Shown here in pieces: positions 1 through 64,000 of a DNA stretch of 64,000 nucleotides (positions within the stretch are counted from its first letter, which is position 1; every line of letters starts with the position of its first letter). The notes under the pieces were generated by a model that saw only the letters and a program-made list of their open reading frames with translations, did no database searches and was not told the DNA's origin. A program made the position numbers and the translations under genes. The DNA comes from Actinomycetota bacterium (GTDB lineage: Bacteria > Actinomycetota > Actinomycetes > Mycobacteriales > Micromonosporaceae), in assembly GCA_005885555.1 (NCBI GenBank), contig VAWN01000024.1:1-64000 (forward strand). Direction: 5' to 3'.

Positions 1-1731
<1,731 letters not shown>

Positions 1732-1764
1732 TTATGTCCTTCTTCTTATGGAACGCCGGTAACG

Positions 1765-4700
1765 TCACACTTCCTCGACCGAAGACGGCTCGCGCCGGCT
1801 CAGGTCGATGCCGAGCTCCTCGGCGGCCCGGAAAACCTCGTCGTCGGTCTCCCGCATCTCCAGGGCCACTCCGTCGCTGGAGAGCACCTCGACGTTGAGG
1901 CACAGCGACTGGAGTTCCTTGAGCAACACCTTGAAGGACTCGGGAATGCCCGGTTCCGGAATGTTTTCGCCCTTGACGATCGCCTCGTACACCTTGACCC
2001 GGCCGAGGACGTCGTCGGACTTGATGGTGAGCAGCTCCTGCAGGGCGTAGGCGGCGCCGTAGGCCTGCATGGCCCAGCACTCCATCTCACCGAACCGCTG
2101 GCCACCGAACTGCGCCTTACCACCCAGCGGCTGCTGCGTGATCATCGAGTAGGGGCCGGTCGACCGCGCGTGGATCTTGTCGTCGACCAGGTGGTTCAGC
2201 TTGAGGATGTAGATGTAACCGATCGCGATCGGGTCCGGCAGCGGCTCGCCGGAGCGGCCGTCGAACAGCTGCGTCTTGCCGCTCGCGCCGATGATCTGGG
2301 TACCGTCGCGGTTGGGCAGGGTCGACTGGAGCAGGCCGGCGATCTCCTCCTCCTTGGCGCCGTCGAAGACCGGCGTGGCGACCTTGGTATCCGGCGTGGA
2401 GTCACCCGCACCGATCGACCGCAGCGCCTTCTTCCAGTCCGTGTTCTCGCCGTCGACCTTCCAGCCGGTCTTGGCCACCCACCCGAGGTGGGTCTCCAGT
2501 ACCTGACCGATGTTCATCCGGCTCGGTACGCCCAGCGGGTTGAGCACGATGTCGACGGGCGTACCGTCGACCAGGAACGGCATGTCCTCGACCGGCAGGA
2601 TCTTGGAGATGACGCCCTTGTTACCGTGCCGGCCGGCGAGCTTGTCACCGTCCTGGATCTTGCGCTTCTGCGCCACGTAGACCCGGACCAGCTCGTTCAC
2701 GCCGGGAGACAGCTCGTCGCCGTCTTCGCGGGAGAACGTCCGGACCCCGATCACGGTGCCCATCTCGCCGTGCGGCACCTTGAGGCTGGTGTCGCGGACC
2801 TCGCGGGCCTTCTCGCCGAAGATCGCGCGCAGCAGCCGCTCCTCCGGGGTCAGCTCGGTCTCGCCCTTGGGCGTCACCTTGCCGACCAGGATGTCGCCCG
2901 GTACCACCTCGGCGCCGATCCGGATGATCCCCCGCTCGTCCAGATCCGCCAGCATCTCCTCGCTGACGTTCGGGATGTCCCGGGTGATCTCCTCCGGCCC
3001 CAGCTTGGTGTCGCGCGCGTCGACCTCGTGCTCCTCGATGTGGATCGAGGTGAGCACGTCGTTCTGCACGAGCCGCTGGGACAGGATGATCGCGTCCTCG
3101 TAGTTGTGCCCCTCCCACGGCATGAACGCCACGAGCAGGTTGCGCCCGAGCGCCATCTCGCCGTCGTCGGTGCACGGTCCGTCCGCGATGACCTGGCCGG
3201 CCTCGACCCGGTCACCCTCGAACACGATCGGCTTCTGGTTGACGCAGGAGCCGGCGTTGGAGCGGCGGAACTTGTGCAGCAGGTACGTGCGGCGGTGGCC
3301 GTCGTCCTGGTGCACGGTGATGTAGTCGGCGCACAGGTCCTCGACCACGCCGCCGACTTCGGCGACGACCACGTCACCGGCGTCGACCGCGGCCCGGTAC
3401 TCCATGCCGGTGCCCACGAGCGGCGCCTCGGCCTTGACCAGCGGTACCGCCTGGCGCTGCATGTTTGCGCCCATCAGTGCCCGGTTGGCGTCGTCGTGCT
3501 CGAGGAACGGGATCATGGCGGTCGCCACCGACACCATCTGCCGCGGCGAGACGTCCATGTAGTCGACCTCGTCCGGCGTGACGTTGTCGACCTCGCCGCC
3601 CTTGCGCCGGACCAGTACCCGGTCCTCGGCGAACCGGCCATCGCTGAGCAGGACCGCGTTGGCCTGCGCGATGACGTGCCGGTCCTCCTCGTCGGCGGTC
3701 AGGTAGTCGATCTGGTCGGTGACCCGGCCGTCGCTGGCCTTCCGGTACGGCGTCTCGATGAACCCGAACGGGTTGACCCGCGCGAACGTCGAGAGCGCAC
3801 CGATCAGGCCGATGTTCGGGCCTTCCGGCGTCTCGATCGGGCACATCCGGCCGTAGTGCGACGGGTGCACGTCACGCACCTCGAAGCCGGCCCGCTCCCG
3901 GGACAGACCGCCCGGCCCCAGCGCCGACAGGCGCCGGCGGTGGGTCAGACCCGCGAGCGGGTTGGTCTGGTCCATGAACTGGGACAGCTGGGAGGTACCG
4001 AAGAACTCCTTGATCGCGGCGACGACCGGGCGGATGTTGATCAGGGTCTGCGGCGTGATGGCCTCGACGTCCTGCGTGGTCATCCGCTCGCGGACCACCC
4101 GCTCCATGCGGGACAGGCCCACCCGGACCTGGTTCTGGATCAGCTCGCCCACAGTGCGCAGGCGCCGGTTGCCGAAGTGGTCGATGTCGTCCGGCTCGTA
4201 CCCCTCCTCGCCGGTGTGCAGCCGGCACAGGTACTCCACCGTCGCGACGATGTCGTCCAGGGTCAGCACGCCCGTGTTGATCGGCAGGTCCAGCTCAAGC
4301 TTCTTGTTGAACTTGTACCGGCCGACCTTGGCGACGTCGTACCGCTTCGGGTTGAAGAACAGGTTGTCCAGCAGGGTCTGGGCGTTCTCCCGGGTCGGCG
4401 GCTCGCCGGGGCGCAGCTTGCGGTAGATGTCGAGCAGCGCCTCGTCCTGGCCGGCGATGTGGTCCTTCTCCAGGGTGGTCATCATCAGCTCGGACCAGCC
4501 GAACTTCTCGCGGATCTGGTCGGCGGTCCAGCCGATCGCCTTGAGCAGGACGGTGACCGCCTGGCGGCGCTTGCGGTCGATGCGTACCCCGACCGTGTCG
4601 CGCTTGTCGATGTCGAACTCCAGCCAGGCACCCCGGCTCGGGATGACCTTGACGCTGGTCAGGTCGCGGTCGGAGGTCTTGTCCGGCTGCTTGTCGAAGT

Positions 4701-5196
4701 ACACGCCCGGCGAGCGGACGAGTTGACTGACCACGGCCCGCTCGGTGCCGTTGATGATGAAGGTGCCCTTGGGCGTCATCATCGGGAAGTCCCCCATGAA
4801 CACCGTCTGGCTCTTGATCTCGCCGGTGGTGTGGTTGGTGAACTCCGCGGTCACGAACAGCGGGGCGCAGTAGGTGAGGTCCTTCTCCTTGCACTCCTCG
4901 ATCGACGCCTTGACCTCGTCAAAGCGCGGCGAGGAGAAGGACAACGACATGGTGCCGGAGAAGTCCTCAATAGGGCTGATTTCGTCGAGAATTTCCGCGA
5001 GCCCCGACCGGGCGTGCGGATCGTCGACCGAACGCGACTGCCACGCCTCGTTGCCCACCAGCCAGTCGAACGACTCGGTCTGGATGGCCAGGAGGTTAGG
5101 CACTTCAAGATGTTCGGTGATCCTGCCGAACGAGATGCGGCGGGGAGCGAAAGCGCTCGACGTACGACTGGTCTTCGCAGGGCGGGAAGCTGCCAA
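1765..5196 (-). CDS. rpoB: RNA polymerase beta subunit
   Basis: Core RNA polymerase subunit, 1,143 residues. I chose the TTG at 5194-5196, giving [20 protein letters not shown], because GGAAGGAC stands 6-7 bases upstream. A longer reading from a TTG at 5227-5229 adds 11 residues and has no ribosome site. The rifampicin region (about 3,900-4,010) reads [20 protein letters not shown], with Asp516, His526 and Ser531 (E. coli numbering) unchanged. The residue at 518 is Thr where many bacteria have Asn. Nothing suggests the resistant second RpoB carried by some actinomycetes. A strong promoter lies about 130 bases upstream. rpoC follows after 36 bases. Confidence 0.98.
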
Positions 5197-5323
5197 GATG
5201 CGTCCTTCCGAGGACCTGTGGTGCTGCAACGGCCGTTATGCGTGCACTCCGATAGGCCCCTGTTCAACTACCCGAATCGGGCAATCTATACCGGGGCTAG
5301 GTCGGAAGACAGCGCAAACTAGC

Positions 5324-5352
5324 AGTGTAGCCGAAAGGCTAACCGCTGCCAA
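5324..5352 (-). promoter_or_regulatory. rpoB promoter (-35 TTGGCA, 17 bp, -10 TACACT)
   Basis: On the minus strand TTGGCA (5347-5352) is followed after exactly 17 bases by TACACT (5324-5329). This is a near-consensus housekeeping sigma promoter. Transcription would begin near 5317 and give a leader of about 120 bases before rpoB. The same TACACT hexamer appears at 6809-6814, just upstream of the rplJ leader. Confidence 0.7.
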
Positions 5353-5527
5353 GTCACCACCACACGGTCAACCAACGGGTCTCCCGGCGGCCAGAATCCG
5401 GGGCCACGTGTGGCGGTTCTCGTGCATCCGCGGAAGCGTTGCAGACTTAGCGTGCCTGCCCGATGCCGGCCACGTCAAGTGCTCTGTCGGTATCGGTACC
5501 GGTGCGTCTGACCACGCCACAGGCCAG

Positions 5528-5575
5528 GATCTTGGACGCTTGTCTCCCCTGTGAGGGGTACCACCGTCCAAGATC
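5528..5575. repeat. inverted repeat with GATCTTGGACG arms
   Basis: Perfect 11-base arms GATCTTGGACG (5528-5538) and CGTCCAAGATC (5565-5575) enclose an inner CCCC/GGGG stem. The GATCTTGG core recurs at 30679-30758 in another intergenic hairpin. This suggests a dispersed palindromic element rather than a simple terminator. Confidence 0.6.
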
Positions 5576-5590
5576 GCCGGCCCACGCACA

Positions 5591-5623
5591 ATCGCCCCGC
5601 CGCGGGACCCGCGGCGGGGCGAT
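5591..5623 (-). terminator. hairpin after rplL
   Basis: ATCGCCCCGCCGCGGG and its exact complement face each other across one base, so a stem of about 14 bp with a small loop forms 15 bases after the rplL stop. There is no T tract, as is common for actinobacterial terminators. It could attenuate read-through into rpoBC. Confidence 0.65.
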
Positions 5624-5638
5624 CACGAACAGCGGAAC

Positions 5639-6028
5639 CTACTTGAGGGAGACCTTGGCGCCCTCGGCCTCCAGCTTGGCCTTGGCCTTCTCCGCGGCCT
5701 CCTTGTTGACCTTCTCCAGGATCGGCTTGGGCGCCGCCTCGACGGCGTCCTTGGCCTCCTTCAGGCCCAGCCCGGTCAGCTCGCGCACGACCTTGATGAC
5801 CTGGATCTTCTTGCCGCCGTCGGCCTCAAGGACGACATCGAACTCGTCCTGCTCCTCGACCTCCGGCGCAGCCGCGGCCGCACCGCCCGGCGCGGCGGCC
5901 GCGACGGCGACCGGGGCGGCCGCCTTGACGTCGAACGTCTCCTCGAACTGCTTCACGAACTCGGAGAGCTCGATCAGCGTCATCTCCTTGAACGCGTCAA
6001 GGAGTTCGTCGGTGCTCAGCTTCGCCAT
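5639..6028 (-). CDS. rplL: 50S ribosomal protein L7/L12
   Basis: This is the stalk protein that recruits translation factors, 129 residues. The N-terminal dimerisation helices (about 1-50, [20 protein letters not shown]) are followed by an Ala/Gly/Pro hinge (about 55-72). The C-terminal domain carries the conserved stretch [19 protein letters not shown]. Length and order are normal for the family. It lies 36 bases after rplJ in the same operon and is followed by a strong hairpin. Confidence 0.98.
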
Positions 6029-6064
6029 GATGGGTCGGCTTTCCTTTCGGTACAGATTGATAGA

Positions 6065-6616
6065 TCACTCGTCGGCCGGAGCCGACCCACTGTCCTTCTC
6101 GCGCTTGTCCTGCAGAGCCGCCACCGTGCGAACCGCCTGCGCGAGCGGCGCCTGGAACAGGGCCGCGGCCTTGCTCAGGTTGGCCTTCATCGCGCCGGCC
6201 AGCTTCGCCAGCAGCACCTCGCGGGACTCCAGGTCGGCGAGCCTGCCGACCTCGGCCGCGCTGATCGCCTTGCCCTCGAACACGCCGCCCTTGATGATCA
6301 GCAGCGGGTTGGCCTTCGCGAACTCGCGCAGGCTCTTCGCCGCCTCGACGGGGTCGCCGGAGACGAAAGCGAGTGCGGTAGGACCGGTGAACAGTTCGTC
6401 GAGGCCGGCGATGCCGGCGTCCGCCGCGGCCCGCTTCGCGAGCGTGTTCTTGGTGACCGAATAGGTCGTCGTGCGGCCGAGCGAACGGCGCAGGTCGGTG
6501 ATCTGCCGGACGGTCAGCCCGCGGTACTCGGTCAGCACGGTCGCCGACGACGCGCGGAAGTGCTCGGTCAGCTCGGCGACGGCGGTGGCCTTGTCGGCTC
6601 GAACCTTGTCCGCCAT
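6065..6616 (-). CDS. rplJ: 50S ribosomal protein L10
   Basis: L10 anchors the L7/L12 stalk to 23S rRNA and represses its own operon, 183 residues. The start is the ATG at 6614-6616 ([13 protein letters not shown]), directly after GAGAGGAGGGAC. A reading 30 codons longer from TTG at 6706 is rejected because it would translate the structured leader. The C-terminal helix that binds L12 dimers ends in a short acidic tail. It is followed by rplL. Confidence 0.97.
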
Positions 6617-6619
6617 GTC

Positions 6620-6802
6620 CCTCCTCTCGGTGCCTAGGAGCTGGTTGTCCAACGCCCCGACAACGAGAGAAGCCCCGGCGCAGGGGTGCGCGCGGGGCAT
6701 GGCCAAGCCATTCCTGACACATCCTGCGCGGGTCGTCCGCTCGTGGGCGGAGCCTTCGACCAGGGCGAACCCTGGTGACCAGCGGTCTTCGGGTGGATTT
6801 GC
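6620..6802 (-). ncRNA. L10 leader (autoregulatory mRNA structure)
   Basis: About 180 bases upstream of rplJ contain the segments I know from actinobacterial L10 leaders. In order on the minus strand these are AAGACCGCTGGTCACC, a GAAGGCTCCGCC block, CCCGCGCAGGATGT, and a CCCCGCGCGC...GCGCCGGGG stem. The L10 protein, with L12, binds this type of RNA to repress translation. A TACACT hexamer (6809-6814) sits at the right distance for a transcript starting near 6802, but I see no good -35 element. The identification rests on remembered family sequence; a covariance-model search would settle it. Confidence 0.75.
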
Positions 6803-6823
6803 TCGACCAGTGTAACAAGTGCG

Positions 6824-7498
6824 TCAGGCGCGGCTGCGACGCAGCCATCCGTACCCGGCGACGGCCACCGCCGCCCAGGCCAGCGCCCAGACGCTGAGCC
6901 CGCCGACCGCCGCGGCGGTTGCGGTCCCGTCCAGCGTGCGGGCCGTGGACACCAGGGGCGGAGCAAGCCACGGTACCGGTGACCCGCGCAGCCCGATGAC
7001 GAACGCCAGGACCAGGGTGGTGGTCAGCACCGCCGTCGCCCGGCCGGCACTGCCCGAGATGACCCGGCTGCTCCACGCCCCGATCCCGATCGCCGCCGGG
7101 GTCACGATCGCGTGCACCCAGAGTCCGAGGAGTACCCCGGCACCGGCGTCGTTCGTGGTGACCGCGTCGAAGATCCACGGCAGGACGAGCGCGATCAGGA
7201 TCAGCGGTACCGCGGCCAGCACGGCGGCCAGCAGCCCGGCCGTCACCTCGCGGCTACGGGACCCCAGCGCGGTCAGCACCAGCCGGCGCTGACCGTCGGG
7301 TTCGGTGTCCAGCAGCAGCTTCGTCTGCCAGGCCAGGATCGGGAACAGCAGCAGGGCCGAGGTGCCGTACGCCGACGCGGCGCTACTGCGACCGCCGCCG
7401 TACGAAGCGCTGAGCACCACCAGGGCGGCGATCAGCGGCAGGATGAACCGGCCGGACCGGAGGTACCCGAGCAGCCGCATCTTGATCAACGGGATCAC
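6824..7498 (-). CDS. ABC transporter permease, unknown substrate
   Basis: Integral membrane protein of 224 residues starting at GTG (7496-7498), four bases after the ATPase stop, so the two are translationally linked. It starts VIPLIKMRLLGYLRSGRF and has about six hydrophobic segments (roughly residues 15-32, 45-60, 85-108, 120-142, 150-172, 195-215). I do not recognise a substrate-specific family; small two-gene exporters of this size are common in actinobacteria. It lies between rplA and rplJ, and its 3' end is close to the rplJ leader promoter. Confidence 0.75.
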   Translation of the reverse strand: MIPLIKMRLLGYLRSGRFILPLIAALVVLSASYGGGRSSAASAYGTSALLLFPILAWQTKLLLDTEPDGQRRLVLTALGSRSREVTAGLLAAVLAAVPLILIALVLPWIFDAVTTNDAGAGVLLGLWVHAIVTPAAIGIGAWSSRVISGSAGRATAVLTTTLVLAFVIGLRGSPVPWLAPPLVSTARTLDGTATAAAVGGLSVWALAWAAVAVAGYGWLRRSRA

Positions 7499-7502
7499 CG
7501 GG

Positions 7503-8144
7503 TCACGCCTCCGCCTCGCGCTTGTCCTGGCTGCGCTTGCCCGGCCGGACCACGCTGACGACACCGTCGACCACCGCCCACTCGATGACACCGGGCAGGT
7601 GTCCGGTGTCTCCGCTGTGGTCGCTGACCAGTACCGCGCCACCGGCGTCGAGGACCTCGTCGATGATGTCCGGGACGAGTTCACGGGTGTCGATGTCCAG
7701 TCCCTCCCACGGCTCGTCGAGGAGGAGGAGATCCGGGGGTACCAGCAACGCCTGCGCGAGCCCCACCTTCTGCGCGGTGCCCTTGGACAGTGCGGAGAGC
7801 CGCTCGTTGCGCAGCGGGGCGAGGCTGAGCCGGGACAGCCAGCGCTCGACCGCCGCCTGGCCCACACCGCGCAGCCGGGCCATCGTGGACAGGTACCCGG
7901 CGACCGTGAACGGCTGCTCGGTCGGGAACCGTTCCGGTACCCAGCCGATCCGGGCCGGCTGGTCATACACCTCGCCCACCACCGGGCGCAGTACCCCGGC
8001 GAAGAGTGCGAGCAGGGTGGACTTGCCGGCGCCGTTGCCACCGCGGGTCACCACAATGTCGCCGGGTTCGATCCCGACGTTCACTCCACGAAGCACCCAG
8101 GCGCCACGTCGGCTGTATCGGTAGCCAACCTCGTGCAGGCGCAT
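7503..8144 (-). CDS. ABC transporter ATP-binding protein
   Basis: Cytoplasmic ATPase of 213 residues, starting at the ATG at 8142-8144 (MRLHEVGYRYSRRGAWVLRG). The ABC motifs are present: Walker A GGNGAGKST near residue 35, a signature variant LSKGTAQKV, and Walker B LLLLDEP followed by WEGLD. The H-loop region reads VLVSDHSGD. The signature departs from LSGGQ at two positions (K and T). It pairs with the permease four bases downstream. An alternative start eight codons upstream is in frame, but the chosen ATG fits the domain start better. Substrate unknown. Confidence 0.85.
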   Translation of the reverse strand: MRLHEVGYRYSRRGAWVLRGVNVGIEPGDIVVTRGGNGAGKSTLLALFAGVLRPVVGEVYDQPARIGWVPERFPTEQPFTVAGYLSTMARLRGVGQAAVERWLSRLSLAPLRNERLSALSKGTAQKVGLAQALLVPPDLLLLDEPWEGLDIDTRELVPDIIDEVLDAGGAVLVSDHSGDTGHLPGVIEWAVVDGVVSVVRPGKRSQDKREAEA

Positions 8145-8168
8145 GGCGCCTACCCTGCCATACGACAA

Positions 8169-8209
8169 CGGCGCCGGGAACCCGTTGTTTCCGCGGGATC
8201 CCGGCGCCG
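8169..8209 (-). terminator. hairpin after rplA
   Basis: The arms CGGCGCCGGGA (8169-8179) and TCCCGGCGCCG (8199-8209) are perfect over 11 bases with a 19-base loop. The hairpin begins 12 bases after the rplA stop, and probably ends the secE-nusG-rplKA transcript. It separates that transcript from the ABC genes beyond. Confidence 0.7.
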
Positions 8210-8220
8210 GACAGTGGCCG

Positions 8221-8940
8221 TCACGACTCGGCGGTGGCCTCGGCGAGGTTGCGGGTCACGTTGGGGTCGACCGGGATACCCGGACCCATCGTGGTGGTCA
8301 GGAAGATCTTCTTGAGGTACCGGCCCTTGGCGGCCGACGGCTTGGAGCGCAGCACCTCGTCGAGTACGGCGGCGTAGTTCTCGATCAACCGCTCCTCGCT
8401 GAACGAGGCCTTGCCGATGATGAGGTGCAGGTTGGCGTGCTTGTCGACCCGGAAGTTGATCTTTCCGCCCTTGATGTCCTGCACGGCCTTGGTCACGTCC
8501 ATCGTGACGGTACCGGTCTTCGGGTTCGGCATCAGGCCGCGCGGGCCCAGGATCCGCGCGATCCGGCCGATCTTGGCCATCTGGTCGGGCGTGGCGACCG
8601 CCGCGTCGAACTCGAGCCAGCCGCCCTGGATGCGAGCCACCAGCTCGTCGGTACCGACCTCATCGGCACCGGCGTTGACCGCCTCGTCCGCCTTCGCACC
8701 CGCCGCGAAGACGATCACGCGGGCGGTCTTACCGGTACCGTGCGGCAGGTTGACCGTGCCGCGGACCATCTGGTCCGCCTTGCGGGGGTCGACGCCGAGC
8801 CGCATCGCGACCTCGACGGTCGGGTCGAACTTGACGGTGCTGGTCTGCTTGGCGAGCTTGATCGCGTCCAGCGGGCTGTACAGCCGGGACCGGTCGACCT
8901 GCTCAGCCACCTTCCGGTAGTTCTTGCCGTGCTGTGTCAT
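8221..8940 (-). CDS. rplA: 50S ribosomal protein L1
   Basis: L1 forms the mobile stalk at the ribosomal exit site, 239 residues, normal length. The signature [14 protein letters not shown] is present, as are the RNA-binding segments of domain I ([17 protein letters not shown]). It follows rplK by about 50 bases and is followed by a strong hairpin. A typical L1 would also repress rplKA translation, but I did not identify the binding site. Confidence 0.98.
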
Positions 8941-8990
8941 GTCAACTCCCTGTGGTCATCGAGCGCCGTGCGCTCTCCCACGTGTAGGCG

Positions 8991-9422
8991 TCATTCCTTG
9001 ATCGTGATGCCCATCGACCGGGCGGTGCCGGCGATGATCTTCTCTGCCTGCTCGACGTCGTTGGCGTTCAGGTCGGACATCTTCTTCTCGGCGATCTCGC
9101 GCAGCTGCGCCTTGGTGATCGAGCCGACCTTGTCCTTCTGCGGTACGCCGGAACCCTTCTGCACGCCCGCGGCCTTGATGAGCAGGCGCGCCGCCGGCGG
9201 CGTCTTGAGCACGAACGTGAACGAGCGGTCCTCGTACACGCTGATCTGCGCGGGCACGATGTCGCCGCGCTGGGACTCCGTCTCGGCGTTGTACCGCTTG
9301 ACGAACTCCATGATGTTCACGCCGTGCTGGCCGAGCGCGGGGCCGACCGGCGGCGCCGGCGTGGCCTGGCCCGCCGGCAACTGAAGCGTGAAGGTCTTGA
9401 CGAGCTTCTTCTTCGGAGGCAT
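8991..9422 (-). CDS. rplK: 50S ribosomal protein L11
   Basis: L11 forms the base of the GTPase-associated centre, 143 residues. The N-terminal thiopeptide-binding segment [20 protein letters not shown] is conserved and includes the prolines that contact thiostrepton. The C-terminal rRNA-binding domain ends [11 protein letters not shown]. It lies 38 bases after nusG, in the secE-nusG-rplK-rplA operon. Confidence 0.98.
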
Positions 9423-9460
9423 GGCTGTGTTCGCTGTCTTCCTGGGCTAGTGATGAATGA

Positions 9461-10183
9461 TCAGATCTTGGCGACCTGGTTGAAGTTCAGCTCGACCGGG
9501 GTCTCCCGACCGAAGATCGAGACCAGTACCTTCAGCTTCTGCTGATCGGCGTTGATCTCGCTGATCGTGGCCGGAAGCGAGGCGAAGGCGCCGTCGGTGA
9601 CCGTGACCGAGTCCCCGATCTCGAAGTCGAGTACCTTGACTTCCGGCTTGGCCTTCGACTTCTCCGTGGTCACGGCCGGGGCGAGCCACTTGATGACCTC
9701 GTCGAGGGACAGCGGCGCCGGCCGGTCGGCCCGGTCGGTGGCACCGACGAAGCCGGTCACGCCCGGGGTGTTGCGCACGCACGAGTACGACTCCGGAATG
9801 AGCTCCATCCGGACCAGGATGTACCCGGGGAACACCTTGTTCTGAACGTTGACGCGCTTGCCGCTCTTGTTGACCTCGATCTCTTCCCGGGTCGGTACCT
9901 CGACCTGGAAGATGTAGTCCTCCATGTCCAGGCTGCTGATCCGGGTCTCCAGGTTGGCCTTGACCTTGTTCTCGTACCCGGCGTACGAGTGGACGACATA
10001 CCATTCGCCCGGCGCGAAGCGCAGCGACTGGCGCAGCGCCGCAACCGGGTCCTCGTCCTCGTCGGCGTCGACGGTGGCAACCGCAGCGCTCGGCCGGGCC
10101 GGGTCGGTCGAACCGGCCGGCGCGGTCTCATCGAACTCGGTCCCGTCGTCGGGCGTCCGGGCGGTCTCGTCGTACTCAGGCAC
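9461..10183 (-). CDS. nusG: transcription termination/antitermination factor NusG
   Basis: 240 residues. An acidic, poorly conserved N-terminal extension (about 1-58) precedes the NGN domain ([19 protein letters not shown] onward), which binds RNA polymerase. A KOW domain closes the protein ([19 protein letters not shown]). The N-terminal extension is usual in actinobacteria. It starts 19 bases after secE and leads into rplK. Confidence 0.97.
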
Positions 10184-10202
10184 GCTCTAGCTCTCTCTTT
10201 CC

Positions 10203-10613
10203 TCACTTACCGCCGAAGACCCGCAGCACTGCCCAGGCAAAGGCGGTGTCCAGCAGGGCAACGATCGTCACGATGCAGGCGACGAAGATGACCACGACGG
10301 TCGCATATGTCAGAAGCTCTTTACGGGTCGGCCAGATGACCTTGCGGAGCTCAGCCACCACCTCGCGGATGAACCGTACGAGCCGGCCGAAGATTCCGAC
10401 CCGCTCGTCGCTGCGGACCGCGGTCAGCTTGTCGGTGTCGCTGTCGGCCTTCTTGACCTTGATGGCCGTGCCGCCGCGCCGCCGGCTGACGACCGGCTCG
10501 TCCTCGTCCTCGTCGTCGACCTCGTCCACGACATCGTCGACCGGGTCGTCGACGACCTCGTCGAGTTCCTCGTCCACGGCGTCTCGGCCCCGCCGCCGCT
10601 TGCTCTGCGCCAC
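10203..10613 (-). CDS. secE: preprotein translocase subunit SecE
   Basis: Small membrane subunit of the SecYEG channel, 136 residues, starting at GTG (10611-10613) after GGAAGAGGGCGA. The first 75 residues are a charged, repetitive Asp/Glu/Val linker (VDEELDEVVDDPVDDVVDEV). This is long for a SecE but of a kind seen in actinobacteria. The conserved part follows: RFIREVVAELRKVIWPTRKE and a single membrane helix near residues 105-130. nusG follows after 19 bases. Confidence 0.95.
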   Translation of the reverse strand: MAQSKRRRGRDAVDEELDEVVDDPVDDVVDEVDDEDEDEPVVSRRRGGTAIKVKKADSDTDKLTAVRSDERVGIFGRLVRFIREVVAELRKVIWPTRKELLTYATVVVIFVACIVTIVALLDTAFAWAVLRVFGGK

Positions 10614-10719
10614 TTCGCCCTCTTCCGTGTCGCGGGGTGGTTGGTCACGCGTTGCGCGCTTCCCGGCAGCCGTCCGGCCACGCCGGCGCGGGCGGACACA
10701 ATCCCAGTTTCGTCGGCCG

Positions 10720-10792
10720 CAGGGGCGACAGGACTCGAACCTGCAACCTGCGGTTTTGGAGACCGCTGCGCTGCCAATTGCGCCACACCCCT
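10720..10792 (-). tRNA. tRNA-Trp (CCA)
   Basis: A 73-base cloverleaf on the minus strand. The acceptor AGGGGTG pairs with CGCCCCT, with G as discriminator. The anticodon loop CTCCAAA gives CCA, and the T arm contains GGTTCGAGTCC. CCA is not encoded. It lies between the dehydratase pair and secE, the usual actinobacterial position. Confidence 0.97.
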
Positions 10793-10894
10793 GTGCGGGA
10801 GGCGAGTTTTCCGGCCGCGCTTTTAGCCGGGATTCACTCACCCCACGGGCGACCAGTGTACGGGTAAGCGCGCAGATTTCCCAAGCCGGGCTCG

Positions 10895-11284
10895 TCAGGC
10901 ACGTACCGTTGCCCGGGCCTGGGCCAGCACCTTCTCGCCCTGGCAGGTCGCGGTGAGGTCGAGGACCCGGGCCCCCTCCTCGGTCGTGGACTTCACCACG
11001 CCGGTGACGACCAGCTCGGTACCCTCGTCGGTGTCGGGTACCACGACCGGCCGGGTGAACCGCACCCGGTACTCGATGATCGCGGCCGGGTCGCCCACCC
11101 ACCCGGTGACCGCCCGCGCGACCAGCGCCATCGTGTACATCCCGTGCGCGATCACCCCGGGCAGCCCGACCGACCTGGCGATCCGGTCGCTCCAGTGGAT
11201 CGGGTTGTAGTCGCCGGAGGCGCCCGCATAGCGGACGAGATCGGTACGGGTGATCCGGAACGTACGGGCCGGCAGGTCCATCAT
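10895..11284 (-). CDS. MaoC-type (R)-hydratase, beta subunit (HadB-like)
   Basis: 129-residue hot-dog-fold dehydratase/hydratase. The catalytic motif GDYNPIHWSD with Asp and His is intact (about residues 28-37). The protein continues with LPGVIAHGMYTMALVARAV, typical of MaoC. The start (ATG at 11282-11284, or the adjoining ATG at 11279) overlaps the stop of the upstream partner. In mycobacteria the equivalent genes hadA/hadB lie in this position and dehydrate acyl intermediates. The substrate here is unknown, since nothing in the window points to mycolic acids. Confidence 0.85.
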   Translation of the reverse strand: MMDLPARTFRITRTDLVRYAGASGDYNPIHWSDRIARSVGLPGVIAHGMYTMALVARAVTGWVGDPAAIIEYRVRFTRPVVVPDTDEGTELVVTGVVKSTTEEGARVLDLTATCQGEKVLAQARATVRA

Positions 11285-11734
11285 TCCCCCCGCACCACGA
11301 ACATCAGCCACGCCGTGACGACCAGCTCGCCATCGTCGGCGACCATGTCCGTGCGGGTGTTCAGGAAGTGGTTGCCGACCCGGAAGGTGATCTCCTCGAT
11401 CGTGGTCGTCCGGGTCACCCGTTCCCCCGCGTGCAGCGGTCGCACGTACCGGAAGCGCTGCTCGCCGTGGACCACGCGGTCGAAGTCCAGCCCGAGGCCC
11501 GGATCGCCGATCAGCGTCTCGATGCCCCACTGGCACAGCACGATCGCGAACGTCGGCGGCGCGATGACATCCGGGTGACCGGCCGCGCGCGCCGCCTCGG
11601 GATCGAGGTATACGGGATCGTCGGCGCCGATCGCGACCGCGAACTCACGGATCTTCTCGCGCCCCACAAGGTAGGGCGGCGCCGGCGGGTAGGTCTTACC
11701 GGGTCTTACCGGCGTACGCCGGGTCCAGCGGCAT
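11281..11734 (-). pseudogene. MaoC N-terminal-domain dehydratase subunit (HadA-like) with frameshifting 10-bp duplication
   Basis: The family N-terminus can be read from the ATG at 11732-11734 as MPLDPAYAGKT, and then, in another frame, as YPPAPPYLVGREKIREFAVA. The two parts are separated by a perfect tandem copy of GGTCTTACCG (plus strand 11692-11701 and 11702-11711). The extra ten bases bring a stop after 12 codons. Removing one copy restores one open frame into the rest of the protein, which is intact to its TGA at 11281-11283. A protein of 128 residues could still start at the GTG at 11665-11667 and would lack only about 20 residues ahead of the fold. So it may be impaired rather than dead. 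An assembly error is also possible. Confidence 0.75.
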
Positions 11735-11745
11735 CCGGCGGCGGA

Positions 11746-11913
11746 CTAGCGCGTCTCGCGGTGCAGCGTGTGCTTGCGCTCGCGCGGGCAGAACTTCCGC
11801 AGCTCCAGCCGGTCGGGGTCGTTACGCCGGTTCTTCCGCGTGATGTAGTTGCGCTCTTTGCACTCGGTGCACGCCAGCGTGATCTTGGGACGGATGTCGG
11901 TCGCCTTGGCCAC
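11746..11913 (-). CDS. rpmG: 50S ribosomal protein L33
   Basis: 55 residues from GTG (11911-11913) preceded by GAGGAAGG; too short for ordinary ORF cut-offs. It begins with [20 protein letters not shown] and ends HTLHRETR. Cys15, Cys18 and Cys42 of the zinc ribbon are present, but the fourth ligand position is Glu45 (FCPRERKH). It is thus neither a full four-cysteine nor a cysteine-free L33. It is the first protein gene after tRNA-Met in this leftward cluster. Confidence 0.95.
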
Positions 11914-12008
11914 GGCGGAGTGCCTTCCTCGCTACAGTCTGATACTCGGCGGTCCAGGATAGTCGCTCGCCGGGCCCGCCCGCAAAACGGGGGTCGTACC
12001 TATGTTCG

Positions 12009-12081
12009 TAGCGGTGGCCGGACTTGAACCGGCGACACAGCGATTATGAGCCGCTTGCTCTGCCAACTGAGCTACACCGCC
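12009..12081 (-). tRNA. tRNA-Met (CAT), elongator
   Basis: A 73-base cloverleaf starting GGCGGTGTAGCTCAG, anticodon CAT in GCTCATAATC, T arm CCGGTTCAAGTCCGG, discriminator A. The 5' end pairs normally with the 3' strand (one G-T pair), so it is the elongator rather than the initiator type. CCA is not encoded. Confidence 0.95.
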
Positions 12082-12091
12082 GTGGAGCCCG

Positions 12092-12164
12092 AGCCCCCTT
12101 ACGGAATCGAACCGTAGACCTTCTCCTTACCATGGAGACGCTCTGCCGACTGAGCTAAGGGGGC
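12092..12164 (-). tRNA. tRNA-Thr (GGT)
   Basis: A 73-base cloverleaf with a GCCCCCT/AGGGGGC acceptor and a TCTCC/GGAGA anticodon stem. The loop ATGGTAA gives anticodon GGT. It is ten bases upstream of tRNA-Met on the same strand, so both are probably cotranscribed with rpmG. A TACTCT hexamer at 12197-12202 could be the -10 element. Confidence 0.95.
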
Positions 12165-12243
12165 CTGCGCGTCCCACCCGGAAACGCACCCGGGTAAGAG
12201 TACACAACCACCCTACCGATCGCGAACCGGGTTAGCCGGCGCG

Positions 12244-14756
12244 TTACGGCACCGCGCGCAGCCGCCGTACCTCCCCGCCGACCGAGGTCGGCTCGGGCTC
12301 GGTCTGCGCGGCGAACCAGGCCTCCAGCCGGTCGTACGACAGCGGCCGGCTGAAGAAGAAGCCCTGCCCGATGTCGCAGCCGATCTCTTCGAGCAGGGTC
12401 AGCGTCAGTTCGCTCTCCACGCCCTCGGCGACCACGGCCAGCCCGAAGTGCCGGGACAGGTCCACCACGGCCCGCACGATCGCCAGATCACCAGGGTCGG
12501 TCGCCATCCCCTGCACGAACGTCTTGTCGATCTTCACCTCGTCGACCGGCAGCCGGCGCAACTGCGACAGCGACGAGTACCCGGTACCGAAGTCGTCCAC
12601 CGCCAGCCGGATCCCCAGCTCGTGCAGCCGCCGCAGGCTCGGCATCGGCCGCTCGTTCTCGCTGGTCACCCCGGCCTCGCTGATCTCCAGGGTGAGCTGG
12701 TCCGCCGGTACCCCGTACTCCTCCAGCAGCTGCGCCACCCGGTTGGGGAACTCGGGGTCCACCAGCGTCCGCGACGACAGGTTCACCGCGACGTTGAGCG
12801 GCCGGCCCGCGTCGGCCCACTGCCGGCACCGCCGCAGGCCCTCCATGAGCACGGTCTCGGTCAGCCGGCCGAGCTGGCCGGTGTGCTCGGCCACCGCGAC
12901 GAAGTCCTCCGGCGACACCGTGCCGTGGGCGCTGTGCTCCCAACGGGCCAGGCATTCGACGCCGACCAGCTGCCGGCTGCCCAGCGTCACCTTGGGCTGG
13001 AAGGCGACGTCGACCTCGCCGTTCTCCAGCGCCCGGCGCAGGTCGCCGGCCAATCCCAGCCGCCGCGCCGAACGCGACTCCAGCCCGAGGTTGAAGACCT
13101 GCACCGCCGAGGACATCGACTTGGCCGCCTGGTTGGCCACATCGGCCCGCTGCAGCAGCGCGGCCGGTTCCGATCCGTGATCCGGGTGTACCGCGATCCC
13201 CACGGCGGTGTCGACGTCCAGCGTCAGCGAACCGAGCTCCATCGGATCCTGCAGCGACCGGCGCAGCTCCGTCGCGAGTTCGACGGCTTCCTCGGTACCG
13301 GCCATCCGCAGCGTCATCGCGAACTCGTCGCCACCGACCCGGGCGATGAGCGCTGCGGGCGGCGCGAGGCTACGCAGGCGTCGGGCCACCTCGGCGAGCA
13401 GCTTGTCGCCGGCGGCGTGCCCGAGCGACTCGTTGACGTCCCGCAGCCCGGACACGTCGAACTGGACGACGGCGACGACCTCGCCCGGCGCCCGTACCTT
13501 GACCGCCTCTTCGAGGGAGGCAAGCATCCGCCGCCGGTTGGGCAGGCCGGTGAGCGCATCGTGCTGCGCATCGAATCGAGCCGGGAGTTCTCCACCGCGA
13601 CGGCAGCATGCGCCGCAACAGTCTCCAGCAGCCGCACATCGTCGACCCCAAACGTCGCCCGATCGCCAAGCCGGCCAGCAACCTCGAGCGTTCCGATTAC
13701 GGCGGAGCCTGAGCGCATCGGGACCACAATTGCGTCCTTGACTTGCGTTTCCGCTAATTTGACGCGCAAGTCGTCCGTCCCAAGCCGAGGCCCGACTGCG
13801 ACGGTCCCCGCAGTTGCGACCGCATGCTGCCGGAGCGCACCAGGGGTTGCCGAGATGTCGATCAATCCGGTGTCGTCGACGCGCGCAGAGAGCAACGTCT
13901 CCGGATAGCGCCCCTGCACAGGCAGCCACAGCGTCGCCGATTCCGCCTGCAACAACTCCCTGACGCGGCCGAGGAGCACATCCGCCAACGTGCCGTCACT
14001 ACGGGTCTCCGTGATGGCCTTCGTGAGCTCGTAGATCTCTGTCAGCGACTTGTGCTGGCGTAGAAACTGTGCGTACGTTCGATACACCAGGACGACGGCA
14101 GCCGCTATCACGGCGATCAACAACACGGCCCAAGGGCTGCGCCGCACAGCCAGCAACAGGACGAGGCCGATCGTCGTATTCGTTCCGCCGACGACCAGAC
14201 TGGGTGTCGCCGTCCGCAGTACACGTCGCGTAGACATGCCGCCTTGAATCAGCGCAATTACGCCGATGACGGCCGCGACCGTTGAGACGACGGCCGCGCC
14301 AACCGCGCAATAGACGACGACCCAGCTAGAAGGCCGTGTGTCGACCAGTGGACCGAATGCGAAGACTATCAATACGGCGGCGGCGTTGGCCGCCACGATA
14401 TTGGCAAGGTTGAAGGCGAGCGGGACGGTGGTGGTAGGCCGCTGGAGGTGAATCGCCGATAGAGCGACTATTCGGACGATCAGGACTGAGAGAGGGGCGA
14501 GATAGAACAGCGCGAAGACGAGCGGTATCTCGGTCAGAGTGATGCTCAGTCCATGCCGCCGAATCTCGACACTGAGATCCGTCGCCTCGGCCGCCACAAA
14601 CAGAGCCAGGAACAGCAGCGTAAGAGGGAACGGCGAGAGTACGTGGCGTGTTCCGCTAAGTGTCGGCACGACAAGGACGACAGCCAGCGCTGCCAGCGGT
14701 GCAGTGATCAGCCACGCAACGCTCTCACGTCGCCCGACGGTCCGAGGACGAGTCAC
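12244..14756 (-). pseudogene. membrane GAF-GGDEF-EAL cyclic-di-GMP protein, frameshifted and compositionally chimeric
   Basis: From GTG at 14754-14756 the first frame encodes seven or eight membrane helices (residues about 12-225) and a GAF domain ending VETVAAHAAVAVENSRL. It then runs out of frame. Immediately after, in another frame, comes AQHDALTGLPNRRRMLASLE and a GGDEF domain with VGGDEFAM. An EAL domain follows with ECLARW, DDFGTGYSSL, KIDKTFV and AEGVES, ending at TAA 12244-12246. The frame changes at a tandem ATCGA ATCGA (13570-13579). The part upstream of that point is clearly lower in GC and has no GGTACC, while the GGDEF/EAL half has the local signature. The EAL residues look catalytic, though EAL itself reads ECL. 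Either this is a recombined dead gene, or the EAL half is expressed from an internal start. Confidence 0.75.
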
Positions 14757-14780
14757 TTCAGCTGCCGCGTCACCGCGGGA

Positions 14781-14972
14781 TCATTGCCAGATGGTCTCGG
14801 CGGGGGCGCTGACGCCGGCCGGGTTTTGGATGACCTTGCCCACGGACGACGTGCCGGGGCCGGTCACGGTGTCGGCGTGGGCGATCCCGCCGGCGGTGAT
14901 GATGAGAGCAACCCCGAGCGACGCGGCCGCGAGGACTCGCAGCGCGTAGCGGCGCAGTCTGCCTCGGTTCAT
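14781..14972 (-). CDS. small secreted peptide, unknown function
   Basis: 63 residues starting at ATG after CAGGAGTCTCCG. The N-terminus is a textbook signal peptide: basic MNRGRLRRYALR, hydrophobic core VLAAASLGVALIITAGGI, and AHA-D as cleavage site near residue 33. The mature part is only about 30 residues, has no cysteine and ends AGVSAPAETIWQ. It lies 24 bases upstream of the membrane GAF-GGDEF-EAL reading frame and is probably transcribed with it, so a ligand or accessory role is conceivable. I recognise no family. Confidence 0.7.
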   Translation of the reverse strand: MNRGRLRRYALRVLAAASLGVALIITAGGIAHADTVTGPGTSSVGKVIQNPAGVSAPAETIWQ

Positions 14973-15281
14973 CGGAGACTCCTGTTTTGCGTAAGCGGCC
15001 CTAACAAATGACTGGGGTTACCGACGATCGTGCCATACCCGGGGGTCAGCGCAAAACATGAGAGGTCACGGCGGTCCACATGGCCGCCATTTGCCAACCG
15101 GAAGGGACCGGATCCTTCCTGCCACCTCGTGCGAATGCGGACCGTTGGTCCAGGTCGACATCCTCCAAACGGACAGTACATCAGACCCGACCGGACGACA
15201 GCCCCTGGGGGAGGCCCAGCGGAACCGGTTTCCCGCCCGGTCGATGCGCCATGATCACCCGTACCGTGCCATTGTTTTCGT
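14973..15281. other. divergent intergenic region with a 9-bp inverted repeat
   Basis: These 309 bases separate the leftward small-peptide gene from the rightward ANTAR-GAF-PAS gene and hold no convincing coding region. TGTTTTGCG (14983-14991) and CGCAAAACA (15050-15058) form a perfect inverted repeat 58 bases apart, close to the peptide's ribosome site. It could be a regulator site or part of an RNA structure. The GC content is lower than in the surroundings, as in the adjacent membrane/GAF half-gene, and GGTACC is absent. Confidence 0.5.
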
Positions 15282-16979
15282 GTGGACGACAAGGCCGGTG
15301 GCGCGCAGGAGCGCTCGGGGCTCGACTGGGCGGCCCGGGTACAGCGCCTGGAGGCCGAGGTCGACGGGCTGCGCCGGGCGATGCGCAGCCGGGCGGTCAT
15401 CGAGCAGGCCAAGGGGTTCCTGTCCGCCGCGCTGAACTGCGGCCTGGACGAGGCGTTCGGGCACCTGGCCCGGCTGTCCCAGCACGAGAACCTGCGGGTG
15501 GCGGAGGTGGCGGCGCGGATCATCGGGTCGGGGGTGCCCGGTACCGCCGAAGAGCCGGACCAGCCGACCCCGGTCGACGCGCGGCTGTTCGATCCGCTGA
15601 CGTACCTGCATGGCGGCCCGATCGGTACCGAAGATGAAGAACCGCCGGAGTCGGTCGATCTGCCGGTACTGCCGGCGGAGACGCGGGTGCGGCTGCAGGC
15701 CGCGGCCGCCGCGGTCCAGTCGGCCGCGACGCTGACCGAGCTCGCCGACCGGCTGCTCGACGAGGGTACCGGCTGGCTCGGCGCCGAAGCCGTGATGATC
15801 TGGACGTCCGAGCCCGACGGCGCGCTGCGGCTGGCGACGTGTGCCGGGCTCGCGCCGCAGGTCGCCAGCGACTGGCAGCGGATACCCTCGCGGGTCCGGG
15901 CGCCGGTACGCGACGCGATCTCGAAGGACGAGCCGGTATGGCTCGACGGGCGGCGACGGTACGACTACACGATCATGCGGGAGGGGTCGGCCGCGGCGAG
16001 CCTTCCGCTGCGCTACGGCGGCCGGCCGTTCGCCGGGCTCGTCGTCCTGTGGGAGGGACACCACACGTACCCGGACACCGAGCGCCGGTACCTCACCGGG
16101 CTCGCCGCGCTGGCCGGACGGCGGTTCCGCAAGCTGGCCCGGTCGGCGGACGTCGGTACGCCACCGGGGCACTGGCTGCAGGGGATGCTGGACGCGCTGC
16201 CGGTCGCCACGCTGTTACTCGCGCCGCTGCGGGACCAGGGCACGATCATCGACTTCGTCATCGACTACGCCAGCCCGCTCGCCGGGGAACCGGAGCAGCA
16301 GGTACCGCCGCAGCTGACCGGGCGCCGGTTGCTGGACGTGCGCCCACAGCTGGCCAACACCGGGGTCTTCGAGGCGTACCGGCAGGTCGCGCTCGCCGGC
16401 GGTACCTGGCGGCGGTCCGCGCAGGCGGAGACGGTACTCGTCGACGGCACCCCGGAGCAGCGGATCATCAGCCGGTCGGCGGTGCGGCTCGGCGAAGGGC
16501 TGCTGGTCTCCTGGCGGATCCACGACGCCGAGGCGCAGCTGACCCGGGTCGGCCGGGTGGAGGACCTGGCCAGCGTCGGGTACCTGGAATGGGATCTGCT
16601 GTCGGACAGCCTGTACTGGTCTCCCGGTACCTATAAAATCTTCGACCGCAGCCCGCAGCGTGGCCCGGTGACCCTCGACCACCTGCCGGAGCACGTCGTA
16701 CCCGAGGACCTGCCGGCCCTGCAGAGCAACCTGCGCCAGGTGCTGGAGGAGCACGAGCCGGCCGAGCTGGTGCTGCGGTTGCGGGTCGGCGGCGGGGAGC
16801 GGTTGGTCCGGGCGGTTTTCCGGCCGGTACCCGACGAGCACGGCGACCTCGTCGGCCTCTACGGCGTCGTGCAGGACCTCAGCGAGCTGCAACGGCGCAG
16901 CGAGGCGCAGCGCCGCAGCGAGCACGCCGCGAAGATCCGCCGGGTGCACGGCGCCGTTTCACCGAGGCGGGACTGGTGA
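15282..16979 (+). CDS. ANTAR-GAF-PAS signalling protein
   Basis: 565 residues from GTG. Near residues 30-85 is an ANTAR-like segment (RAVIEQAKGFLSAALNCG, then DEAFGHLARLSQHENLRVAE); such domains bind paired RNA hairpins to antiterminate transcription. A GAF domain (about 115-255) and two PAS-like regions (about 275-385 and 425-535) follow. The last is of the PAS-fold-3 type (GYLEWDLLSDSLYWSPGTYK). The protein ends soon after SELQRRSEAQRRSE, where relatives often carry a kinase, phosphatase or GGDEF output domain, so the RNA-binding end may be the only output. The last four bases overlap the STAS gene. Confidence 0.8.
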   Translation: MDDKAGGAQERSGLDWAARVQRLEAEVDGLRRAMRSRAVIEQAKGFLSAALNCGLDEAFGHLARLSQHENLRVAEVAARIIGSGVPGTAEEPDQPTPVDARLFDPLTYLHGGPIGTEDEEPPESVDLPVLPAETRVRLQAAAAAVQSAATLTELADRLLDEGTGWLGAEAVMIWTSEPDGALRLATCAGLAPQVASDWQRIPSRVRAPVRDAISKDEPVWLDGRRRYDYTIMREGSAAASLPLRYGGRPFAGLVVLWEGHHTYPDTERRYLTGLAALAGRRFRKLARSADVGTPPGHWLQGMLDALPVATLLLAPLRDQGTIIDFVIDYASPLAGEPEQQVPPQLTGRRLLDVRPQLANTGVFEAYRQVALAGGTWRRSAQAETVLVDGTPEQRIISRSAVRLGEGLLVSWRIHDAEAQLTRVGRVEDLASVGYLEWDLLSDSLYWSPGTYKIFDRSPQRGPVTLDHLPEHVVPEDLPALQSNLRQVLEEHEPAELVLRLRVGGGERLVRAVFRPVPDEHGDLVGLYGVVQDLSELQRRSEAQRRSEHAAKIRRVHGAVSPRRDW

Positions 16980-17350
16980 CCGGCTTACCGATCCCGAACC
17001 CGCCGGCAGACCGTATCGTGCAGGGTATGGATCGACATTCGTTGGCATTCCGGGCGAACCGCGAGGCCGATGAGGCGTCCCTCGCCGTTGCCGGCGAGAT
17101 CGACATGTTCACCGCGGAGAGCCTGTACCAGCAGGCCCGGCGCCTGGTCGACACCTCGGTGTCCCGGCTGGTCCTCGACCTGGGCGAGGTGACGTTCTGC
17201 GACTCGCTCGGGGTGGCCGCGCTGGTGCGCATCTACAAGTACGGAGCGGCGGTGGACTGCCGGCTGCGGCTGACCAACCTGCGCCAGCACGTCGCGCACA
17301 TCCTGCAGATCAGCGGACTTGACCAGGTGTTCGAGGTGGAACTGGCCTGA
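16976..17350 (+). CDS. STAS-domain anti-sigma factor antagonist
   Basis: 124 residues (107 from the alternative ATG at 17027). The STAS core VLDLGEVTFCDSLGVAALV places the phosphorylatable serine at Ser77. Such proteins release a sigma factor by binding an anti-sigma kinase when unphosphorylated. The GTG start overlaps the stop of the ANTAR-GAF-PAS gene (GTGA), so the two are coupled. No anti-sigma kinase or sigma gene is next to it, so the partner lies elsewhere. Confidence 0.85.
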   Translation: MTGLPIPNPPADRIVQGMDRHSLAFRANREADEASLAVAGEIDMFTAESLYQQARRLVDTSVSRLVLDLGEVTFCDSLGVAALVRIYKYGAAVDCRLRLTNLRQHVAHILQISGLDQVFEVELA

Positions 17351-17604
17351 GGCCGAGGTACCGCGCCAGCAGCAGTTTCAACTCCGCCGGTACCGCCGGG
17401 TCGCCGTCCGGGTCGTGGTGACACGAGCCGTTGACCTTCGAAGACCCGGGCACCGCGGATCGCGAACGAGTTCGGCGGGGCGGTCGGGCGGCCCGGGGTG
17501 GTGCAGCCGGCGGCGACCGCGGCGGCCGCGCCGGCAACGAGTACCGTCCGACGGCGTATCGGCGTGTTTTCGCTGGTAGATCCTGTTTCTGCCGGGCACT
17601 GCAT
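17351..17604 (-). pseudogene. decayed lipoprotein-like reading frame
   Basis: A gap of about 400 bases between the STAS and DUF805 genes contains two out-of-frame halves on the minus strand. The ATG at 17602-17604 opens with PIRRRTVLVAGAAAAVAAGC, a twin-arginine/lipobox-like signal, and continues TTPGRPTAPPNSFAIRGARV. Around 17440 the plausible coding frame shifts to KVNGSCHHDPDGDPAVPAEL and then KLLLARYLGL, running to the end of the STAS gene. Codon use supports both halves, but no single frame joins them. I read it as an internally deleted remnant of a secreted protein of unknown type. It may instead be a chance pattern. Confidence 0.4.
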
Positions 17605-17754
17605 GATAGTCGGCTTTCCTATTGCCGGTTCGGCTCGGAAGGGATACCTGCCGGGTCAGGGTGCTTGACCTTGGGGTACCCGCGCACCTACCTTGCAACT
17701 CCTCGCCTGATCCACGATGGAGCAGGCTCAGCGGAGGGCTCTCGGAGGAGCATC

Positions 17755-18111
17755 GTGAACTGGTACTTGGCGGTGCTGAAGAACTACGCCGGTTTCACCG
17801 GTCGCGCTCGGCGCACGGAATACTGGATGTTTGCACTGTTCAACTTCGTGATCACCATTGTTCTGGAGATCATCGGAGTGCTGATCCACACGCAGATCAT
17901 CACCTACCTGTACACCCTGGCGGTACTCATCCCGTCGCTGGCGGTAGGGGCACGCCGCCTACACGACACGGGGCGCTCGGGGTGGTGGCTGCTGATCGGG
18001 CTGATCCCGATCGTGGGCACGATCATCCTGATCGTCTTCTTCGCCACGGAAGGGCAGCCGGGCAACAACCAGCACGGGCCGAACCCCAAGCTGGCGCCGC
18101 AGCCGGCCTGA
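17755..18111 (+). CDS. DUF805 family membrane protein
   Basis: 118 residues from GTG (17755-17757), with GGAGGAG five bases upstream, which decides the start. It begins VNWYLAVLKNYAGFTGRARR and has the family's RRTEYWMF and ARRLHDTGRSGWWLL motifs. There are three membrane segments (about 25-45, 48-68, 82-102) and a hydrophilic tail GQPGNNQHGPNPK. DUF805 proteins are widespread small inner-membrane proteins without a known activity. A strong hairpin follows 15 bases after the stop. Confidence 0.9.
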   Translation: MNWYLAVLKNYAGFTGRARRTEYWMFALFNFVITIVLEIIGVLIHTQIITYLYTLAVLIPSLAVGARRLHDTGRSGWWLLIGLIPIVGTIILIVFFATEGQPGNNQHGPNPKLAPQPA

Positions 18112-18126
18112 GGCACTGACGCAGGC

Positions 18127-18154
18127 GGCCCCCGTACCGGCTGGTGCGGGGGCC
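18127..18154. terminator. hairpin after DUF805 gene / after tRNA-Tyr remnant
   Basis: GGCCCCCG (18127-18134) and CGGGGGCC (18147-18154) form a perfect 8-bp stem. It resembles the hairpin following tRNA-Tyr at 19011-19049 in both stem and position, which supports duplication of the tRNA-Tyr 3' half together with its terminator. Confidence 0.65.
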
Positions 18155-18159
18155 ATCTG

Positions 18160-18206
18160 CTCTCCAACGTCGGGTCGAGGATTCGGACCGGGGTGGCTTT
18201 GCCGGT
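18160..18206 (-). repeat. decayed copy of tRNA-Tyr 3' half
   Basis: The plus-strand segment TCTGCTCTCCAACGTCGGGT and CGAGGATTCGGACC match TCTGCCCTCCATGTGGCGGG and TCAAGGATTCGAACC next to and inside tRNA-Tyr at 19050-19083, with few changes. The match covers the T arm and 3' acceptor side and fades after the variable arm. No anticodon arm remains. It has the same orientation as tRNA-Tyr and lies on its 3' side about 0.9 kb away, the geometry of an attachment-site duplication or of a decayed tandem tRNA copy. Confidence 0.7.
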
Positions 18207-18230
18207 CCCGCGATCACTCCACTCGGACCC

Positions 18231-18776
18231 TCAGTTGACTTTGAATACGAACACGCTGCGATCGAGGTAGGTCGCCGGGTCGTGCCAGGTCGACTGGAAG
18301 AGGAAGGAGTTGCCGAGGTAATTGGTCTGCTCCACCGGTGGGATCGGGACCGTGAAATCGAGCTGCTCGGTGGTACCCGCCTTGATCGTGAGTCCGGCGA
18401 AATCCGGCTGGGTCAGCCGGACGAACCGGTCGTCCACCGCGGTGACCGCTTCGCTGACGTCCGGGGCGATGTTCGCCGGTCCCACGAAAAGATGGACGAA
18501 CAGCCAGACGTAGTCGGTCGGGTCAGGGTTGCTGATCCCCACGCTGTAGGTCAGATTGCCACCTACCGGCGCGCCGCCGCTCCAGCCCTGGTACACGATC
18601 ATCGGGCTGTTGGCGCGCTTGAGCTTGCGCTGGAGTTGTTCGGGTGTGACCGCGGTGAACAGGTCACCCCGGCGCTCGGCGTCGCGCCTGCGCCCCTCAA
18701 TGGTTTCGGCGACGCTCTTGATGAAGGTCGCCTGTCGGTCCGCGAAATCGGACACAGCATGCTGGAACTCGGCCAT
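18231..18776 (-). CDS. conserved-looking hypothetical protein between tRNA-Tyr and its partial copy
   Basis: 181 residues; I recognise no family. Residues 1-55 are charged and probably helical (MAEFQHAVSDFADRQATFIK, later EQLQRKLKRANSPM). The rest looks like an all-beta fold: YQGWSGGAPVGGNLTYSVGI, then DYVWLFVHLFVGPANI, and LFQSTWHDPATYLDRSVFVF near the end. No signal peptide, membrane helix or cysteine cluster is seen. It contains the GGTACC signature, so it is not obviously foreign. It is the only convincing gene in the interval bounded by tRNA-Tyr and the tRNA remnant. Confidence 0.65.
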   Translation of the reverse strand: MAEFQHAVSDFADRQATFIKSVAETIEGRRRDAERRGDLFTAVTPEQLQRKLKRANSPMIVYQGWSGGAPVGGNLTYSVGISNPDPTDYVWLFVHLFVGPANIAPDVSEAVTAVDDRFVRLTQPDFAGLTIKAGTTEQLDFTVPIPPVEQTNYLGNSFLFQSTWHDPATYLDRSVFVFKVN

Positions 18777-19010
18777 CTTTGGCCTCCCACCTGTGACGCC
18801 CGTTCCGGGCTGGCCAGTGCCGTATGGCTAGACCTACGCCGCTTGTCCACCAAACGCCAGCAGTGTGTCCTTGGTCTGACTGGCTCTGCGTGCACAGACT
18901 GAAGCGGCCCGCCCGATGACAGGAACCGCCGAAGATCAACCGCCGACACGTATCCGACGCGACCGGTGGGATCGACCGGTTCCGGGCGGCACCCGGTGGG
19001 ACAGATGCGG

Positions 19011-19049
19011 ACGGCCCCCGTACGGGCGTTTCGCTGGTACGGGGGCCGT
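19011..19049 (-). terminator. tRNA-Tyr terminator
   Basis: ACGGCCCCCGTAC (19011-19023) and GTACGGGGGCCGT (19037-19049) are perfect 13-base arms with a 13-base loop. They begin 13 bases after the tRNA-Tyr 3' end. There is no T run. A shorter version of the same hairpin is at 18127-18154. Confidence 0.75.
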
Positions 19050-19061
19050 CTGCCCTCCATG

Positions 19062-19142
19062 TGGCGGGTCAAGGATTCGAACCTTGGTAGCTTTCGCGAC
19101 GGATTTACAGTCCGCTCCCATTGGCCGCTCGGGCAACCCGCC
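19062..19142 (-). tRNA. tRNA-Tyr (GTA)
   Basis: An 81-base class II tRNA with a long variable arm. The acceptor GGCGGGT pairs with ACCCGCC, the discriminator is A, the anticodon is GTA in GGACTGTAAATCC, and the T arm is AGGTTCGAATCCT. CCA is not encoded. Part of its 3' half is repeated, in decayed form, at 18160-18206. Confidence 0.97.
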
Positions 19143-19259
19143 TCATGGGTACCGCCGCACCGGGGCGCGACAGCGCAAGTAAGGATAGCGGTACACGACC
19201 CTGGCGGTGCAAACGGGTACCGTCGGCACGCCGAGGCATTCGAGTACGGGAGAAGCGAC

Positions 19260-19751
19260 GTGGCAGACCCATCGTTCGACATCGTCAGCAAAGTCGACCG
19301 ACAGGAGCTGGACAACGCGGTCAACCAGGCCGCCAAGGAGCTGTCCACGAGGTTCGACTTCCGTGGTACCGGGGCGCAGATCAGCCATGGCAGCGAGAAC
19401 GCGGTGACCATCCAGGCGGACAGCGAGTCCCGGGCGCGGGCGGCCCTGGAGGTCTTCAAGGAGAAGCTGGTCAAGCGCAACATCTCGCTCAAGGCGCTGG
19501 ACGCCGGTGAACCGAAGGTGTCCGGCAAGGTACACCGGATCGAGTGCAAGATCATTCAGGGCATCGACTCGGACAAGGCCAAGCAGATCAGCAAGAAGAT
19601 CCGGGACGAGGGGCCGCGCGGCGTCCAGGCGCAGATCCAGGGCGACCAGCTGCGGGTCAGCGGCAAGAAGAAGGACGACCTGCAGAGCGTGATCGCGCTG
19701 CTGAAGCAGGCGGACTTCGGGGTCGCGCTGCAGTTCATCAACTACCGCTAG
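19260..19751 (+). CDS. yajQ: YajQ-family (DUF520) nucleotide-binding protein
   Basis: 163 residues from GTG (19260-19262) after GGGAGAAG. The family ends are typical: [20 protein letters not shown] at the start, and [20 protein letters not shown] with [12 protein letters not shown] at the end. Two ferredoxin-like domains are expected. Some members bind cyclic di-GMP and act as co-regulators, others bind tRNA or ATP. Cyclic-di-GMP genes a few kilobases away fit the first role, but that is inference. Confidence 0.93.
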
Positions 19752-19816
19752 CGCGCAAGATCGCTGTCTCCCGGCAGATCCCCGAGGAAACCGCGGGATC
19801 CGCCGGGAAGTCGCGA

Positions 19817-21046
19817 TCATCGCGACGAAACCCGCGAAGCCGCGACGAGGCCGGCGCGCGGGCTCGCCGCGTACAGCGCCGCCAGCCCGACCGCGGCCGC
19901 CGCCACCACGAACGGCCAGCCGGTACCCGCATGGTCGACGAGTACCCCGGCCAGCGCGCCGCCGAGGGACCCGGCCGCGATCGAGGTGGTCACGATCCAG
20001 GTGTACCCCTCGTTGATCATCCTCCCCGGCGTGACCAGCCCGACCAGCGAGTTGTGCACGGTGAGCACCGGGGCGATCGTGGCGCCGCCGAGGATGAGCG
20101 CCACCCCGAGCGCGGTCGGGTTCGGCATGACGGCCAGCACGGCGAGGCTGGCCGCGAGCGCACCGAGCAGCCACGGGAACTGCCGGGCGAGCGGCCGGGC
20201 CGGTGGCCGGCTGGCGAAGACGAGGCCGCCGACCAGGCTGCCGATGCCCCAGACGGCGAGCAGGAACCCGCCGAGGCCGCGCGTCGCCGGGGAGTACCCG
20301 GTGGCGAACGCCGGTACCGCGACTGCGCACACGCCGAACGCGCAGCCGCACCCGGCCGCGGCCGCGACGAGCGCGGAGAACCCGGCGACCCGCAACGGCC
20401 CGAGCCCCCGCGTGCGGTCGAGGCGACCGTCGCGGGTGAAGTCGCGCAGCACCGGCGCGCGGGCGACGACGACGGTACCCACGAGGGTCACCAGCGCCGA
20501 ACCGAACAGCGCGGTGGCCGGGGTACCGGCGATCAGGAACACCGCGACCGCGGCCGGCCCGACGATGAAGACCAGCTCCAGCAGGATGGTCTCGGCCGCC
20601 ATCGCGGTCGCGTGCAGGTGCTCCCGGCCGGTACCGGCGGCGGTCAGCGTGTTCCACGCGCCCCGGACGGCGGCGGTCAGCGGCGGGTACCCGGCGCCCG
20701 CGACCGCCGAACTGGCCAGCACCGACCAGAACGGCAGGTGCCGGGTCGCGGTCCCCACGAGCAGGACCAGCGCGACCGGGTGGATCACCGCGGTCACGAG
20801 CAGTACCGGCGCGGCGCGGTACCGGTCGGCGAGGCGCCCCGCGACCGGCGAGGCGGCCGCGCCGGACAGCGCGTAGGCGGCGCTGGCCACCGCGGCCGTC
20901 GTGTACTGCCCGGTCGTGCGCTGGACGAGCAGCAGCAACGCGAGCGGGGTCATGCTGACGCCGAGGCGCGCCAGTACTCCGGGAATCAGGAGCACCGGCG
21001 CGCCGGGGATGCGCCAGACGTCGCGGTACCGGGCGAGGGCCGCCAC
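19817..21046 (-). CDS. MFS transporter, unknown substrate
   Basis: 409 residues with about twelve membrane helices. The loop between helices 2 and 3 reads [14 protein letters not shown], the classic MFS motif A region. The GTG start directly abuts the htpX stop (TAA then GTG), so translation is coupled. This arrangement suggests the pair is expressed together, possibly under envelope stress, but no substrate can be inferred. The gene is one of the densest in GGTACC within the window. Confidence 0.88.
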
Positions 21047-21928
21047 TTACCGCAGGTACTGGATCGGGCCGGTGTTGGCCGCCATCTGCTCAAGCCGGGC
21101 GACGCGCTGCGCCATCGGCGGGTGGGTGGAGAAGAGGTTCGCGATGCCCTGCGCACGGAACGGGTTCGCGATCATGAGGTGCGCGGTGCTGGTGAGCTGG
21201 CCCTCGGCGGGCAACGGCAGTGCGTGGGTACCGATGTCGATCTTGCGGAGGGCACTGGCCAGCGCGAGCGGGTCGTGGGTCAGCGCGGCGCCGGACGCGT
21301 CGGCCTGGTACTCCCGGCTGCGGCTGATCGCGAGCTGGATCAGCGTCGCCGCGATCGGGCCGAGGATCAGCAGGAGCAGCGCGCCCAGGAAGCCGCCGCC
21401 CTCGTCGTCATCGGAGTTGCCCAGCGGGATGAACCACGCCAGCTGCGCCAGCATCGTGATCATGCCGGCGAGCGCCCCGGCGACCGACGAGATGAGGATG
21501 TCCCGGTTGTACACGTGGGACAGCTCGTGGCCGATGACCGCGCGCAGCTCCCGCGGGGTGAGCATCTGCACGATGCCCTCGGTCACCGCGACCGCGGCGT
21601 GCCGCGGGTTGCGCCCGGTGGCGAACGCGTTGGGCTGTGGCGTCGGGCTCACGTACAGCCGCGGCATCGGCTGGTTGGCGGCCTGCGACAGCTCCCGGAC
21701 CATCTGGTACAGCGCCGGGAACTCCGCCTCGCTCACCGGCCGGGCGCCCATCGCGCGCAGCGCGAGCTTGTCGGAGTAGAAGTACGAGACGGCGTTCATG
21801 ATCAGGGCGACACCAAAGGCGATGACCAGGCCCGTGCTGCCGCCGAAGAACCAGCCGACCGCGAGGATCAGGCCGGTCAACAGCCCGAGCAGCGCCGCGG
21901 TCTTCAACCCGTTGAAGTGCCGGTGCAC
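21047..21928 (-). CDS. htpX: HtpX-type membrane zinc metalloprotease
   Basis: 293 residues. Two N-terminal helices (about 10-28 and 32-50) precede the zinc motif HELSH at 134-138 ([14 protein letters not shown]). Further helices lie near 145-165 and 180-200, and the third zinc ligand is in [10 protein letters not shown]. HtpX degrades misfolded membrane proteins. RBS-like AGGAGCC lies upstream. The MFS gene follows without a gap. Confidence 0.93.
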
Positions 21929-22020
21929 AAGAGGCTCCTTAGTAGGTTTCCCGGGTCAACAGCCTCACCCGGCTTTCATCTTCCCGGATCCGGCTGGGAA
22001 TCACCTGGGTACCGGCTGCG

Positions 22021-23421
22021 TCAGGGCTGAGTCGCCGCCAGTACCAGCTGCGGGGCGAAGCCCACCACCACGGCGGCCACCGTCGCGCCGACCAGGGCTG
22101 CCGCGACGGGCCAGGGTACCCGGGTGCGCGCGGCCGCCGGCGTGGGCGCGAAGAGGGTCGCCGCGGCACGCAGGTAGTAGGCCAGGCCGAGCACCGCGTT
22201 CAGCGCGACCACGACAGCGAGCCATCCGGTACCGGTGGCCAGCAGCGCCCGTACCACGACGACCTTGGCGAACAGCCCGGCCAGACCCGGCGGCAGCCCG
22301 GCCAGCCCGACCAGCGCGAGCGCCAGCGCACCGGCCGCCCACGGTGCCCGCCGGACGGCGCCGGCGTAGTCGGCGATCGCGCCGCCGTCGTCATCGCCGC
22401 GCAACGCGATCACCGCGCCGAACGCGCCCAGCTCCAGCACCAGGTACAGGAAGGTGTACCCGAGCGTGGCGGCCGCACCGGCGGCACCCGGTACCCGGGC
22501 CGCGAGCGGAGCCAGGATGTACCCGGCCTGCGCGACGCTGGACCACGCCAGCAGCCGTACCATCCGATCCTGCCGCAGCGCGACCAGGTTGCCGACGGTC
22601 ATGCTGAGCACCGCCAGTACCGCGATCGTCGGCGCGACGATGTCGTAGGCCGGCCGCAGCGCGTCCAGGGCGACGTAGAGGATCGCGATGACGCCGCCCA
22701 GCTTCGAGGCCGTGGACAGGAACGCGGCGACCGGTAGCGGTGCGCCGTCGTAGGCCGGTGGCGCCCAGGCGTGGAACGGTACCGCGGCCACCTTGAACGA
22801 CAGCCCGGCCAGCAGCAGCACGACGCCGGCCGTGGTGAGCGGGAGCCGGTGCCCGGTTTCCAGGGCGGCCACCAACCGTCCGAAGTGGACGGCGCCGGTA
22901 CCGGCGTAGAGCAGCGCGGCGCCGAGCAGCGCGACCGCGGTCGACACCACGCTCACGATGAAGAACGTGACCGCCGCGTCGACGGTGCCGCGCTTCAGGG
23001 CGACGAGGATGTACAGCGGCAGGGTCAGCGTCTCCAGCGCGACGATCAGCGTGATGAGATCCCCCGCGTACCCGAGCACCACGCCGCCGGTCATCGCGCA
23101 GCCGAGCAGGAAGTAGTACTCGCCAAGGCGCGGTACCGGTACCGACAGCGCGACCACCGCCAGGGTCAGCGCGGCGAACAGGGCGGCGACGAGCGCGGCC
23201 CGGTGGTCGGCGACGTAGGAGCAGTCCGCGGAGCAGAACGTGCGCCGTACCGGTCCCCGGCCGACGAGGATAGCGACCACCCCGGTCGCGAGGGCCCCGA
23301 CCGCGGTCACTCCGGCGACCGCGGAACCGCGACCGGGCGCGATCAGATCCGCGAGGAACGCCGCGACCGCCGTGGCCGCCGCGAGGTAGGCCGGGAGGAG
23401 CGCGACGTGATCAAAGCTCAT
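22021..23421 (-). CDS. nuoN: NADH-quinone oxidoreductase subunit N
   Basis: 466 residues, antiporter-like membrane subunit of complex I with about 14 helices. GLSFKVAAVPFHAWAPPAYD carries the conserved Lys and the segment before the broken helix; YDGAPLPVAAFLSTASK follows. It is the last gene of the nuo operon, and its ATG overlaps the nuoM stop (ATGA). Length is normal for actinobacteria. Confidence 0.95.
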   Translation of the reverse strand: MSFDHVALLPAYLAAATAVAAFLADLIAPGRGSAVAGVTAVGALATGVVAILVGRGPVRRTFCSADCSYVADHRAALVAALFAALTLAVVALSVPVPRLGEYYFLLGCAMTGGVVLGYAGDLITLIVALETLTLPLYILVALKRGTVDAAVTFFIVSVVSTAVALLGAALLYAGTGAVHFGRLVAALETGHRLPLTTAGVVLLLAGLSFKVAAVPFHAWAPPAYDGAPLPVAAFLSTASKLGGVIAILYVALDALRPAYDIVAPTIAVLAVLSMTVGNLVALRQDRMVRLLAWSSVAQAGYILAPLAARVPGAAGAAATLGYTFLYLVLELGAFGAVIALRGDDDGGAIADYAGAVRRAPWAAGALALALVGLAGLPPGLAGLFAKVVVVRALLATGTGWLAVVVALNAVLGLAYYLRAAATLFAPTPAAARTRVPWPVAAALVGATVAAVVVGFAPQLVLAATQP

Positions 23422-24854
23422 GGCGCCATCACCTGTACCGCGGTCTGCGCGACCCCGAGGACGAGAGCCGGTACCAGGCCGACGGCGAGGGCGAGCACGA
23501 CCAGTGGCGCCCAGGCGACCAGCTCACCGGGGACGGGTTCGCCGATCCCGACGACGGCCGGGCGGGCGGCGCCGTGGGTCACCCGGTACAGCAGGCGCAG
23601 GAAGTACGCGGCCGCGAGCGCGCCACCGAGGGCGGCGAGCACCGCCAGCACCGTCCACAGTGGACCACCCCGGCGCAGCGCGGCGATGACCGCGAACGCC
23701 TCCCCCCAGAAGCCGGCGAGGCCGGGCAGCCCGAGCGAGGCGATCGCGGCGTACCCGAGGATGCCGGACAGGTACGGCGCCGTCTCGCGCAGCCCGCCGA
23801 GTTCGGACAGGTCCCCGGTGTGGGTCCGGTCCTTGATCGCACCGGCGAGGAAGAACAGCAGGCCGGTGATGATGCCGTGCGCCACGTTGCCGATCAGCGC
23901 CGCCTCGAAGCCGGTCGCGGTGAGCGTGGCGATGCCGAGCAGGACGAAGCCCATGTGCCCGACGCTGGAGTACGCGATGAGCCGCTTGAGTTCGGTCTGC
24001 GCCAGGCAGACCAGGCCACCGACGAGGATCGCGGTCACCGCGAGCACCCCGAGCACGGGCGCCACCCGGCGGGCACCGTCGGGCAGTACCCCGACCGCCA
24101 CCCGGAGCAGGCCGTAGGTGCCCATCTTCAGCAGTACCCCGGCGAGGATCACCGAGCCGACCGTCGGCGCCTCGGTGTGCGCGTCGGGCAGCCAGGTGTG
24201 CAACGGCCACAGCGGACTCTTCACCGCGAACGCGATCGACAGCAGGATGAACGCCGCCAGCTGGGTATCCGCCGGCAGCATGTGCTGCGCCGACAGGACC
24301 ACGAGGTCGGCGGTGCCCGCGCGGGACACCACGACGAACACGCCGACCAGCAGCAGCACCGAGCCGAACAGCGTGTACAGCACGAACTTGCGCGCCGCCG
24401 GCCGCCGGCCCGCACCGCCCCAGCCGGCGATGACCGCGTACATCGGCAGCAGCACGATCTCGAAGAACACGAAGAACAGCACGAGGTCCAGCGCCAGGAA
24501 CACCCCGACGATGCCGACCTCGATGACCAGCAGCAGCGCCGCGAGGGTACCGTCGCCGTCCGTCCACAGTAGATAGACGCAGCAGAGCAGGGTCAGCAGG
24601 GTGGTGAGCACCACCAGCGGGTACGAGATGCCGTCGACGCCGAGGTGGAAGCGCAGGTTCAGGCCGGGCACCCAGGACACGTCGAGCTGGTGCCAGGGCC
24701 GGATGGGTCCGGTCAGCCCGCCGTCGGAGCGCCCGGTCGCGAGCGCGACGCTGAGCAGGAACGCGATCGCGGCAGCGCCCGCCGCGACTGCGCGCGACCG
24801 GAACACCGCGCCGACCGCCGGTACGGCAAGCACCGCAACGAGAACCCAGGTCAT
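23418..24854 (-). CDS. nuoM: NADH-quinone oxidoreductase subunit M
   Basis: 478 residues, proton-pumping subunit. The ATG at 24852-24854 overlaps the nuoL stop. Conserved features are FFEIVLLPMYAVIAGWGG with the key Glu of helix 5, SPLWPLHTWLPDAHTEAP with the Lys/His region, and AYSSVGHMGFVLLGI. The longer upstream reading in the same frame is only overlap with nuoL. A GTCCACAGTGGAC palindrome lies inside it at 23653-23665. Confidence 0.95.
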   Translation of the reverse strand: MTWVLVAVLAVPAVGAVFRSRAVAAGAAAIAFLLSVALATGRSDGGLTGPIRPWHQLDVSWVPGLNLRFHLGVDGISYPLVVLTTLLTLLCCVYLLWTDGDGTLAALLLVIEVGIVGVFLALDLVLFFVFFEIVLLPMYAVIAGWGGAGRRPAARKFVLYTLFGSVLLLVGVFVVVSRAGTADLVVLSAQHMLPADTQLAAFILLSIAFAVKSPLWPLHTWLPDAHTEAPTVGSVILAGVLLKMGTYGLLRVAVGVLPDGARRVAPVLGVLAVTAILVGGLVCLAQTELKRLIAYSSVGHMGFVLLGIATLTATGFEAALIGNVAHGIITGLLFFLAGAIKDRTHTGDLSELGGLRETAPYLSGILGYAAIASLGLPGLAGFWGEAFAVIAALRRGGPLWTVLAVLAALGGALAAAYFLRLLYRVTHGAARPAVVGIGEPVPGELVAWAPLVVLALAVGLVPALVLGVAQTAVQVMAP

Positions 24855-26620
24855 CGCAACCCCACCAGCACGATCGCGGCGATACCGATGAGCAGCGCGC
24901 CGCCGAGTACCGCGGTCGCCGCCCGGGGCAGCGCGGCCCGGTGCCAGCGTGCGACGAGCGCACCGAGACCGAGCGCGCCGCCGCCGGTACCCTCGACGGC
25001 ACCGTCCACAAGGGACTCGTCGGCCCGGCGGACGGCCGAGGCCAGCGCGAGCGTCGGGCGAACCACCAGAGCGTCCTGCACGTCGTCGAGGTAGAACGCG
25101 TTGGCGAGCACCGCCGGCACCGCATCCGCGCCACGGCGCCACAGCCGCCACGCCCCGGCGCCACCGGCCACCGCGAGCAGCAGCGCGCCGATGCTCAGCC
25201 AGTCGAGCCCGGGGAACGTGCCGGCGAACTGGACGACGAGGCCCAGCAGCGCCGACGGTACCGCCAGCAGGATGATGGGCCAGCCCATCAGCGCGGGCGG
25301 GTCGTGTGCCGCGCCCAGCAACGGGCCGAAGAAGACCCGCAGCCACAGCCGCGTCGCGTACCACCCGGTGACGGCGACCGTCGCGAGCCCGGCCAGCAGG
25401 ACGACCACGGCGACCCAGCGCGGCGCCGGCCCGGCGTGCCGGACGGCGCCCCATGCGCCCGCGAGGATCTGGTCCTTGCTGAAGAACCCGGACAGCGGCG
25501 GTAGCCCGGCGAGCGCCCCGAGCCCGACCGTCATCGACCAGAACGTCACCGGCATCGCGGCGCGCAGCCCGCCCATCCGGGTCATCAGGTTGCTGCCGAC
25601 CGCATGGATGACCGCCCCGGCCGCGAGGAACAGCAGCGCCTTGAACGCGGCGTGGGTCAGCAGGTGGAACAGCGCCGCGGCGGGTACCCCGACCGCCAGC
25701 CCGCCGGCCATGTAGGCGACCTGGGAGACGGTGGACCATGCGAGCACCCGCTTGATGTCCAGCTGCGCGGTCGCGGCCAGCGCGCCGAGCAGCATGGTGA
25801 CCGCCGCGATGACGCCGAGGACGGCGAGCGCGACCGGGGTGAAGACGCCGTACAGCCGGGCGACCACGTAGACACCGGCGGCGACCATCGTGGCCGCGTG
25901 GATCAGCGCGGAGATCGGGGTCGGGCCGGCCATCGCGTCGGGCAGCCAGGTGTGCAACGGGAACTGCGCGCTCTTGCCGGCCACCCCGGCCAGCAGCAGC
26001 AGCGCGGGGATCGTCGCCGGCCGCGCGCCGGCCGTCGCCACGTCGAACGAGTGGCCGGCCAGCGCCAGCAGCGCGATGCCGAGCAGGAAACCGACGTCGC
26101 CGAGCCGGGTCACCACGAACGCCTTGACCGCCGCGGCCGGCGCCTCGGGCAGCGTCCGGTCGTGGCCGATCAGCAGGTACGAGCAGATGCCCATCACCTC
26201 CCAGCCGACCAGCAGGAGGATCAGGTCGCCGGAGACGACCACCAGCAGCATGGCCGCGGTGAACAGGCTCACCTGGGCGGCGTAGGGCGGGTACCGGCCG
26301 TCGTCGTGCAGGTAGCTCACCGAGTACACCTGCACGGCCAGCGCGACCGTGCCGACCGCGACCGCGACCACCGCCGCGGCCGGGGTCAGCAGGTAGCTGA
26401 CGTGCACGACCAGGCCGCCGCCGAAGTCGACCAGCCGCCAGCCGCCGGTCGTCGGGCTCTTCACCCGCGCGGCCAGGGCGACCGCGTCGGCCAGGGCCAC
26501 CGCGGCGCCCGCGATGCCGAGGGCGGCCGCGGTCCGTCGGGCGCGCAGCGGCAGCAGCAACCCGACAAGAGCAACCAGCAGGGGTACCGCCGGCAGCGCG
26601 CCGGCCAGCACCCCGTTCAC
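24851..26620 (-). CDS. nuoL: NADH-quinone oxidoreductase subunit L
   Basis: 589 residues, the distal pump with the long lateral helix at its C-terminus. Motifs include VGWEVMGICSYLLIG, SAQFPLHTWLPDAMAGPTPI and STVSQVAYMAGGLAVG. The GTG start (26618-26620) overlaps the nuoK stop. It is slightly shorter than the usual 610-650 residues because the C-terminal loop region is compact. Confidence 0.95.
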   Translation of the reverse strand: MNGVLAGALPAVPLLVALVGLLLPLRARRTAAALGIAGAAVALADAVALAARVKSPTTGGWRLVDFGGGLVVHVSYLLTPAAAVVAVAVGTVALAVQVYSVSYLHDDGRYPPYAAQVSLFTAAMLLVVVSGDLILLLVGWEVMGICSYLLIGHDRTLPEAPAAAVKAFVVTRLGDVGFLLGIALLALAGHSFDVATAGARPATIPALLLLAGVAGKSAQFPLHTWLPDAMAGPTPISALIHAATMVAAGVYVVARLYGVFTPVALAVLGVIAAVTMLLGALAATAQLDIKRVLAWSTVSQVAYMAGGLAVGVPAAALFHLLTHAAFKALLFLAAGAVIHAVGSNLMTRMGGLRAAMPVTFWSMTVGLGALAGLPPLSGFFSKDQILAGAWGAVRHAGPAPRWVAVVVLLAGLATVAVTGWYATRLWLRVFFGPLLGAAHDPPALMGWPIILLAVPSALLGLVVQFAGTFPGLDWLSIGALLLAVAGGAGAWRLWRRGADAVPAVLANAFYLDDVQDALVVRPTLALASAVRRADESLVDGAVEGTGGGALGLGALVARWHRAALPRAATAVLGGALLIGIAAIVLVGLR

Positions 26621-26958
26621 GCGTTGACCTCTTCGCTCCGGTCTTCGTTCTCGGCTTCGTTCAGCGGGATCTCGTCGACGGCGATGCTGGACCGGCGGCG
26701 GTACAGCGCGAGGATCAGCGCGAGCCCCACACCGACCTCGGCGGCGGCCAGCACGATGACGAACAGCGCGAACACCTGCCCGCTGTCCGGCAGCGCCGCG
26801 CGCACCGTGGCGTCGGCGGTGACCAGTACCAGGTTGACGGCGTTGAGCAGCAGTTCGATCGCCATCAGCAGGAGTACCGCGTTGCGCCGGGTCAGCACAC
26901 CGTAGACACCCAGCCCGAAGAGCACGGCGGCGGTCAGGTACGGGATGGCGGGGTGCAT
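26617..26958 (-). CDS. nuoK: NADH-quinone oxidoreductase subunit K
   Basis: 113 residues from ATG (26956-26958), three membrane helices. The conserved glutamates are present in LLMAIELLLNAVNL and VLAAAEVGVGLALI. The C-terminal tail (DEIPLNEAENEDRSEEVN) is longer and more acidic than in typical NuoK of about 100 residues. Start and stop overlap both neighbours. Confidence 0.94.
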   Translation of the reverse strand: MHPAIPYLTAAVLFGLGVYGVLTRRNAVLLLMAIELLLNAVNLVLVTADATVRAALPDSGQVFALFVIVLAAAEVGVGLALILALYRRRSSIAVDEIPLNEAENEDRSEEVNA

Positions 26959-27449
26959 CAGGTCTCCGGCCGGCTCACGACGATGGCCCCGACCAGCGCG
27001 GCGAGCAGCAGGACGGAGAGCACCTCGAACGGCAGTACCCAGTGCTGGAACAGTTGCGCGCCAAGGGCTTCCGCGGTACCGGGGGCGGGCAGGCCGACCT
27101 TCTGCCAGCGGTACCCGTCGACGAACAGCGCGCCGAGGCCGAGCGCGGCACCGCCACCGACGAGCGCACCGGCCCAGCCCGGCCGGTCCAGGTCGGCGGA
27201 GGCGCCGATCGGTGCCCGGGTGAGCATCACCGCGAACAGCAGCAGCACGACCACCGCACCCACGTAGAGCAGCACCTGTACCCAGGCGACCAGCTCGGCG
27301 GCGAGCACCAGGTACACCCCGGCGACCGCGCCCAGCGTGACCACCAGCCACAGCCCGGCCCGGACCAGATGCGACGTGCGCACCACCCGGAACGCCGCTC
27401 CGATCGCGACCGCGCCGAGGGCGAGGAGGAGGATGTCGGCGCTGGTCAC
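26958..27449 (-). CDS. nuoJ: NADH-quinone oxidoreductase subunit J
   Basis: 163 residues from GTG (27447-27449), overlapping the nuoI stop. About five helices; [20 protein letters not shown] is the conserved pi-bulge helix. Shorter than many NuoJ proteins (about 200 residues) because the C-terminal tail is missing, with the membrane core complete. Confidence 0.92.
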
Positions 27450-27964
27450 TGCGCGGCCTTCTTGGCCGCGGTGGCCTCCTCTTTGGCCGGTTCGCCGTTC
27501 GGGTCGTGCGCGGGCGGCGCCGGTACCGTCGGCATCCACTCCCCCAGCCGGCCCTTCTCGTGCAGCAGTTCCCGGATGTCGTACTCGGCGTACTCGAACT
27601 CCGGCGACCAGAACAGCGCGTCGAACGGGCACGCCTCGATGCAGATGCCGCAGTACATGCACAGCGAGAAGTCGATGGCGAACCGGTCGAGGACGTTGCG
27701 CTGCCGCGGCCGGGCCGCACCGGGTACGACGACCTCTTCCTTATGGGAGTCGATGTAGATGCACCAGTCCGGGCACTCCCGGGCGCACAGCATGCAGACC
27801 GTGCAGTTCTCCTCCAGGAGCGCGATGACGCCACGGGAGCGGGGCGGCAGGTCCGGCTCGACGTCCGGGTACTGCCGCGTGGTGGACCGGCGCGTCATCG
27901 TCCGCAGCGTGACGGCCAGCCCCTTGGCCAGCCCGGATCCGGGTACGCCGCTCATGAGCATCAT
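27446..27964 (-). CDS. nuoI: NADH-quinone oxidoreductase subunit I (two 4Fe-4S clusters)
   Basis: 172 residues. Two cysteine sets are complete: Cys54, 57, 60, 64 ([12 protein letters not shown]) and Cys102, 105, 108, 112 ([12 protein letters not shown]). They bind clusters N6a and N6b, which pass electrons to NuoB. An Ala/Lys/Glu tail follows. The start may be Met1 or Met4. It begins 40 bases after nuoH. As the only Fe-S subunit in this operon, it would be the electron entry point if the NADH module is absent. Confidence 0.95.
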
Positions 27965-28004
27965 CCTGCCCGGTCCGCGCCCAGGATGCGAGCACCCGTG
28001 CCCG

Positions 28005-28955
28005 CTAGGCGACGCGGACGGCCGCGGTCAGTACCAGCTGCGCGAGCGCCACGGGTACCAGGACGAGCCAGCACAGCCTCTGCAGCTGGTCCTCGCGCAG
28101 CCGGGGGTACGCCACTCGGAGCCAGATGATCACGAAGCTCACCGCGAACACCTTCAGCAGCGTCCACAGCCAGCCGAGCTGGGCGTCGAACGGACCCTTC
28201 CAGCCGCCGAGGAACAGCACCGTCGTGAGCGCGGCGATCACCACGATGCCCACGTACTCGGCGAGCAGGAAGAACGCGAACCGCAGCCCGGTGTACTCGG
28301 TGAGGTACCCGAAGACCAGCTCGGAGTCGGCGACCGGCATGTCGAACGGCGGCCGGCGGATCTCGGCGAGGCCGGCCACGAAGAACACGACCAGAGCCGG
28401 TAGCTGCCACAGCAGCCACCAGGGCCGCCAGGCGTTGACGATGCCGGACAGGGACAGGGTACCGGCGGCCATCGCGACCGACGCCGCGGCGAGCACGAAC
28501 GGCAGCTCGTACCCGAGCAGCTGCGCCGCCGCCCGCAACCCGCCCAGCAGCGAGTACTTGTTCGCGCTCGACCAGGCGGCCATCAGCACCGCGACCACGC
28601 CGACGCCGACCACGGCCAGCACCACGAACAGCCCGACGTCCAGCGGCTGCCCGACCAGCGTGTCGCGCGGCCCGAGCGGGATGAACAGCAGGGCCACCAG
28701 GTACGGCAGCAGGGCGACCAGCGGCGCGACCCGGAACACCGGCCGGTCCGCCGCGCGCGGCGTCACGTCCTCCTTCTGCACGAACTTCACGCCGTCGGCG
28801 ATGAGCTGTGCCCAGCCGTGGAACGCGCCGGCGTACATCGGCCCGAGCCGGGCCTGCATGTGCGCCATCACCTTGTGCTCGGTCTGCCCGACGATCAGCG
28901 GCAGGGTCAGGAACGCGGCCACGACACCGAGCACCCTGACAATGACGGCGATCAC
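28005..28955 (-). CDS. nuoH: NADH-quinone oxidoreductase subunit H
   Basis: 316 residues from GTG (28953-28955), overlapping the nuoC stop. Family motifs include [14 protein letters not shown] and the quinone-chamber loop [20 protein letters not shown] with its conserved Glu and Asp residues. It is shorter at the N-terminus than many actinobacterial NuoH of 400 or more residues, as are the NuoH of ferredoxin-type or second copies. Confidence 0.94.
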
Positions 28956-29482
28956 GAAGGTCCCCACTCGCCGGGCGCCGGTACGCCGGGCGGGCGCATC
29001 GGGTTGCGCCGGGCGGCGTGCGTCTCGGACTCGCCCGGCTCCTTGGCGCCCGGCCACGCCTTCGCGACCCGGGCGGCGAGGACGAACTCCTTGCGCAGCG
29101 GGTACCCCTCGAACTCGGGCGGCAGCAGCAGCGGCTTGAGGCCGCCGGGGTGGCCCGGGAAGTCCACGCCGAACATCTCGTGCGTCTCCCGCTCGTGCCA
29201 CGCGGCGCCCGGGTACACGTCCACAATGGACGGCACGGCCGGCGCATCCCGCGGTACCACTGTGCGCAACAGCAACCCCTGCCTCTCCGCGACCGACCAG
29301 ACGTGGGCGACCACGGTGAACCCGGCGTCCAGCTCGTCAACCGCGGACAGCCAGTCGAAGAAGTCGTACCCGAGGCCACGCGCCTGCCGCAGCGTCACCG
29401 CCCAGTCGGCGACCGGCACGTCAACGGTCAGCCGGGCGAACTCCCCGCCGCCGCTGGTCGACATGCTGCCACCCAGGGTCAT
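28952..29482 (-). CDS. nuoC: NADH-quinone oxidoreductase subunit C (30 kDa type)
   Basis: 176 residues, peripheral-arm subunit. The signature HERETHEMFGVDFPGHPGGL is present, with FFDWLSAVDELD near the N-terminus. The ATG at 29480-29482 is preceded by TAGGAT and six bases, so the mRNA is probably leaderless and this is the first gene of the operon. It is followed directly by nuoH: NuoD, which normally follows or is fused to NuoC, is missing, as are NuoB, E, F and G. Confidence 0.92.
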   Translation of the reverse strand: MTLGGSMSTSGGGEFARLTVDVPVADWAVTLRQARGLGYDFFDWLSAVDELDAGFTVVAHVWSVAERQGLLLRTVVPRDAPAVPSIVDVYPGAAWHERETHEMFGVDFPGHPGGLKPLLLPPEFEGYPLRKEFVLAARVAKAWPGAKEPGESETHAARRNPMRPPGVPAPGEWGPS

Positions 29483-29488
29483 GCGGCG

Positions 29489-29504
29489 ATCCTAGGCCTA
29501 CCCT
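29489..29504. promoter_or_regulatory. back-to-back leaderless promoters for nuoC (-) and the AMMECR1 gene (+)
   Basis: On the minus strand TAGGAT (29489-29494) stands six bases before the nuoC ATG. On the plus strand TACCCT (29499-29504) stands six bases before the GTG of the next gene. The two -10 hexamers are four bases apart, so polymerase should not occupy both at once. No clear -35 is visible for either. Confidence 0.55.
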
Positions 29505-29510
29505 GATGGG

Positions 29511-30098
29511 GTGGGCGAGCCGCGCGAGCCCGGCGTGCCGACCCCGGAGGACGGGGCCGCGCTGGTGGCGCTCGCCGTCGCCGCCGTCGCCGCGCGGTTG
29601 CGCGGGCTGGAACACACCCCGGAGGTACCGGCATCCGTGGTCCTCGCCGCGCCCGGTGCCTCGTTCGTCACGCTGGAGCGCAAGGGGTACCTGCGCGGCT
29701 GCATCGGTACCCTCGACGCCCGCCGACCGCTGTACGTCGACGTGGTCCGCAACGCCCGCAAGGCGATGACCGACCCGCGGCTGCCCCCGGTGACCGTCGT
29801 GGACTGGCCGGAGCTGGAGGTGAAGGTCGCGGTGCTGACGTCACCGGTGTCGATCGAGGTCGCCGGGCTGGACGGGCTCGTCGCCGCCCTCAAGCCCGGC
29901 ATCGACGGGCTGCTGCTGACCGACGGCGAGCGGCGGTCCACGTTCCTGCCGGCGGTCTGGGGGAAGCTGCCCGACCCCTACCGGTTCGTCGAGGCGCTGC
30001 TCGCCAAGGGCGGATGGCCGGCCTGGACCGACGGGATCCGGGCGTTCCGGTACGCCAGCGTCGACTTCGCCGACCGCTCCCCCCGCTCGCCGCTGTAG
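29511..30098 (+). CDS. AMMECR1-domain protein
   Basis: 195 residues from GTG. The family hallmark RGCIGTL occurs near residue 63 (ERKGYLRGCIGTLDARRPLY), with LTSPVSIEV and GIDGLLLTDGERRSTFLPAV following. The last ends in the conserved region around WGKLPDP. AMMECR1 proteins are often encoded with MEMO and radical-SAM partners, but neither is next to it here. The activity is not established. A TAG stop begins a 35-base tandem repeat. Confidence 0.88.
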   Translation: MGEPREPGVPTPEDGAALVALAVAAVAARLRGLEHTPEVPASVVLAAPGASFVTLERKGYLRGCIGTLDARRPLYVDVVRNARKAMTDPRLPPVTVVDWPELEVKVAVLTSPVSIEVAGLDGLVAALKPGIDGLLLTDGERRSTFLPAVWGKLPDPYRFVEALLAKGGWPAWTDGIRAFRYASVDFADRSPRSPL

Positions 30099-30164
30099 GC
30101 CCGGCGCGAGCGCAGCGAGCGCCAAGAACTGTAGGCCCGCGCGAGCGGAGCGAGCGCCGAGAAC
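30094..30164. repeat. imperfect tandem repeat, units of 36 and 35 bp
   Basis: Units 30094-30129 and 30130-30164 both start TGTAGGCCC and end in AGCGAGCGCC(A/G)AGAAC. They differ at two substitutions and one indel. Each contains the internal GCGAGCGnAGCGAGCGC. The first unit starts inside the stop codon of the AMMECR1 gene. Confidence 0.85.
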
Positions 30165-30166
30165 TC

Positions 30167-30178
30167 TAGAGTGCAGGC
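30167..30178 (+). promoter_or_regulatory. leaderless promoter -10 (TAGAGT)
   Basis: TAGAGT (30167-30172) is followed by six bases and the ATG at 30179, the spacing expected when transcription starts at the A of the start codon. There is no ribosome-binding site. Confidence 0.5.
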
Positions 30179-30667
30179 ATGCACCCGCTCGTCGAGGAGG
30201 CGATGAAGAAGGCCGCCATCGTGTGGCTGTCGACCGGCGGCCGGCCGTACGGCGTCTGGTGCCTGTGGGTCGACGACGCGCTGTACGTGGTCAGCGGACC
30301 CGGTGAGCAGCCGGCGCCCGGGTTGGCCGAGGCGACCGGGGCGCTGGTGACCGCGCGCGGCGACCACGGCGGGCGGATCGTCACCTGGCCGGCGGCGGTG
30401 AGCCGGCTCGCACCGGGTACGCCGGAGTGGGACACGGTCACCGCCCAGCTGGCCGGCAAGCGGCTCAACGCGAGCGGTACCGTCGAGGAGACCGCCGCGC
30501 GCTGGGCCGCCGAATGCGTGGTGAGCCGGCTGGCCCCGGCCGGGGATCCGGTCGAGGCGGCGTCGACGCTGCCGGACGCGTCGGGCGCGGCACCGCCCCC
30601 GCCGACGCCGGCCACCCGCCGCACCCGCAACCCGTTCCGCCTGCACCGCGTCCGCCGCCCCCGCTAA
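30179..30667 (+). CDS. hypothetical protein, split-barrel-like N-terminus
   Basis: 162 residues. Residues 8-105 (KKAAIVWLSTGGRPYGVWCL, then DDALYVVSGPGEQPAPGL) look like a small flavin-reductase-like barrel, similar in style to pyridoxamine-phosphate-oxidase-related proteins. The C-terminal 35 residues are a Pro/Arg-rich tail. I do not assign a reaction. It has its own leaderless promoter, and a large palindrome follows the stop. Confidence 0.65.
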   Translation: MHPLVEEAMKKAAIVWLSTGGRPYGVWCLWVDDALYVVSGPGEQPAPGLAEATGALVTARGDHGGRIVTWPAAVSRLAPGTPEWDTVTAQLAGKRLNASGTVEETAARWAAECVVSRLAPAGDPVEAASTLPDASGAAPPPPTPATRRTRNPFRLHRVRRPR

Positions 30668-30678
30668 CCCCCTCCTAG

Positions 30679-30758
30679 CCCGCCGATCTTGGACTTGTGG
30701 TGCCCGACTCGCGGAACGACGCGGCTTTTGTCGCCGACACAACACCAAGATCGGCGGG
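30679..30758. repeat. REP-like intergenic palindrome
   Basis: Perfect 14-base arms CCCGCCGATCTTGG (30679-30692) and CCAAGATCGGCGGG (30745-30758) bracket an 52-base interior that is itself partly complementary (TTGTGGTGCCCGAC against GTCGCCGACACAA). It lies between convergent genes and may terminate both. From memory, very similar CGATCTTG...CAAGATCG elements are scattered through Micromonospora-type genomes. A second, shorter relative is at 5528-5575. Confidence 0.75.
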
Positions 30759-30809
30759 GTCCTGCGGCGGGTGCGCGCGCCGCGCGGTGCGCGCCGCGCG
30801 CGGAGCCCG

Positions 30810-31670
30810 TCAGCCGACGAAGGGTGGTACGGCGATCTCGCCGCGGGCGATCGGTACCACGTGACCGCTGACGGTCGCGGAGACCGCGACGCCACCCGTG
30901 GCGGTCACCGTGCAGGACAGCGTCGACGGGCGGTGGATCTCCATCCCCTGCCGGATCGTGTACTCCGACTGCCCCTCGCCGGGCAGCAACCCCGCGGCGA
31001 CCAGCCACAGCCCGAACCCGAGCGCGGCCGATCCGGTGGCCGGATCCTCGGGTACCCCGCGACTGGGCGCGAAGACCCGGGCATGCCCGACCCGGTTCTC
31101 CGGATCCCAGGCGAAAACGCTGACGATGCCGGGCTCGATGCTGGTGTTGCCCCGGGCTCGCACGACGGCATCGGGCCGGACGGACAGGTACGGCCACTCC
31201 AGGCCGCAGCCGGCCATCCGCGGCGCCGGGCCGGCGAAGTCGTCGGCCGCGAGGCCCGCGACGGCCAGCAGCGGCGCCGGGTCCAGGGGCGGGCCGACCG
31301 TCGGCGGCCCACCGGTCAGGGTCGCCGCGCCATCCGGGTGTACCGCGATCGGCAGCAGCCCCGCGCCGCACTCCTGTACCACCTGCCCCGCCCCGGTACC
31401 GTTGCGGCGCGAGTACGACACCGCGGCGCCGACGCTCGGGTGCCCGGCGAACGGTAGCTCCTCGTCGGGCGTGAAGATCCGGGCCCGGTAGGTGGCCTCC
31501 GACCGGGTCGGGGTGAGCAGGAAGACCGTCTCGGAGAGGTTGAACTCGCCGGCCAGCGCCTGCATCTGGTCGGTACCCAGGTGGTCGGCGGCGTAGACCA
31601 CGGCGAGCGGGTTGCCGGTGAAGGGCCGGTCGGTGAACACGTCGACGATCTCGTACGGAAGGGTGATCAC
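30810..31670 (-). CDS. PhzF-family isomerase/epimerase-like protein
   Basis: 286 residues from GTG (31668-31670). The duplicated half-barrel fold is indicated by VDVFTDRPFTGNPLAVVYAA, the catalytic-Glu segment GEFNLSETVFLL, the phosphate-loop-like LPFAGHPSVGAA and the C-terminal EDPATGSAALGFG. PhzF itself isomerises a phenazine precursor. Most relatives have unknown substrates, and no phenazine genes are present. It is divergent from the MgtE_N/CBS gene and shares its promoter region. Confidence 0.85.
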   Translation of the reverse strand: MITLPYEIVDVFTDRPFTGNPLAVVYAADHLGTDQMQALAGEFNLSETVFLLTPTRSEATYRARIFTPDEELPFAGHPSVGAAVSYSRRNGTGAGQVVQECGAGLLPIAVHPDGAATLTGGPPTVGPPLDPAPLLAVAGLAADDFAGPAPRMAGCGLEWPYLSVRPDAVVRARGNTSIEPGIVSVFAWDPENRVGHARVFAPSRGVPEDPATGSAALGFGLWLVAAGLLPGEGQSEYTIRQGMEIHRPSTLSCTVTATGGVAVSATVSGHVVPIARGEIAVPPFVG

Positions 31671-31676
31671 TCGTCC

Positions 31677-31697
31677 AGCCTAGAGGCGTTCTAGGCT
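31677..31697. promoter_or_regulatory. palindromic pair of divergent leaderless promoters
   Basis: AGCCTAGA-GGCGT-TCTAGGCT is a perfect inverted repeat whose two arms each contain TAGGCT. On the minus strand TAGGCT (31677-31682) is six bases before the PhzF-like GTG. On the plus strand TAGGCT (31692-31697) is six bases before the GTG at 31704. The two -10 elements are nine bases apart, so each gene's promoter should exclude the other. Confidence 0.6.
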
Positions 31698-31703
31698 GGG
31701 TCT

Positions 31704-32963
31704 GTGACCACGGCGACCCGGATATACGTCGCCCGCCTCGCCGGCCTGCCGGTCTTCGATCCCAATGGTGACCAGGTCGGACGGGTGCGGGATGCGGTCG
31801 CCCGGCTGCGTACCGGCAACCTGCCGCCCCGGGTGGTCGGCCTGGTCGCCGAGATGCCGATGCGCCGGCGCATCTTCCTGCCGATCGGCCGGGTGACCGC
31901 GATCGAGCCGGACTCCGTGGTGCTCGGCACCGGTACCCTCAACCTGCGCCGCTTCGAGAAGCGCGCCGGCGAGCTGCTGGTACTGGAGGAGCTGCTGGAC
32001 CGCCGGGTGACGATCGTGGAGAGCCGGCACCCGGCGACCGTCGTCGACGTGGCGATGGAGGCCGAACGCACCGGCGAGTGGCCGCTGACCCGGGTCGCGG
32101 TACGGGAGGCGACCGGCCGGCTGAGCCGGCGCGGTCACCTGAGCCAGCTGGAGTGGACCGAGGTCAGCGGGCTCATCGGCGAGACCGACAAGCGGGGTGC
32201 GGCGAACCTGCTGGCGGCGTGGGACAAGATGCGCCCGGCCGACCTGGCCAACGTGCTGCAGGACCTGTCCGACATCCGCCGCGTCGAGGTGGCCACCGCG
32301 CTGGACGACGAGCGGCTGGCCGACGTGCTGGAGGAGCTGCCCGAGCACGACCAGGTGGAGATCCTCGCCGCGCTGAATCCGGAGCGGGCCGCCGACGTCC
32401 TGGAGGAGATGAACCCGGACGACGCCGCCGACCTGCTGGCCGAGCTGCCCAAGCCGGACCAGGAGGTACTGCTTGACCTGATGCAGCCGGAGGAGGCCGA
32501 CCCGGTCCGGCGACTGCTGGACTACCAGCCGGGTACCGCCGGATCGGTGATGACCTCGGAGCCGATCGTGCTCACCCCGGACGCCACCGTCGCCGAGGCG
32601 CTGGCCCGCATCCGCGAACCGCAACTGGCGCCGGCCGTCGCCGCCCAGGTCTTCGTCGCCCGGCCGCCGATGGCCACGCCGACCGGCCGGTACCTCGGCA
32701 CCGTGCACTTCCAGCGGCTGCTGCGCGAACCCCCGGCGGAGATCCTCGGCGGCGTGGTCGACAACGACATCCACCCGTTGCGGCCGGACACTCCGCTGCC
32801 CGAGATCACCCGGCGGATGGCCACCTACAACCTGGTCTCCCTGGCGGTGGTCGACCAGAACGACCGGCTCGTCGGCGCGGTGACCGTGGACGACGTCCTG
32901 GACCACCTGCTGCCGCGCGACTGGCGCGACCGTGACCCGGCCGCGCCGGACGGCAATGGCTGA
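31704..32963 (+). CDS. PRC-barrel / MgtE_N / CBS-pair protein without a channel domain
   Basis: 419 residues from a leaderless GTG. Residues 5-75 resemble a PRC barrel (VFDPNGDQVGRVRDAVARLR). Residues about 150-275 are MgtE N-terminal helical repeats (ALDDERLADVLEELPEHDQV, then ALNPERAADVLEEMNPDDAA). Residues 285-410 form a CBS pair (SVMTSEPIVLTPDATVAEAL and LVSLAVVDQNDRLVGAVTVD). In MgtE channels these domains sense magnesium and gate a membrane pore, but here no pore follows. The next gene, overlapping by eight bases, is a DUF1003 membrane protein that could be its partner. Similar proteins are common in actinobacteria; the function is not established. Confidence 0.85.
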   Translation: MTTATRIYVARLAGLPVFDPNGDQVGRVRDAVARLRTGNLPPRVVGLVAEMPMRRRIFLPIGRVTAIEPDSVVLGTGTLNLRRFEKRAGELLVLEELLDRRVTIVESRHPATVVDVAMEAERTGEWPLTRVAVREATGRLSRRGHLSQLEWTEVSGLIGETDKRGAANLLAAWDKMRPADLANVLQDLSDIRRVEVATALDDERLADVLEELPEHDQVEILAALNPERAADVLEEMNPDDAADLLAELPKPDQEVLLDLMQPEEADPVRRLLDYQPGTAGSVMTSEPIVLTPDATVAEALARIREPQLAPAVAAQVFVARPPMATPTGRYLGTVHFQRLLREPPAEILGGVVDNDIHPLRPDTPLPEITRRMATYNLVSLAVVDQNDRLVGAVTVDDVLDHLLPRDWRDRDPAAPDGNG

Positions 32964-33567
32964 GCCGCGCCGGCAGTCCCGGCTCGATCTTCCCCGCGAG
33001 CCGCGCCGGGTCCGGTTGCCGCGGATCAGCGGCGAGACGTTCGGGCACTTCGCGGAGATGTTCGCGCGGTTCATGGGTACCGCGAGGTTCATCGCCTACA
33101 TGACGGTGTTCGTGGTCGTGTGGATCACCCTGAACATCGTGGCGATCTTCGGGTTCCGCTGGGACCCGTACCCGTTCATCCTGCTCAACCTGTTCTTCAG
33201 CACCCAGGCGTCGTATGCCGCGCCGCTGATCCTGCTGGCCCAGAACCGCCAGGCCGACCGGGACCGGCTGGGCATGGACGAGGACCGGCGGCGGGCGGCG
33301 ATGCAGAAGGCGGACACCGAGTACCTGTCCCGGGAGATCGCGGCGCTGCGCATCGCGGTGGGCGAGGTGGCCACACGTGACTTCATCCGCTCCGAGCTGA
33401 GCCGGGTGACGGAGGAGCTGGACGAGACCGCGCAGCGGCGGCAGAAGCTGGAACGCAAGGAACAGCGCAAGGCGGCCAAGCGCGCGGCGGCCGAATTCGA
33501 CGAACCGCTCGACGAGTTGGACAGCGACCTGCTCGCAGAGAAATCGCCGCGCACCTCAAGGGGCTAG
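32956..33567 (+). CDS. DUF1003 membrane protein
   Basis: 203 residues from ATG (32956-32958), overlapping the CBS gene's stop. Two membrane helices at about 45-65 and 75-97 carry the family's RFIAYMTVFVVVWITLNI and DPYPFILLNLFFSTQASYAA. A long charged, probably coiled-coil region follows (ADRDRLGMDEDRRRAA onward to the acidic end). DUF1003 proteins have no proven activity. The overlap with the MgtE_N/CBS gene suggests joint function. Confidence 0.9.
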   Translation: MAEPRRQSRLDLPREPRRVRLPRISGETFGHFAEMFARFMGTARFIAYMTVFVVVWITLNIVAIFGFRWDPYPFILLNLFFSTQASYAAPLILLAQNRQADRDRLGMDEDRRRAAMQKADTEYLSREIAALRIAVGEVATRDFIRSELSRVTEELDETAQRRQKLERKEQRKAAKRAAAEFDEPLDELDSDLLAEKSPRTSRG

Positions 33568-33648
33568 GCGCGCGGCGTTACCTAACGATTGTCGCATCTA
33601 TCGGGTACGTCCGTCCAGCCGGCTTCGAGCTCCCGGAGTACCCGGACG

Positions 33649-33661
33649 TAGCATGGGGCGC
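33649..33661 (+). promoter_or_regulatory. leaderless promoter of mrp (TAGCAT)
   Basis: TAGCAT (33649-33654) is followed by seven bases and the ATG at 33662. It supports that ATG over the one at 33653, which lies inside the hexamer. Confidence 0.5.
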
Positions 33662-34807
33662 ATGTCAGCCCCGGCCACATCCATGGAATCCGCCATCCGC
33701 GACGCGCTCGCCACCGTCGAGGATCCGGAGATCCACCGGCCGATCACCGATCTCGACATGGTCGAGTCCGTGGCGATCGACCGCACCGGCGCGGTACGGC
33801 TGGGCATCCTGCTCACCGTGGCCGGCTGCCCGCTGCGCGACAAGCTGCGCGCCGACATCACGGCGGCGGTGGCCGCGGTACCCGGGGTGACCGGCGTCGC
33901 GGTCGACTTCGGCGTGATGACCCAGGAACAGCGCCAGCAGTTGCAGGCCAAGCTGCGCGGGCCGGGCGCCGCGGAACCGGTCATCCCGTTCGCCCAGCCG
34001 GGCTCGCGCACCCGGGTGTACGGCATCGCCAGCGGCAAGGGCGGCGTCGGCAAGTCCAGCGTCACGGTGAACCTCGCGGCCGCGCTGGCCGCCAGAGGAC
34101 TGTCCGTCGGCGTGGTGGACGCGGACATCTACGGGCACTCGGTACCCCGGATGCTCGGCGTGACCGGCCAGCCGACCCAGGTCGAAGACATGATCATGCC
34201 GCCGGAGGCGTACGGCGTGAAGGTCATCTCGATCGGCATGTTCACCCGGGGCAACGCCGCGGTCGTCTGGCGCGGGCCGATGCTGCACCGGGCGCTGCAG
34301 CAGTTCCTCGCCGACGTGTACTGGGGCGACCTCGACGTCCTCCTGCTCGACCTGCCCCCGGGTACCGGCGACATCGCGATCTCCCTCGCCCAGTTGCTGC
34401 CCGGCGCGGAGATCCTGGTGGTCACCACACCGCAGGCGGCCGCCGCCGAGGTCGCCGAGCGGGCCGGCGCGGTCGCGCTGCAGACCCACCAGCGGCTGGT
34501 CGGCGTCGTGGAGAACATGTCCTGGCTGGAACTGCCGTCCGGGGAACGGATGGAGGTCTTCGGGTCGGGCGGTGGGCAGACGGTCGCCGACTCGCTGACC
34601 CGGCTCGTCGGCGCGTCGGTGCCGCTGCTCGGGCAGATACCGCTGGACACGCGGGTACGGGAGGCGGGCGATGCCGGTACCCCCGTGGTGTTGACCGACC
34701 CCGACGCACCCGCAGCCGCGGCGATCCGCGCGGTGGCCGACCGGCTCGCGCTACGGCGCGAGTCCCTGCTCGGCAAGCCCCTGGGCCTGCGCCCCGCGGG
34801 CCGTTAG
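33662..34807 (+). CDS. mrp: Mrp/NBP35-type Fe-S carrier ATPase
   Basis: 381 residues (three more from the ATG at 33653). An N-terminal MIP18/DUF59 domain (about 5-85, ESAIRDALATVEDPEIHRPI) is followed by a deviant Walker A GKGGVGKSS near residue 126, and the switch region DLPPGTGDIAISLAQ. Mrp proteins carry or insert Fe-S clusters; here no Cys-x-x-Cys pair is visible, as in many actinobacterial versions. The stop overlaps the convergent tatB stop by three bases. Confidence 0.92.
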   Translation: MSAPATSMESAIRDALATVEDPEIHRPITDLDMVESVAIDRTGAVRLGILLTVAGCPLRDKLRADITAAVAAVPGVTGVAVDFGVMTQEQRQQLQAKLRGPGAAEPVIPFAQPGSRTRVYGIASGKGGVGKSSVTVNLAAALAARGLSVGVVDADIYGHSVPRMLGVTGQPTQVEDMIMPPEAYGVKVISIGMFTRGNAAVVWRGPMLHRALQQFLADVYWGDLDVLLLDLPPGTGDIAISLAQLLPGAEILVVTTPQAAAAEVAERAGAVALQTHQRLVGVVENMSWLELPSGERMEVFGSGGGQTVADSLTRLVGASVPLLGQIPLDTRVREAGDAGTPVVLTDPDAPAAAAIRAVADRLALRRESLLGKPLGLRPAGR

Positions 34808-35226
34808 GTCGCGTCGGCGTCGAAGGTGTGCCGGCGGCCGTTCGGGGACGGCGCCGGCTCCGGCGCGGCGGTCGCCGTGGACTTGAGCCCGTCGGCCACC
34901 CCGCGCGCCTCGCTGCCGATGCCGGTGACGTCGTTCTTCACGTCGCGGTAGAGGTCTTCCAGCGGCCGGCGCAGGGCCTGCTCGTCCTCCTCCGACAGCA
35001 GGTGCTTGCGCAGCAACGTCTTGGGGTGCAGGTCTTCGAGGGTGATCTCGGTGCCCAGCTCGCGGCTGAGGTCACTGGTCGCGTTGCGCGCCATGTTGCG
35101 CACGTTGCGCAGCATCCGCACGCCGTCGGCGATGGCCTTGGGCAGCCGGTCGGGGCCGAAGATGAAGATGCCGAGCAGCGCGAGCACCATCAGGTGCCAG
35201 CTGTTGAGGTTCTCCAGCCCGAACAT
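34804..35226 (-). CDS. tatB: Sec-independent (Tat) translocase protein TatB
   Basis: 140 residues. One N-terminal membrane helix (about 8-25: WHLMVLALLGIFIFGPDRLP) with the conserved Phe-Gly-Pro turn is followed by an amphipathic helix and a long charged tail, which distinguishes TatB from the shorter TatA. It begins nine bases after the HtrA-type protease gene on the same strand. TatC is not in the window. Tat-type signals are visible in the DUF1501 protein. Confidence 0.9.
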   Translation of the reverse strand: MFGLENLNSWHLMVLALLGIFIFGPDRLPKAIADGVRMLRNVRNMARNATSDLSRELGTEITLEDLHPKTLLRKHLLSEEDEQALRRPLEDLYRDVKNDVTGIGSEARGVADGLKSTATAAPEPAPSPNGRRHTFDADAT

Positions 35227-35235
35227 GGCGCCAGG

Positions 35236-36486
35236 CTACTTGCTGTCCGACGTCAGTGTCACCTGTGCGGTGCGCGCGGCCCCGTCGCGCTGGTAGTCGA
35301 CCCGCACCGAGGCGCCGGGGGCGAACTTGCGCACCAGCGCGATCAGCTCACCCGACTGCTCCAGGGGTACCCCCTGCAACTTCGTCACCACGTCGCCCGC
35401 CTTGAGTCCGGCGTTGGCGGCCGGGCCACCCGCGCTGACCGAGGTGATCTCGACGCCGCCGTTCGGGTTCTGGTACGAGGCGGACAGCTGGGCGCCGATG
35501 ACGGTGCGCCGGGCGTGGCCGGTGTCGACGATGTCCTGCGCGACCCGGCGTGCCTGGTTGATCGGGATCGCGAAGGCCAGGCCGATGTTGCCGGCGGTGT
35601 CGGCGTCGGAGCCGATCGACTTGATGACCGAGTTGACGCCGATGACCCGGCCGGCCGAGTCGACCAGCGGACCGCCGGAGTTGCCGTGGTTGACCGCCGC
35701 GTCGGTCTGGATGGCGGCGTAGTACCGGGTCGGGCCGCCCGGCTCGTCGGCCTCGATGGCGCGGTCGAGCGCGCTGATGATGCCGTACGTCACCGTGTTG
35801 CTCAGCGCCAGCGGCGCGCCGAACGCGAGTACCGGATCGCCGACCACCAACTGGTCGGAGTCGCCGAACTGCACCGGGGTCAGCCCGGTCCGGTCCAGCT
35901 TGAGCACCGCGATGTCGGACTCCTGGTCGGTGCCGACCAACTGGGCCGCCGCGTTGCTGGCGTCGCTGAAGATCACCGTCGCGGTGCCCTTGAGCCCCTC
36001 GATGACGTGGTCGTTGGTCACGACGTACCCGTCGCCGGACACGATGAAGCCCGAGCCGAGGCTGGTGCCGCTGCTGGTGCCGACCCGTACCGTGACCACG
36101 CTCGGCAACACCTTCTTGACCGCCCCGCCGAGCGAGTCCGGCGGCCGCTGGGCCGCCGGTGCCGGGCTCGCGCCACCTCCGGCGCCCAGGATCGGGTGTC
36201 CGCCGCCGCCGACGCCGCCACGCTGCGCGAAGACGTACCCCAGCGTGCCGCCCAACCCGCCGGCCAGCAGCGCGGTGACGACCGCGACGAGGAACACCAG
36301 GCCCAACCCGCGCCGGCCCGGCCCGCCGGACACCGGCTCGGGACCGGGCAGCCCCTCGACCGTCCCGGTCGGGCGCATCACCACGGCAGCCGGTGAGGCC
36401 GGGTCGCGCCACGGGTCCTGCAGCGCGTCGGACCACCAGACGTCCTGGCGACGCCGCCAGCCTGAACCGTCTGTCACGATCGGCAC
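35236..36486 (-). CDS. HtrA/DegP-type membrane-anchored serine protease with PDZ domain
   Basis: 416 residues from GTG. A cytoplasmic N-terminus (1-58) precedes one membrane helix (about 59-88: GLGLVFLVAVVTALLAGGLG). The trypsin-like domain follows with the triad His160 (TNDHV), Asp191 (ESDIAVLK) and Ser270 (GNSGGPL). A PDZ domain lies at about 325-410. It works outside the membrane in envelope protein quality control. tatB follows after nine bases, a pairing often seen in actinobacteria. Confidence 0.93.
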   Translation of the reverse strand: MPIVTDGSGWRRRQDVWWSDALQDPWRDPASPAAVVMRPTGTVEGLPGPEPVSGGPGRRGLGLVFLVAVVTALLAGGLGGTLGYVFAQRGGVGGGGHPILGAGGGASPAPAAQRPPDSLGGAVKKVLPSVVTVRVGTSSGTSLGSGFIVSGDGYVVTNDHVIEGLKGTATVIFSDASNAAAQLVGTDQESDIAVLKLDRTGLTPVQFGDSDQLVVGDPVLAFGAPLALSNTVTYGIISALDRAIEADEPGGPTRYYAAIQTDAAVNHGNSGGPLVDSAGRVIGVNSVIKSIGSDADTAGNIGLAFAIPINQARRVAQDIVDTGHARRTVIGAQLSASYQNPNGGVEITSVSAGGPAANAGLKAGDVVTKLQGVPLEQSGELIALVRKFAPGASVRVDYQRDGAARTAQVTLTSDSK

Positions 36487-36574
36487 CCCTCACTTCGTCA
36501 TGTACCAGGATTACACGCTGCGCCCGGTCCCACCCCGGCCGGTGCGCCAGCCGGCTCAACCGGCCAGGTCGGCC

Positions 36575-36587
36575 TAGGCTGCTACCC
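36575..36587 (+). promoter_or_regulatory. leaderless promoter -10 (TAGGCT)
   Basis: TAGGCT (36575-36580), seven bases, then the GTG at 36588. The spacing chooses this GTG as the start of the O-methyltransferase gene. Confidence 0.5.
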
Positions 36588-37208
36588 GTGCAGGCCATCG
36601 ACTTCGCTGAGGCGTACCTCCCGGAGGACCGGACCATGCAGGTGGCCCGGTCGCTGGCTCAGGAGGTGGGTCTGGCACCCGTCGCGCCCGGCGCCGGGGC
36701 CGCGCTGCGCCTGCTCGCGGCGGCCGGCGGCGCCCGCGCGGTGGTCGAGATAGGCACCGGTACCGGCGTCAGCGGCCTCTGGCTCCTCGGCGGCATGCTT
36801 CCCGGCGGGGTACTGACGACGATCGACGTGGAGGCCGAGCACCAGCGGATGGCGCGACGGATCTTCCTCGAAGCCGGGTACCCGGCGTCGCGCACCCGGA
36901 TCATCACCGGCCGGGCCCTGGACGTGCTGCCCCGGCTCTCCGACAGTGCCTACGACCTGCTGTTCGTCGACGGTGACCGGGAGGAGCACGCGAACTGCGT
37001 CGGACCGGCGCTGCGGCTGCTGCGCCCCGGCGGGGTACTGGCCCTGGGCGGCGCCCTGGCCGGCGGACGGATCGCCGACCCGGTCGCACGGGACCGGCCG
37101 ACCGTGGCGCTGCGGGAGCTGGCCGGGACGCTGCGCGAGGCCGAGGAATGGGTACCGGCACTGCTGCCGGTCGGCGACGGCCTGCTCGTGGCCGTGAAGC
37201 GGCCGTAG
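36588..37208 (+). CDS. O-methyltransferase (class I SAM, catechol type)
   Basis: 206 residues from a leaderless GTG. SAM-binding motif I is VVEIGTGTGVSGLWLL (about 52-67), followed by LTTIDVEAEHQRMARR and YDLLFVDGDREEH, where the metal-binding Asp of catechol O-methyltransferase-like enzymes lies. The family includes bacterial enzymes methylating caffeoyl-CoA-like or unknown substrates. It is a single gene, divergent from the HtrA-type protease. Confidence 0.85.
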   Translation: MQAIDFAEAYLPEDRTMQVARSLAQEVGLAPVAPGAGAALRLLAAAGGARAVVEIGTGTGVSGLWLLGGMLPGGVLTTIDVEAEHQRMARRIFLEAGYPASRTRIITGRALDVLPRLSDSAYDLLFVDGDREEHANCVGPALRLLRPGGVLALGGALAGGRIADPVARDRPTVALRELAGTLREAEEWVPALLPVGDGLLVAVKRP

Positions 37209-37272
37209 CCGCCGGGCGCCGGCTAGCGGCTAGCCAGGCGTTGTTGTCATACCCCGCGCGCATGGTGGTGCC

Positions 37273-38196
37273 ATGGCTGCTGAACTTGTCCACACCGCTC
37301 TGCTGCCGGCCGTGCCGCCGTTCGCGCTGGGCGCCGCGCTGCGGGCGATGTCGGGGTTCGCCCCGTGCGCCGGGGATCAGCTTGTCACCGCCGACCGGGT
37401 GCGCAAGGCCTTCCCGGTGTCCGGCACCGAAGCGGCGGTCGTCGAGGTGGCCGGCCGGCCCGACGGGGCGCCCGGCGTGGCGCTGTCCGTCTTCGCCCAG
37501 CGCGCCCTGTCCCCGCCGGAGACCGGCGCGCTGGAGTCGCGGATCCGCCGCTGGCTGAGCCTCGACGACGACCTGGCGCCGTTCTTCTCCATCGCGCGGC
37601 GCGACCCGGCCATGCGGCCGATCCTGGCCGCGACGCACGGGCTGCACCAGGTCCGCTTCGCCTCCCTCGCGGAGGCGACCGTCTACTTCACGCTGACCCA
37701 GCGCTCCACGCAGTGGTTCGCGGCGGCGCGCAAGCGGCGGATCGCGGCCGAACTCGGGCCGCGGCTGAGCCTGGACGGGGTCGACTACGTCGCGTTTCCC
37801 GACTTTCCCGCGCTGGCGTCGGTCGACTTCGACGGGTTCGCCGGCAACCCGGCCCGCGGCCGCCGGGTCGCCGAGGTGGTGGCCGGGGTCGCCGCGCTGG
37901 ACGAAGACTGGCTGCGCACCGCACCCTACCCGGAGGCCCGCGACGTGCTCCTGCACGTGCGCGGGGTCGGCACATTCACCGGGCACGCGCTGCTGCTGCG
38001 GGCACTGGGCCGGCCCGATGCGGTACCGCTGGAGATGGCGCAGTTCACCGGTGTGGCGAGGGCGGTCTATGGCGACGATCCGCCCGGGCCGGTGGAGCTG
38101 CGCGACTGGTACGGGCCTTATGTCGGCTGGTGGGCATACCTGTCGCGCACCGGCCTGGGCTGGCTCAACCAGGACTCCGTGGCCTCGGCGGCCTGA
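37273..38196 (+). CDS. AlkA-like DNA glycosylase (HhH-GPD)
   Basis: 307 residues. The helix-hairpin-helix is RDVLLHVRGVGTFTGHALLL (about 225-245). The position usually held by the catalytic aspartate is uncertain: after GRPDAVPLE, where relatives read ...GD or ...DD, this protein has Glu followed by Met. DNA-3-methyladenine glycosylases of this family remove alkylated purines. A tag-type glycosylase elsewhere in the window (44880-45424) is damaged. Start chosen at ATG 37273. Confidence 0.75.
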   Translation: MAAELVHTALLPAVPPFALGAALRAMSGFAPCAGDQLVTADRVRKAFPVSGTEAAVVEVAGRPDGAPGVALSVFAQRALSPPETGALESRIRRWLSLDDDLAPFFSIARRDPAMRPILAATHGLHQVRFASLAEATVYFTLTQRSTQWFAAARKRRIAAELGPRLSLDGVDYVAFPDFPALASVDFDGFAGNPARGRRVAEVVAGVAALDEDWLRTAPYPEARDVLLHVRGVGTFTGHALLLRALGRPDAVPLEMAQFTGVARAVYGDDPPGPVELRDWYGPYVGWWAYLSRTGLGWLNQDSVASAA

Positions 38197-38214
38197 GCGG
38201 AACCGATGATGAGC

Positions 38215-39678
38215 TCAGTTGAGCGCGACGGCGTCCAGCCAGCGCAGGAGGGTACGCACGCCCCAGCCGGTTGCGCCCTTGACGAGTTCGGCCTCGGCGT
38301 TGTCGGTCCACGACGGCGCAGACATGTCGATGTGCGCCCAGCGGCCGCGGGCGTCTCCGGTGAACTCGCGCAGAAACAGCGCCGCCGTGATCGAGCCGGC
38401 CCCGGCCTCGGACACGTTGGCCAGGTCAGCCACCTCGCTGGCCAGGTTCTCCAGGTAGTCGTCGGGCAGCGGCAGCCGCCACACCTTCTCGCCGGCCGCG
38501 GTGGCCGCCTGGGTCAGCTGGTCGGCCAGTTCATCCGACTCGCTGTACAGCGCCGCCGTCCGCTTGCCGAGCGCAACCGCGTTGGCGCCGGTCAGCGTCG
38601 CCACGTCGACGAGCAGGTCGGGGTTGAGCCGGCGGGCGGCATAGGCCAGGGCATCGGCGAGCACCACCCGGCCCTCCGCGTCGGTGTTGAGGATCTCACT
38701 CGTCCGGCCGCCGTAGTGGCGCACCACGTCGCCGGGGCGCACCGAGGTACCGCTGACCATGTTTTCCGCCATCGGGGCCAGCGCGGTGACCCGCACCGGC
38801 ACCTTCAGCTCGGCCGCGGCCAGCGTCGCGGTGACCACCGCGGCGGCGCCGGCCATGTCCTTGCGCATCAGCTTCATGCCGTCGCGGGACTTCAGGCTGA
38901 TCCCGCCGCTGTCGAAGGTGATGCCCTTGCCGACGAGCACCACGTGCCGGCGTGCGTTGCGGGGGCGCCAGGACACCTCGACGAGGCGCGGACCCCGGGC
39001 CGACCCGCTGCCGACCGCGAGGATGCCGCCGAAGCCCTCCGCGGCCAACTGCTCCGGGTCGCGCACCCGCACGGTCACCCCGGTGTGCCGGCCGGCCTCC
39101 CGGGTCACCCGGCCGGCGAACCAGGCCGGCGACTTCTCCATGCTCGGCGTGTTGGTCAGGTCGCGGGCGAGGTACGTCGCCGCGGCGGTGACCTCCGCCC
39201 TACGGACCGCGTCGGCGAGCCGGTCCGCGTCGTCCACGAGCACGTCGACCCGGCGCAGCGCCGGAGCGCCGTCCGCGGGTTCGGCGCCGAGCCGGAACCG
39301 GTACCGGGCCAGTTGCAGGCCCTCGACGAGCCCGCGGACCGCCGCCGGGTCGGCATCGGCGGGCAGCGCGACGGTGAGCCGCTCGTCCTTCTGCGCCGCG
39401 CGGGTCAGGCCGGCACCGGCCGCCCGCCATCCGGCCTCGTCGCCGGCCCCGACGCCGACGAGCAGCAGCCGGCGGGGCACCGCACCGGGCCGGGGCAGCG
39501 CCTGGACGACCCCGGCCGCCCCGGTGTGCTCCGTGTCGGCCAGGTATGCCGTGGCCGCGTCGAGGACGTCAGCGGGTACCGGGGGATTGACCGGCAGCAG
39601 CCCGGCCTGGTCGCCACCCACCGGCAACGCGAGTACTCCAGGTCGGTGCCAACCGGATCCGAGACGTATACGCAGCAC
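38215..39678 (-). CDS. pepA: leucyl aminopeptidase (M17)
   Basis: 487 residues from the GTG at 39676-39678 after AAGGTGGA; a TTG 11 codons upstream has no ribosome site. The C-terminal catalytic domain has GKGITFDSGGISLK, the metal ligands in KDMAGAAAVV and the family signature NTDAEGRVVLAD. M17 peptidases are cytosolic hexamers with two metals that remove N-terminal residues. The gene stands alone. Confidence 0.94.
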   Translation of the reverse strand: MLRIRLGSGWHRPGVLALPVGGDQAGLLPVNPPVPADVLDAATAYLADTEHTGAAGVVQALPRPGAVPRRLLLVGVGAGDEAGWRAAGAGLTRAAQKDERLTVALPADADPAAVRGLVEGLQLARYRFRLGAEPADGAPALRRVDVLVDDADRLADAVRRAEVTAAATYLARDLTNTPSMEKSPAWFAGRVTREAGRHTGVTVRVRDPEQLAAEGFGGILAVGSGSARGPRLVEVSWRPRNARRHVVLVGKGITFDSGGISLKSRDGMKLMRKDMAGAAAVVTATLAAAELKVPVRVTALAPMAENMVSGTSVRPGDVVRHYGGRTSEILNTDAEGRVVLADALAYAARRLNPDLLVDVATLTGANAVALGKRTAALYSESDELADQLTQAATAAGEKVWRLPLPDDYLENLASEVADLANVSEAGAGSITAALFLREFTGDARGRWAHIDMSAPSWTDNAEAELVKGATGWGVRTLLRWLDAVALN

Positions 39679-39776
39679 CGATTCCACCTTTACAACAGCT
39701 TGACGCCACAATGGCCCGTATCAGGATCTGATCATCATTCCGGACACGGGCCATGTGGCCTCACCAAAAAGAACTA

Positions 39777-39944
39777 TCAGCCCGCGGCGGACTTGAGCGC
39801 GTCCCCGAGCGCGTTCGCCTCGTCGGGCGTCATCTCGACGACGAGCCGGCCACCGCCCTCCAGCGGAACGCGCATGACGATGCCGCGGCCCTCCTTGGTG
39901 ACCTCCAGCGGACCGTCGCCCGTCCGCGGCTTCATCGCCGCCAT
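39777..39944 (-). CDS. DUF3117 protein (actinobacterial, 55 residues)
   Basis: 55 residues from ATG (39942-39944) with GAGGGGAG upstream. MAAMKPRTGDGPLEVTKEGR and MTPDEANALGDALK are nearly invariant in actinobacteria. The function is unknown despite the extreme conservation. It lies between pepA and the PaaX-type regulator. Confidence 0.92.
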   Translation of the reverse strand: MAAMKPRTGDGPLEVTKEGRGIVMRVPLEGGGRLVVEMTPDEANALGDALKSAAG

Positions 39945-40218
39945 GTTGTCTCCCCTCAACTTGCCCCGGGTCGAAGCGGCTCCCTCGACCCGTACGAACG
40001 TCGGCACGCCCACCCCGGGGAGCCATCCCGAGGAGTGCCGACTAATGATTTTCCCTGATGGACGGCGGCAGACCCAAACCGGGCTGTGGATCGTGTGACA
40101 GACCTCTGGAACATTGATCCAGAAGCTGTCACAATGGGCGGCATTTCCGCCGGTCCCGGGGTTGGGCAACGGGGGACGGTACGGTCGCGGAGTACCCGGA
40201 AGGAGTGGCGATAGGGCC

Positions 40219-41067
40219 ATGCAAGCGCGCTCCGCGCTGTTCGACCTGTACGGCGACTACCTGCGTCCCCGTGGCGGGCGCGCACCGGTGGCCGCGCTGG
40301 TCCGGCTGCTCGCGCCGCTGGGCATCGCCGCGCCGGCCGTGCGCACCGCGGTCTCCCGCATGGTGCGCCAGGGCTGGCTGCACCCGTTGCGGCTGTCCAC
40401 CGGCCCGGGGTACCTGCTGACACCGAAGGCCGCCCGGCGCCTGGACGAGGCGGCTGCCCGGATCTACCGGACCAACCGAGTCAGCTGGGACGGCACCTTC
40501 GACCTCATCGTGCTCGACGCGCCCGGCCCGCGCCCCGACCGGGTACGCCTGGGACAGAGCCTGGCCTTCCTCGGGTACGGCAGCATCGACGACCACACCT
40601 GGGTGGCGATCCGGCCGGACGAGGAGGTCGAGGCGCTGCTCGCCGAGGCGGGGCTGCGGTACGAGCGGTTCACCGCCAGCCACGCCGCCGGTACCCCGGG
40701 GGCCACCGCGCTGGTCCGCCGGGCCTGGAACCTCGACGAGATCGGCGCCGCCTACGAGCAGTTCGTCCGCGAGCTGCGCCCGGTCGTCAACGCGGTCACC
40801 GACGCCAGTACCGAGGAGCAGGCATACTCGGCGCGCTTCCGGCTGGTACACGCGTGGCGGACATTCCTGTTCCGCGACCCGCAACTGCCCCCGACGCTGC
40901 TGCCCGACCGGTGGGCGGGCCTGGCCGCGGCGGCGTTCTTCGACCGGCACGCCAGCCGGCTGCGGCCGGCGGCCGACCGGTACGTCGACCGGTGCCTGGA
41001 GCAGAGCACCCGTAGCCTCGCCGCCCGCCACCTGTCCCGCACACCCGTCAAGGGGGTAAGACCGTGA
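40219..41067 (+). CDS. PaaX-family transcriptional repressor
   Basis: 282 residues from ATG (40219-40221) with AAGGAG about 15 bases upstream. An N-terminal winged helix (SALFDLYGDYLRPRGGRAPV, then APAVRTAVSRMVRQGWLHPL) is followed by the PaaX core and C-terminal domain (WRTFLFRDPQLPPTLLPDRW). PaaX represses phenylacetate degradation and is relieved by phenylacetyl-CoA. The stop overlaps an enoyl-CoA hydratase gene, which fits aromatic catabolism, though other paa genes are not in the window. Confidence 0.88.
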   Translation: MQARSALFDLYGDYLRPRGGRAPVAALVRLLAPLGIAAPAVRTAVSRMVRQGWLHPLRLSTGPGYLLTPKAARRLDEAAARIYRTNRVSWDGTFDLIVLDAPGPRPDRVRLGQSLAFLGYGSIDDHTWVAIRPDEEVEALLAEAGLRYERFTASHAAGTPGATALVRRAWNLDEIGAAYEQFVRELRPVVNAVTDASTEEQAYSARFRLVHAWRTFLFRDPQLPPTLLPDRWAGLAAAAFFDRHASRLRPAADRYVDRCLEQSTRSLAARHLSRTPVKGVRP

Positions 41068-41855
41068 GTGACTCGCTGATCGTCGAACGGGACAACGGCG
41101 TCGTGACGCTGACGCTGAACCGGCCGGACTCGCTCAACTCCCTCGACGCCGAACTGCGCGAGGCGCTGCGGGACACGCTCGGCGAGCTGGACACCGACCC
41201 GGACTGCCGGGCGGTCCTGCTCACCGGGGCCGGCCGGGCCTTCTGCGTCGGCCAGGACCTGCGCGAACACGCGAACATCCTGGACAGCGGCACCGACGAC
41301 CCGCTGCGTGCGGTACGCGAGCACTACAACCCGATCGCCGCCCGGCTCGGCGCGCTGAACCGCCCGGTCGTGGCCGCCGTCCGGGGCATGGCGGCCGGGG
41401 CCGGCGCGTCGATCGCCTGCCTCGCCGACTTCCGGATCGGCGGCCCGTCCACCCGGTTCCTGATGGCCTTCGCCAACGTCGGCCTCGCCGGGGACACCGG
41501 GGCCTCCTGGTCGCTGCCCCGGCTGGTCGGCCACGCGAAGGCCACCGAGCTGCTGATGCTCGCCGAACCGGTGGACGCCGCCGAGGCGCTGCGGATCGGG
41601 CTGCTGGGCCGGCTCGTCGAAGACGACGACCAGGTAGTCCCGGCGGCGCGCGAACTGGCGGCACGGCTCGCCGCCGGACCGACCACCGCATACGCCGCGA
41701 TCCGCCGGCAGCTGGCCATCGGCGGCGCGGGCAGCCTCGCCGACGCCCTGGCCGCGGAGGCGGCCGCGCAGCAGCGCTGCGGGGTGACCACCGACCATAC
41801 GGAGGCCACCCGGGCGTTCCTCGCCAAGCGCCGGCCCACCTTCACCGGCCGATAA
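41064..41855 (+). CDS. enoyl-CoA hydratase/isomerase (PaaG-like)
   Basis: 263 residues from GTG overlapping the PaaX-type stop (GTGA). Crotonase features: LTLNRPDSLNSLD, the oxyanion-hole segments GRAFCVGQDLREH and AAVRGMAAGAGASIACLAD, and FANVGLAGDTGASW, where the PaaG-type Asp replaces the usual Glu. Ending TFTGR is typical. PaaG isomerises ring-1,2-epoxyphenylacetyl-CoA to the oxepin. Inferred role: phenylacetate pathway. Confidence 0.87.
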   Translation: MSDSLIVERDNGVVTLTLNRPDSLNSLDAELREALRDTLGELDTDPDCRAVLLTGAGRAFCVGQDLREHANILDSGTDDPLRAVREHYNPIAARLGALNRPVVAAVRGMAAGAGASIACLADFRIGGPSTRFLMAFANVGLAGDTGASWSLPRLVGHAKATELLMLAEPVDAAEALRIGLLGRLVEDDDQVVPAARELAARLAAGPTTAYAAIRRQLAIGGAGSLADALAAEAAAQQRCGVTTDHTEATRAFLAKRRPTFTGR

Positions 41856-41892
41856 CTGACCACACCTTTACCGTCATCGAACATTGCCGGCC

Positions 41893-41905
41893 TAGCCTGT
41901 CCGGC
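41893..41905 (+). promoter_or_regulatory. leaderless promoter of the DUF1800/DUF1501 pair (TAGCCT)
   Basis: TAGCCT (41893-41898), seven bases, then ATG at 41906. No ribosome-binding site precedes the start. Confidence 0.5.
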
Positions 41906-43189
41906 ATGGCGACGCGAGCACAGCTTGCCCACCTGCTGCGCCGGGCCACCTTCGGGCCGCGCGCCGACGAGGTGGACGCCGCGGAGCGGGCCGGGTTCGA
42001 CGCGACGCTGGCGAACCTGCTCTCGGGTCCGGCCAGCGCCCCGATGCCGGCGCTCGGCGCCGACCCGCTCGCGGCGCTGCCGAAGGACGCCGACCGGGCC
42101 GCCCGGCAGGCCGCCCAGCAGGCGGTACGCCAGCAGGTCGAGGACAGCGTGCTGTGGTGGCTGGACCGGATGGTGGCCGCGGAGCACCAGTTCGCCGAGA
42201 AGCTGGTGTTCTTCTGGCACGGGCACTGGGCGACATCGGTGGAGAAGGTCCGCTCCGCCGCGGCGATGCTGCGGCAGCAGCAGACGTTCCGCGACCTCGG
42301 CGCCGGCGACTTCGGGCCGTTCCTCAAGGCGATGCTGCGCGACCCCGCCTTGATCATCTGGCTGGACGGCCAGCAGAACACCCGGGCCGCGCCCAACGAG
42401 AACCTCGCCCGCGAGTCGATGGAGCTGTTCACCCTCGGGGTCGGCAACTACACCGAGGCCGACGTCCGGGCCGCCGCCCGCGCGCTGACCGGGTGGCAGG
42501 TCCGGCGCGGCGACCTCACCGCGACGTTCAACCCGCGGCGGCACGATCCGGGCGACAAGACGGTACTGGGGATGACCGGCGCGTACGACGCCGACGGGTA
42601 CGCCGACGTGCTGCTCGCCCAGCCGGCGAACGTGCGGTTCCTGGCCGGGCGGCTGTGGTACCGGTTCGCGTCCGGTGCGCCGGTTCCGGCCGACGTCGCG
42701 GCGCGGATCGCCGCCGCCGGGGCGAACGCCACCGCCCTGGCGAAGGCGATGTTCACCGATCCGGCGTTTGCCGGTACCACCGCGCAGCTGGTCAAGCAGC
42801 CGGTCGAGTGGGCGGTCGGTGCCATGCGGCAGCTGGGCATCCGGCCGGCGCAGCTGCCGGCCGCCGCCCGTACCCAGCTCACCCGCGGGCTGACCGCGCT
42901 CGGCCAGACGCCGTTCGCCCCGCCGAGCGTGGGCGGCTGGCCGGCCGGCGCCGCCTGGCTGTCCACGTCCGCGACCGAGCACCGGGTGGCGCTCGCCGCA
43001 CTGCTCGCCGGCCAGGCCGCGAGGCCGGTGCTCGACGGGCTGTCCGCGGGTGGGATCGACGGGCTCGCGCGGCTGCTGGTCGTGGACGGGTTCACCGACC
43101 GTACCCGGGCGGTCTTCAAGGACGCCGGTACCGATCCGAAGAAGCTGCTGGCCCTCGGCCTGGCCAGCCCCGAGTACGCGGTCTGCTGA
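41906..43189 (+). CDS. DUF1800 family protein
   Basis: 427 residues. The family start AHLLRRATFGPRADEVDAAE and the hallmark KLVFFWHGHWATS near residue 97 are present, as are NENLARESMELFTLGVGNYT and FAPPSVGGWPAGAAWLS. There is no obvious signal peptide in this member. It is followed after ten bases by a DUF1501 protein; these two families nearly always occur together. Their activity is unproven. Confidence 0.9.
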   Translation: MATRAQLAHLLRRATFGPRADEVDAAERAGFDATLANLLSGPASAPMPALGADPLAALPKDADRAARQAAQQAVRQQVEDSVLWWLDRMVAAEHQFAEKLVFFWHGHWATSVEKVRSAAAMLRQQQTFRDLGAGDFGPFLKAMLRDPALIIWLDGQQNTRAAPNENLARESMELFTLGVGNYTEADVRAAARALTGWQVRRGDLTATFNPRRHDPGDKTVLGMTGAYDADGYADVLLAQPANVRFLAGRLWYRFASGAPVPADVAARIAAAGANATALAKAMFTDPAFAGTTAQLVKQPVEWAVGAMRQLGIRPAQLPAAARTQLTRGLTALGQTPFAPPSVGGWPAGAAWLSTSATEHRVALAALLAGQAARPVLDGLSAGGIDGLARLLVVDGFTDRTRAVFKDAGTDPKKLLALGLASPEYAVC

Positions 43190-43199
43190 GGGGGCCGGC

Positions 43200-44387
43200 A
43201 TGGATGCCTTGACGCGGCGGAAGTTCCTGATCGGGTCCGGGGTCGTCGGCGGGGCGGCGCTGGCCGCCGGTACCGGGGCGTTCACCCTCGCCGAGATCCT
43301 GAAGACGGCGAGCTGGCAGGACAAGCCGGCCGACGCCCGTACCCTCGTCCTGGTCACCCTGTACGGCGGCAACGACGGCCTGGCAACGGTCATCCCGTAC
43401 GCCGACCCGGCATACCACGACGCCCGACCGGAGCTCGCCTACAAGCCGGAAGAGGTACCGCACCTCGACGACACCCTCGGGCTGAACCCCGGCATGAAGG
43501 GCTTCGCCGGCCTGTTCAAGGACAAGCGGCTGGCGATCGTGCGCGGTGTCGAGTACGCCCGGCCCGACCACAGCCACTTCCGGTCGATGGACATCTGGCA
43601 GACCGGCTCGCCCGGCAGCCCGTCGACGACCGGCTGGCTGGGCCGGTGGCTGGACGCGACCGGGGGCGATCCGCGACACGCGGTGTCGTTCGAGCCGGTG
43701 CTACCGGTGGTGCTGGCCGGTGCCAACACCGCCGGGGCCTCGGTACCCACCGGACCGAGGGCGACCACCGCGCGCCCGGCGCTGGCCGGCTTCGGCCACC
43801 CCGCTGCCGGCGAGCCGGCCCTGCAGGCGCGGGCCGCGCGCTCGTTCGCGGACCTGGTCGAGGTCGACGCGATGATCAACAACCTGCCCGCCGCCAAGGC
43901 GAAACCGCAGGGTACCCTCGCCATCCAGCTCGACCTGGTCGCGCGCTGCGTCGAGGCGGGCGTGGCGACCCGGGTGTTCTCGGTGTCGCTGGGCGGCTTC
44001 GACCTGCACGCCGCGGAGAAGGCGGCGCAGCAGCGGCTGCTCACCGAACTGGACACCGCGGTGACCGGGTTCGTGCAGCGGATGGCCGGTACCGCGGCCG
44101 GCCGCAAGGTGGTCGTCGCGATCTACTCCGAGTTCGGCCGGCGGGTCCGGGCGAACGCGTCGCAGGGTACCGACCACGGCACCGCGTCGGACGTGTTCCT
44201 CCTGGGTGCCCCCGTCAAAGGCGGCTTCTACGGCGGCCAGCCGAGCCTGACCGACCTGGACAACGGCGACCTCAAGGTGGGCATGGACTTCCGCGACGTG
44301 TACGCCACCCTGCTGCGCGACGTGCTCGACACCGACCCGGGCAAGGTGCTGCCCGGCTGGTCGACGCACCTGGTGGGTCCGCTGTAG
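43200..44387 (+). CDS. DUF1501 family protein with Tat signal
   Basis: 395 residues from ATG (43200-43202). The twin-arginine signal is LTRRKFLIGSG followed by a hydrophobic stretch to about residue 30, so export in folded form is predicted. The body has LVLVTLYGGNDGLATVIPYA, PDHSHFRSMDIWQTG and SEFGRRVRANASQGTDHGTA, typical of this sulfatase-like family. It is linked to the DUF1800 gene just upstream. The partner carries no signal, so it could be exported in complex with this one (inference). Confidence 0.9.
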   Translation: MDALTRRKFLIGSGVVGGAALAAGTGAFTLAEILKTASWQDKPADARTLVLVTLYGGNDGLATVIPYADPAYHDARPELAYKPEEVPHLDDTLGLNPGMKGFAGLFKDKRLAIVRGVEYARPDHSHFRSMDIWQTGSPGSPSTTGWLGRWLDATGGDPRHAVSFEPVLPVVLAGANTAGASVPTGPRATTARPALAGFGHPAAGEPALQARAARSFADLVEVDAMINNLPAAKAKPQGTLAIQLDLVARCVEAGVATRVFSVSLGGFDLHAAEKAAQQRLLTELDTAVTGFVQRMAGTAAGRKVVVAIYSEFGRRVRANASQGTDHGTASDVFLLGAPVKGGFYGGQPSLTDLDNGDLKVGMDFRDVYATLLRDVLDTDPGKVLPGWSTHLVGPL

Positions 44388-44408
44388 CCGCCGGCCCGCC
44401 GCAGCGGA

Positions 44409-44867
44409 TCAGTCCTCCTCGGGGTCGAGGGCGGCCTCCTGGCCCATCACGTACGCCTGCATGGCCAGTTCGTCGTCCAGCGGCGCGACGTAGGCGGGCA
44501 GCTCGGTCGGGCCGAGGTCGCGCACGTACGACCAGTACCGGCGGACCGCCTCGGCCGCGCTGTCCGCCTCGATCGGCAGGTCCACCCCGACGATCCAGGT
44601 GCGTACCGGTTCGGCCGGCCCCGCCTGCGCGGCCAACGCGGCGAACACGTCCGCCGGCAGCGGGCCCGCGGCGAGATCGTCCGCCGGTAGCCGCCGGCCG
44701 TCGCGCCCGACGGTGCCGAGCCCGAAGACCACCGGCGGCTCGACCCCGGCCACCAGCGCCACCTGGTCCCCCGGCGCCGGCCCGGGTACCGCGGCCAGCG
44801 AGACGTTGCCGACCAGCCGCTCCTGCGCGTACCGCTCCGCCGGTACCACCACCGTCCAGTACCCCAT
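44409..44867 (-). CDS. hypothetical protein, possibly PUA/EVE-like
   Basis: 152 residues. MGYWTVVVPAERYAQERLVG and PGDQVALVAGVEPPVVFGLG suggest a small beta barrel like PUA/EVE domains, but I am not certain. The C-terminal part is helical and acidic, ending LDPEED. It starts 12 bases after the damaged tag gene on the same strand. No function assigned. Confidence 0.6.
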   Translation of the reverse strand: MGYWTVVVPAERYAQERLVGNVSLAAVPGPAPGDQVALVAGVEPPVVFGLGTVGRDGRRLPADDLAAGPLPADVFAALAAQAGPAEPVRTWIVGVDLPIEADSAAEAVRRYWSYVRDLGPTELPAYVAPLDDELAMQAYVMGQEAALDPEED

Positions 44868-44879
44868 GAGGTCATCTCA

Positions 44880-45424
44880 TCACGCGGCGGCGACGAAGCA
44901 GCCGGCCAGGTGGTCGTCGACCATCCCGGTGGCCTGCATCATCGCGTACGCCGTGGTCGGGCCGACGAAGCGGAACCCGCGCCGCTTGAGTTCCTTGGCC
45001 ATCGCCTTCGACTCCGCCGTGGCCGCGGGTACCTCCGCGAACGACACCGGCCGCCGCGCCCGCGGCGGCGGGGCGAACGACCACAGCAGGGCGGCCAGCC
45101 CGTCGGGCAGCCCGGCGGCGGCCCGCGCGTTCGCGATGGCCGCGTCGATCTTCGCCCGGTTCCGGACGATGCCCGGGTCGGCGAGCAGCCGCGCCTCGTC
45201 GTCCGGGCCGAACCGGGCCACCGTGTCGATCGCGAAGCCGGCGAACGCGGTCCGGAACGCCGGGCGCTTGCGCAGGATGGTCAGCCAGGACAGACCCGAC
45301 TGGAACGCCTCCAGGGTCAGCCGCTCGTACAGGCCGTCGTCGGTGCGGACCGCGCGGCCCCACTCGCGCTGCCGCCCCAGCGGCACCGCGACCGCCCGTC
45401 GGCGCCGACGACGAGGTCCGTCAC
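44880..45424 (-). pseudogene. tag: DNA-3-methyladenine glycosylase I with frameshifting deletion
   Basis: From GTG at 45422-45424 the N-terminus reads VTDLVVGADGRSRCRW, which has the family's first zinc ligand Cys. The rest of the protein, EWGRAVRTDDGLYERLTLEA through DDHLAGCF with the later His and Cys ligands, is in another frame. Only 11 bases (45366-45376) separate the two Trp/Glu codons, where the family needs about 39. So about 28 bases are missing, including the conserved Tyr-His-Asp that holds the second zinc ligand. A 168-residue product could start at GTG 45384-45386 but would lack half the zinc site. I expect it to be inactive. Confidence 0.78.
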
Positions 45425-45455
45425 TGTGCTACCCGGGCTACCCGGTTCGCTACGT

Positions 45456-45938
45456 TCACGGGAGGACGCCGGTCTCGACCAGGCGGGCGAAGCGGCGCAG
45501 CGCCTGGGTGAGGCTGACCTTGGAGCCCGGCCACAGTACCGGCCAGGCGATCCGGCCGACCACGCCGGCGGGCAGCTGGAACCACTCGTGCCAGACGACC
45601 TGGGTGCGCCCGCCGTCCATCGGGGTGGCCCGCATGATGCCGGGGCCGTGCAGGATCCGGCCGGTGTGCAGGACCCGCACCTCGTACGGCGGGTCCAGCC
45701 GCACGACCCGCATGACGTCGCGCAGCACGGCCGGCCCGACGGTGGTGACCGCCTCGATCGTGCTGCCCTCGCCGCCGTCGCCGTCGACGATCCGCACCTG
45801 GGTGAACGGAATCCATTCGCCCTGCCGCTCCCAGTCGGTGAAGGCGCGGTACACCTTGTCGGCCGGGGCGCGCACGATGACGGTCGCGGTGACCTCGCCG
45901 GCACCGGGCGGGGCCGGGGTCGGCTGGGGCCCGGTCAC
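45456..45938 (-). CDS. SRPBCC (START-like) polyketide-cyclase/dehydrase-type protein
   Basis: 160 residues from GTG (45936-45938), overlapping the stop of the DivIVA-like gene. The fold is indicated by ATVIVRAPADKVYRAFTDWE, FTQVRIVDGDGGEGSTIEAV and TQVVWHEWFQLP. Members bind hydrophobic ligands in a helix-grip cavity; the ligand here is unknown. Confidence 0.8.
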   Translation of the reverse strand: MTGPQPTPAPPGAGEVTATVIVRAPADKVYRAFTDWERQGEWIPFTQVRIVDGDGGEGSTIEAVTTVGPAVLRDVMRVVRLDPPYEVRVLHTGRILHGPGIMRATPMDGGRTQVVWHEWFQLPAGVVGRIAWPVLWPGSKVSLTQALRRFARLVETGVLP

Positions 45939-46561
45939 TTCTCTGCGTCCGCCGGCGGGGCGGCTGCCGTGCCGGTACCCCGCGCGCCGCTGGCCACCCA
46001 CTCCTCGACCGTGTCGTCGGCCGGGGCGGGTTCCTCGTCCGGCGCCGCATCGTCGTCGACCGCATCGTCGTCGACCGCGTCGTCCGGCTCGGGCTCGGCG
46101 GCCGCGGCCTCCGCCGCCGCGGACTCGTCGACCGCTGCGGGCTCTTCGACGGCTGCGGGCTCTTCGACGGCTGCGGGCTGTCGCGCGCTGGCGCCGCGGG
46201 GCCGCTGCGCGGCCTCCCGGGCCTGCCGCAGCGCGTCGGCGTCGTCCAGGCGGCCTTCGCGCAGCGCCGCCACCTCCGCCTCAAGGACCCCGATCAGCTC
46301 CTCCTTGTACCCGATGTCGTATGCGACCCGGCGCAGCGCCTGGTCGACCTGGTCCATCCGGTACCCGCGGGCAACCGCGTCGAAGCGGACGGCGCCGACG
46401 TCGGACTCGGTCAGCGGGCGCGCCGTGGGCAGCGGGATCGCCCGCCCGTCCGGCTCTGCCGGGTCCAGTCCCTGGTCACGTCCCATGAGCAGGACGGCCA
46501 CGCCCCAGGCGAGAGCGGCGGCGACAAGCGCCACAGCGAGCAGGATCAACAGCTGGCCCAT
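45935..46561 (-). CDS. membrane-anchored DivIVA-domain protein with acidic repeats
   Basis: 208 residues. One N-terminal helix (3-26: QLLILLAVALVAAALAWGVA) precedes a DivIVA-like segment (VRFDAVARGYRMDQVDQALR, about 58-105). The C-terminal half is low-complexity and acidic, with tandem repeats of AAVEEP (18-base units near 46132-46180) and DDDAV (15-base units near 46046-46084). DivIVA domains recognise membrane curvature at poles and septa. The GTGA overlap couples it to the SRPBCC gene. Confidence 0.8.
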   Translation of the reverse strand: MGQLLILLAVALVAAALAWGVAVLLMGRDQGLDPAEPDGRAIPLPTARPLTESDVGAVRFDAVARGYRMDQVDQALRRVAYDIGYKEELIGVLEAEVAALREGRLDDADALRQAREAAQRPRGASARQPAAVEEPAAVEEPAAVDESAAAEAAAAEPEPDDAVDDDAVDDDAAPDEEPAPADDTVEEWVASGARGTGTAAAPPADAEK

Positions 46562-46632
46562 CCCGGAATCGTGGCACGCTTACCGGGCACCGGCGACCCC
46601 GGGGGGACCTGCTGACTGGCGAGGGAGCAAGC

Positions 46633-47508
46633 GTGCTGCGACTGGGTGGGCGGAGCTTCGCGCCCGAGGAGTACGCCGTCATGGCGATCGTGAACCGCAC
46701 TCCGGACTCGTTCTTCGACCGCGGCGCGACCTTCGCCCCGGATGCCGCGCGGCGGGCGGTCGAGCGGGCGGTACTGGACGGCGCCGACATCATCGACATC
46801 GGCGGGGTCAAGGCCGGCCCCGGCGACACCGTCGACGTACCCGAAGAGATCGCCCGTACCGTCTCCACCGTCGCCGCCGTCCGCGCCGAGTACCCGCAGA
46901 TCGTGATCTCGATCGACACCTGGCGCGCCGAGGTGGCCCGGGAGGCGGTGGCCGCCGGTGCCGACCTGATCAACGACACCTGGGCCGGTGCCGATGCCCG
47001 CCTCGCCGAGGTGGCCGCGGCGACCGGGGCCGGTCTGGTCTGCTCGCACGCCGGTGGGCTGCGGCCGCGCACCCGGCCGCACCGGGCCGCGTTCCTCGAC
47101 GTGGTGACCGACGTGACCGGTACCGTGACCCGCCTGGCCGACCGTGCGGTGGCCGTCGGGGTACGGCGCGATGGCATCCTGATCGACCCGGCACACGACT
47201 TCGGCAAGAACACCCGGCACTCGCTGGAGCTGACCCGCCGGCTCGGCGAGCTCGTCGACACCGGCTGGCCGGTACTGGTCGCGCTGTCGAACAAGGACTT
47301 CGTCGCCGAGACGCTGGCCGAGTCGCTGGACCCGCTCCCGGTCGGCGACCGGCTGGAGGGCACCCTGGCCGCGACGGCGGTGTCCGCCTGGCTCGGCGCC
47401 CGGGTGTTCCGCGCGCACCACGTCCGGCAGACCCGGCGGGTACTGGACATGGTGGCCGCGATCCGGGGCGCGCGGCAGCCGGCGGTCTCCCGGCGCGGGT
47501 TGGCGTAA
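46633..47508 (+). CDS. dihydropteroate synthase homologue (FolP2-like)
   Basis: 291 residues from GTG after GAGGGAG. TIM-barrel motifs: MAIVNRTPDSFFDRG, DGADIIDIGGVKAGPGD, ISIDTWRAEVAREA and LINDTWAGAD. The pterin-binding Asp and Asn are present. The last strand region reads AWLGARVFRAHHVRQTRRVL. Actinobacteria often carry two DHPS genes, and this one, without other folate genes around it, resembles the second type, whose synthase activity is doubtful. I leave the symbol blank for that reason. Confidence 0.85.
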   Translation: MLRLGGRSFAPEEYAVMAIVNRTPDSFFDRGATFAPDAARRAVERAVLDGADIIDIGGVKAGPGDTVDVPEEIARTVSTVAAVRAEYPQIVISIDTWRAEVAREAVAAGADLINDTWAGADARLAEVAAATGAGLVCSHAGGLRPRTRPHRAAFLDVVTDVTGTVTRLADRAVAVGVRRDGILIDPAHDFGKNTRHSLELTRRLGELVDTGWPVLVALSNKDFVAETLAESLDPLPVGDRLEGTLAATAVSAWLGARVFRAHHVRQTRRVLDMVAAIRGARQPAVSRRGLA

Positions 47509-47518
47509 TCAGGTCAGG

Positions 47519-47896
47519 TCAGGTCCAGCGCAGCACGCGCTTGCGCCAGGCGTACAGCAGCCCGAGCGCGAGTACCCCGACGAAGATGCCCATCTCGACG
47601 ACGGCGGTGCGGCCGAACCCGGGCAGGGCGAACACGACCGCCCAGGGGAAGAGGAAGACACTCTCGACCGCGAACAGCACGTAAAGATATGCGTACAAGT
47701 AGTAGCGGATCTGTACCTGTGCCCAGTCGCCGCCGACCGGGTCGAGGCCGCACTCGTAGTTGGCGAACTTTCCGGCCGGGTCGCCCGGCCGGCCCGGCCG
47801 CAGTAACCGGTTCACCCCGAATGCACCGGTCAGGGCGGCAGCGCCGACGACCAGCAAGAGCCCGAGCGTCGCATACGACCCGAGGTACCCCCTCAT
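47519..47896 (-). CDS. nuoA: NADH-quinone oxidoreductase subunit A (orphan)
   Basis: 125 residues from ATG (47894-47896), three membrane helices. The conserved segment KFANYECGLDPVG includes the loop near the quinone site; IRYYLYAYLYVLFAVESVFL with its Glu follows. It is some 18 kb from the other nuo genes of the window and convergent with the DHPS gene. The 2-oxoacid:ferredoxin oxidoreductase genes lie just beyond the next gene. TACGCT seven bases before the ATG indicates a leaderless transcript. Confidence 0.93.
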   Translation of the reverse strand: MRGYLGSYATLGLLLVVGAAALTGAFGVNRLLRPGRPGDPAGKFANYECGLDPVGGDWAQVQIRYYLYAYLYVLFAVESVFLFPWAVVFALPGFGRTAVVEMGIFVGVLALGLLYAWRKRVLRWT

Positions 47897-47909
47897 ACAC
47901 CGGAGCGTA
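47897..47909 (-). promoter_or_regulatory. leaderless promoter of nuoA (TACGCT)
   Basis: On the minus strand TACGCT (47904-47909) is followed by CCGGTGT and the ATG. nuoA thus seems to have its own promoter and no cotranscribed nuo partner. Confidence 0.5.
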
Positions 47910-48002
47910 CCCACAATCAACCGCATACCCGTACTGCGCATGGGTGATCCCAGGAGCAGAATGGGGGGCGGCATTGGGGGCAATGCATAGGAGGCGTGCG
48001 AG

Positions 48003-48740
48003 GTGGTCGCTCGTCCGCTAGCGCGGCGCACTGTCATGGCGTCCGCAGCGATCATTCTGGCCGCGCTGGCAGGCGTCGCCCTACCCGCCGCCGCGGCCGC
48101 ACTGCCCGACACCGGTACCGGCGCCACGCTGAGCCTGCCGCCGCCGGACACCGACAAGCACAGCCACGACCCGCGCTGCCACCCCAAGCCGGACTGCCCC
48201 TCGGACGGCCCGACGACGACGCCGCCGACCCCGCATCCGACCGGTCCGGCGCCGACGCCGACCGGTACCGACGGTGCGCCGGCGCCCGGCGGTTCGCAGC
48301 CGGCGAACGGCGGTGCCGGTCCCGGCGCCAGCCCCGGCGCACCCGGACAGCCCGGGCAGCCGGGCCAGAACCCCGATGTCTCCGGCGGCGCGGGCGGCGC
48401 GCGGCCGGGCATCGTGCCCGGCCCGCCGGGCGCGGGCGGTGGCACCTCAGCCGATCCGGCGACCGGCACCGGCGGCGACAGCCAGGTGAAGGAGGCCGGC
48501 CCGACCTCGCTGGCTTCCGCGGCGCGCCCCTTCTGGCCCATTCTCGGCGGCGGTACCATATTGATAGCCGTCATTACCGCCGTACTGTTGATCAGCCTGC
48601 GCGACAAGACCGACCGGCTCGTCACAGCCGAGCCGGTCGGCTCTGTCGAAGGGCTTGACCAGGCGGTAGTGTCGCCCCGCGGTCCGATCAAAGTGGACTG
48701 GGTGGAAACGCCCGGGAATCGAGTTGACCTCGAACCATGA
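48003..48740 (+). CDS. Pro/Gly-rich membrane protein, unknown function
   Basis: 245 residues from GTG with TAGGAGG about ten bases upstream. A signal peptide (1-33, ending LPAAAAA) leads into about 130 residues rich in Pro, Gly and Thr (TTTPPTPHPTGPAPTPTGTD, and collagen-like GAPGQPGQPGQNP). A C-terminal membrane helix (about 176-198) is followed by a cytoplasmic tail of about 45 residues. The design is of a surface stalk anchored by its C-terminus. It lies directly upstream of korA. Confidence 0.75.
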   Translation: MVARPLARRTVMASAAIILAALAGVALPAAAAALPDTGTGATLSLPPPDTDKHSHDPRCHPKPDCPSDGPTTTPPTPHPTGPAPTPTGTDGAPAPGGSQPANGGAGPGASPGAPGQPGQPGQNPDVSGGAGGARPGIVPGPPGAGGGTSADPATGTGGDSQVKEAGPTSLASAARPFWPILGGGTILIAVITAVLLISLRDKTDRLVTAEPVGSVEGLDQAVVSPRGPIKVDWVETPGNRVDLEP

Positions 48741-48893
48741 GCGTAGATCCACCGTGTTCCATCAGTCGGACGCAGGACACGGCGGTACGGGGCCGCCGAC
48801 GTACGCTCAAGGTGATATGACGCATTAAGCGGGCCGGCGACGACGACGTTAGACACCCGCCCACCGCGCGAGCCGCCCGCGAGGAGGTCACAC

Positions 48894-50753
48894 GTGGCCA
48901 AAGACATGGCCAAGAAGGTCCAACAACTGGATCAGGTGGTCATCCGGTTCGCCGGCGATTCCGGTGACGGCATGCAGTTGACCGGTGACAGGTTCACCTC
49001 GGAGACCGCCCAGCTGGGCAACGACATCTCCACGCTGCCGAACTTCCCCGCCGAGATCCGCGCGCCCGCCGGTACGCTGCCGGGGGTTTCCAGCTTCCAG
49101 ATCCACTTCGCCGACACCGACATCCTCACGCCCGGCGACGCCCCCGACGTTCTCGTCGCGATGAACCCCGCCGCGCTGAAGGCCAACCTGTCGGAGCTGC
49201 CCGGCGGCGCGCAGGTCATCGTGAACACCGACGAGTTCAGCAGGCGCAACCTGGCCAGGGTCGGATACCCGGACAACCCGCTGGAAGACGGCACGCTCGA
49301 CGGGTACGTGGTGCACCCGGTCGCGCTGACCAGCATGACCCTCGGCGCGCTGGCCGAGCTCGACATCTCCAAGAAGGACGCCGAGCGGGCCAAGAACATG
49401 TTCGCCCTCGGCATGCTGTCCTGGCTGTACTCGCGGCCGTACGAGTCGACGATCGCGTTCCTGGAGCGCAAGTTCGCCAAGCGGCCGGACCTCGTGGCGG
49501 CGAACATCGCGGCGTTCAAGGCCGGCTGGAACTTCGGCGAGACGACCGAGGACTTCGCGGTCCGGTACGAGGTGAAGCCGGCCCGGATGCCGGCCGGCAG
49601 CTACCGCAACGTCACCGGCAACACGGCGCTGGCGCTGGGCATCGTGGCCGCCCGGGTGCGGTCCGGCCGGCCGGTCGTGCTCGGCGCGTACCCGATCACC
49701 CCGGCCTCGGACATCCTGCACGAGCTGTCCAAGCACAAGCGGTTCGGCGTGACCACGGTGCAGGCCGAGGACGAGATCGCCGCGGTCGGTGTGGCGCTGG
49801 GCGCCTCGTACGGCGGCGCGCTCGGGGTCACCTCCACCTCCGGGCCCGGCGTGGCCCTCAAGGGCGAGACGATCTCCCTGGCCGTCGCGCTGGAGCTGCC
49901 GCTGGTCGTGATCGACGTGCAGCGGGCCGGCCCGTCGACCGGTATGCCGACCAAGACCGAGCAGGCCGATCTGAACATGGCGCTGTTCGGCCGGCACGGC
50001 GAGGCACCGGTCGCGGTGATCGCGCCGAAGTCGCCGGTGGACTGCTTCTACGCCGCGCTCGAAGCGGCGCGCATCGCGCTGACGTACCGGACTCCGGTGC
50101 TGCTGCTGTCCGACGGGTACATCGCCAACGGGTCGGAGCCGTGGCTGCTCCCCGACGTCGACGAACTGCCCGACCTGCGGGTGGAGTTCGCGACGGCACC
50201 CAACGGCGCGGACGGTACGACGTTCCTGCCCTACCTTCGCGACCCGGTCACGCTGGCCCGGCCGTGGGCGATCCCCGGTACCCCCGGACTGGAGCACCGC
50301 ATCGGCGGCCTGGAGAAGGCCGACCAGACCGGGGACATCTCCTACGACCCGACCAACCACGACTTCATGGTGCGCACCCGGGCCGCCCGCATCGAGGCCA
50401 TCGAGGTACCCGACGTGGAGGTCGAGGACCCGGACGGCGACGCAGCGGTCCTGGTGCTCGGCTGGGGGTCCACCTACGGTCCGATCGGCGCGGCGGTACG
50501 GGCGCTGCGCCAGCGCGGCCTGCCGATCGCGCAGGCGCACCTGCGCCACCTGAATCCGTTCCCGGGCAACCTCGGCGCCGTGCTGAAGCGGTACGAGAAG
50601 GTGGTCATCCCGGAGATGAACCTGGGCCAGCTCGCCCACGTCATCCGCGGCCGGTACCTGGTCGACGCGATCTCGTACAACCAGGTCCGCGGGCTGCCGT
50701 TCACCGCGGTGGAGCTGGAGAGCATGCTGGAAGAGGTCGTCAAGAATGCCTGA
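48894..50753 (+). CDS. korA: 2-oxoacid:ferredoxin oxidoreductase, fused gamma-alpha subunit
   Basis: 619 residues from GTG after GAGGAGG. The N-terminal gamma domain (about 10-195, VVIRFAGDSGDGMQLTGDRF) is fused to the alpha subunit (YPITPASDILHELSKH, TTVQAEDEIAAVGVALGASY, TSGPGVALKGETI). Together with the beta subunit it oxidatively decarboxylates 2-oxoglutarate (or another 2-oxoacid) with CoA and reduces ferredoxin. The KorA assignment is by overall similarity to the actinobacterial enzymes that replace 2-oxoglutarate dehydrogenase steps. The stop overlaps korB by eight bases. Confidence 0.93.
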   Translation: MAKDMAKKVQQLDQVVIRFAGDSGDGMQLTGDRFTSETAQLGNDISTLPNFPAEIRAPAGTLPGVSSFQIHFADTDILTPGDAPDVLVAMNPAALKANLSELPGGAQVIVNTDEFSRRNLARVGYPDNPLEDGTLDGYVVHPVALTSMTLGALAELDISKKDAERAKNMFALGMLSWLYSRPYESTIAFLERKFAKRPDLVAANIAAFKAGWNFGETTEDFAVRYEVKPARMPAGSYRNVTGNTALALGIVAARVRSGRPVVLGAYPITPASDILHELSKHKRFGVTTVQAEDEIAAVGVALGASYGGALGVTSTSGPGVALKGETISLAVALELPLVVIDVQRAGPSTGMPTKTEQADLNMALFGRHGEAPVAVIAPKSPVDCFYAALEAARIALTYRTPVLLLSDGYIANGSEPWLLPDVDELPDLRVEFATAPNGADGTTFLPYLRDPVTLARPWAIPGTPGLEHRIGGLEKADQTGDISYDPTNHDFMVRTRAARIEAIEVPDVEVEDPDGDAAVLVLGWGSTYGPIGAAVRALRQRGLPIAQAHLRHLNPFPGNLGAVLKRYEKVVIPEMNLGQLAHVIRGRYLVDAISYNQVRGLPFTAVELESMLEEVVKNA

Positions 50754-51777
50754 AACACCGCTCAAGCTCACCCTCAAGGACTTCAAGTCCGACCAGGAGG
50801 TGCGCTGGTGCCCGGGCTGCGGGGACTACGCGATCCTGGCCGCGGTACAGGCGTTCATGCCGGAGCTGAACATCCCGCGCGAGCGGATCGTGTTCATCTC
50901 CGGCATCGGCTGTTCGTCGCGGTTCCCGTACTACATGAACACGTACGGCATGCACTCGATCCACGGCCGCGCCCCGGCGATCGCGACCGGCCTGTCGATC
51001 TCCCGGCCGGACCTGTCGGTCTGGGTGGTCACCGGCGACGGCGATGCGCTGTCCATCGGCGGAAACCATCTGATCCACGTACTGCGGCGCAACGTCAACC
51101 TGAAGATCCTGCTGTTCAACAACCGGATCTACGGACTGACCAAGGGGCAGTACTCGCCGACGTCGGAGCTGGGGAAGGTCACGAAGTCGACGCCGGTCGG
51201 CTCGGCCGACTCGCCGTTCAACCCGCTGTCGCTGGCGTTGGGCGCGGACGCCACGTTCGTCGCCCGTACCCTCGACACCGACCGTAGGCACCTGCAGTCG
51301 GTACTGCGGGCGGCCGCCGACCACAACGGCTCCGCCTTCATCGAGATCTACCAGAACTGCAACATCTTCAACGACGGCGCCTTCGACCCCCTCAAGGAAC
51401 CGGAGACCCGCGACGACTACCTGATCCGGCTGGAGCATGGGGAGCCGATCACCTTCGGCGCCGACCGGCAGTGGTGCGTGGTGCACCCGCCGGGGGCGTT
51501 CGGGCTGGAGGTGCAGCGCACCGCCGAGACACCGGCCGACCACATCCTGGTACACGACGCGACGGTGCCCGAGCCGGCATACGCGTTCGCCCTGTCCCGG
51601 CTGCCCGACCTCGACCTGCGGCACACGCCGATCGGGGTGTTCCGCAAGGTCGACCGGCCGTCGTACGACGACCTGGTCCGTGGCCAGATCGAGTCGGCGC
51701 AGAGCAAGCTGACCGGTACCCCCGAGGAGGAGCTGGCCGGCCTGCTGAACTCCGGCGACACCTGGTCGATCGCCTGA
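50746..51777 (+). CDS. korB: 2-oxoacid:ferredoxin oxidoreductase, beta subunit
   Basis: 343 residues. The thiamine-diphosphate site is GDGDALSIGGNHLIH with NNRIYGLTKGQYSPTS. Fe-S cluster cysteines are in RWCPGCGDYAIL, with further Cys residues at GIGCSSRFPYY and YQNCNIFNDGAF. It makes the catalytic dimer with KorA, and ferredoxin must come from elsewhere. The reading frame of the aminoglycoside-kinase-like gene begins close after its stop. Confidence 0.94.
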   Translation: MPETPLKLTLKDFKSDQEVRWCPGCGDYAILAAVQAFMPELNIPRERIVFISGIGCSSRFPYYMNTYGMHSIHGRAPAIATGLSISRPDLSVWVVTGDGDALSIGGNHLIHVLRRNVNLKILLFNNRIYGLTKGQYSPTSELGKVTKSTPVGSADSPFNPLSLALGADATFVARTLDTDRRHLQSVLRAAADHNGSAFIEIYQNCNIFNDGAFDPLKEPETRDDYLIRLEHGEPITFGADRQWCVVHPPGAFGLEVQRTAETPADHILVHDATVPEPAYAFALSRLPDLDLRHTPIGVFRKVDRPSYDDLVRGQIESAQSKLTGTPEEELAGLLNSGDTWSIA

Positions 51778-51827
51778 CCGCGGGTGCGGCGGACCGACGC
51801 CGGCGATGGCATGCCGCGCTTCCGGCG

Positions 51828-52616
51828 GTGCTCGCCAGGTGCGCGCAGAAGTGGTCGCTGCGGCTCGGGCCGCCGTACCGGGGCGGCGCAGTCGGGTATG
51901 CCGTGCCGGCGGTCCGGCCGGACGGGTCGACCGTCGTGCTGAAGATCCCGTACCCGGACCGGGAGTCCCGGTACGAGGCAGCCGCCCTCGCCTGCTGGGC
52001 CGGTGACGGGGCGGTCCGGCTGCTCGACCACATCCCGGCCACACAGGCGATGCTGATCGAGCGGTGCATACCGGGCCAGCCACTGTCCACAGTGGACCCG
52101 AAGGAGGCGCTGGACGTCTTCGTCGGGCTGCTTCCCCGGCTGTGGAAGCCGGCCGGTGCGCCGTTCACGTCGCTGGCGGCCGAGGCGGAACGCTGGTGCG
52201 CCGAACTGCCCGGCGAGTGGGCTACGGCGGGCCGGCCGTACGAGCGGGCACTGCTCGATGCCGCGGTACAGACCCTGCGCGAGCTGAGCGCGAGCCAGGG
52301 TGAGCCGGTACTGCTGCATCAGGACCTGCACGCCGACAACGTGCTGCGGGCGACCCGGCAGCCGTGGCTGGCGATCGATCCCAAGCCGCTGGCCGGCGAG
52401 CGGGAGTTCGGCATCGCCCCGATCGTCCGGTCGAGCGAGCTGGGCCACGGCCGGGCGGCGGTCCGGTACCGCTTCGACCGGCTGACCGCGGAGCTGGGCC
52501 TGGACCGGGAGCGCGCCCGGGGATGGACCTTCGCCCAGACGCTGGCCTGGGGCTTCGACGGCGACGGGAGGGTGCTGCCCGGACACCTCGCTGTGGCCCG
52601 GTGGATGAGCAGCTAG
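51828..52616 (+). CDS. streptomycin/aminoglycoside phosphotransferase-like protein
   Basis: 262 residues if begun at the GTG 51828-51830; the frame is open upstream but offers no good ATG/GTG with a ribosome site, so the N-terminus is uncertain. LPAVLARCAQKWSLRLGPPY and VVLKIPYPDRESRYEAAALA correspond to the kinase N-lobe of APH(6)-type enzymes. The catalytic loop LLHQDLHADNVLRA and LAIDPKPLAGEREFG follow. Such chromosomal genes often do not confer resistance. It overlaps the convergent cyclase gene's stop by four bases. A GTCCACAGTGGAC lies at 52085-52097. Confidence 0.8.
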   Translation: MLARCAQKWSLRLGPPYRGGAVGYAVPAVRPDGSTVVLKIPYPDRESRYEAAALACWAGDGAVRLLDHIPATQAMLIERCIPGQPLSTVDPKEALDVFVGLLPRLWKPAGAPFTSLAAEAERWCAELPGEWATAGRPYERALLDAAVQTLRELSASQGEPVLLHQDLHADNVLRATRQPWLAIDPKPLAGEREFGIAPIVRSSELGHGRAAVRYRFDRLTAELGLDRERARGWTFAQTLAWGFDGDGRVLPGHLAVARWMSS

Positions 52617-55258
52617 GACGCGTCGGAGAAGCGCAGCGAGTCCGGTGCCAGGTCGGGGTGCTCCACGGCGAGCGCGGTCGCCACGGCCTGGTCGAGGGTG
52701 AGCGCGCTGCCCTCGGCGTAGGCCGCGTCGAAGCCGGCGTCGCCCAGTTCCGTGCGGACCCGGCTCTGCCAGGCGGTCCAGTACCCGGCGCCGAGACCGC
52801 TGGCCGGGCCGGGCCCGGGTCCGGCGGCCCGCGCCGCGCCGAACAGCCGCGCGGCGGTGGTCAGGTCGCCGGCCAGCGCGCAGCGCACCGCGAAGGCGTT
52901 GATGACCTCGCATGCCCGGGTATGGAAGCCGTACCCGACGCGCCAGCGCAGCGACACCGCCAGGTGCTCGTGCGCGGCGACCAGGTCGCCCCGGCTCAGC
53001 GCCACGAGACCGAGCAGCAGATCGACGGTACGGCGACCGCGCTCGGCCGGCCGCGCCGCCTCCACGGGTCGGGCCGCGGCGAGCACCTCGGCCGCCTCGT
53101 CCAGCGCGCCCCGCCGCCAGAGCAGCTCGGCGAGCCCGTAGACGGCCGGCAGCGCCTCGGCGAGCACGCCGTTGTGCTGCGCGTACCCGATGACGGTGCG
53201 GCAGATCCGCTCCGACTCGGCGTACTCGCCGACGTTGCGCAGGTGTGCCGCGTACCCGGACCGGACCCGCGCCATGAGCCCCGGCTCGCCGTGCCGCTGG
53301 GCGGCCGCGTCGGCCGCGTGCGCGAACCGCAGCGCCTCGGCATGCTCGCCGTCGACGCAGGCGTGCAGCACGTGGACGTGGTACGCGGCGGCGAGCTCGT
53401 CGTCGGGGATCCGCTCGCCGGCCGCGCCGCTGCGCTCGTACAGCCGGAACAGCCACATCCGGCCCTCGCGGGCCAGGCCCCGTTCCCGCCACCACTGGTC
53501 CAGCCCGACCGCGATGCGCAGGCCCTGCCGGGCGCTGCCGGCGGTGCTCGCCCACCGCAGCGCCGCCCGTACCTCGTCGGCCAGCGGGTCGAGCCCGTGC
53601 AGCGACAGCGTGACCGGCCGCCGGTCGGCGCCCCGGTGGGCGCTCTGGACGGCGTGCAGTGCCCAGTCGGCGTGGCGGTCCCGCGCGGTACCCTCCTCGC
53701 CGGCCTCGACCAGGCGCCGCGCGGCATACCCGCGGACCGGGTCGAGCATCCGGTACGTGGTACCCGACGGCGTCACCTCGGCCTGTACCAGCGACTTGTC
53801 CACCAGGACGGACAGCGCGCCGAGCGGGTCCTCGTCTAGCAGCCACTCCACCGTCGCCAGTGGTACCCGGCCGGCGAACACCGACAGCCAGCGCAGCAGC
53901 CGGGCGGCCTGCGGCGGCAGCGTCCGGTACGACCAGGTGATCGTGCCGTGCAGCGTGGCGTGGCGCCCACCCTCCACAGTGGACGGTCCGGCCAGCAGGT
54001 CGTCCAGCCGGCCGGCCAGCTCGGGCGCGGACAGTACCCGCAGCCGCGCGGCGGCCAGTTCGAGCGCCAGTGGCAACCCGTCCAGCCGCTGCGCGATCCC
54101 CGGCAGGCTGTCCAGCTCGGCCCCCTCCAGCTGGCGGCCGCCCCGGGCCGCCGCGGCGCGCTCGGCCAGCAGCCGTACCGCCTCGCTCGCGCCACCGTCG
54201 CGGTCCGGCCGCAGCGACAGCGGCGGGATCCGCCAGACCACCTCGCCGGGCCGGCCCAGCGGCTCCCGGCTGGTGGCAAGGATCTTCGCCGCCCGGCTGG
54301 CGGACAGCACGCGGTCGGCCAGCGCGGCGGCCGCGACCGGCTGCGCCTCGCAGGTATCGAGGACCAGCAGGAAACGCCGGTTCACCGCGTACTCCACGAT
54401 GGTGTCCAGCACCGGCCGGCCCGGTTCGGGACGCAGCCCCAGCGCCTCGGCCACGGCAAGCGGTACCAGCTCCGGGTCGGTGACCGCGGCCAGATCAGCG
54501 AACCAGGCGCCGTCCGGGTACTCGTCGGCGACCGCGGCCGCGATCTCCACCGCCAGCCGGGTCTTACCGGCGCCGCCCGGCCCGACGACGTTGACCAGCC
54601 GCCGCCCGCCCACCAGGTCGGCGAGTTCGGCGCGCTCGGCCGCCCGGCCGACGAAGGGGGTCACCGCGCGCGGCAGGTTGTGCGCCGCCTCGGTCACCGT
54701 GCGCGGCCGGGGAAACTGCCGCGACAGGCCGGTGGAGACCAGCTGGTACAGCCGCTCCCGGTCGTCGAAGCCGCGCAGCTGGTGCAGGCCCAGGTCGAGC
54801 AGCCACGCCCCGTCAACCAGGTCGCCGGCGTGGCGCGCGGTGGACGCCGAACACAGCACCTGGCCGCCGTGCGCCGCCGCGGCGATCCGCGCCGCGCGGT
54901 GCACCTCCGGGGTGGCGTACTCGCCGCCGCTCGGGTGCGCGAGGCCGGTGTGCAGGCCCATCCGGACCAGCGGGCGGGCCTCCGGTACCGACCATGTATG
55001 GTCGGCCAGTGCCCGCTGCGCCTCGGCGCACGCGGCCAACGCGTTGCGCGCGTCCGGGAACGCGACGAACAGCGAGTCGCCCTCGCTGAACAAGGGGGTA
55101 CCGCCGCAGGAGGACAACGCGCGACGCAGCAGCCGGCGGTGCTCGGTGAGCATGCCGCGGTACCCGGGACCGAGCATCCGCGCCAACCGGGTGGAGCCCT
55201 CGATGTCGGTGAACAGGAACGTCACCAAGCCGTGCGGTAGGTTGATGCATACGGACAC
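52613..55258 (-). CDS. nucleotidyl cyclase - P-loop (STAND) ATPase - TPR regulator
   Basis: 881 residues. A class III cyclase domain comes first (about 10-180): TFLFTDIEGSTRL with metal ligand Asp18 and EGDSLFVAF with Asp61. The transition-state pair reads VHRAARI, that is His where active cyclases usually have Asn, with Arg retained, so activity may be weak or lost. The STAND-type ATPase has GPGGAGKT at 226-233 and LLVLDTCEA as Walker B. A long TPR-like region follows to the C-terminus without a DNA-binding domain. These are signal-integrating proteins whose target is unknown. No clear start signal; ATG/GTG at 55258 taken. Confidence 0.85.
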   Translation of the reverse strand: MSVCINLPHGLVTFLFTDIEGSTRLARMLGPGYRGMLTEHRRLLRRALSSCGGTPLFSEGDSLFVAFPDARNALAACAEAQRALADHTWSVPEARPLVRMGLHTGLAHPSGGEYATPEVHRAARIAAAAHGGQVLCSASTARHAGDLVDGAWLLDLGLHQLRGFDDRERLYQLVSTGLSRQFPRPRTVTEAAHNLPRAVTPFVGRAAERAELADLVGGRRLVNVVGPGGAGKTRLAVEIAAAVADEYPDGAWFADLAAVTDPELVPLAVAEALGLRPEPGRPVLDTIVEYAVNRRFLLVLDTCEAQPVAAAALADRVLSASRAAKILATSREPLGRPGEVVWRIPPLSLRPDRDGGASEAVRLLAERAAAARGGRQLEGAELDSLPGIAQRLDGLPLALELAAARLRVLSAPELAGRLDDLLAGPSTVEGGRHATLHGTITWSYRTLPPQAARLLRWLSVFAGRVPLATVEWLLDEDPLGALSVLVDKSLVQAEVTPSGTTYRMLDPVRGYAARRLVEAGEEGTARDRHADWALHAVQSAHRGADRRPVTLSLHGLDPLADEVRAALRWASTAGSARQGLRIAVGLDQWWRERGLAREGRMWLFRLYERSGAAGERIPDDELAAAYHVHVLHACVDGEHAEALRFAHAADAAAQRHGEPGLMARVRSGYAAHLRNVGEYAESERICRTVIGYAQHNGVLAEALPAVYGLAELLWRRGALDEAAEVLAAARPVEAARPAERGRRTVDLLLGLVALSRGDLVAAHEHLAVSLRWRVGYGFHTRACEVINAFAVRCALAGDLTTAARLFGAARAAGPGPGPASGLGAGYWTAWQSRVRTELGDAGFDAAYAEGSALTLDQAVATALAVEHPDLAPDSLRFSDAS

Positions 55259-55538
55259 TGGTGAACCTCCGCCCCCAGAGGTAGTCGTGCTTCATGCTTT
55301 CGCAGGCCACTGGCTGCCACATCATCAGAACGGGCCGGCACGGACCACCCCAAGGTCGAACCTTGGGCGTGATGGACGATGGACACCGTGACGAGCGGAA
55401 GGCCGCGAGGTGTTACGGGTGGCGTAACGAGATCCGATCGGCCGGGTTGCGGTCCTTCAGGGCAGAACCGGACACCGTCCGGACCGGACACCGTCCGGAT
55501 GGGGTGACGCCATAACGGATACCCGGTGCCGGACCGGC

Positions 55539-55751
55539 CTAACTGCCGCAACCGCAGGCGCCACCGCAGCAGCCGCCGGACGCGCGCGCGGGTCCTCCGG
55601 CCGAGCGGGCACCCAGCGCCACCGTGGACAGTAGCTTCACCGTGTCGTCATGGCCACCCGGGCACCGCGCCGGCGCACCGGCCTCGCTCATCGGTCGGTT
55701 CAGCTCGAAGGTGTCGCCGCAGGCGCGGCAGCGGTACTCGTAGCGCGGCAT
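55539..55751 (-). CDS. FmdB-type zinc-ribbon protein
   Basis: 70 residues from ATG (55749-55751). MPRYEYRCRACGDTFELNRP carries the Cys-x-x-Cys of the FmdB ribbon. The second half has a single Cys-Pro-Gly-Gly-His in place of a second Cys pair, followed by a Gly/Cys-rich tail GGCCGGACGCGS that may bind metal. TAATCT six bases upstream indicates a leaderless mRNA. Confidence 0.88.
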   Translation of the reverse strand: MPRYEYRCRACGDTFELNRPMSEAGAPARCPGGHDDTVKLLSTVALGARSAGGPARASGGCCGGACGCGS

Positions 55752-55763
55752 GCGAACAGATTA
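55752..55763 (-). promoter_or_regulatory. leaderless promoter of the FmdB-type gene (TAATCT)
   Basis: On the minus strand TAATCT (55758-55763) lies six bases before the ATG at 55749-55751. Confidence 0.45.
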
Positions 55764-55807
55764 CGACGACTGGGAGGCTTCGGGGAATCGGTGCAATACT
55801 CGACCGC

Positions 55808-56923
55808 GTGACCCAGCGTCCGCTCCTCCGCTCGGCCACTCCGGAGGTATCCGTTCCGGTACCCCGGCCGCGGCACGCTGCCGGGAAGGCGTCGGCGCAG
55901 CCGCACCGGGATCCGCCGCAGGGATCCATTCTCGGCGGCCGGTCGATCCTGGGCGGTCGATCTCTCCTGGGTGGGCAGTCGGTCTTCGCGTCCCCTCCGG
56001 CACCGCCGGCTGCGCCCGCGGTACGGCCGGCCGCGCCGGTACGGCACCGCCGCCCGGCCCGCATCCTGGCACCGGCCCGGGTCGCCGGCCGCGTCGCCCG
56101 GTCGGCGGGCCGGTCGACGCTGGTCTGGGCGGGCCGGCCGAGCGGGCGGTTCGTGCTGCCGCTGGTGGCGATCGTCGGGCTGCTCGCGGCGACCGGAGCC
56201 GTGGGCAACTATGCGACCCGGGCCAGCGTGCCGCCGGTACACCCGAGTGCCTCGCCGTCGGACCAGGCGCCGAGCGCGGACTCGGCACCGGACCCCAACG
56301 GGGCGAACCCGGACGCCCCCAGCGACCCGAACCTGCCGGCCGGACCGCCACAGAACGTGGTGGCGCAGTGGGCCAAGCGGATGTCGCCGGCGGTCGGCAT
56401 CTCCGAGACGGCGCTGAAGGCGTACGGGTACGCCACGCTGCGGGTCGCCGCCGACGCGCCGGCCTGCCACCTGGCGTGGACCACGCTGGCCGCGATCGGC
56501 AAGGTGGAGTCCGACCACGGCACCGCGAACAAGGCGACGCTGCAGCCGGACGGCATGACCCAGCCGCTGATCGTCGGTGCGCCGCTGGACGGCCAGGGCG
56601 GGCGGCAACTGGTACCGGACTCCGACAACGGGCGGTACGACGGCGACCGGGTCTACGACCGCGCGGTCGGGCCGATGCAGTTCCTGCCGAGCACCTGGCT
56701 GCGGTACCAGACCGACGCCGACCAGGACGGCCGGTCCGACCCGAACGACATCAACGACGCGGCCCTCGCCGCCGGCGAGTACCTGTGTGCCGGCGGTAAG
56801 GATCTGGCGACCGTGGGCGGCTGGTGGGGCGCCATCTACAGCTACAACCAGCTGCAGGCGTACGCCAAGAGCGTGTTCGACGCGGCCAACGACTACGGCT
56901 TGCGGAGCCGGTCTGTCGCGTAG
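55808..56923 (+). CDS. membrane-anchored lytic transglycosylase-like protein
   Basis: 371 residues from GTG (55808-55810). The cytoplasmic N-terminus (1-105) is Pro/Arg/Ala-rich and contains three tandem copies of (I/L)LGGRS-type sequence (near 55925-55985, 18-base units). One membrane helix lies at about 113-135 (RFVLPLVAIVGLLAATGAVG). The extracellular SLT-like domain (about 190-365) has TTLAAIGKVESDHGTANKAT, whose Glu is the expected catalytic residue, and VGPMQFLPSTW. It would cleave peptidoglycan during growth or division. It is divergent from the FmdB-type gene. Confidence 0.87.
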   Translation: MTQRPLLRSATPEVSVPVPRPRHAAGKASAQPHRDPPQGSILGGRSILGGRSLLGGQSVFASPPAPPAAPAVRPAAPVRHRRPARILAPARVAGRVARSAGRSTLVWAGRPSGRFVLPLVAIVGLLAATGAVGNYATRASVPPVHPSASPSDQAPSADSAPDPNGANPDAPSDPNLPAGPPQNVVAQWAKRMSPAVGISETALKAYGYATLRVAADAPACHLAWTTLAAIGKVESDHGTANKATLQPDGMTQPLIVGAPLDGQGGRQLVPDSDNGRYDGDRVYDRAVGPMQFLPSTWLRYQTDADQDGRSDPNDINDAALAAGEYLCAGGKDLATVGGWWGAIYSYNQLQAYAKSVFDAANDYGLRSRSVA

Positions 56924-56988
56924 CGTTGTGACAATCTCCCGTAGCGTAAAGTTCGCATGCGCTAGTACTTTCGCGGAACCCGCTTTGT

Positions 56989-58032
56989 ATGCAAGCTAGA
57001 CGGGTGATGGTACGCGAGTGGGATCCTCGAACCGCGCCGTCCGTCGAGATCGAGGCAGTGCTCACCACACTGAACGCAGCCATCGCAACAGATCTCCCGG
57101 ACGACCCGACGTGGCGGATCGACTCCTTCCGTGAGTACCTCGCCGTGACCATGCCCGGCGAGCGGCGGGTCTGCTGGCTGGCCGAGGAGGAACCGGGCGC
57201 GTCGCACCACGGCAAGCCGCCGCTCGGGATGGCCAACATAGTGCTGGTCGCCGACCTCGGGGTACTGGAGATCACCGTGGATCCGGCGGTCCGGCGCAAG
57301 GGCATCGGGCACGAACTGCTCGGTGCGGTGGCCCAGCGCGCCTACGCCGAAGGGCTGCCGTCGGTCGCGGTGGAGGTCGTCGGCGACACACCGGCCGTGA
57401 AGTTCTACGAGCACTACGACTTCCAGTGCGCGTACGTCGAGTTCCGCAACGTTCTGCAACTGTCCACAGTGGACTGGTACCGGCTCGGCGAGATGGCCCG
57501 CGGCATCGGCTCCGGATACCGCATCGAGTACTACCCGGGCGGCCCGCCGGAGGAGCTGTACGAGGCGTACGCCGAAGCCAAGGCGATCGTCCGGGAGTCC
57601 TACGACTCCAGCGACCTGGAGCTGCGGCCGGCGTCGTACGACCCGGAACGGCTGCGGGCCAGCCTCGCCACGCTGCACGCCCGCGGGCTGCGCCCCTACA
57701 TCGTGGTCGGCATCCACGAACCGACCGGCAAGATCGCCGGGCTCACCGAGGTCGTGGTGGCCGCGCAGCATCCGTCGCGGGCCGACCAGTACGACACGGT
57801 CGTGGTACCGGCGCACCGCGGGTACGGCCTCGGCCGGGCGCTGAAGGCGCGGATGCTCTTCGAGCTGCGCTCCGCCGAGCCGCGGCTGACCGAGGTGCAG
57901 ACCTGGAACGCGTTCGAGAACGAGCCGATGCTGAAGGTCAACGCCGAGCTCGGGTTCGAGCCCGACCGGCAGTGGTCGGAGTACGAGGCCGACGTCGCCG
58001 AACTGGTCCGCCGCTTCGACAAGGACGACTGA
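56989..58032 (+). CDS. tandem GNAT acetyltransferase
   Basis: 347 residues (341 from the ATG at 57007). Two GNAT domains: the first (about 10-165) has the acetyl-CoA loop VDPAVRRKGIGHELL; the second (about 190-340) has VVPAHRGYGLGRALKARMLF and ENEPMLKVNAELGFEPDRQW. Double-GNAT proteins include mycothiol synthase, but the motifs here are of the generic type and I do not assign a substrate. A GTCCACAGTGGAC is inside (57462-57474). RBS unclear. Confidence 0.82.
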   Translation: MQARRVMVREWDPRTAPSVEIEAVLTTLNAAIATDLPDDPTWRIDSFREYLAVTMPGERRVCWLAEEEPGASHHGKPPLGMANIVLVADLGVLEITVDPAVRRKGIGHELLGAVAQRAYAEGLPSVAVEVVGDTPAVKFYEHYDFQCAYVEFRNVLQLSTVDWYRLGEMARGIGSGYRIEYYPGGPPEELYEAYAEAKAIVRESYDSSDLELRPASYDPERLRASLATLHARGLRPYIVVGIHEPTGKIAGLTEVVVAAQHPSRADQYDTVVVPAHRGYGLGRALKARMLFELRSAEPRLTEVQTWNAFENEPMLKVNAELGFEPDRQWSEYEADVAELVRRFDKDD

Positions 58033-58060
58033 GCGTCCCGTCCGTTCGCTTCGCGGCGGC

Positions 58061-58558
58061 TCAGACGTTCACCTCCGCGGTCCGTTTGGTGAGCGCGCCG
58101 CCGGCCCGCCAGGACCAGATCTCCTCCCGCTCCGGGTCGGTGCCGCCGAACCGTAGGAAGCCGGCCGACTCCACGTCGACCGCGAAGCAGTGGTACGGCT
58201 CGTGCGGCCGCCAGGCGATCCGCTTGAAGATCGCGTCTTCATAGGCCCGCTTGACCTCCGGATCGGTCACCTCGACCGCCCGGCCGTAGAGCTTGACGTC
58301 GCCGTCGGGGTTGTCCTTGCCGGGCGGCCAGCTGTGTACCGTCGCGCGCGGATCGCGCAGCAGGTCCCGCGCCTTCACCGACCGGTGGATCATGCCGATG
58401 AGCAGGTTGCCCGCCGCGAAGTCACACTCCACCGCGCTGATGCGCGGGGTGCCGTCCGGTCGCAGGGTGCCGAGCAGGACCAGCTGGTCGCGGGCGAACC
58501 GGGTTTCGGCCAGCGCCGCCAACTCCGCGCAGTGTTCCGAGAACTCTTTCCAGTGCAT
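58061..58558 (-). CDS. pyridoxamine-5'-phosphate-oxidase-like flavin/heme split-barrel protein
   Basis: 165 residues. LVLLGTLRPDGTPRISAVEC is the first strand pair of the FMN-binding split barrel; HRSVKARDLLRDPRATVHSW and DVKLYGRAVEVTDPEVKRAY follow. Members reduce F420/FMN substrates or bind heme. The ATG is one base beyond the hemB stop, so it is translated with hemB, which makes a heme-related role plausible. Confidence 0.82.
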   Translation of the reverse strand: MHWKEFSEHCAELAALAETRFARDQLVLLGTLRPDGTPRISAVECDFAAGNLLIGMIHRSVKARDLLRDPRATVHSWPPGKDNPDGDVKLYGRAVEVTDPEVKRAYEDAIFKRIAWRPHEPYHCFAVDVESAGFLRFGGTDPEREEIWSWRAGGALTKRTAEVNV

Positions 58559-58559
58559 G

Positions 58560-59543
58560 TCAGGACGCCTCGCGCAGCAGGCGGGCCGCCTCGACCGCCC
58601 AGTACGTGAGGATGATCTGCGCGCCGGCCCGGCGGATCGCGGTCAGCGTCTCCAGCATCACCCGGTCCCGGTCCAGCCAGCCGTTCGCGGCCGCCGCCTC
58701 GACCATCGCGTACTCGCCGGAGACCTGGTACGCCGCGACGGGTACCTCGACCGCGGCCGCCACCGTGGAGATCACGTCGAGGTACGGCAGCGCCGGCTTG
58801 ACCATCACGATGTCGGCGCCCTCGGACACGTCCAGCGCGACCTCCCGCAGCGCCTCCCGCCCGTTGGCCGGATCCTGCTGGTACGCGCGGCGGTCGCCGG
58901 TCAGCGTCGACTCGACCGCGTCGCGGAACGGCCCGTAGAAGCCGGAGGCGTACTTCGCCGCATACGCCAGCACCACCACGTCGGGGTACCCGGCGGCGTC
59001 CAGCGCGTGCCGGACCACCGCGACCTGACCGTCCATCATCCCGGACAGCCCCACGACGTGTACCCCGGCCACCGCCTGCGCCACGGCCATCACCGCGTAC
59101 CGGGTCAGCGTCGCGTCGTTGTCCACGCTGCCGTCGGCGGCCAGGACGCCGCAGTGCCCGTGCGAGGTGAACTCGTCGAGGCACAGGTCGCCCATCACCA
59201 CGGTGGCTTCGCCGACTTCGGCCGCCACGTCACGGATCGCGACGTTGAGGATGCCGTCGGGGTCGGTCGCGCCGGAGCCGACCGGGTCGCGGGTCTCCGG
59301 TACCCCGAAAAGCATCAGCCCGCCGACGCCGGCCTCGACGGCCGCGGCGGCCGCCTTGCGCAGCGACTCCCGGGAGTGCTGCACGACCCCCGGCAGCGAG
59401 GCCACCGGCCGCGGTTCGGTCAGGCCCTCCTTGACGAACATGGGCAGGACCAGCTCCCGGGGGCTGACCGTGGTCTCCCCCACCAGCCGGCGCAGCGCGG
59501 CCGTCTGCCGCAGTCGCCGCGGCCGGACGTCTGGATAGGTCAC
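58560..59543 (-). CDS. hemB: delta-aminolevulinic acid dehydratase (porphobilinogen synthase)
   Basis: 327 residues from GTG (59541-59543) after GAGAGGAG. It condenses two aminolevulinates to porphobilinogen. The Schiff-base lysines are in [16 protein letters not shown] and [14 protein letters not shown]. In the metal site [16 protein letters not shown], two of the three zinc-type cysteines remain and the middle one is Asp. It is separated from hemC/hemD by a TetR/MFS pair of about 2.3 kb. Confidence 0.95.
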
Positions 59544-59663
59544 CGTCGTGCTCCTCTCCGGGCCAACGACGAAAAGGGTACGCTCACCGCCCGTGACCGC
59601 ACGCCCGGCCGATGCCGTCCAGTACCACGGTCGCGGCCTCCCGCAGGCGTTGCCGGTCCACGC

Positions 59664-60305
59664 TCAGCCGCGGGCCGACGGGTAGTTGATGCCCTGTTCG
59701 AGCAGGGACAGCGCGCGGTCGGCGAGGGCCGACGCGGGCGTGTCCGGTTCCGCGGCGCGCCACGCGGCCATCGCCGTCTGCACCGCGGTGGTCGCGACCG
59801 CCGCGACGAACACCGGCCGCGGGTCGGTGGCCGGGTCGACGCCCATCCGTTCGGCGATCCGCCGGCCCAGCTCGTCCAGCCGCGGGGTGCACGCCTCCAG
59901 GCTGCGGGCGTAGACGGCGGGGTTGTCCCGGATCATCTGCTGCACGCAGCTGAACCGCTCCGCGTCGAATCCGGCGGTACCGTTCTCGCACGCCTGGACC
60001 GTCGCGACGGTGGCGTGCCGCAGCGCGGTGACCACCGGCTCGTCCGGCGGCCGCGCGGCGAACGCCGCGTACAGCGTGTCGAACTGCTGGTCCTGCAAGG
60101 TGAGCGCAACGTCCTCTTTGGACTCGAAGTACCGGAAGAACGTGCGCGGCGACAGCTCCACCGCCTCGGCGATCTCGTCGACGGTGGTGGCGTCGAAGCC
60201 CTGGCGCCGGAACAGCTCGAACGCGGCGTCCACCAGCGCGTCGCGGGTGCGCTGCTTCTTGCGCTCCCGCAGCCCGGCAGCGGGCTGCGTCGATACCCTG
60301 GCCAT
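59664..60305 (-). CDS. TetR-family transcriptional regulator
   Basis: 213 residues. The helix-turn-helix (about 15-60) is RTRDALVDAAFELFRRQGFD with TTVDEIAEAVELSPRTFFRY. The ligand-binding part is of the common MftR-like type. It has a leaderless promoter and is divergent from a DHA2-type exporter, which it presumably represses. After its TGA, another frame reads [17 protein letters not shown], like a TetR C-terminus, so the tail may have been altered by a frameshift. Confidence 0.9.
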   Translation of the reverse strand: MARVSTQPAAGLRERKKQRTRDALVDAAFELFRRQGFDATTVDEIAEAVELSPRTFFRYFESKEDVALTLQDQQFDTLYAAFAARPPDEPVVTALRHATVATVQACENGTAGFDAERFSCVQQMIRDNPAVYARSLEACTPRLDELGRRIAERMGVDPATDPRPVFVAAVATTAVQTAMAAWRAAEPDTPASALADRALSLLEQGINYPSARG

Positions 60306-60317
60306 GCGGGCAGTCTA
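60306..60317 (-). promoter_or_regulatory. leaderless promoter of the TetR gene (TAGACT)
   Basis: On the minus strand TAGACT (60312-60317) is six bases before the ATG. Confidence 0.5.
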
Positions 60318-60333
60318 GCGCACCAGACAGGAC

Positions 60334-60394
60334 GTGACAGGAGTCACTCTGCGCCGGAAGTCAGTTGACGACTCATGTCATGAGGTGACAGATT
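60334..60394 (+). promoter_or_regulatory. MFS promoter with two candidate operators
   Basis: TTGACG (60365-60370) and CAGATT (60389-60394) are 18 bases apart and suggest a transcript that begins at or near the ATG at 60401. The perfect palindrome CTCATG-T-CATGAG (60372-60384) fills the spacer. A second inverted repeat, GTGAC-AGGA-GTCAC (60334-60347), lies between it and the TetR start. Both are natural binding sites for the TetR protein encoded next door. Confidence 0.6.
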
Positions 60395-60400
60395 CGCCTC

Positions 60401-61912
60401 ATGACTCAGCTCCAAGACACCGCCCCGGCGCCCGCAGCGCGCGCCGGCGCGGGTACGGGCGACCCGCGGCGCTGGCTCGCCCTCCTGGTCATCGCGATCG
60501 CCCAGCTGATGGTGGTACTGGACGCCACGATCGTGAACATCGCCATGCCCTCGGCACAGCAGCAGCTGCACATCTCCGACGCCAACCGGCAGTGGATCGT
60601 CACCGCGTACACCCTCGCGTTCGGTGGCCTGCTCCTGCTCGGCGGCCGGATCGCCGACTACGTCGGGCGCAAACGGATCTTCCTCATCGGCCTGCTCGGC
60701 TTCGCCGGCGCCTCCGCGCTCGGTGGTGCCGCCGGCAACGCCGGTACCCTGTTCGCCGCGCGCGGGCTGCAGGGCCTGTTCGGCGCCCTGCTCGCCCCGG
60801 CCGCCCTCGCGCTGATCACCGTCACCTTCACCGAGGAGAAGGAGCGGGCCAGGGCCTTCGGCGTGTTCGGCGCCATCTCCGGCGTCGGCGCGGCGATCGG
60901 GCTGATCATGGGTGGCCTGCTCACCGAGTACACCAGCTGGCGATGGTGCCTGCTGGTGAACATCCCGATCGCGCTGATCGCGTTCGCCCTGGCGCTGCCG
61001 ATCGTCAAGGAGAGCCGGGCGCACGGCAACACGCGGTACGACGTGCCCGGCGCGGTACTGGCCACCGGCGGCCTGCTCGCCCTGGTGTACGGGTTCACCA
61101 AGGCGGCCGAGGACGGCTGGACGGCCGGCGTCACGCTGGCGTTCTTCGCAGCCGCCGCGGTAATGCTGGTCGGCTTCGTGGTGGTCGAGGCGGTCGCGGC
61201 CAACCCGCTGCTGCCGCTGCGCGTCGTGGCGCACCGCAACCGGGGCGGCTCGTTCCTCGTCTCGGTGCTGATGGGCGCCGGCATCATGGGCATGTTCCTG
61301 TTCATGACGTACTACTTCCAGGGCACCCTGCACTACTCGCCGCTGCGCACCGGGATCGCGTACCTGCCGTTCTCCGGCGCGCTGATCGTCACCGCGATCG
61401 TCGGCAGCGGGCTGCTGCCCCGGGTCGGGCCGCGGGCCATGATGACCACCGGCGGGGTACTGGCCACGATCGGCATGGTGTGGCTGACCCAACTGAAGAT
61501 CGACTCGTCGTACCCGACGTTCATCCTGCCGGCGTTCCTCATCATGGCGGCCGGCATGGGCCTGGTCTTCGTACCGCTGGGCAACACCGCGCTGACCGGG
61601 GTCGCCGACCACGACGCCGGGGTGGCCAGCGCCATGGTGAACACCACCCAGCAGGTCGGCGCCTCGCTCGGCGTGGCACTGCTCAACACCGTGTTCACCA
61701 ACGCCACCACGTCCTACGTCACCGCGCACGGTCCGCAGGCCGCGCAGTTGGGCGTGGTGCACGGGTACAACGTGGCGTTCACGGTGAGCGCGGTGCTGCT
61801 GGCCGCCGCGGCGCTGACGGTGTTCCTGCTGATCCGCCGCAACCGGCGCGACCGACCCGCCGAGCCGGCCGTGCCCACGCAGACGCCGGAACTGGCGGCG
61901 ACCGCCGCCTGA
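60401..61912 (+). CDS. DHA2-type (14-helix) MFS drug exporter
   Basis: 503 residues, about 14 helices. Motif C of the DHA2 family is LMVVLDATIVNIAMPSAQQQ (helix 1), and GGRIADYVGRKRIFLIGL is motif A. Proton-driven export of drugs or natural products is likely. A divergent TetR gene and operator-like palindromes suggest substrate-induced expression. It is convergent with the hemD fusion gene, with a shared hairpin between. Confidence 0.93.
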   Translation: MTQLQDTAPAPAARAGAGTGDPRRWLALLVIAIAQLMVVLDATIVNIAMPSAQQQLHISDANRQWIVTAYTLAFGGLLLLGGRIADYVGRKRIFLIGLLGFAGASALGGAAGNAGTLFAARGLQGLFGALLAPAALALITVTFTEEKERARAFGVFGAISGVGAAIGLIMGGLLTEYTSWRWCLLVNIPIALIAFALALPIVKESRAHGNTRYDVPGAVLATGGLLALVYGFTKAAEDGWTAGVTLAFFAAAAVMLVGFVVVEAVAANPLLPLRVVAHRNRGGSFLVSVLMGAGIMGMFLFMTYYFQGTLHYSPLRTGIAYLPFSGALIVTAIVGSGLLPRVGPRAMMTTGGVLATIGMVWLTQLKIDSSYPTFILPAFLIMAAGMGLVFVPLGNTALTGVADHDAGVASAMVNTTQQVGASLGVALLNTVFTNATTSYVTAHGPQAAQLGVVHGYNVAFTVSAVLLAAAALTVFLLIRRNRRDRPAEPAVPTQTPELAATAA

Positions 61913-61925
61913 GGCGCGTCGCGTC

Positions 61926-61964
61926 CTGCGCTTGCGCTGACCGACCCGGTCAGCGGAAGCGCAG
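61926..61964. terminator. bidirectional hairpin between the MFS and hemD genes
   Basis: Arms CTGCGCTTGCGCTGACC (61926-61942) and GGTCAGCGGAAGCGCAG (61948-61964) match at 16 of 17 positions around a five-base loop. The right arm includes the last codons and stop of the hemD gene, so the hairpin serves both convergent transcripts. Confidence 0.7.
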
Positions 61965-63530
61965 CGCCGTCGGGCCCTGGACCTTCGAGCCGCGCCGCTG
62001 CTTGGCCGGCATCGTGGCCAGCTTCTCCCGCAGTTCCACGGCGTACTGGGCCAGCGCCTCGACCAGGTCCGGTACCGACGCGTGTGCCGGTTGCACGTCG
62101 ACCCGCAGGCCGAACTCCACGGCGGTGTCGGCGGTCTTCGGCCCGATGACCGCGACCACCGTCCGGGCATGCGGCTTGCCGGCGATGCCGACCAGGTTGC
62201 GCACGGTCGAGGAGGACGTGAACAGCACCGCGTCGAACCCGCCGGACTTGATGGCGTCGCGGATCTCAGCCGGCGGCGGCGCGGCGCGCACGGTGCGGTA
62301 GGCGGTCACGTCGTCGACCTCCCAGCCGCGCTCGGTCAGCCCGGCCGCGAGCGTCTCGGTCGCGATGTCGGCGCGCGGCAGCAGTACCCGGCCGACCGGG
62401 TCGAGCACCTCATCGTGCGGCGAGAACTCCGCGAGCAGGCCCTCGCTGGACTGCTCCCCCGCCGGTACCAGTTCCGGCTGGATGCCGAAGTCGCGTACCG
62501 CGGCGGCGGTCGCCTCGCCGATGCACGCGATCTTCACACCGCCGAAGTGCCGGGCGTCCAGCCCGTGCTCGGCGAACTTCTCCCACACGGCGCGCACGGC
62601 ATTCACGCTGGTGAAGACCACCCATGCGTAGCGCCCGTCGACGAGCCCCTTGATGGCGCGCTCCATCTGGGCCGGGGTGCGCGGCGGCTCGACCGCGATC
62701 GTGGGTACCTCGCACGGGATCGCGCCGTACCCGCGCAGCCGCTCGCTCATCGCGCCGGCCTGCTCCTTGGTGCGCGGTACCAGGACCTTCCACCCGTACA
62801 GCGGCCGGTTCTCCCACCAGGACAGCTTGTCCCGCCCGGCCACGGCGGCGCCGAGGGTCAGCACCACCCGCCCGGCGAAGCCGAGCGCGGCGGGCACCAT
62901 GCTGTCCACAGTGGACGTCGAGGTGTGCTGCGTCTCACCGGTACCGTCGCCGGTGATGGCGACCGGCGTGGCCGGGTCCAGGCCGGCGGCGAGCAGCCCG
63001 TCGCGTACCCCCGCCAGTTCCCCGGCCGCCACGGACAGCGCGGCGCAGTCCCGCGCCGCGGCGGCGGCCAGGGCCGCGAAGTCCACAGTGGACAGATCAT
63101 CGACGTCGGCAGCCGCGCGTACCCCGGTCAGCGGTACCCCCGCATAGGTGGCCACCCCGACGGCCTGGCCGATCCCCGGTACCACCTCGAACGGCACCGC
63201 GGTCCGCGCCACGGCCTGCACCTCGCGCACCACGGCCTCGTGCCCGAACGGGTCGCCGGCCACCAGGTGTACCGCGTGCAGCCCGGACCGGGCGGCGGAC
63301 AGCAGCACCTTCGCCACGTCGCCGGAGCCGCCCTCGGCGGGCGAGAACTGGGCGTCCGGGCGGGCGTCGGCGCGCAGCGCCGCGAGCAGCGGATCGGGTA
63401 CCCCTCGATCGAAGACCACCTGGTCGGCACTTGCCAGGGCGTCCTGCGCCCGCCGGGTGAGCAGGCCCGGGTCGCCGGGGCCGGCCCCGACGAAGCTGAT
63501 GTGGCCGGTGGACTTGCGGGTACGGGTCAT
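61950..63530 (-). CDS. hemD: uroporphyrinogen-III methyltransferase-like / uroporphyrinogen-III synthase fusion
   Basis: 526 residues. The N-terminal half (1-240) is a SUMT/CobA-like domain (HISFVGAGPGDPGLLTRRAQ, HLVAGDPFGHEAVV). The C-terminal half (about 250-510) is uroporphyrinogen-III synthase (WVVFTSVNAVRAVWEKFAEH, AVLFTSSSTVRNLVG). The fusion is usual in actinobacteria and could supply both heme and siroheme/cobalamin branches. The start overlaps the hemC stop (ATGA). Two GTCCACTGTGGAC motifs (minus strand) lie at 62904-62916 and 63081-63093. Confidence 0.93.
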   Translation of the reverse strand: MTRTRKSTGHISFVGAGPGDPGLLTRRAQDALASADQVVFDRGVPDPLLAALRADARPDAQFSPAEGGSGDVAKVLLSAARSGLHAVHLVAGDPFGHEAVVREVQAVARTAVPFEVVPGIGQAVGVATYAGVPLTGVRAAADVDDLSTVDFAALAAAAARDCAALSVAAGELAGVRDGLLAAGLDPATPVAITGDGTGETQHTSTSTVDSMVPAALGFAGRVVLTLGAAVAGRDKLSWWENRPLYGWKVLVPRTKEQAGAMSERLRGYGAIPCEVPTIAVEPPRTPAQMERAIKGLVDGRYAWVVFTSVNAVRAVWEKFAEHGLDARHFGGVKIACIGEATAAAVRDFGIQPELVPAGEQSSEGLLAEFSPHDEVLDPVGRVLLPRADIATETLAAGLTERGWEVDDVTAYRTVRAAPPPAEIRDAIKSGGFDAVLFTSSSTVRNLVGIAGKPHARTVVAVIGPKTADTAVEFGLRVDVQPAHASVPDLVEALAQYAVELREKLATMPAKQRRGSKVQGPTALRFR

Positions 63531-64000
63531 CGCTGTACTCCCAGTACTGTGTCGGCGCCGGCGCGCAGCAACTCCTCGGCCAGTATCCGGCCGGTTGCTT
63601 CGGCGTCGGCGAGCGTTCCGGTGCGGGAGAGCCGGACGACCACGCGCCCGTCCGGACTCAGTACCGCACCGCGCAGGTGGATCTCCCCGTCGCCGGACGC
63701 TTCGGCGAGCCCCGCGACGGGTGCGCTGCAGCCGGCTTCCAGCGTGGCGAGCAGCGCGCGTTCGGCGGTCACCGCCGCCCGCGCGGCCGGATCATCCAAT
63801 GTGGACAGGATGGCGGACACCGGGTCGTCGTCCCGGCACTCCACCGCCAGCGCACCCTGGGCGGGCGCGGGCAGCATCAGCGCCGGGTCGAGGATCTCGG
63901 TGGCTTCGTGCGCCCGGCCCAGCCGGGCCAGTCCGGCACGGGCGAGCACGACCGCGTCGAGCTCGCCGCCGGAAACCTTGCGCAGCCGGGTGTCCACGTT
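63527..64000 (-). CDS. hemC: porphobilinogen deaminase, C-terminal part (runs off window)
   Basis: The last 157 residues are present. NVDTRLRKVSGGELDAVVLA and the dipyrromethane-cofactor cysteine in LATLEAGCSAPVAGLA identify it. It polymerises porphobilinogen to hydroxymethylbilane. The N-terminus is beyond the window's right edge. It overlaps the hemD start. Confidence 0.95.
   Translation of the reverse strand, partial: NVDTRLRKVSGGELDAVVLARAGLARLGRAHEATEILDPALMLPAPAQGALAVECRDDDPVSAILSTLDDPAARAAVTAERALLATLEAGCSAPVAGLAEASGDGEIHLRGAVLSPDGRVVVRLSRTGTLADAEATGRILAEELLRAGADTVLGVQR

Follow-up and report, generated by a model that had tools for sequence, protein, structure and literature searches.

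Probable remains of an integrative element at the tRNA-Tyr gene of a Micromonosporaceae genome

The DNA analysed here, referred to as the window, is a stretch of 64,000 nucleotides from a 6.7-Mb draft genome of the Micromonosporaceae. It contains a gene for tRNA-Tyr that is adjoined by yajQ (DUF520; 19260-19751). On the 3' side of the tRNA gene lie its terminator hairpin, a short direct repeat and a single protein gene, followed by a degenerate piece of tRNA-Tyr and a second hairpin (Table 1).

Table 1. Features of the tRNA-Tyr locus in the window; attL, attR and cargo are used in the sense of the interpretation proposed in the text, and L numbers denote loci in other genomes.
Feature	Position	Strand	Remarks
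Terminator copy, attR, hairpin still strong	about 18121..18160	-	fold -32.5 kcal/mol, z -3.3, for 18110-18165
Decayed copy of tRNA-Tyr 3' end, attR remnant	18167..18200	-	26/34 nt identical
Cargo gene, 181 aa	18231..18776	-	between attR copy and tRNA-Tyr
attL inner flank	18941..19005		82, 78, 72 and 71% identical to L082, L075, L059 and L074
11-bp-spaced direct repeat (CCGACACG / CCGACGCG), candidate arm-type site	18943..18961		7/8 identical, 118 nt from tRNA
tRNA-Tyr terminator hairpin, attL	about 19007..19053	-	inverted repeat; fold -40.6 kcal/mol for 18996-19060
tRNA-Tyr (GTA), attachment site, intact at attL	19061..19142	-	ARAGORN; adjoins yajQ in 40/40 relatives

The tRNA-Tyr region was aligned with the distant piece, as the first-pass annotation of this DNA had proposed. 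The copy extends in full over 18115-18200 and matches the terminator and the 3' end of tRNA-Tyr: hairpin, spacer copy and 34 nt of the tRNA 3' end follow one another in the same order and orientation as in the original, and the stem core GGCCCCCGTAC is common to both hairpins. Local alignment of 19000-19142 against 18110-18250 gave a score of 42, compared to 17 at most for 1,792 control stretches from both strands of the rest of the window. The tRNA part of the copy alone scored 20, with controls reaching no more than 14 (the same number of stretches) and shuffles no more than 16 (n=2,000); the three other tRNAs in the window score 8. In a search of the whole genome the sole strong second match was the tRNA-Tyr locus (E 2.5e-10), the next best match having an E value of 0.005. 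The annotation had noticed that the T-arm and acceptor part of tRNA-Tyr and a similar hairpin recur about 0.9 kb away; the distance is 0.92 kb, on the 3' side of the tRNA and in the same orientation, and the duplication is confirmed as real and far above chance.

The copied tRNA part has decayed. Its T-stem shows two mismatches in five pairs (counted by eye), and a profile built from 40 relatives recovers the copy weakly (E 0.031); the copy is closer to its own tRNA and terminator than to the family consensus. It stops before the anticodon loop, 16 nt short of the end of the motif TTTACAG, so that the point of recombination is not visible. Both borders carry the direct repeat of a tRNA 3' end that is typical of an AICE; the copy resembles those of the five elements described below, except that the final 16 nt of its tRNA core can no longer be recognised. 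The hairpin of the copy is located between two convergent genes, a DUF805 gene and the 181-residue cargo gene.

The same locus was then compared across relatives. yajQ is present in 57 of the 61 family genomes searched, and tRNA-Tyr lies beside it at all 30 loci of a first set, the window's own being counted in both numbers. A second set of 40 relatives gave the same picture, each with tRNA-Tyr beside yajQ in one intact copy over the stretch examined. A complete second tRNA-Tyr gene, as a tandem array would contain, was found at none of these 40 loci. The annotation had named an old tandem tRNA array, with the gene present in all relatives, as the alternative that would speak against an element; such a result was not observed, each of the 40 loci having a single tRNA-Tyr and the other 149 family genomes having no convincing copy of the gene. 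Of the 40 relatives, 20 have a GAF-domain gene in window-like orientation 3' of tRNA-Tyr within the stretch examined (left out of this count are L071, where the match is weak, and two loci that have the gene on the other side), and genes for tRNA-Trp, tRNA-Met and tRNA-Thr are also present 3' of tRNA-Tyr in 16 of the 40. The two shortest loci, L069 and L055, have about 0.8 and 0.9 kb between the GAF-domain gene and yajQ; in the window this distance is 4.5 kb (from the ORF coordinates), and in relatives it reaches up to about 8.5 kb. The region 3' of tRNA-Tyr is thus variable. The one genome of the same genus that was examined is 77% complete and no yajQ was found in it; therefore no close empty site is visible.

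Integrase-like sequence was detected at 14 of the 40 loci by tblastn with three queries. Two of these matches are doubtful, one being short and antisense (L052) and the other antisense and more than 8 kb off (L065). At L051, L063, L073, L074 and L082 the alignments are to stop-free frames, and 133 to 259 nt separate their ends from the tRNA. For five of the 14 loci, all with stop-free integrase frames and belonging to five genomes from four genera, a stretch of 40 kb was examined. At all five, a far copy of the tRNA half together with all or part of the terminator closes the element, at a distance from the tRNA of 16.9 kb (L082), 12.6 kb (L074), 16.3 kb (L051), 13.3 kb (L063) and 18.0 kb (L075). 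The match of the far copy ends 1 to 5 nt past TTTACAG in four of these elements and 17 nt past it in the fifth. In the genome of L063 (G023), ARAGORN calls a second tRNA 13.3 kb away at this far copy, the 3' half of which matches tRNA-Tyr whereas the 5' half does not. The integrases at the site carry PF00589, which in the L082 element scores 25.0 bits, below the cut-off of 27.1. Further modules were examined in the L082 element only, which has DUF3631, Prim-Pol and FtsK/SpoIIIE domains; according to the accessible part of the source, modules of these types are among those that define AICEs (PMC3218068). A search of 50,697 phage records for relatives of the integrase returned nothing at an E value of 1e-5.

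Partial copies, consisting of the 3' half of tRNA-Tyr and the terminator, were found in the variable stretch among the 40 relatives at L054, L059, L064, L067 and L078 (two copies) and, weakly, at L052; weaker self-matches at other loci (E 0.004 or worse) were excluded. At L054, L059, L064 and for one of the L078 copies the match breaks right after the TTTACAG of the anticodon loop, L078 differing by one base. By sequence comparison, the tRNA-Tyr/yajQ locus is a repeated landing site in related bacteria. In all five elements examined the terminator is copied in whole or in part. Such copying is therefore normal, and the reservation about an element that the annotation had drawn from it falls away.

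Some of these loci have features of their own. At L059 the tRNA is adjoined by a fragment of an integrase, and another integrase lies at a greater distance; L078 has the two partial copies already mentioned. The interval to the partial copy in L054 is 0.9 kb, with no integrase detected (about -900 to -200 from tRNA-Tyr), and the same sequence borders the outer side of the near and of the far terminator. In L084, the terminator region is repeated twice in tandem with 92-94% identity at 110-275 nt from tRNA-Tyr, without a tRNA piece.

A direct repeat with a spacing of 11 lies about 117 nt from the tRNA at 16 of the 40 loci when an identity of at least 7/8 is required, while other spacings from 6 to 19 yielded 0 or 1 locus each. 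Along the flank, the count of 16 at about -117 stands against two or fewer in any other 10-nt step scanned. With a threshold of 6/8 the repeat is present at 20 loci, including all 14 with integrase sequence, so that integrase occurs at 14/20 loci with the repeat and at 0/20 without it (Fisher 3e-6, or 4.5e-5 minus the two doubtful matches; kinship ignored); at 7/8 the repeat is kept by 12 of the 14 integrase loci (p 2e-5; kinship ignored). Because place and spacing of the repeat had been discovered on the same 40 loci as were tested, a held-out set of 16 loci was run. tRNA-Tyr was called in 14 of them and in 2 it was not; the repeat was present in 4 of the 14, the sole integrase locus among them, and one locus had 170 nt left of the tRNA. 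Mycobacteriophage integrases have paired 11-bp arm-type sites, and the letters of the sites and the N-terminal residues of the integrase are thought to co-vary, as stated in the accessible part of the source (PMC3203893). A repeat at this place and with this spacing is present in the window as a candidate arm-type site.

The repeat occurs without a detected integrase at six of the 40 loci (L045, L049, L050, L058, L062 and L076; L049 and L062 are short contig ends) and at the held-out loci L104, L107 and L112. All of these are candidates for fossils of the same kind. The sequence between repeat and terminator in the window also resembles that of particular relatives. Its best matches are four loci, L082, L075, L059 and L074, the integrases of which form one subfamily and are 78-95% identical to each other; next comes L062, the short contig end, with 68%. 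L050, L064, L058 and a few others match slightly above shuffles and most loci do not, L050, where no integrase was found, reaching 20 vs 13 in shuffles. This inner flank was probably left by the lost element, and the likeness suggests that the lost integrase would have belonged to the subfamily of these four loci.

A site-specific integrase, which an AICE encodes, was not found within 18115-19142, and neither the sequence left of the repeat nor that between the cargo gene and the repeat yielded a remnant of an integrase. A relative of the L074 integrase was not found in the window's genome, while all five control genomes gave a match in the same search; the genome has 18 other PF00589 matches. 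Genes for replication (RepSA, RepAM, Prim-Pol) and FtsK/SpoIIIE transfer genes were not found either, the 0.9-kb interval holding one likely gene. Since the interval contains no integrase, it is a remnant and not an AICE, and since none of its sequence was detected left of the repeat, the missing core is a part of the element that we infer.

Among known systems, SLP1 (Gi11), an AICE of Streptomyces coelicolor, resembles the window in its tRNA-Tyr target, in the tRNA regenerated at attL and in the long repeat at attR, which for SLP1 is a direct repeat of 112 bp; it also has a gene near attR (sco4631), as the window has its cargo gene (all according to the accessible part of PMC3009677). In contrast to SLP1, the copy in the window is decayed and int, rep and tra genes are lacking; the geometry of the two agrees, though in the window it is eroded. 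The AICE-like elements of the relatives (L082, L074, L075, L051 and L063) have the same tRNA, att geometry and place of the repeat as the window, and those at L082, L075 and L074 share its inner flank; however, they span 12.6-18.0 kb with an intact integrase frame, compared to 0.9 kb without an integrase. A plasmid of Streptomyces sp. NBC_00859 (NZ_CP108827.1, 13.5 kb) encodes an integrase 46.5% identical to that of L074 and also has helix-turn-helix, DUF3631, primase/polymerase, FtsK/SpoIIIE and spdB genes. It differs in being a circular plasmid record from another family, in which a simple word search with the T-arm found no tRNA piece.

We interpret 18115-19142 as the remains of an AICE-type integrative element with SLP1-like geometry, of which only attL, attR and a single cargo gene are left, and put the probability of this reading at about 0.88. 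It draws on the duplication, the attL-type flank resembling that of integrase loci, the repeat that resembles an arm site, the lack of any integrase and the equivalent elements in relatives, and these observations support the proposal of the annotation that an element had used the tRNA-Tyr 3' end and then lost its integrase. A tyrosine integrase would have joined the attP of the element to the 3' half of tRNA-Tyr. At attL, the yajQ end, the tRNA would have been left intact because the element supplied a 3' half of the tRNA together with a terminator and an arm site of its own. At attR, the far end, the chromosome's old 3' half and terminator would have been retained, the tRNA part decaying thereafter. 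Later deletion would have removed the integrase, excisionase, replication and transfer genes and left one cargo gene close to attR. The hairpin at attR probably survived because it is able to stop transcription of the convergent DUF805 and cargo genes. Both ends would go back to one event, with the losses in the order given.

Other histories could produce a similar arrangement. A variant of the same explanation assumes insertions of two different elements, the older of which left the attR remnant, and the younger, now lost, the attL flank. Stacked insertions do occur in relatives, as the two partial copies at L078 and the integrase fragment with a second integrase at L059 illustrate; against this, the window has just a single partial copy, with a close resemblance between its two terminators, and we regard two insertions as rather unlikely. 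A segmental or tandem duplication of tRNA-Tyr and terminator, followed by gene insertion and decay of one copy, would need no integrase and had been put forward by the annotation as the alternative. The unusual stem CCCCCGTAC and most of the following spacer are common to both terminators, a likeness that a local duplication would lead one to expect as well, and when a global alignment is forced, scattered matches turn up across the 5' half of the tRNA. However, the locally aligned stretch breaks off within the tRNA at one end and stops with the terminator at the other, the decayed copy has no counterpart of the arm repeat and inner flank that accompany the intact one, the 40 relatives have one tRNA-Tyr per locus over the stretch examined, and copies of similar extent close elements at the tRNA-Tyr/yajQ locus. 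Such a duplication is therefore quite improbable. Finally, two ordinary look-alike terminators might have come to lie beside a few tRNA-like bases by chance. GC-rich hairpins are common, and a single hairpin arm by itself has a match elsewhere in the genome (E 0.005), but none of the 1,792 controls came near a score of 42 and the tRNA part alone lies above all controls, which leaves coincidence with practically no weight.

If 18115-19142 is the remnant of an element, the cargo gene would have arrived with it at tRNA-Tyr. Its GC content is 63.6%, whereas the window as a whole has 71.2%; a value as low as this is reached by 3.3% of stretches of equal size. The description of the interval as a single gene of no recognised family stood up: Pfam, NCBIfam, PADLOC and PHROGs gave nothing above cut-off for the protein, with one sub-threshold NCBIfam match (E 0.03). 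The best relative, 53-54% identical, is encoded at L044 in a metagenome assembly of the Acidobacteriota. A search of 297 genomes from the phylum of that assembly added two further relatives with 38% identity, so that three of the 297, the L044 assembly included, match the protein. In all searches made, convincing relatives are confined to these three genomes; by eye, their neighbouring genes have none in common over the stretches examined. The only convincing match in 150 family genomes and 396 phylum genomes was the window's own gene, and relatives were absent from the viral contigs, plasmids and phages searched.

There were also some weaker matches. Four from one genus of the family were judged unrelated by eye, two of them (L010 and L012) lying within proteins of about 800 aa that have a short motif alone in common with the cargo protein. 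The phylum search gave one weak match (G159, E 8.8e-4). A 35-nt match inside the cargo gene in the same-genus genome (E 6.3e-5) extends over 11 residues with an E value of 0.1 and was taken as chance.

A sequence search of the PDB with the cargo protein returned nothing significant. Models of the protein, which are of low confidence (pLDDT 61-62), have a helix at the N terminus and a beta sandwich of Ig-like type; Foldseek found no match for them at E <= 0.001, and VIA-align found generic beta-sandwich matches alone (Z up to 8.2). Because the models are of low confidence and the matches generic, we draw no function from the structure. Our guess is that the protein might be a binding module carried as cargo.

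The class of element is already well known; what is added here is the fossil and a repeated landing site with a repeat footprint. It illustrates how a mobile element can be worn down until two scars and a single gene are left. A wider reading, for which we consider the case evenly balanced as a whole, combines several points: tRNA-Tyr/yajQ would be a family-wide landing site at which the 11-bp-spaced repeat about 117 nt from the tRNA outlives the element, the letters of the repeat would change together with the integrase subfamily, and the cargo gene would represent a new protein family common to this actinomycete and the Acidobacteriota. If this is true, the fossil footprint reveals past occupants and their type of integrase after all mobility genes have been lost, as in the window. 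Spacing and place of the repeat would be a signature by which such fossils can be recognised, and might assign an integrase subfamily without the integrase. The cargo would then be a conserved protein family that may have moved between phyla. Among the papers listed from the open literature, a body of text to which subscription journals mostly do not belong, none has a title or opening of an abstract describing this tRNA-Tyr locus.

Two observations concern the DNA beyond attR. Genes for ANTAR/GAF/PAS, STAS and DUF805 proteins lie at 15282-18111, between the GAF-domain gene and attR. The ANTAR/GAF, STAS and DUF805 genes have no match in the stretches of the 40 relatives, apart from a weak STAS match 8 kb off in L071, and may be older insertions. 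The GAF-domain gene itself (12247-14744), the counterparts of which encode 842-844 aa in L064 and L052, shows a change of frame near 13566-13578, which reflects either a broken gene or a sequencing error.
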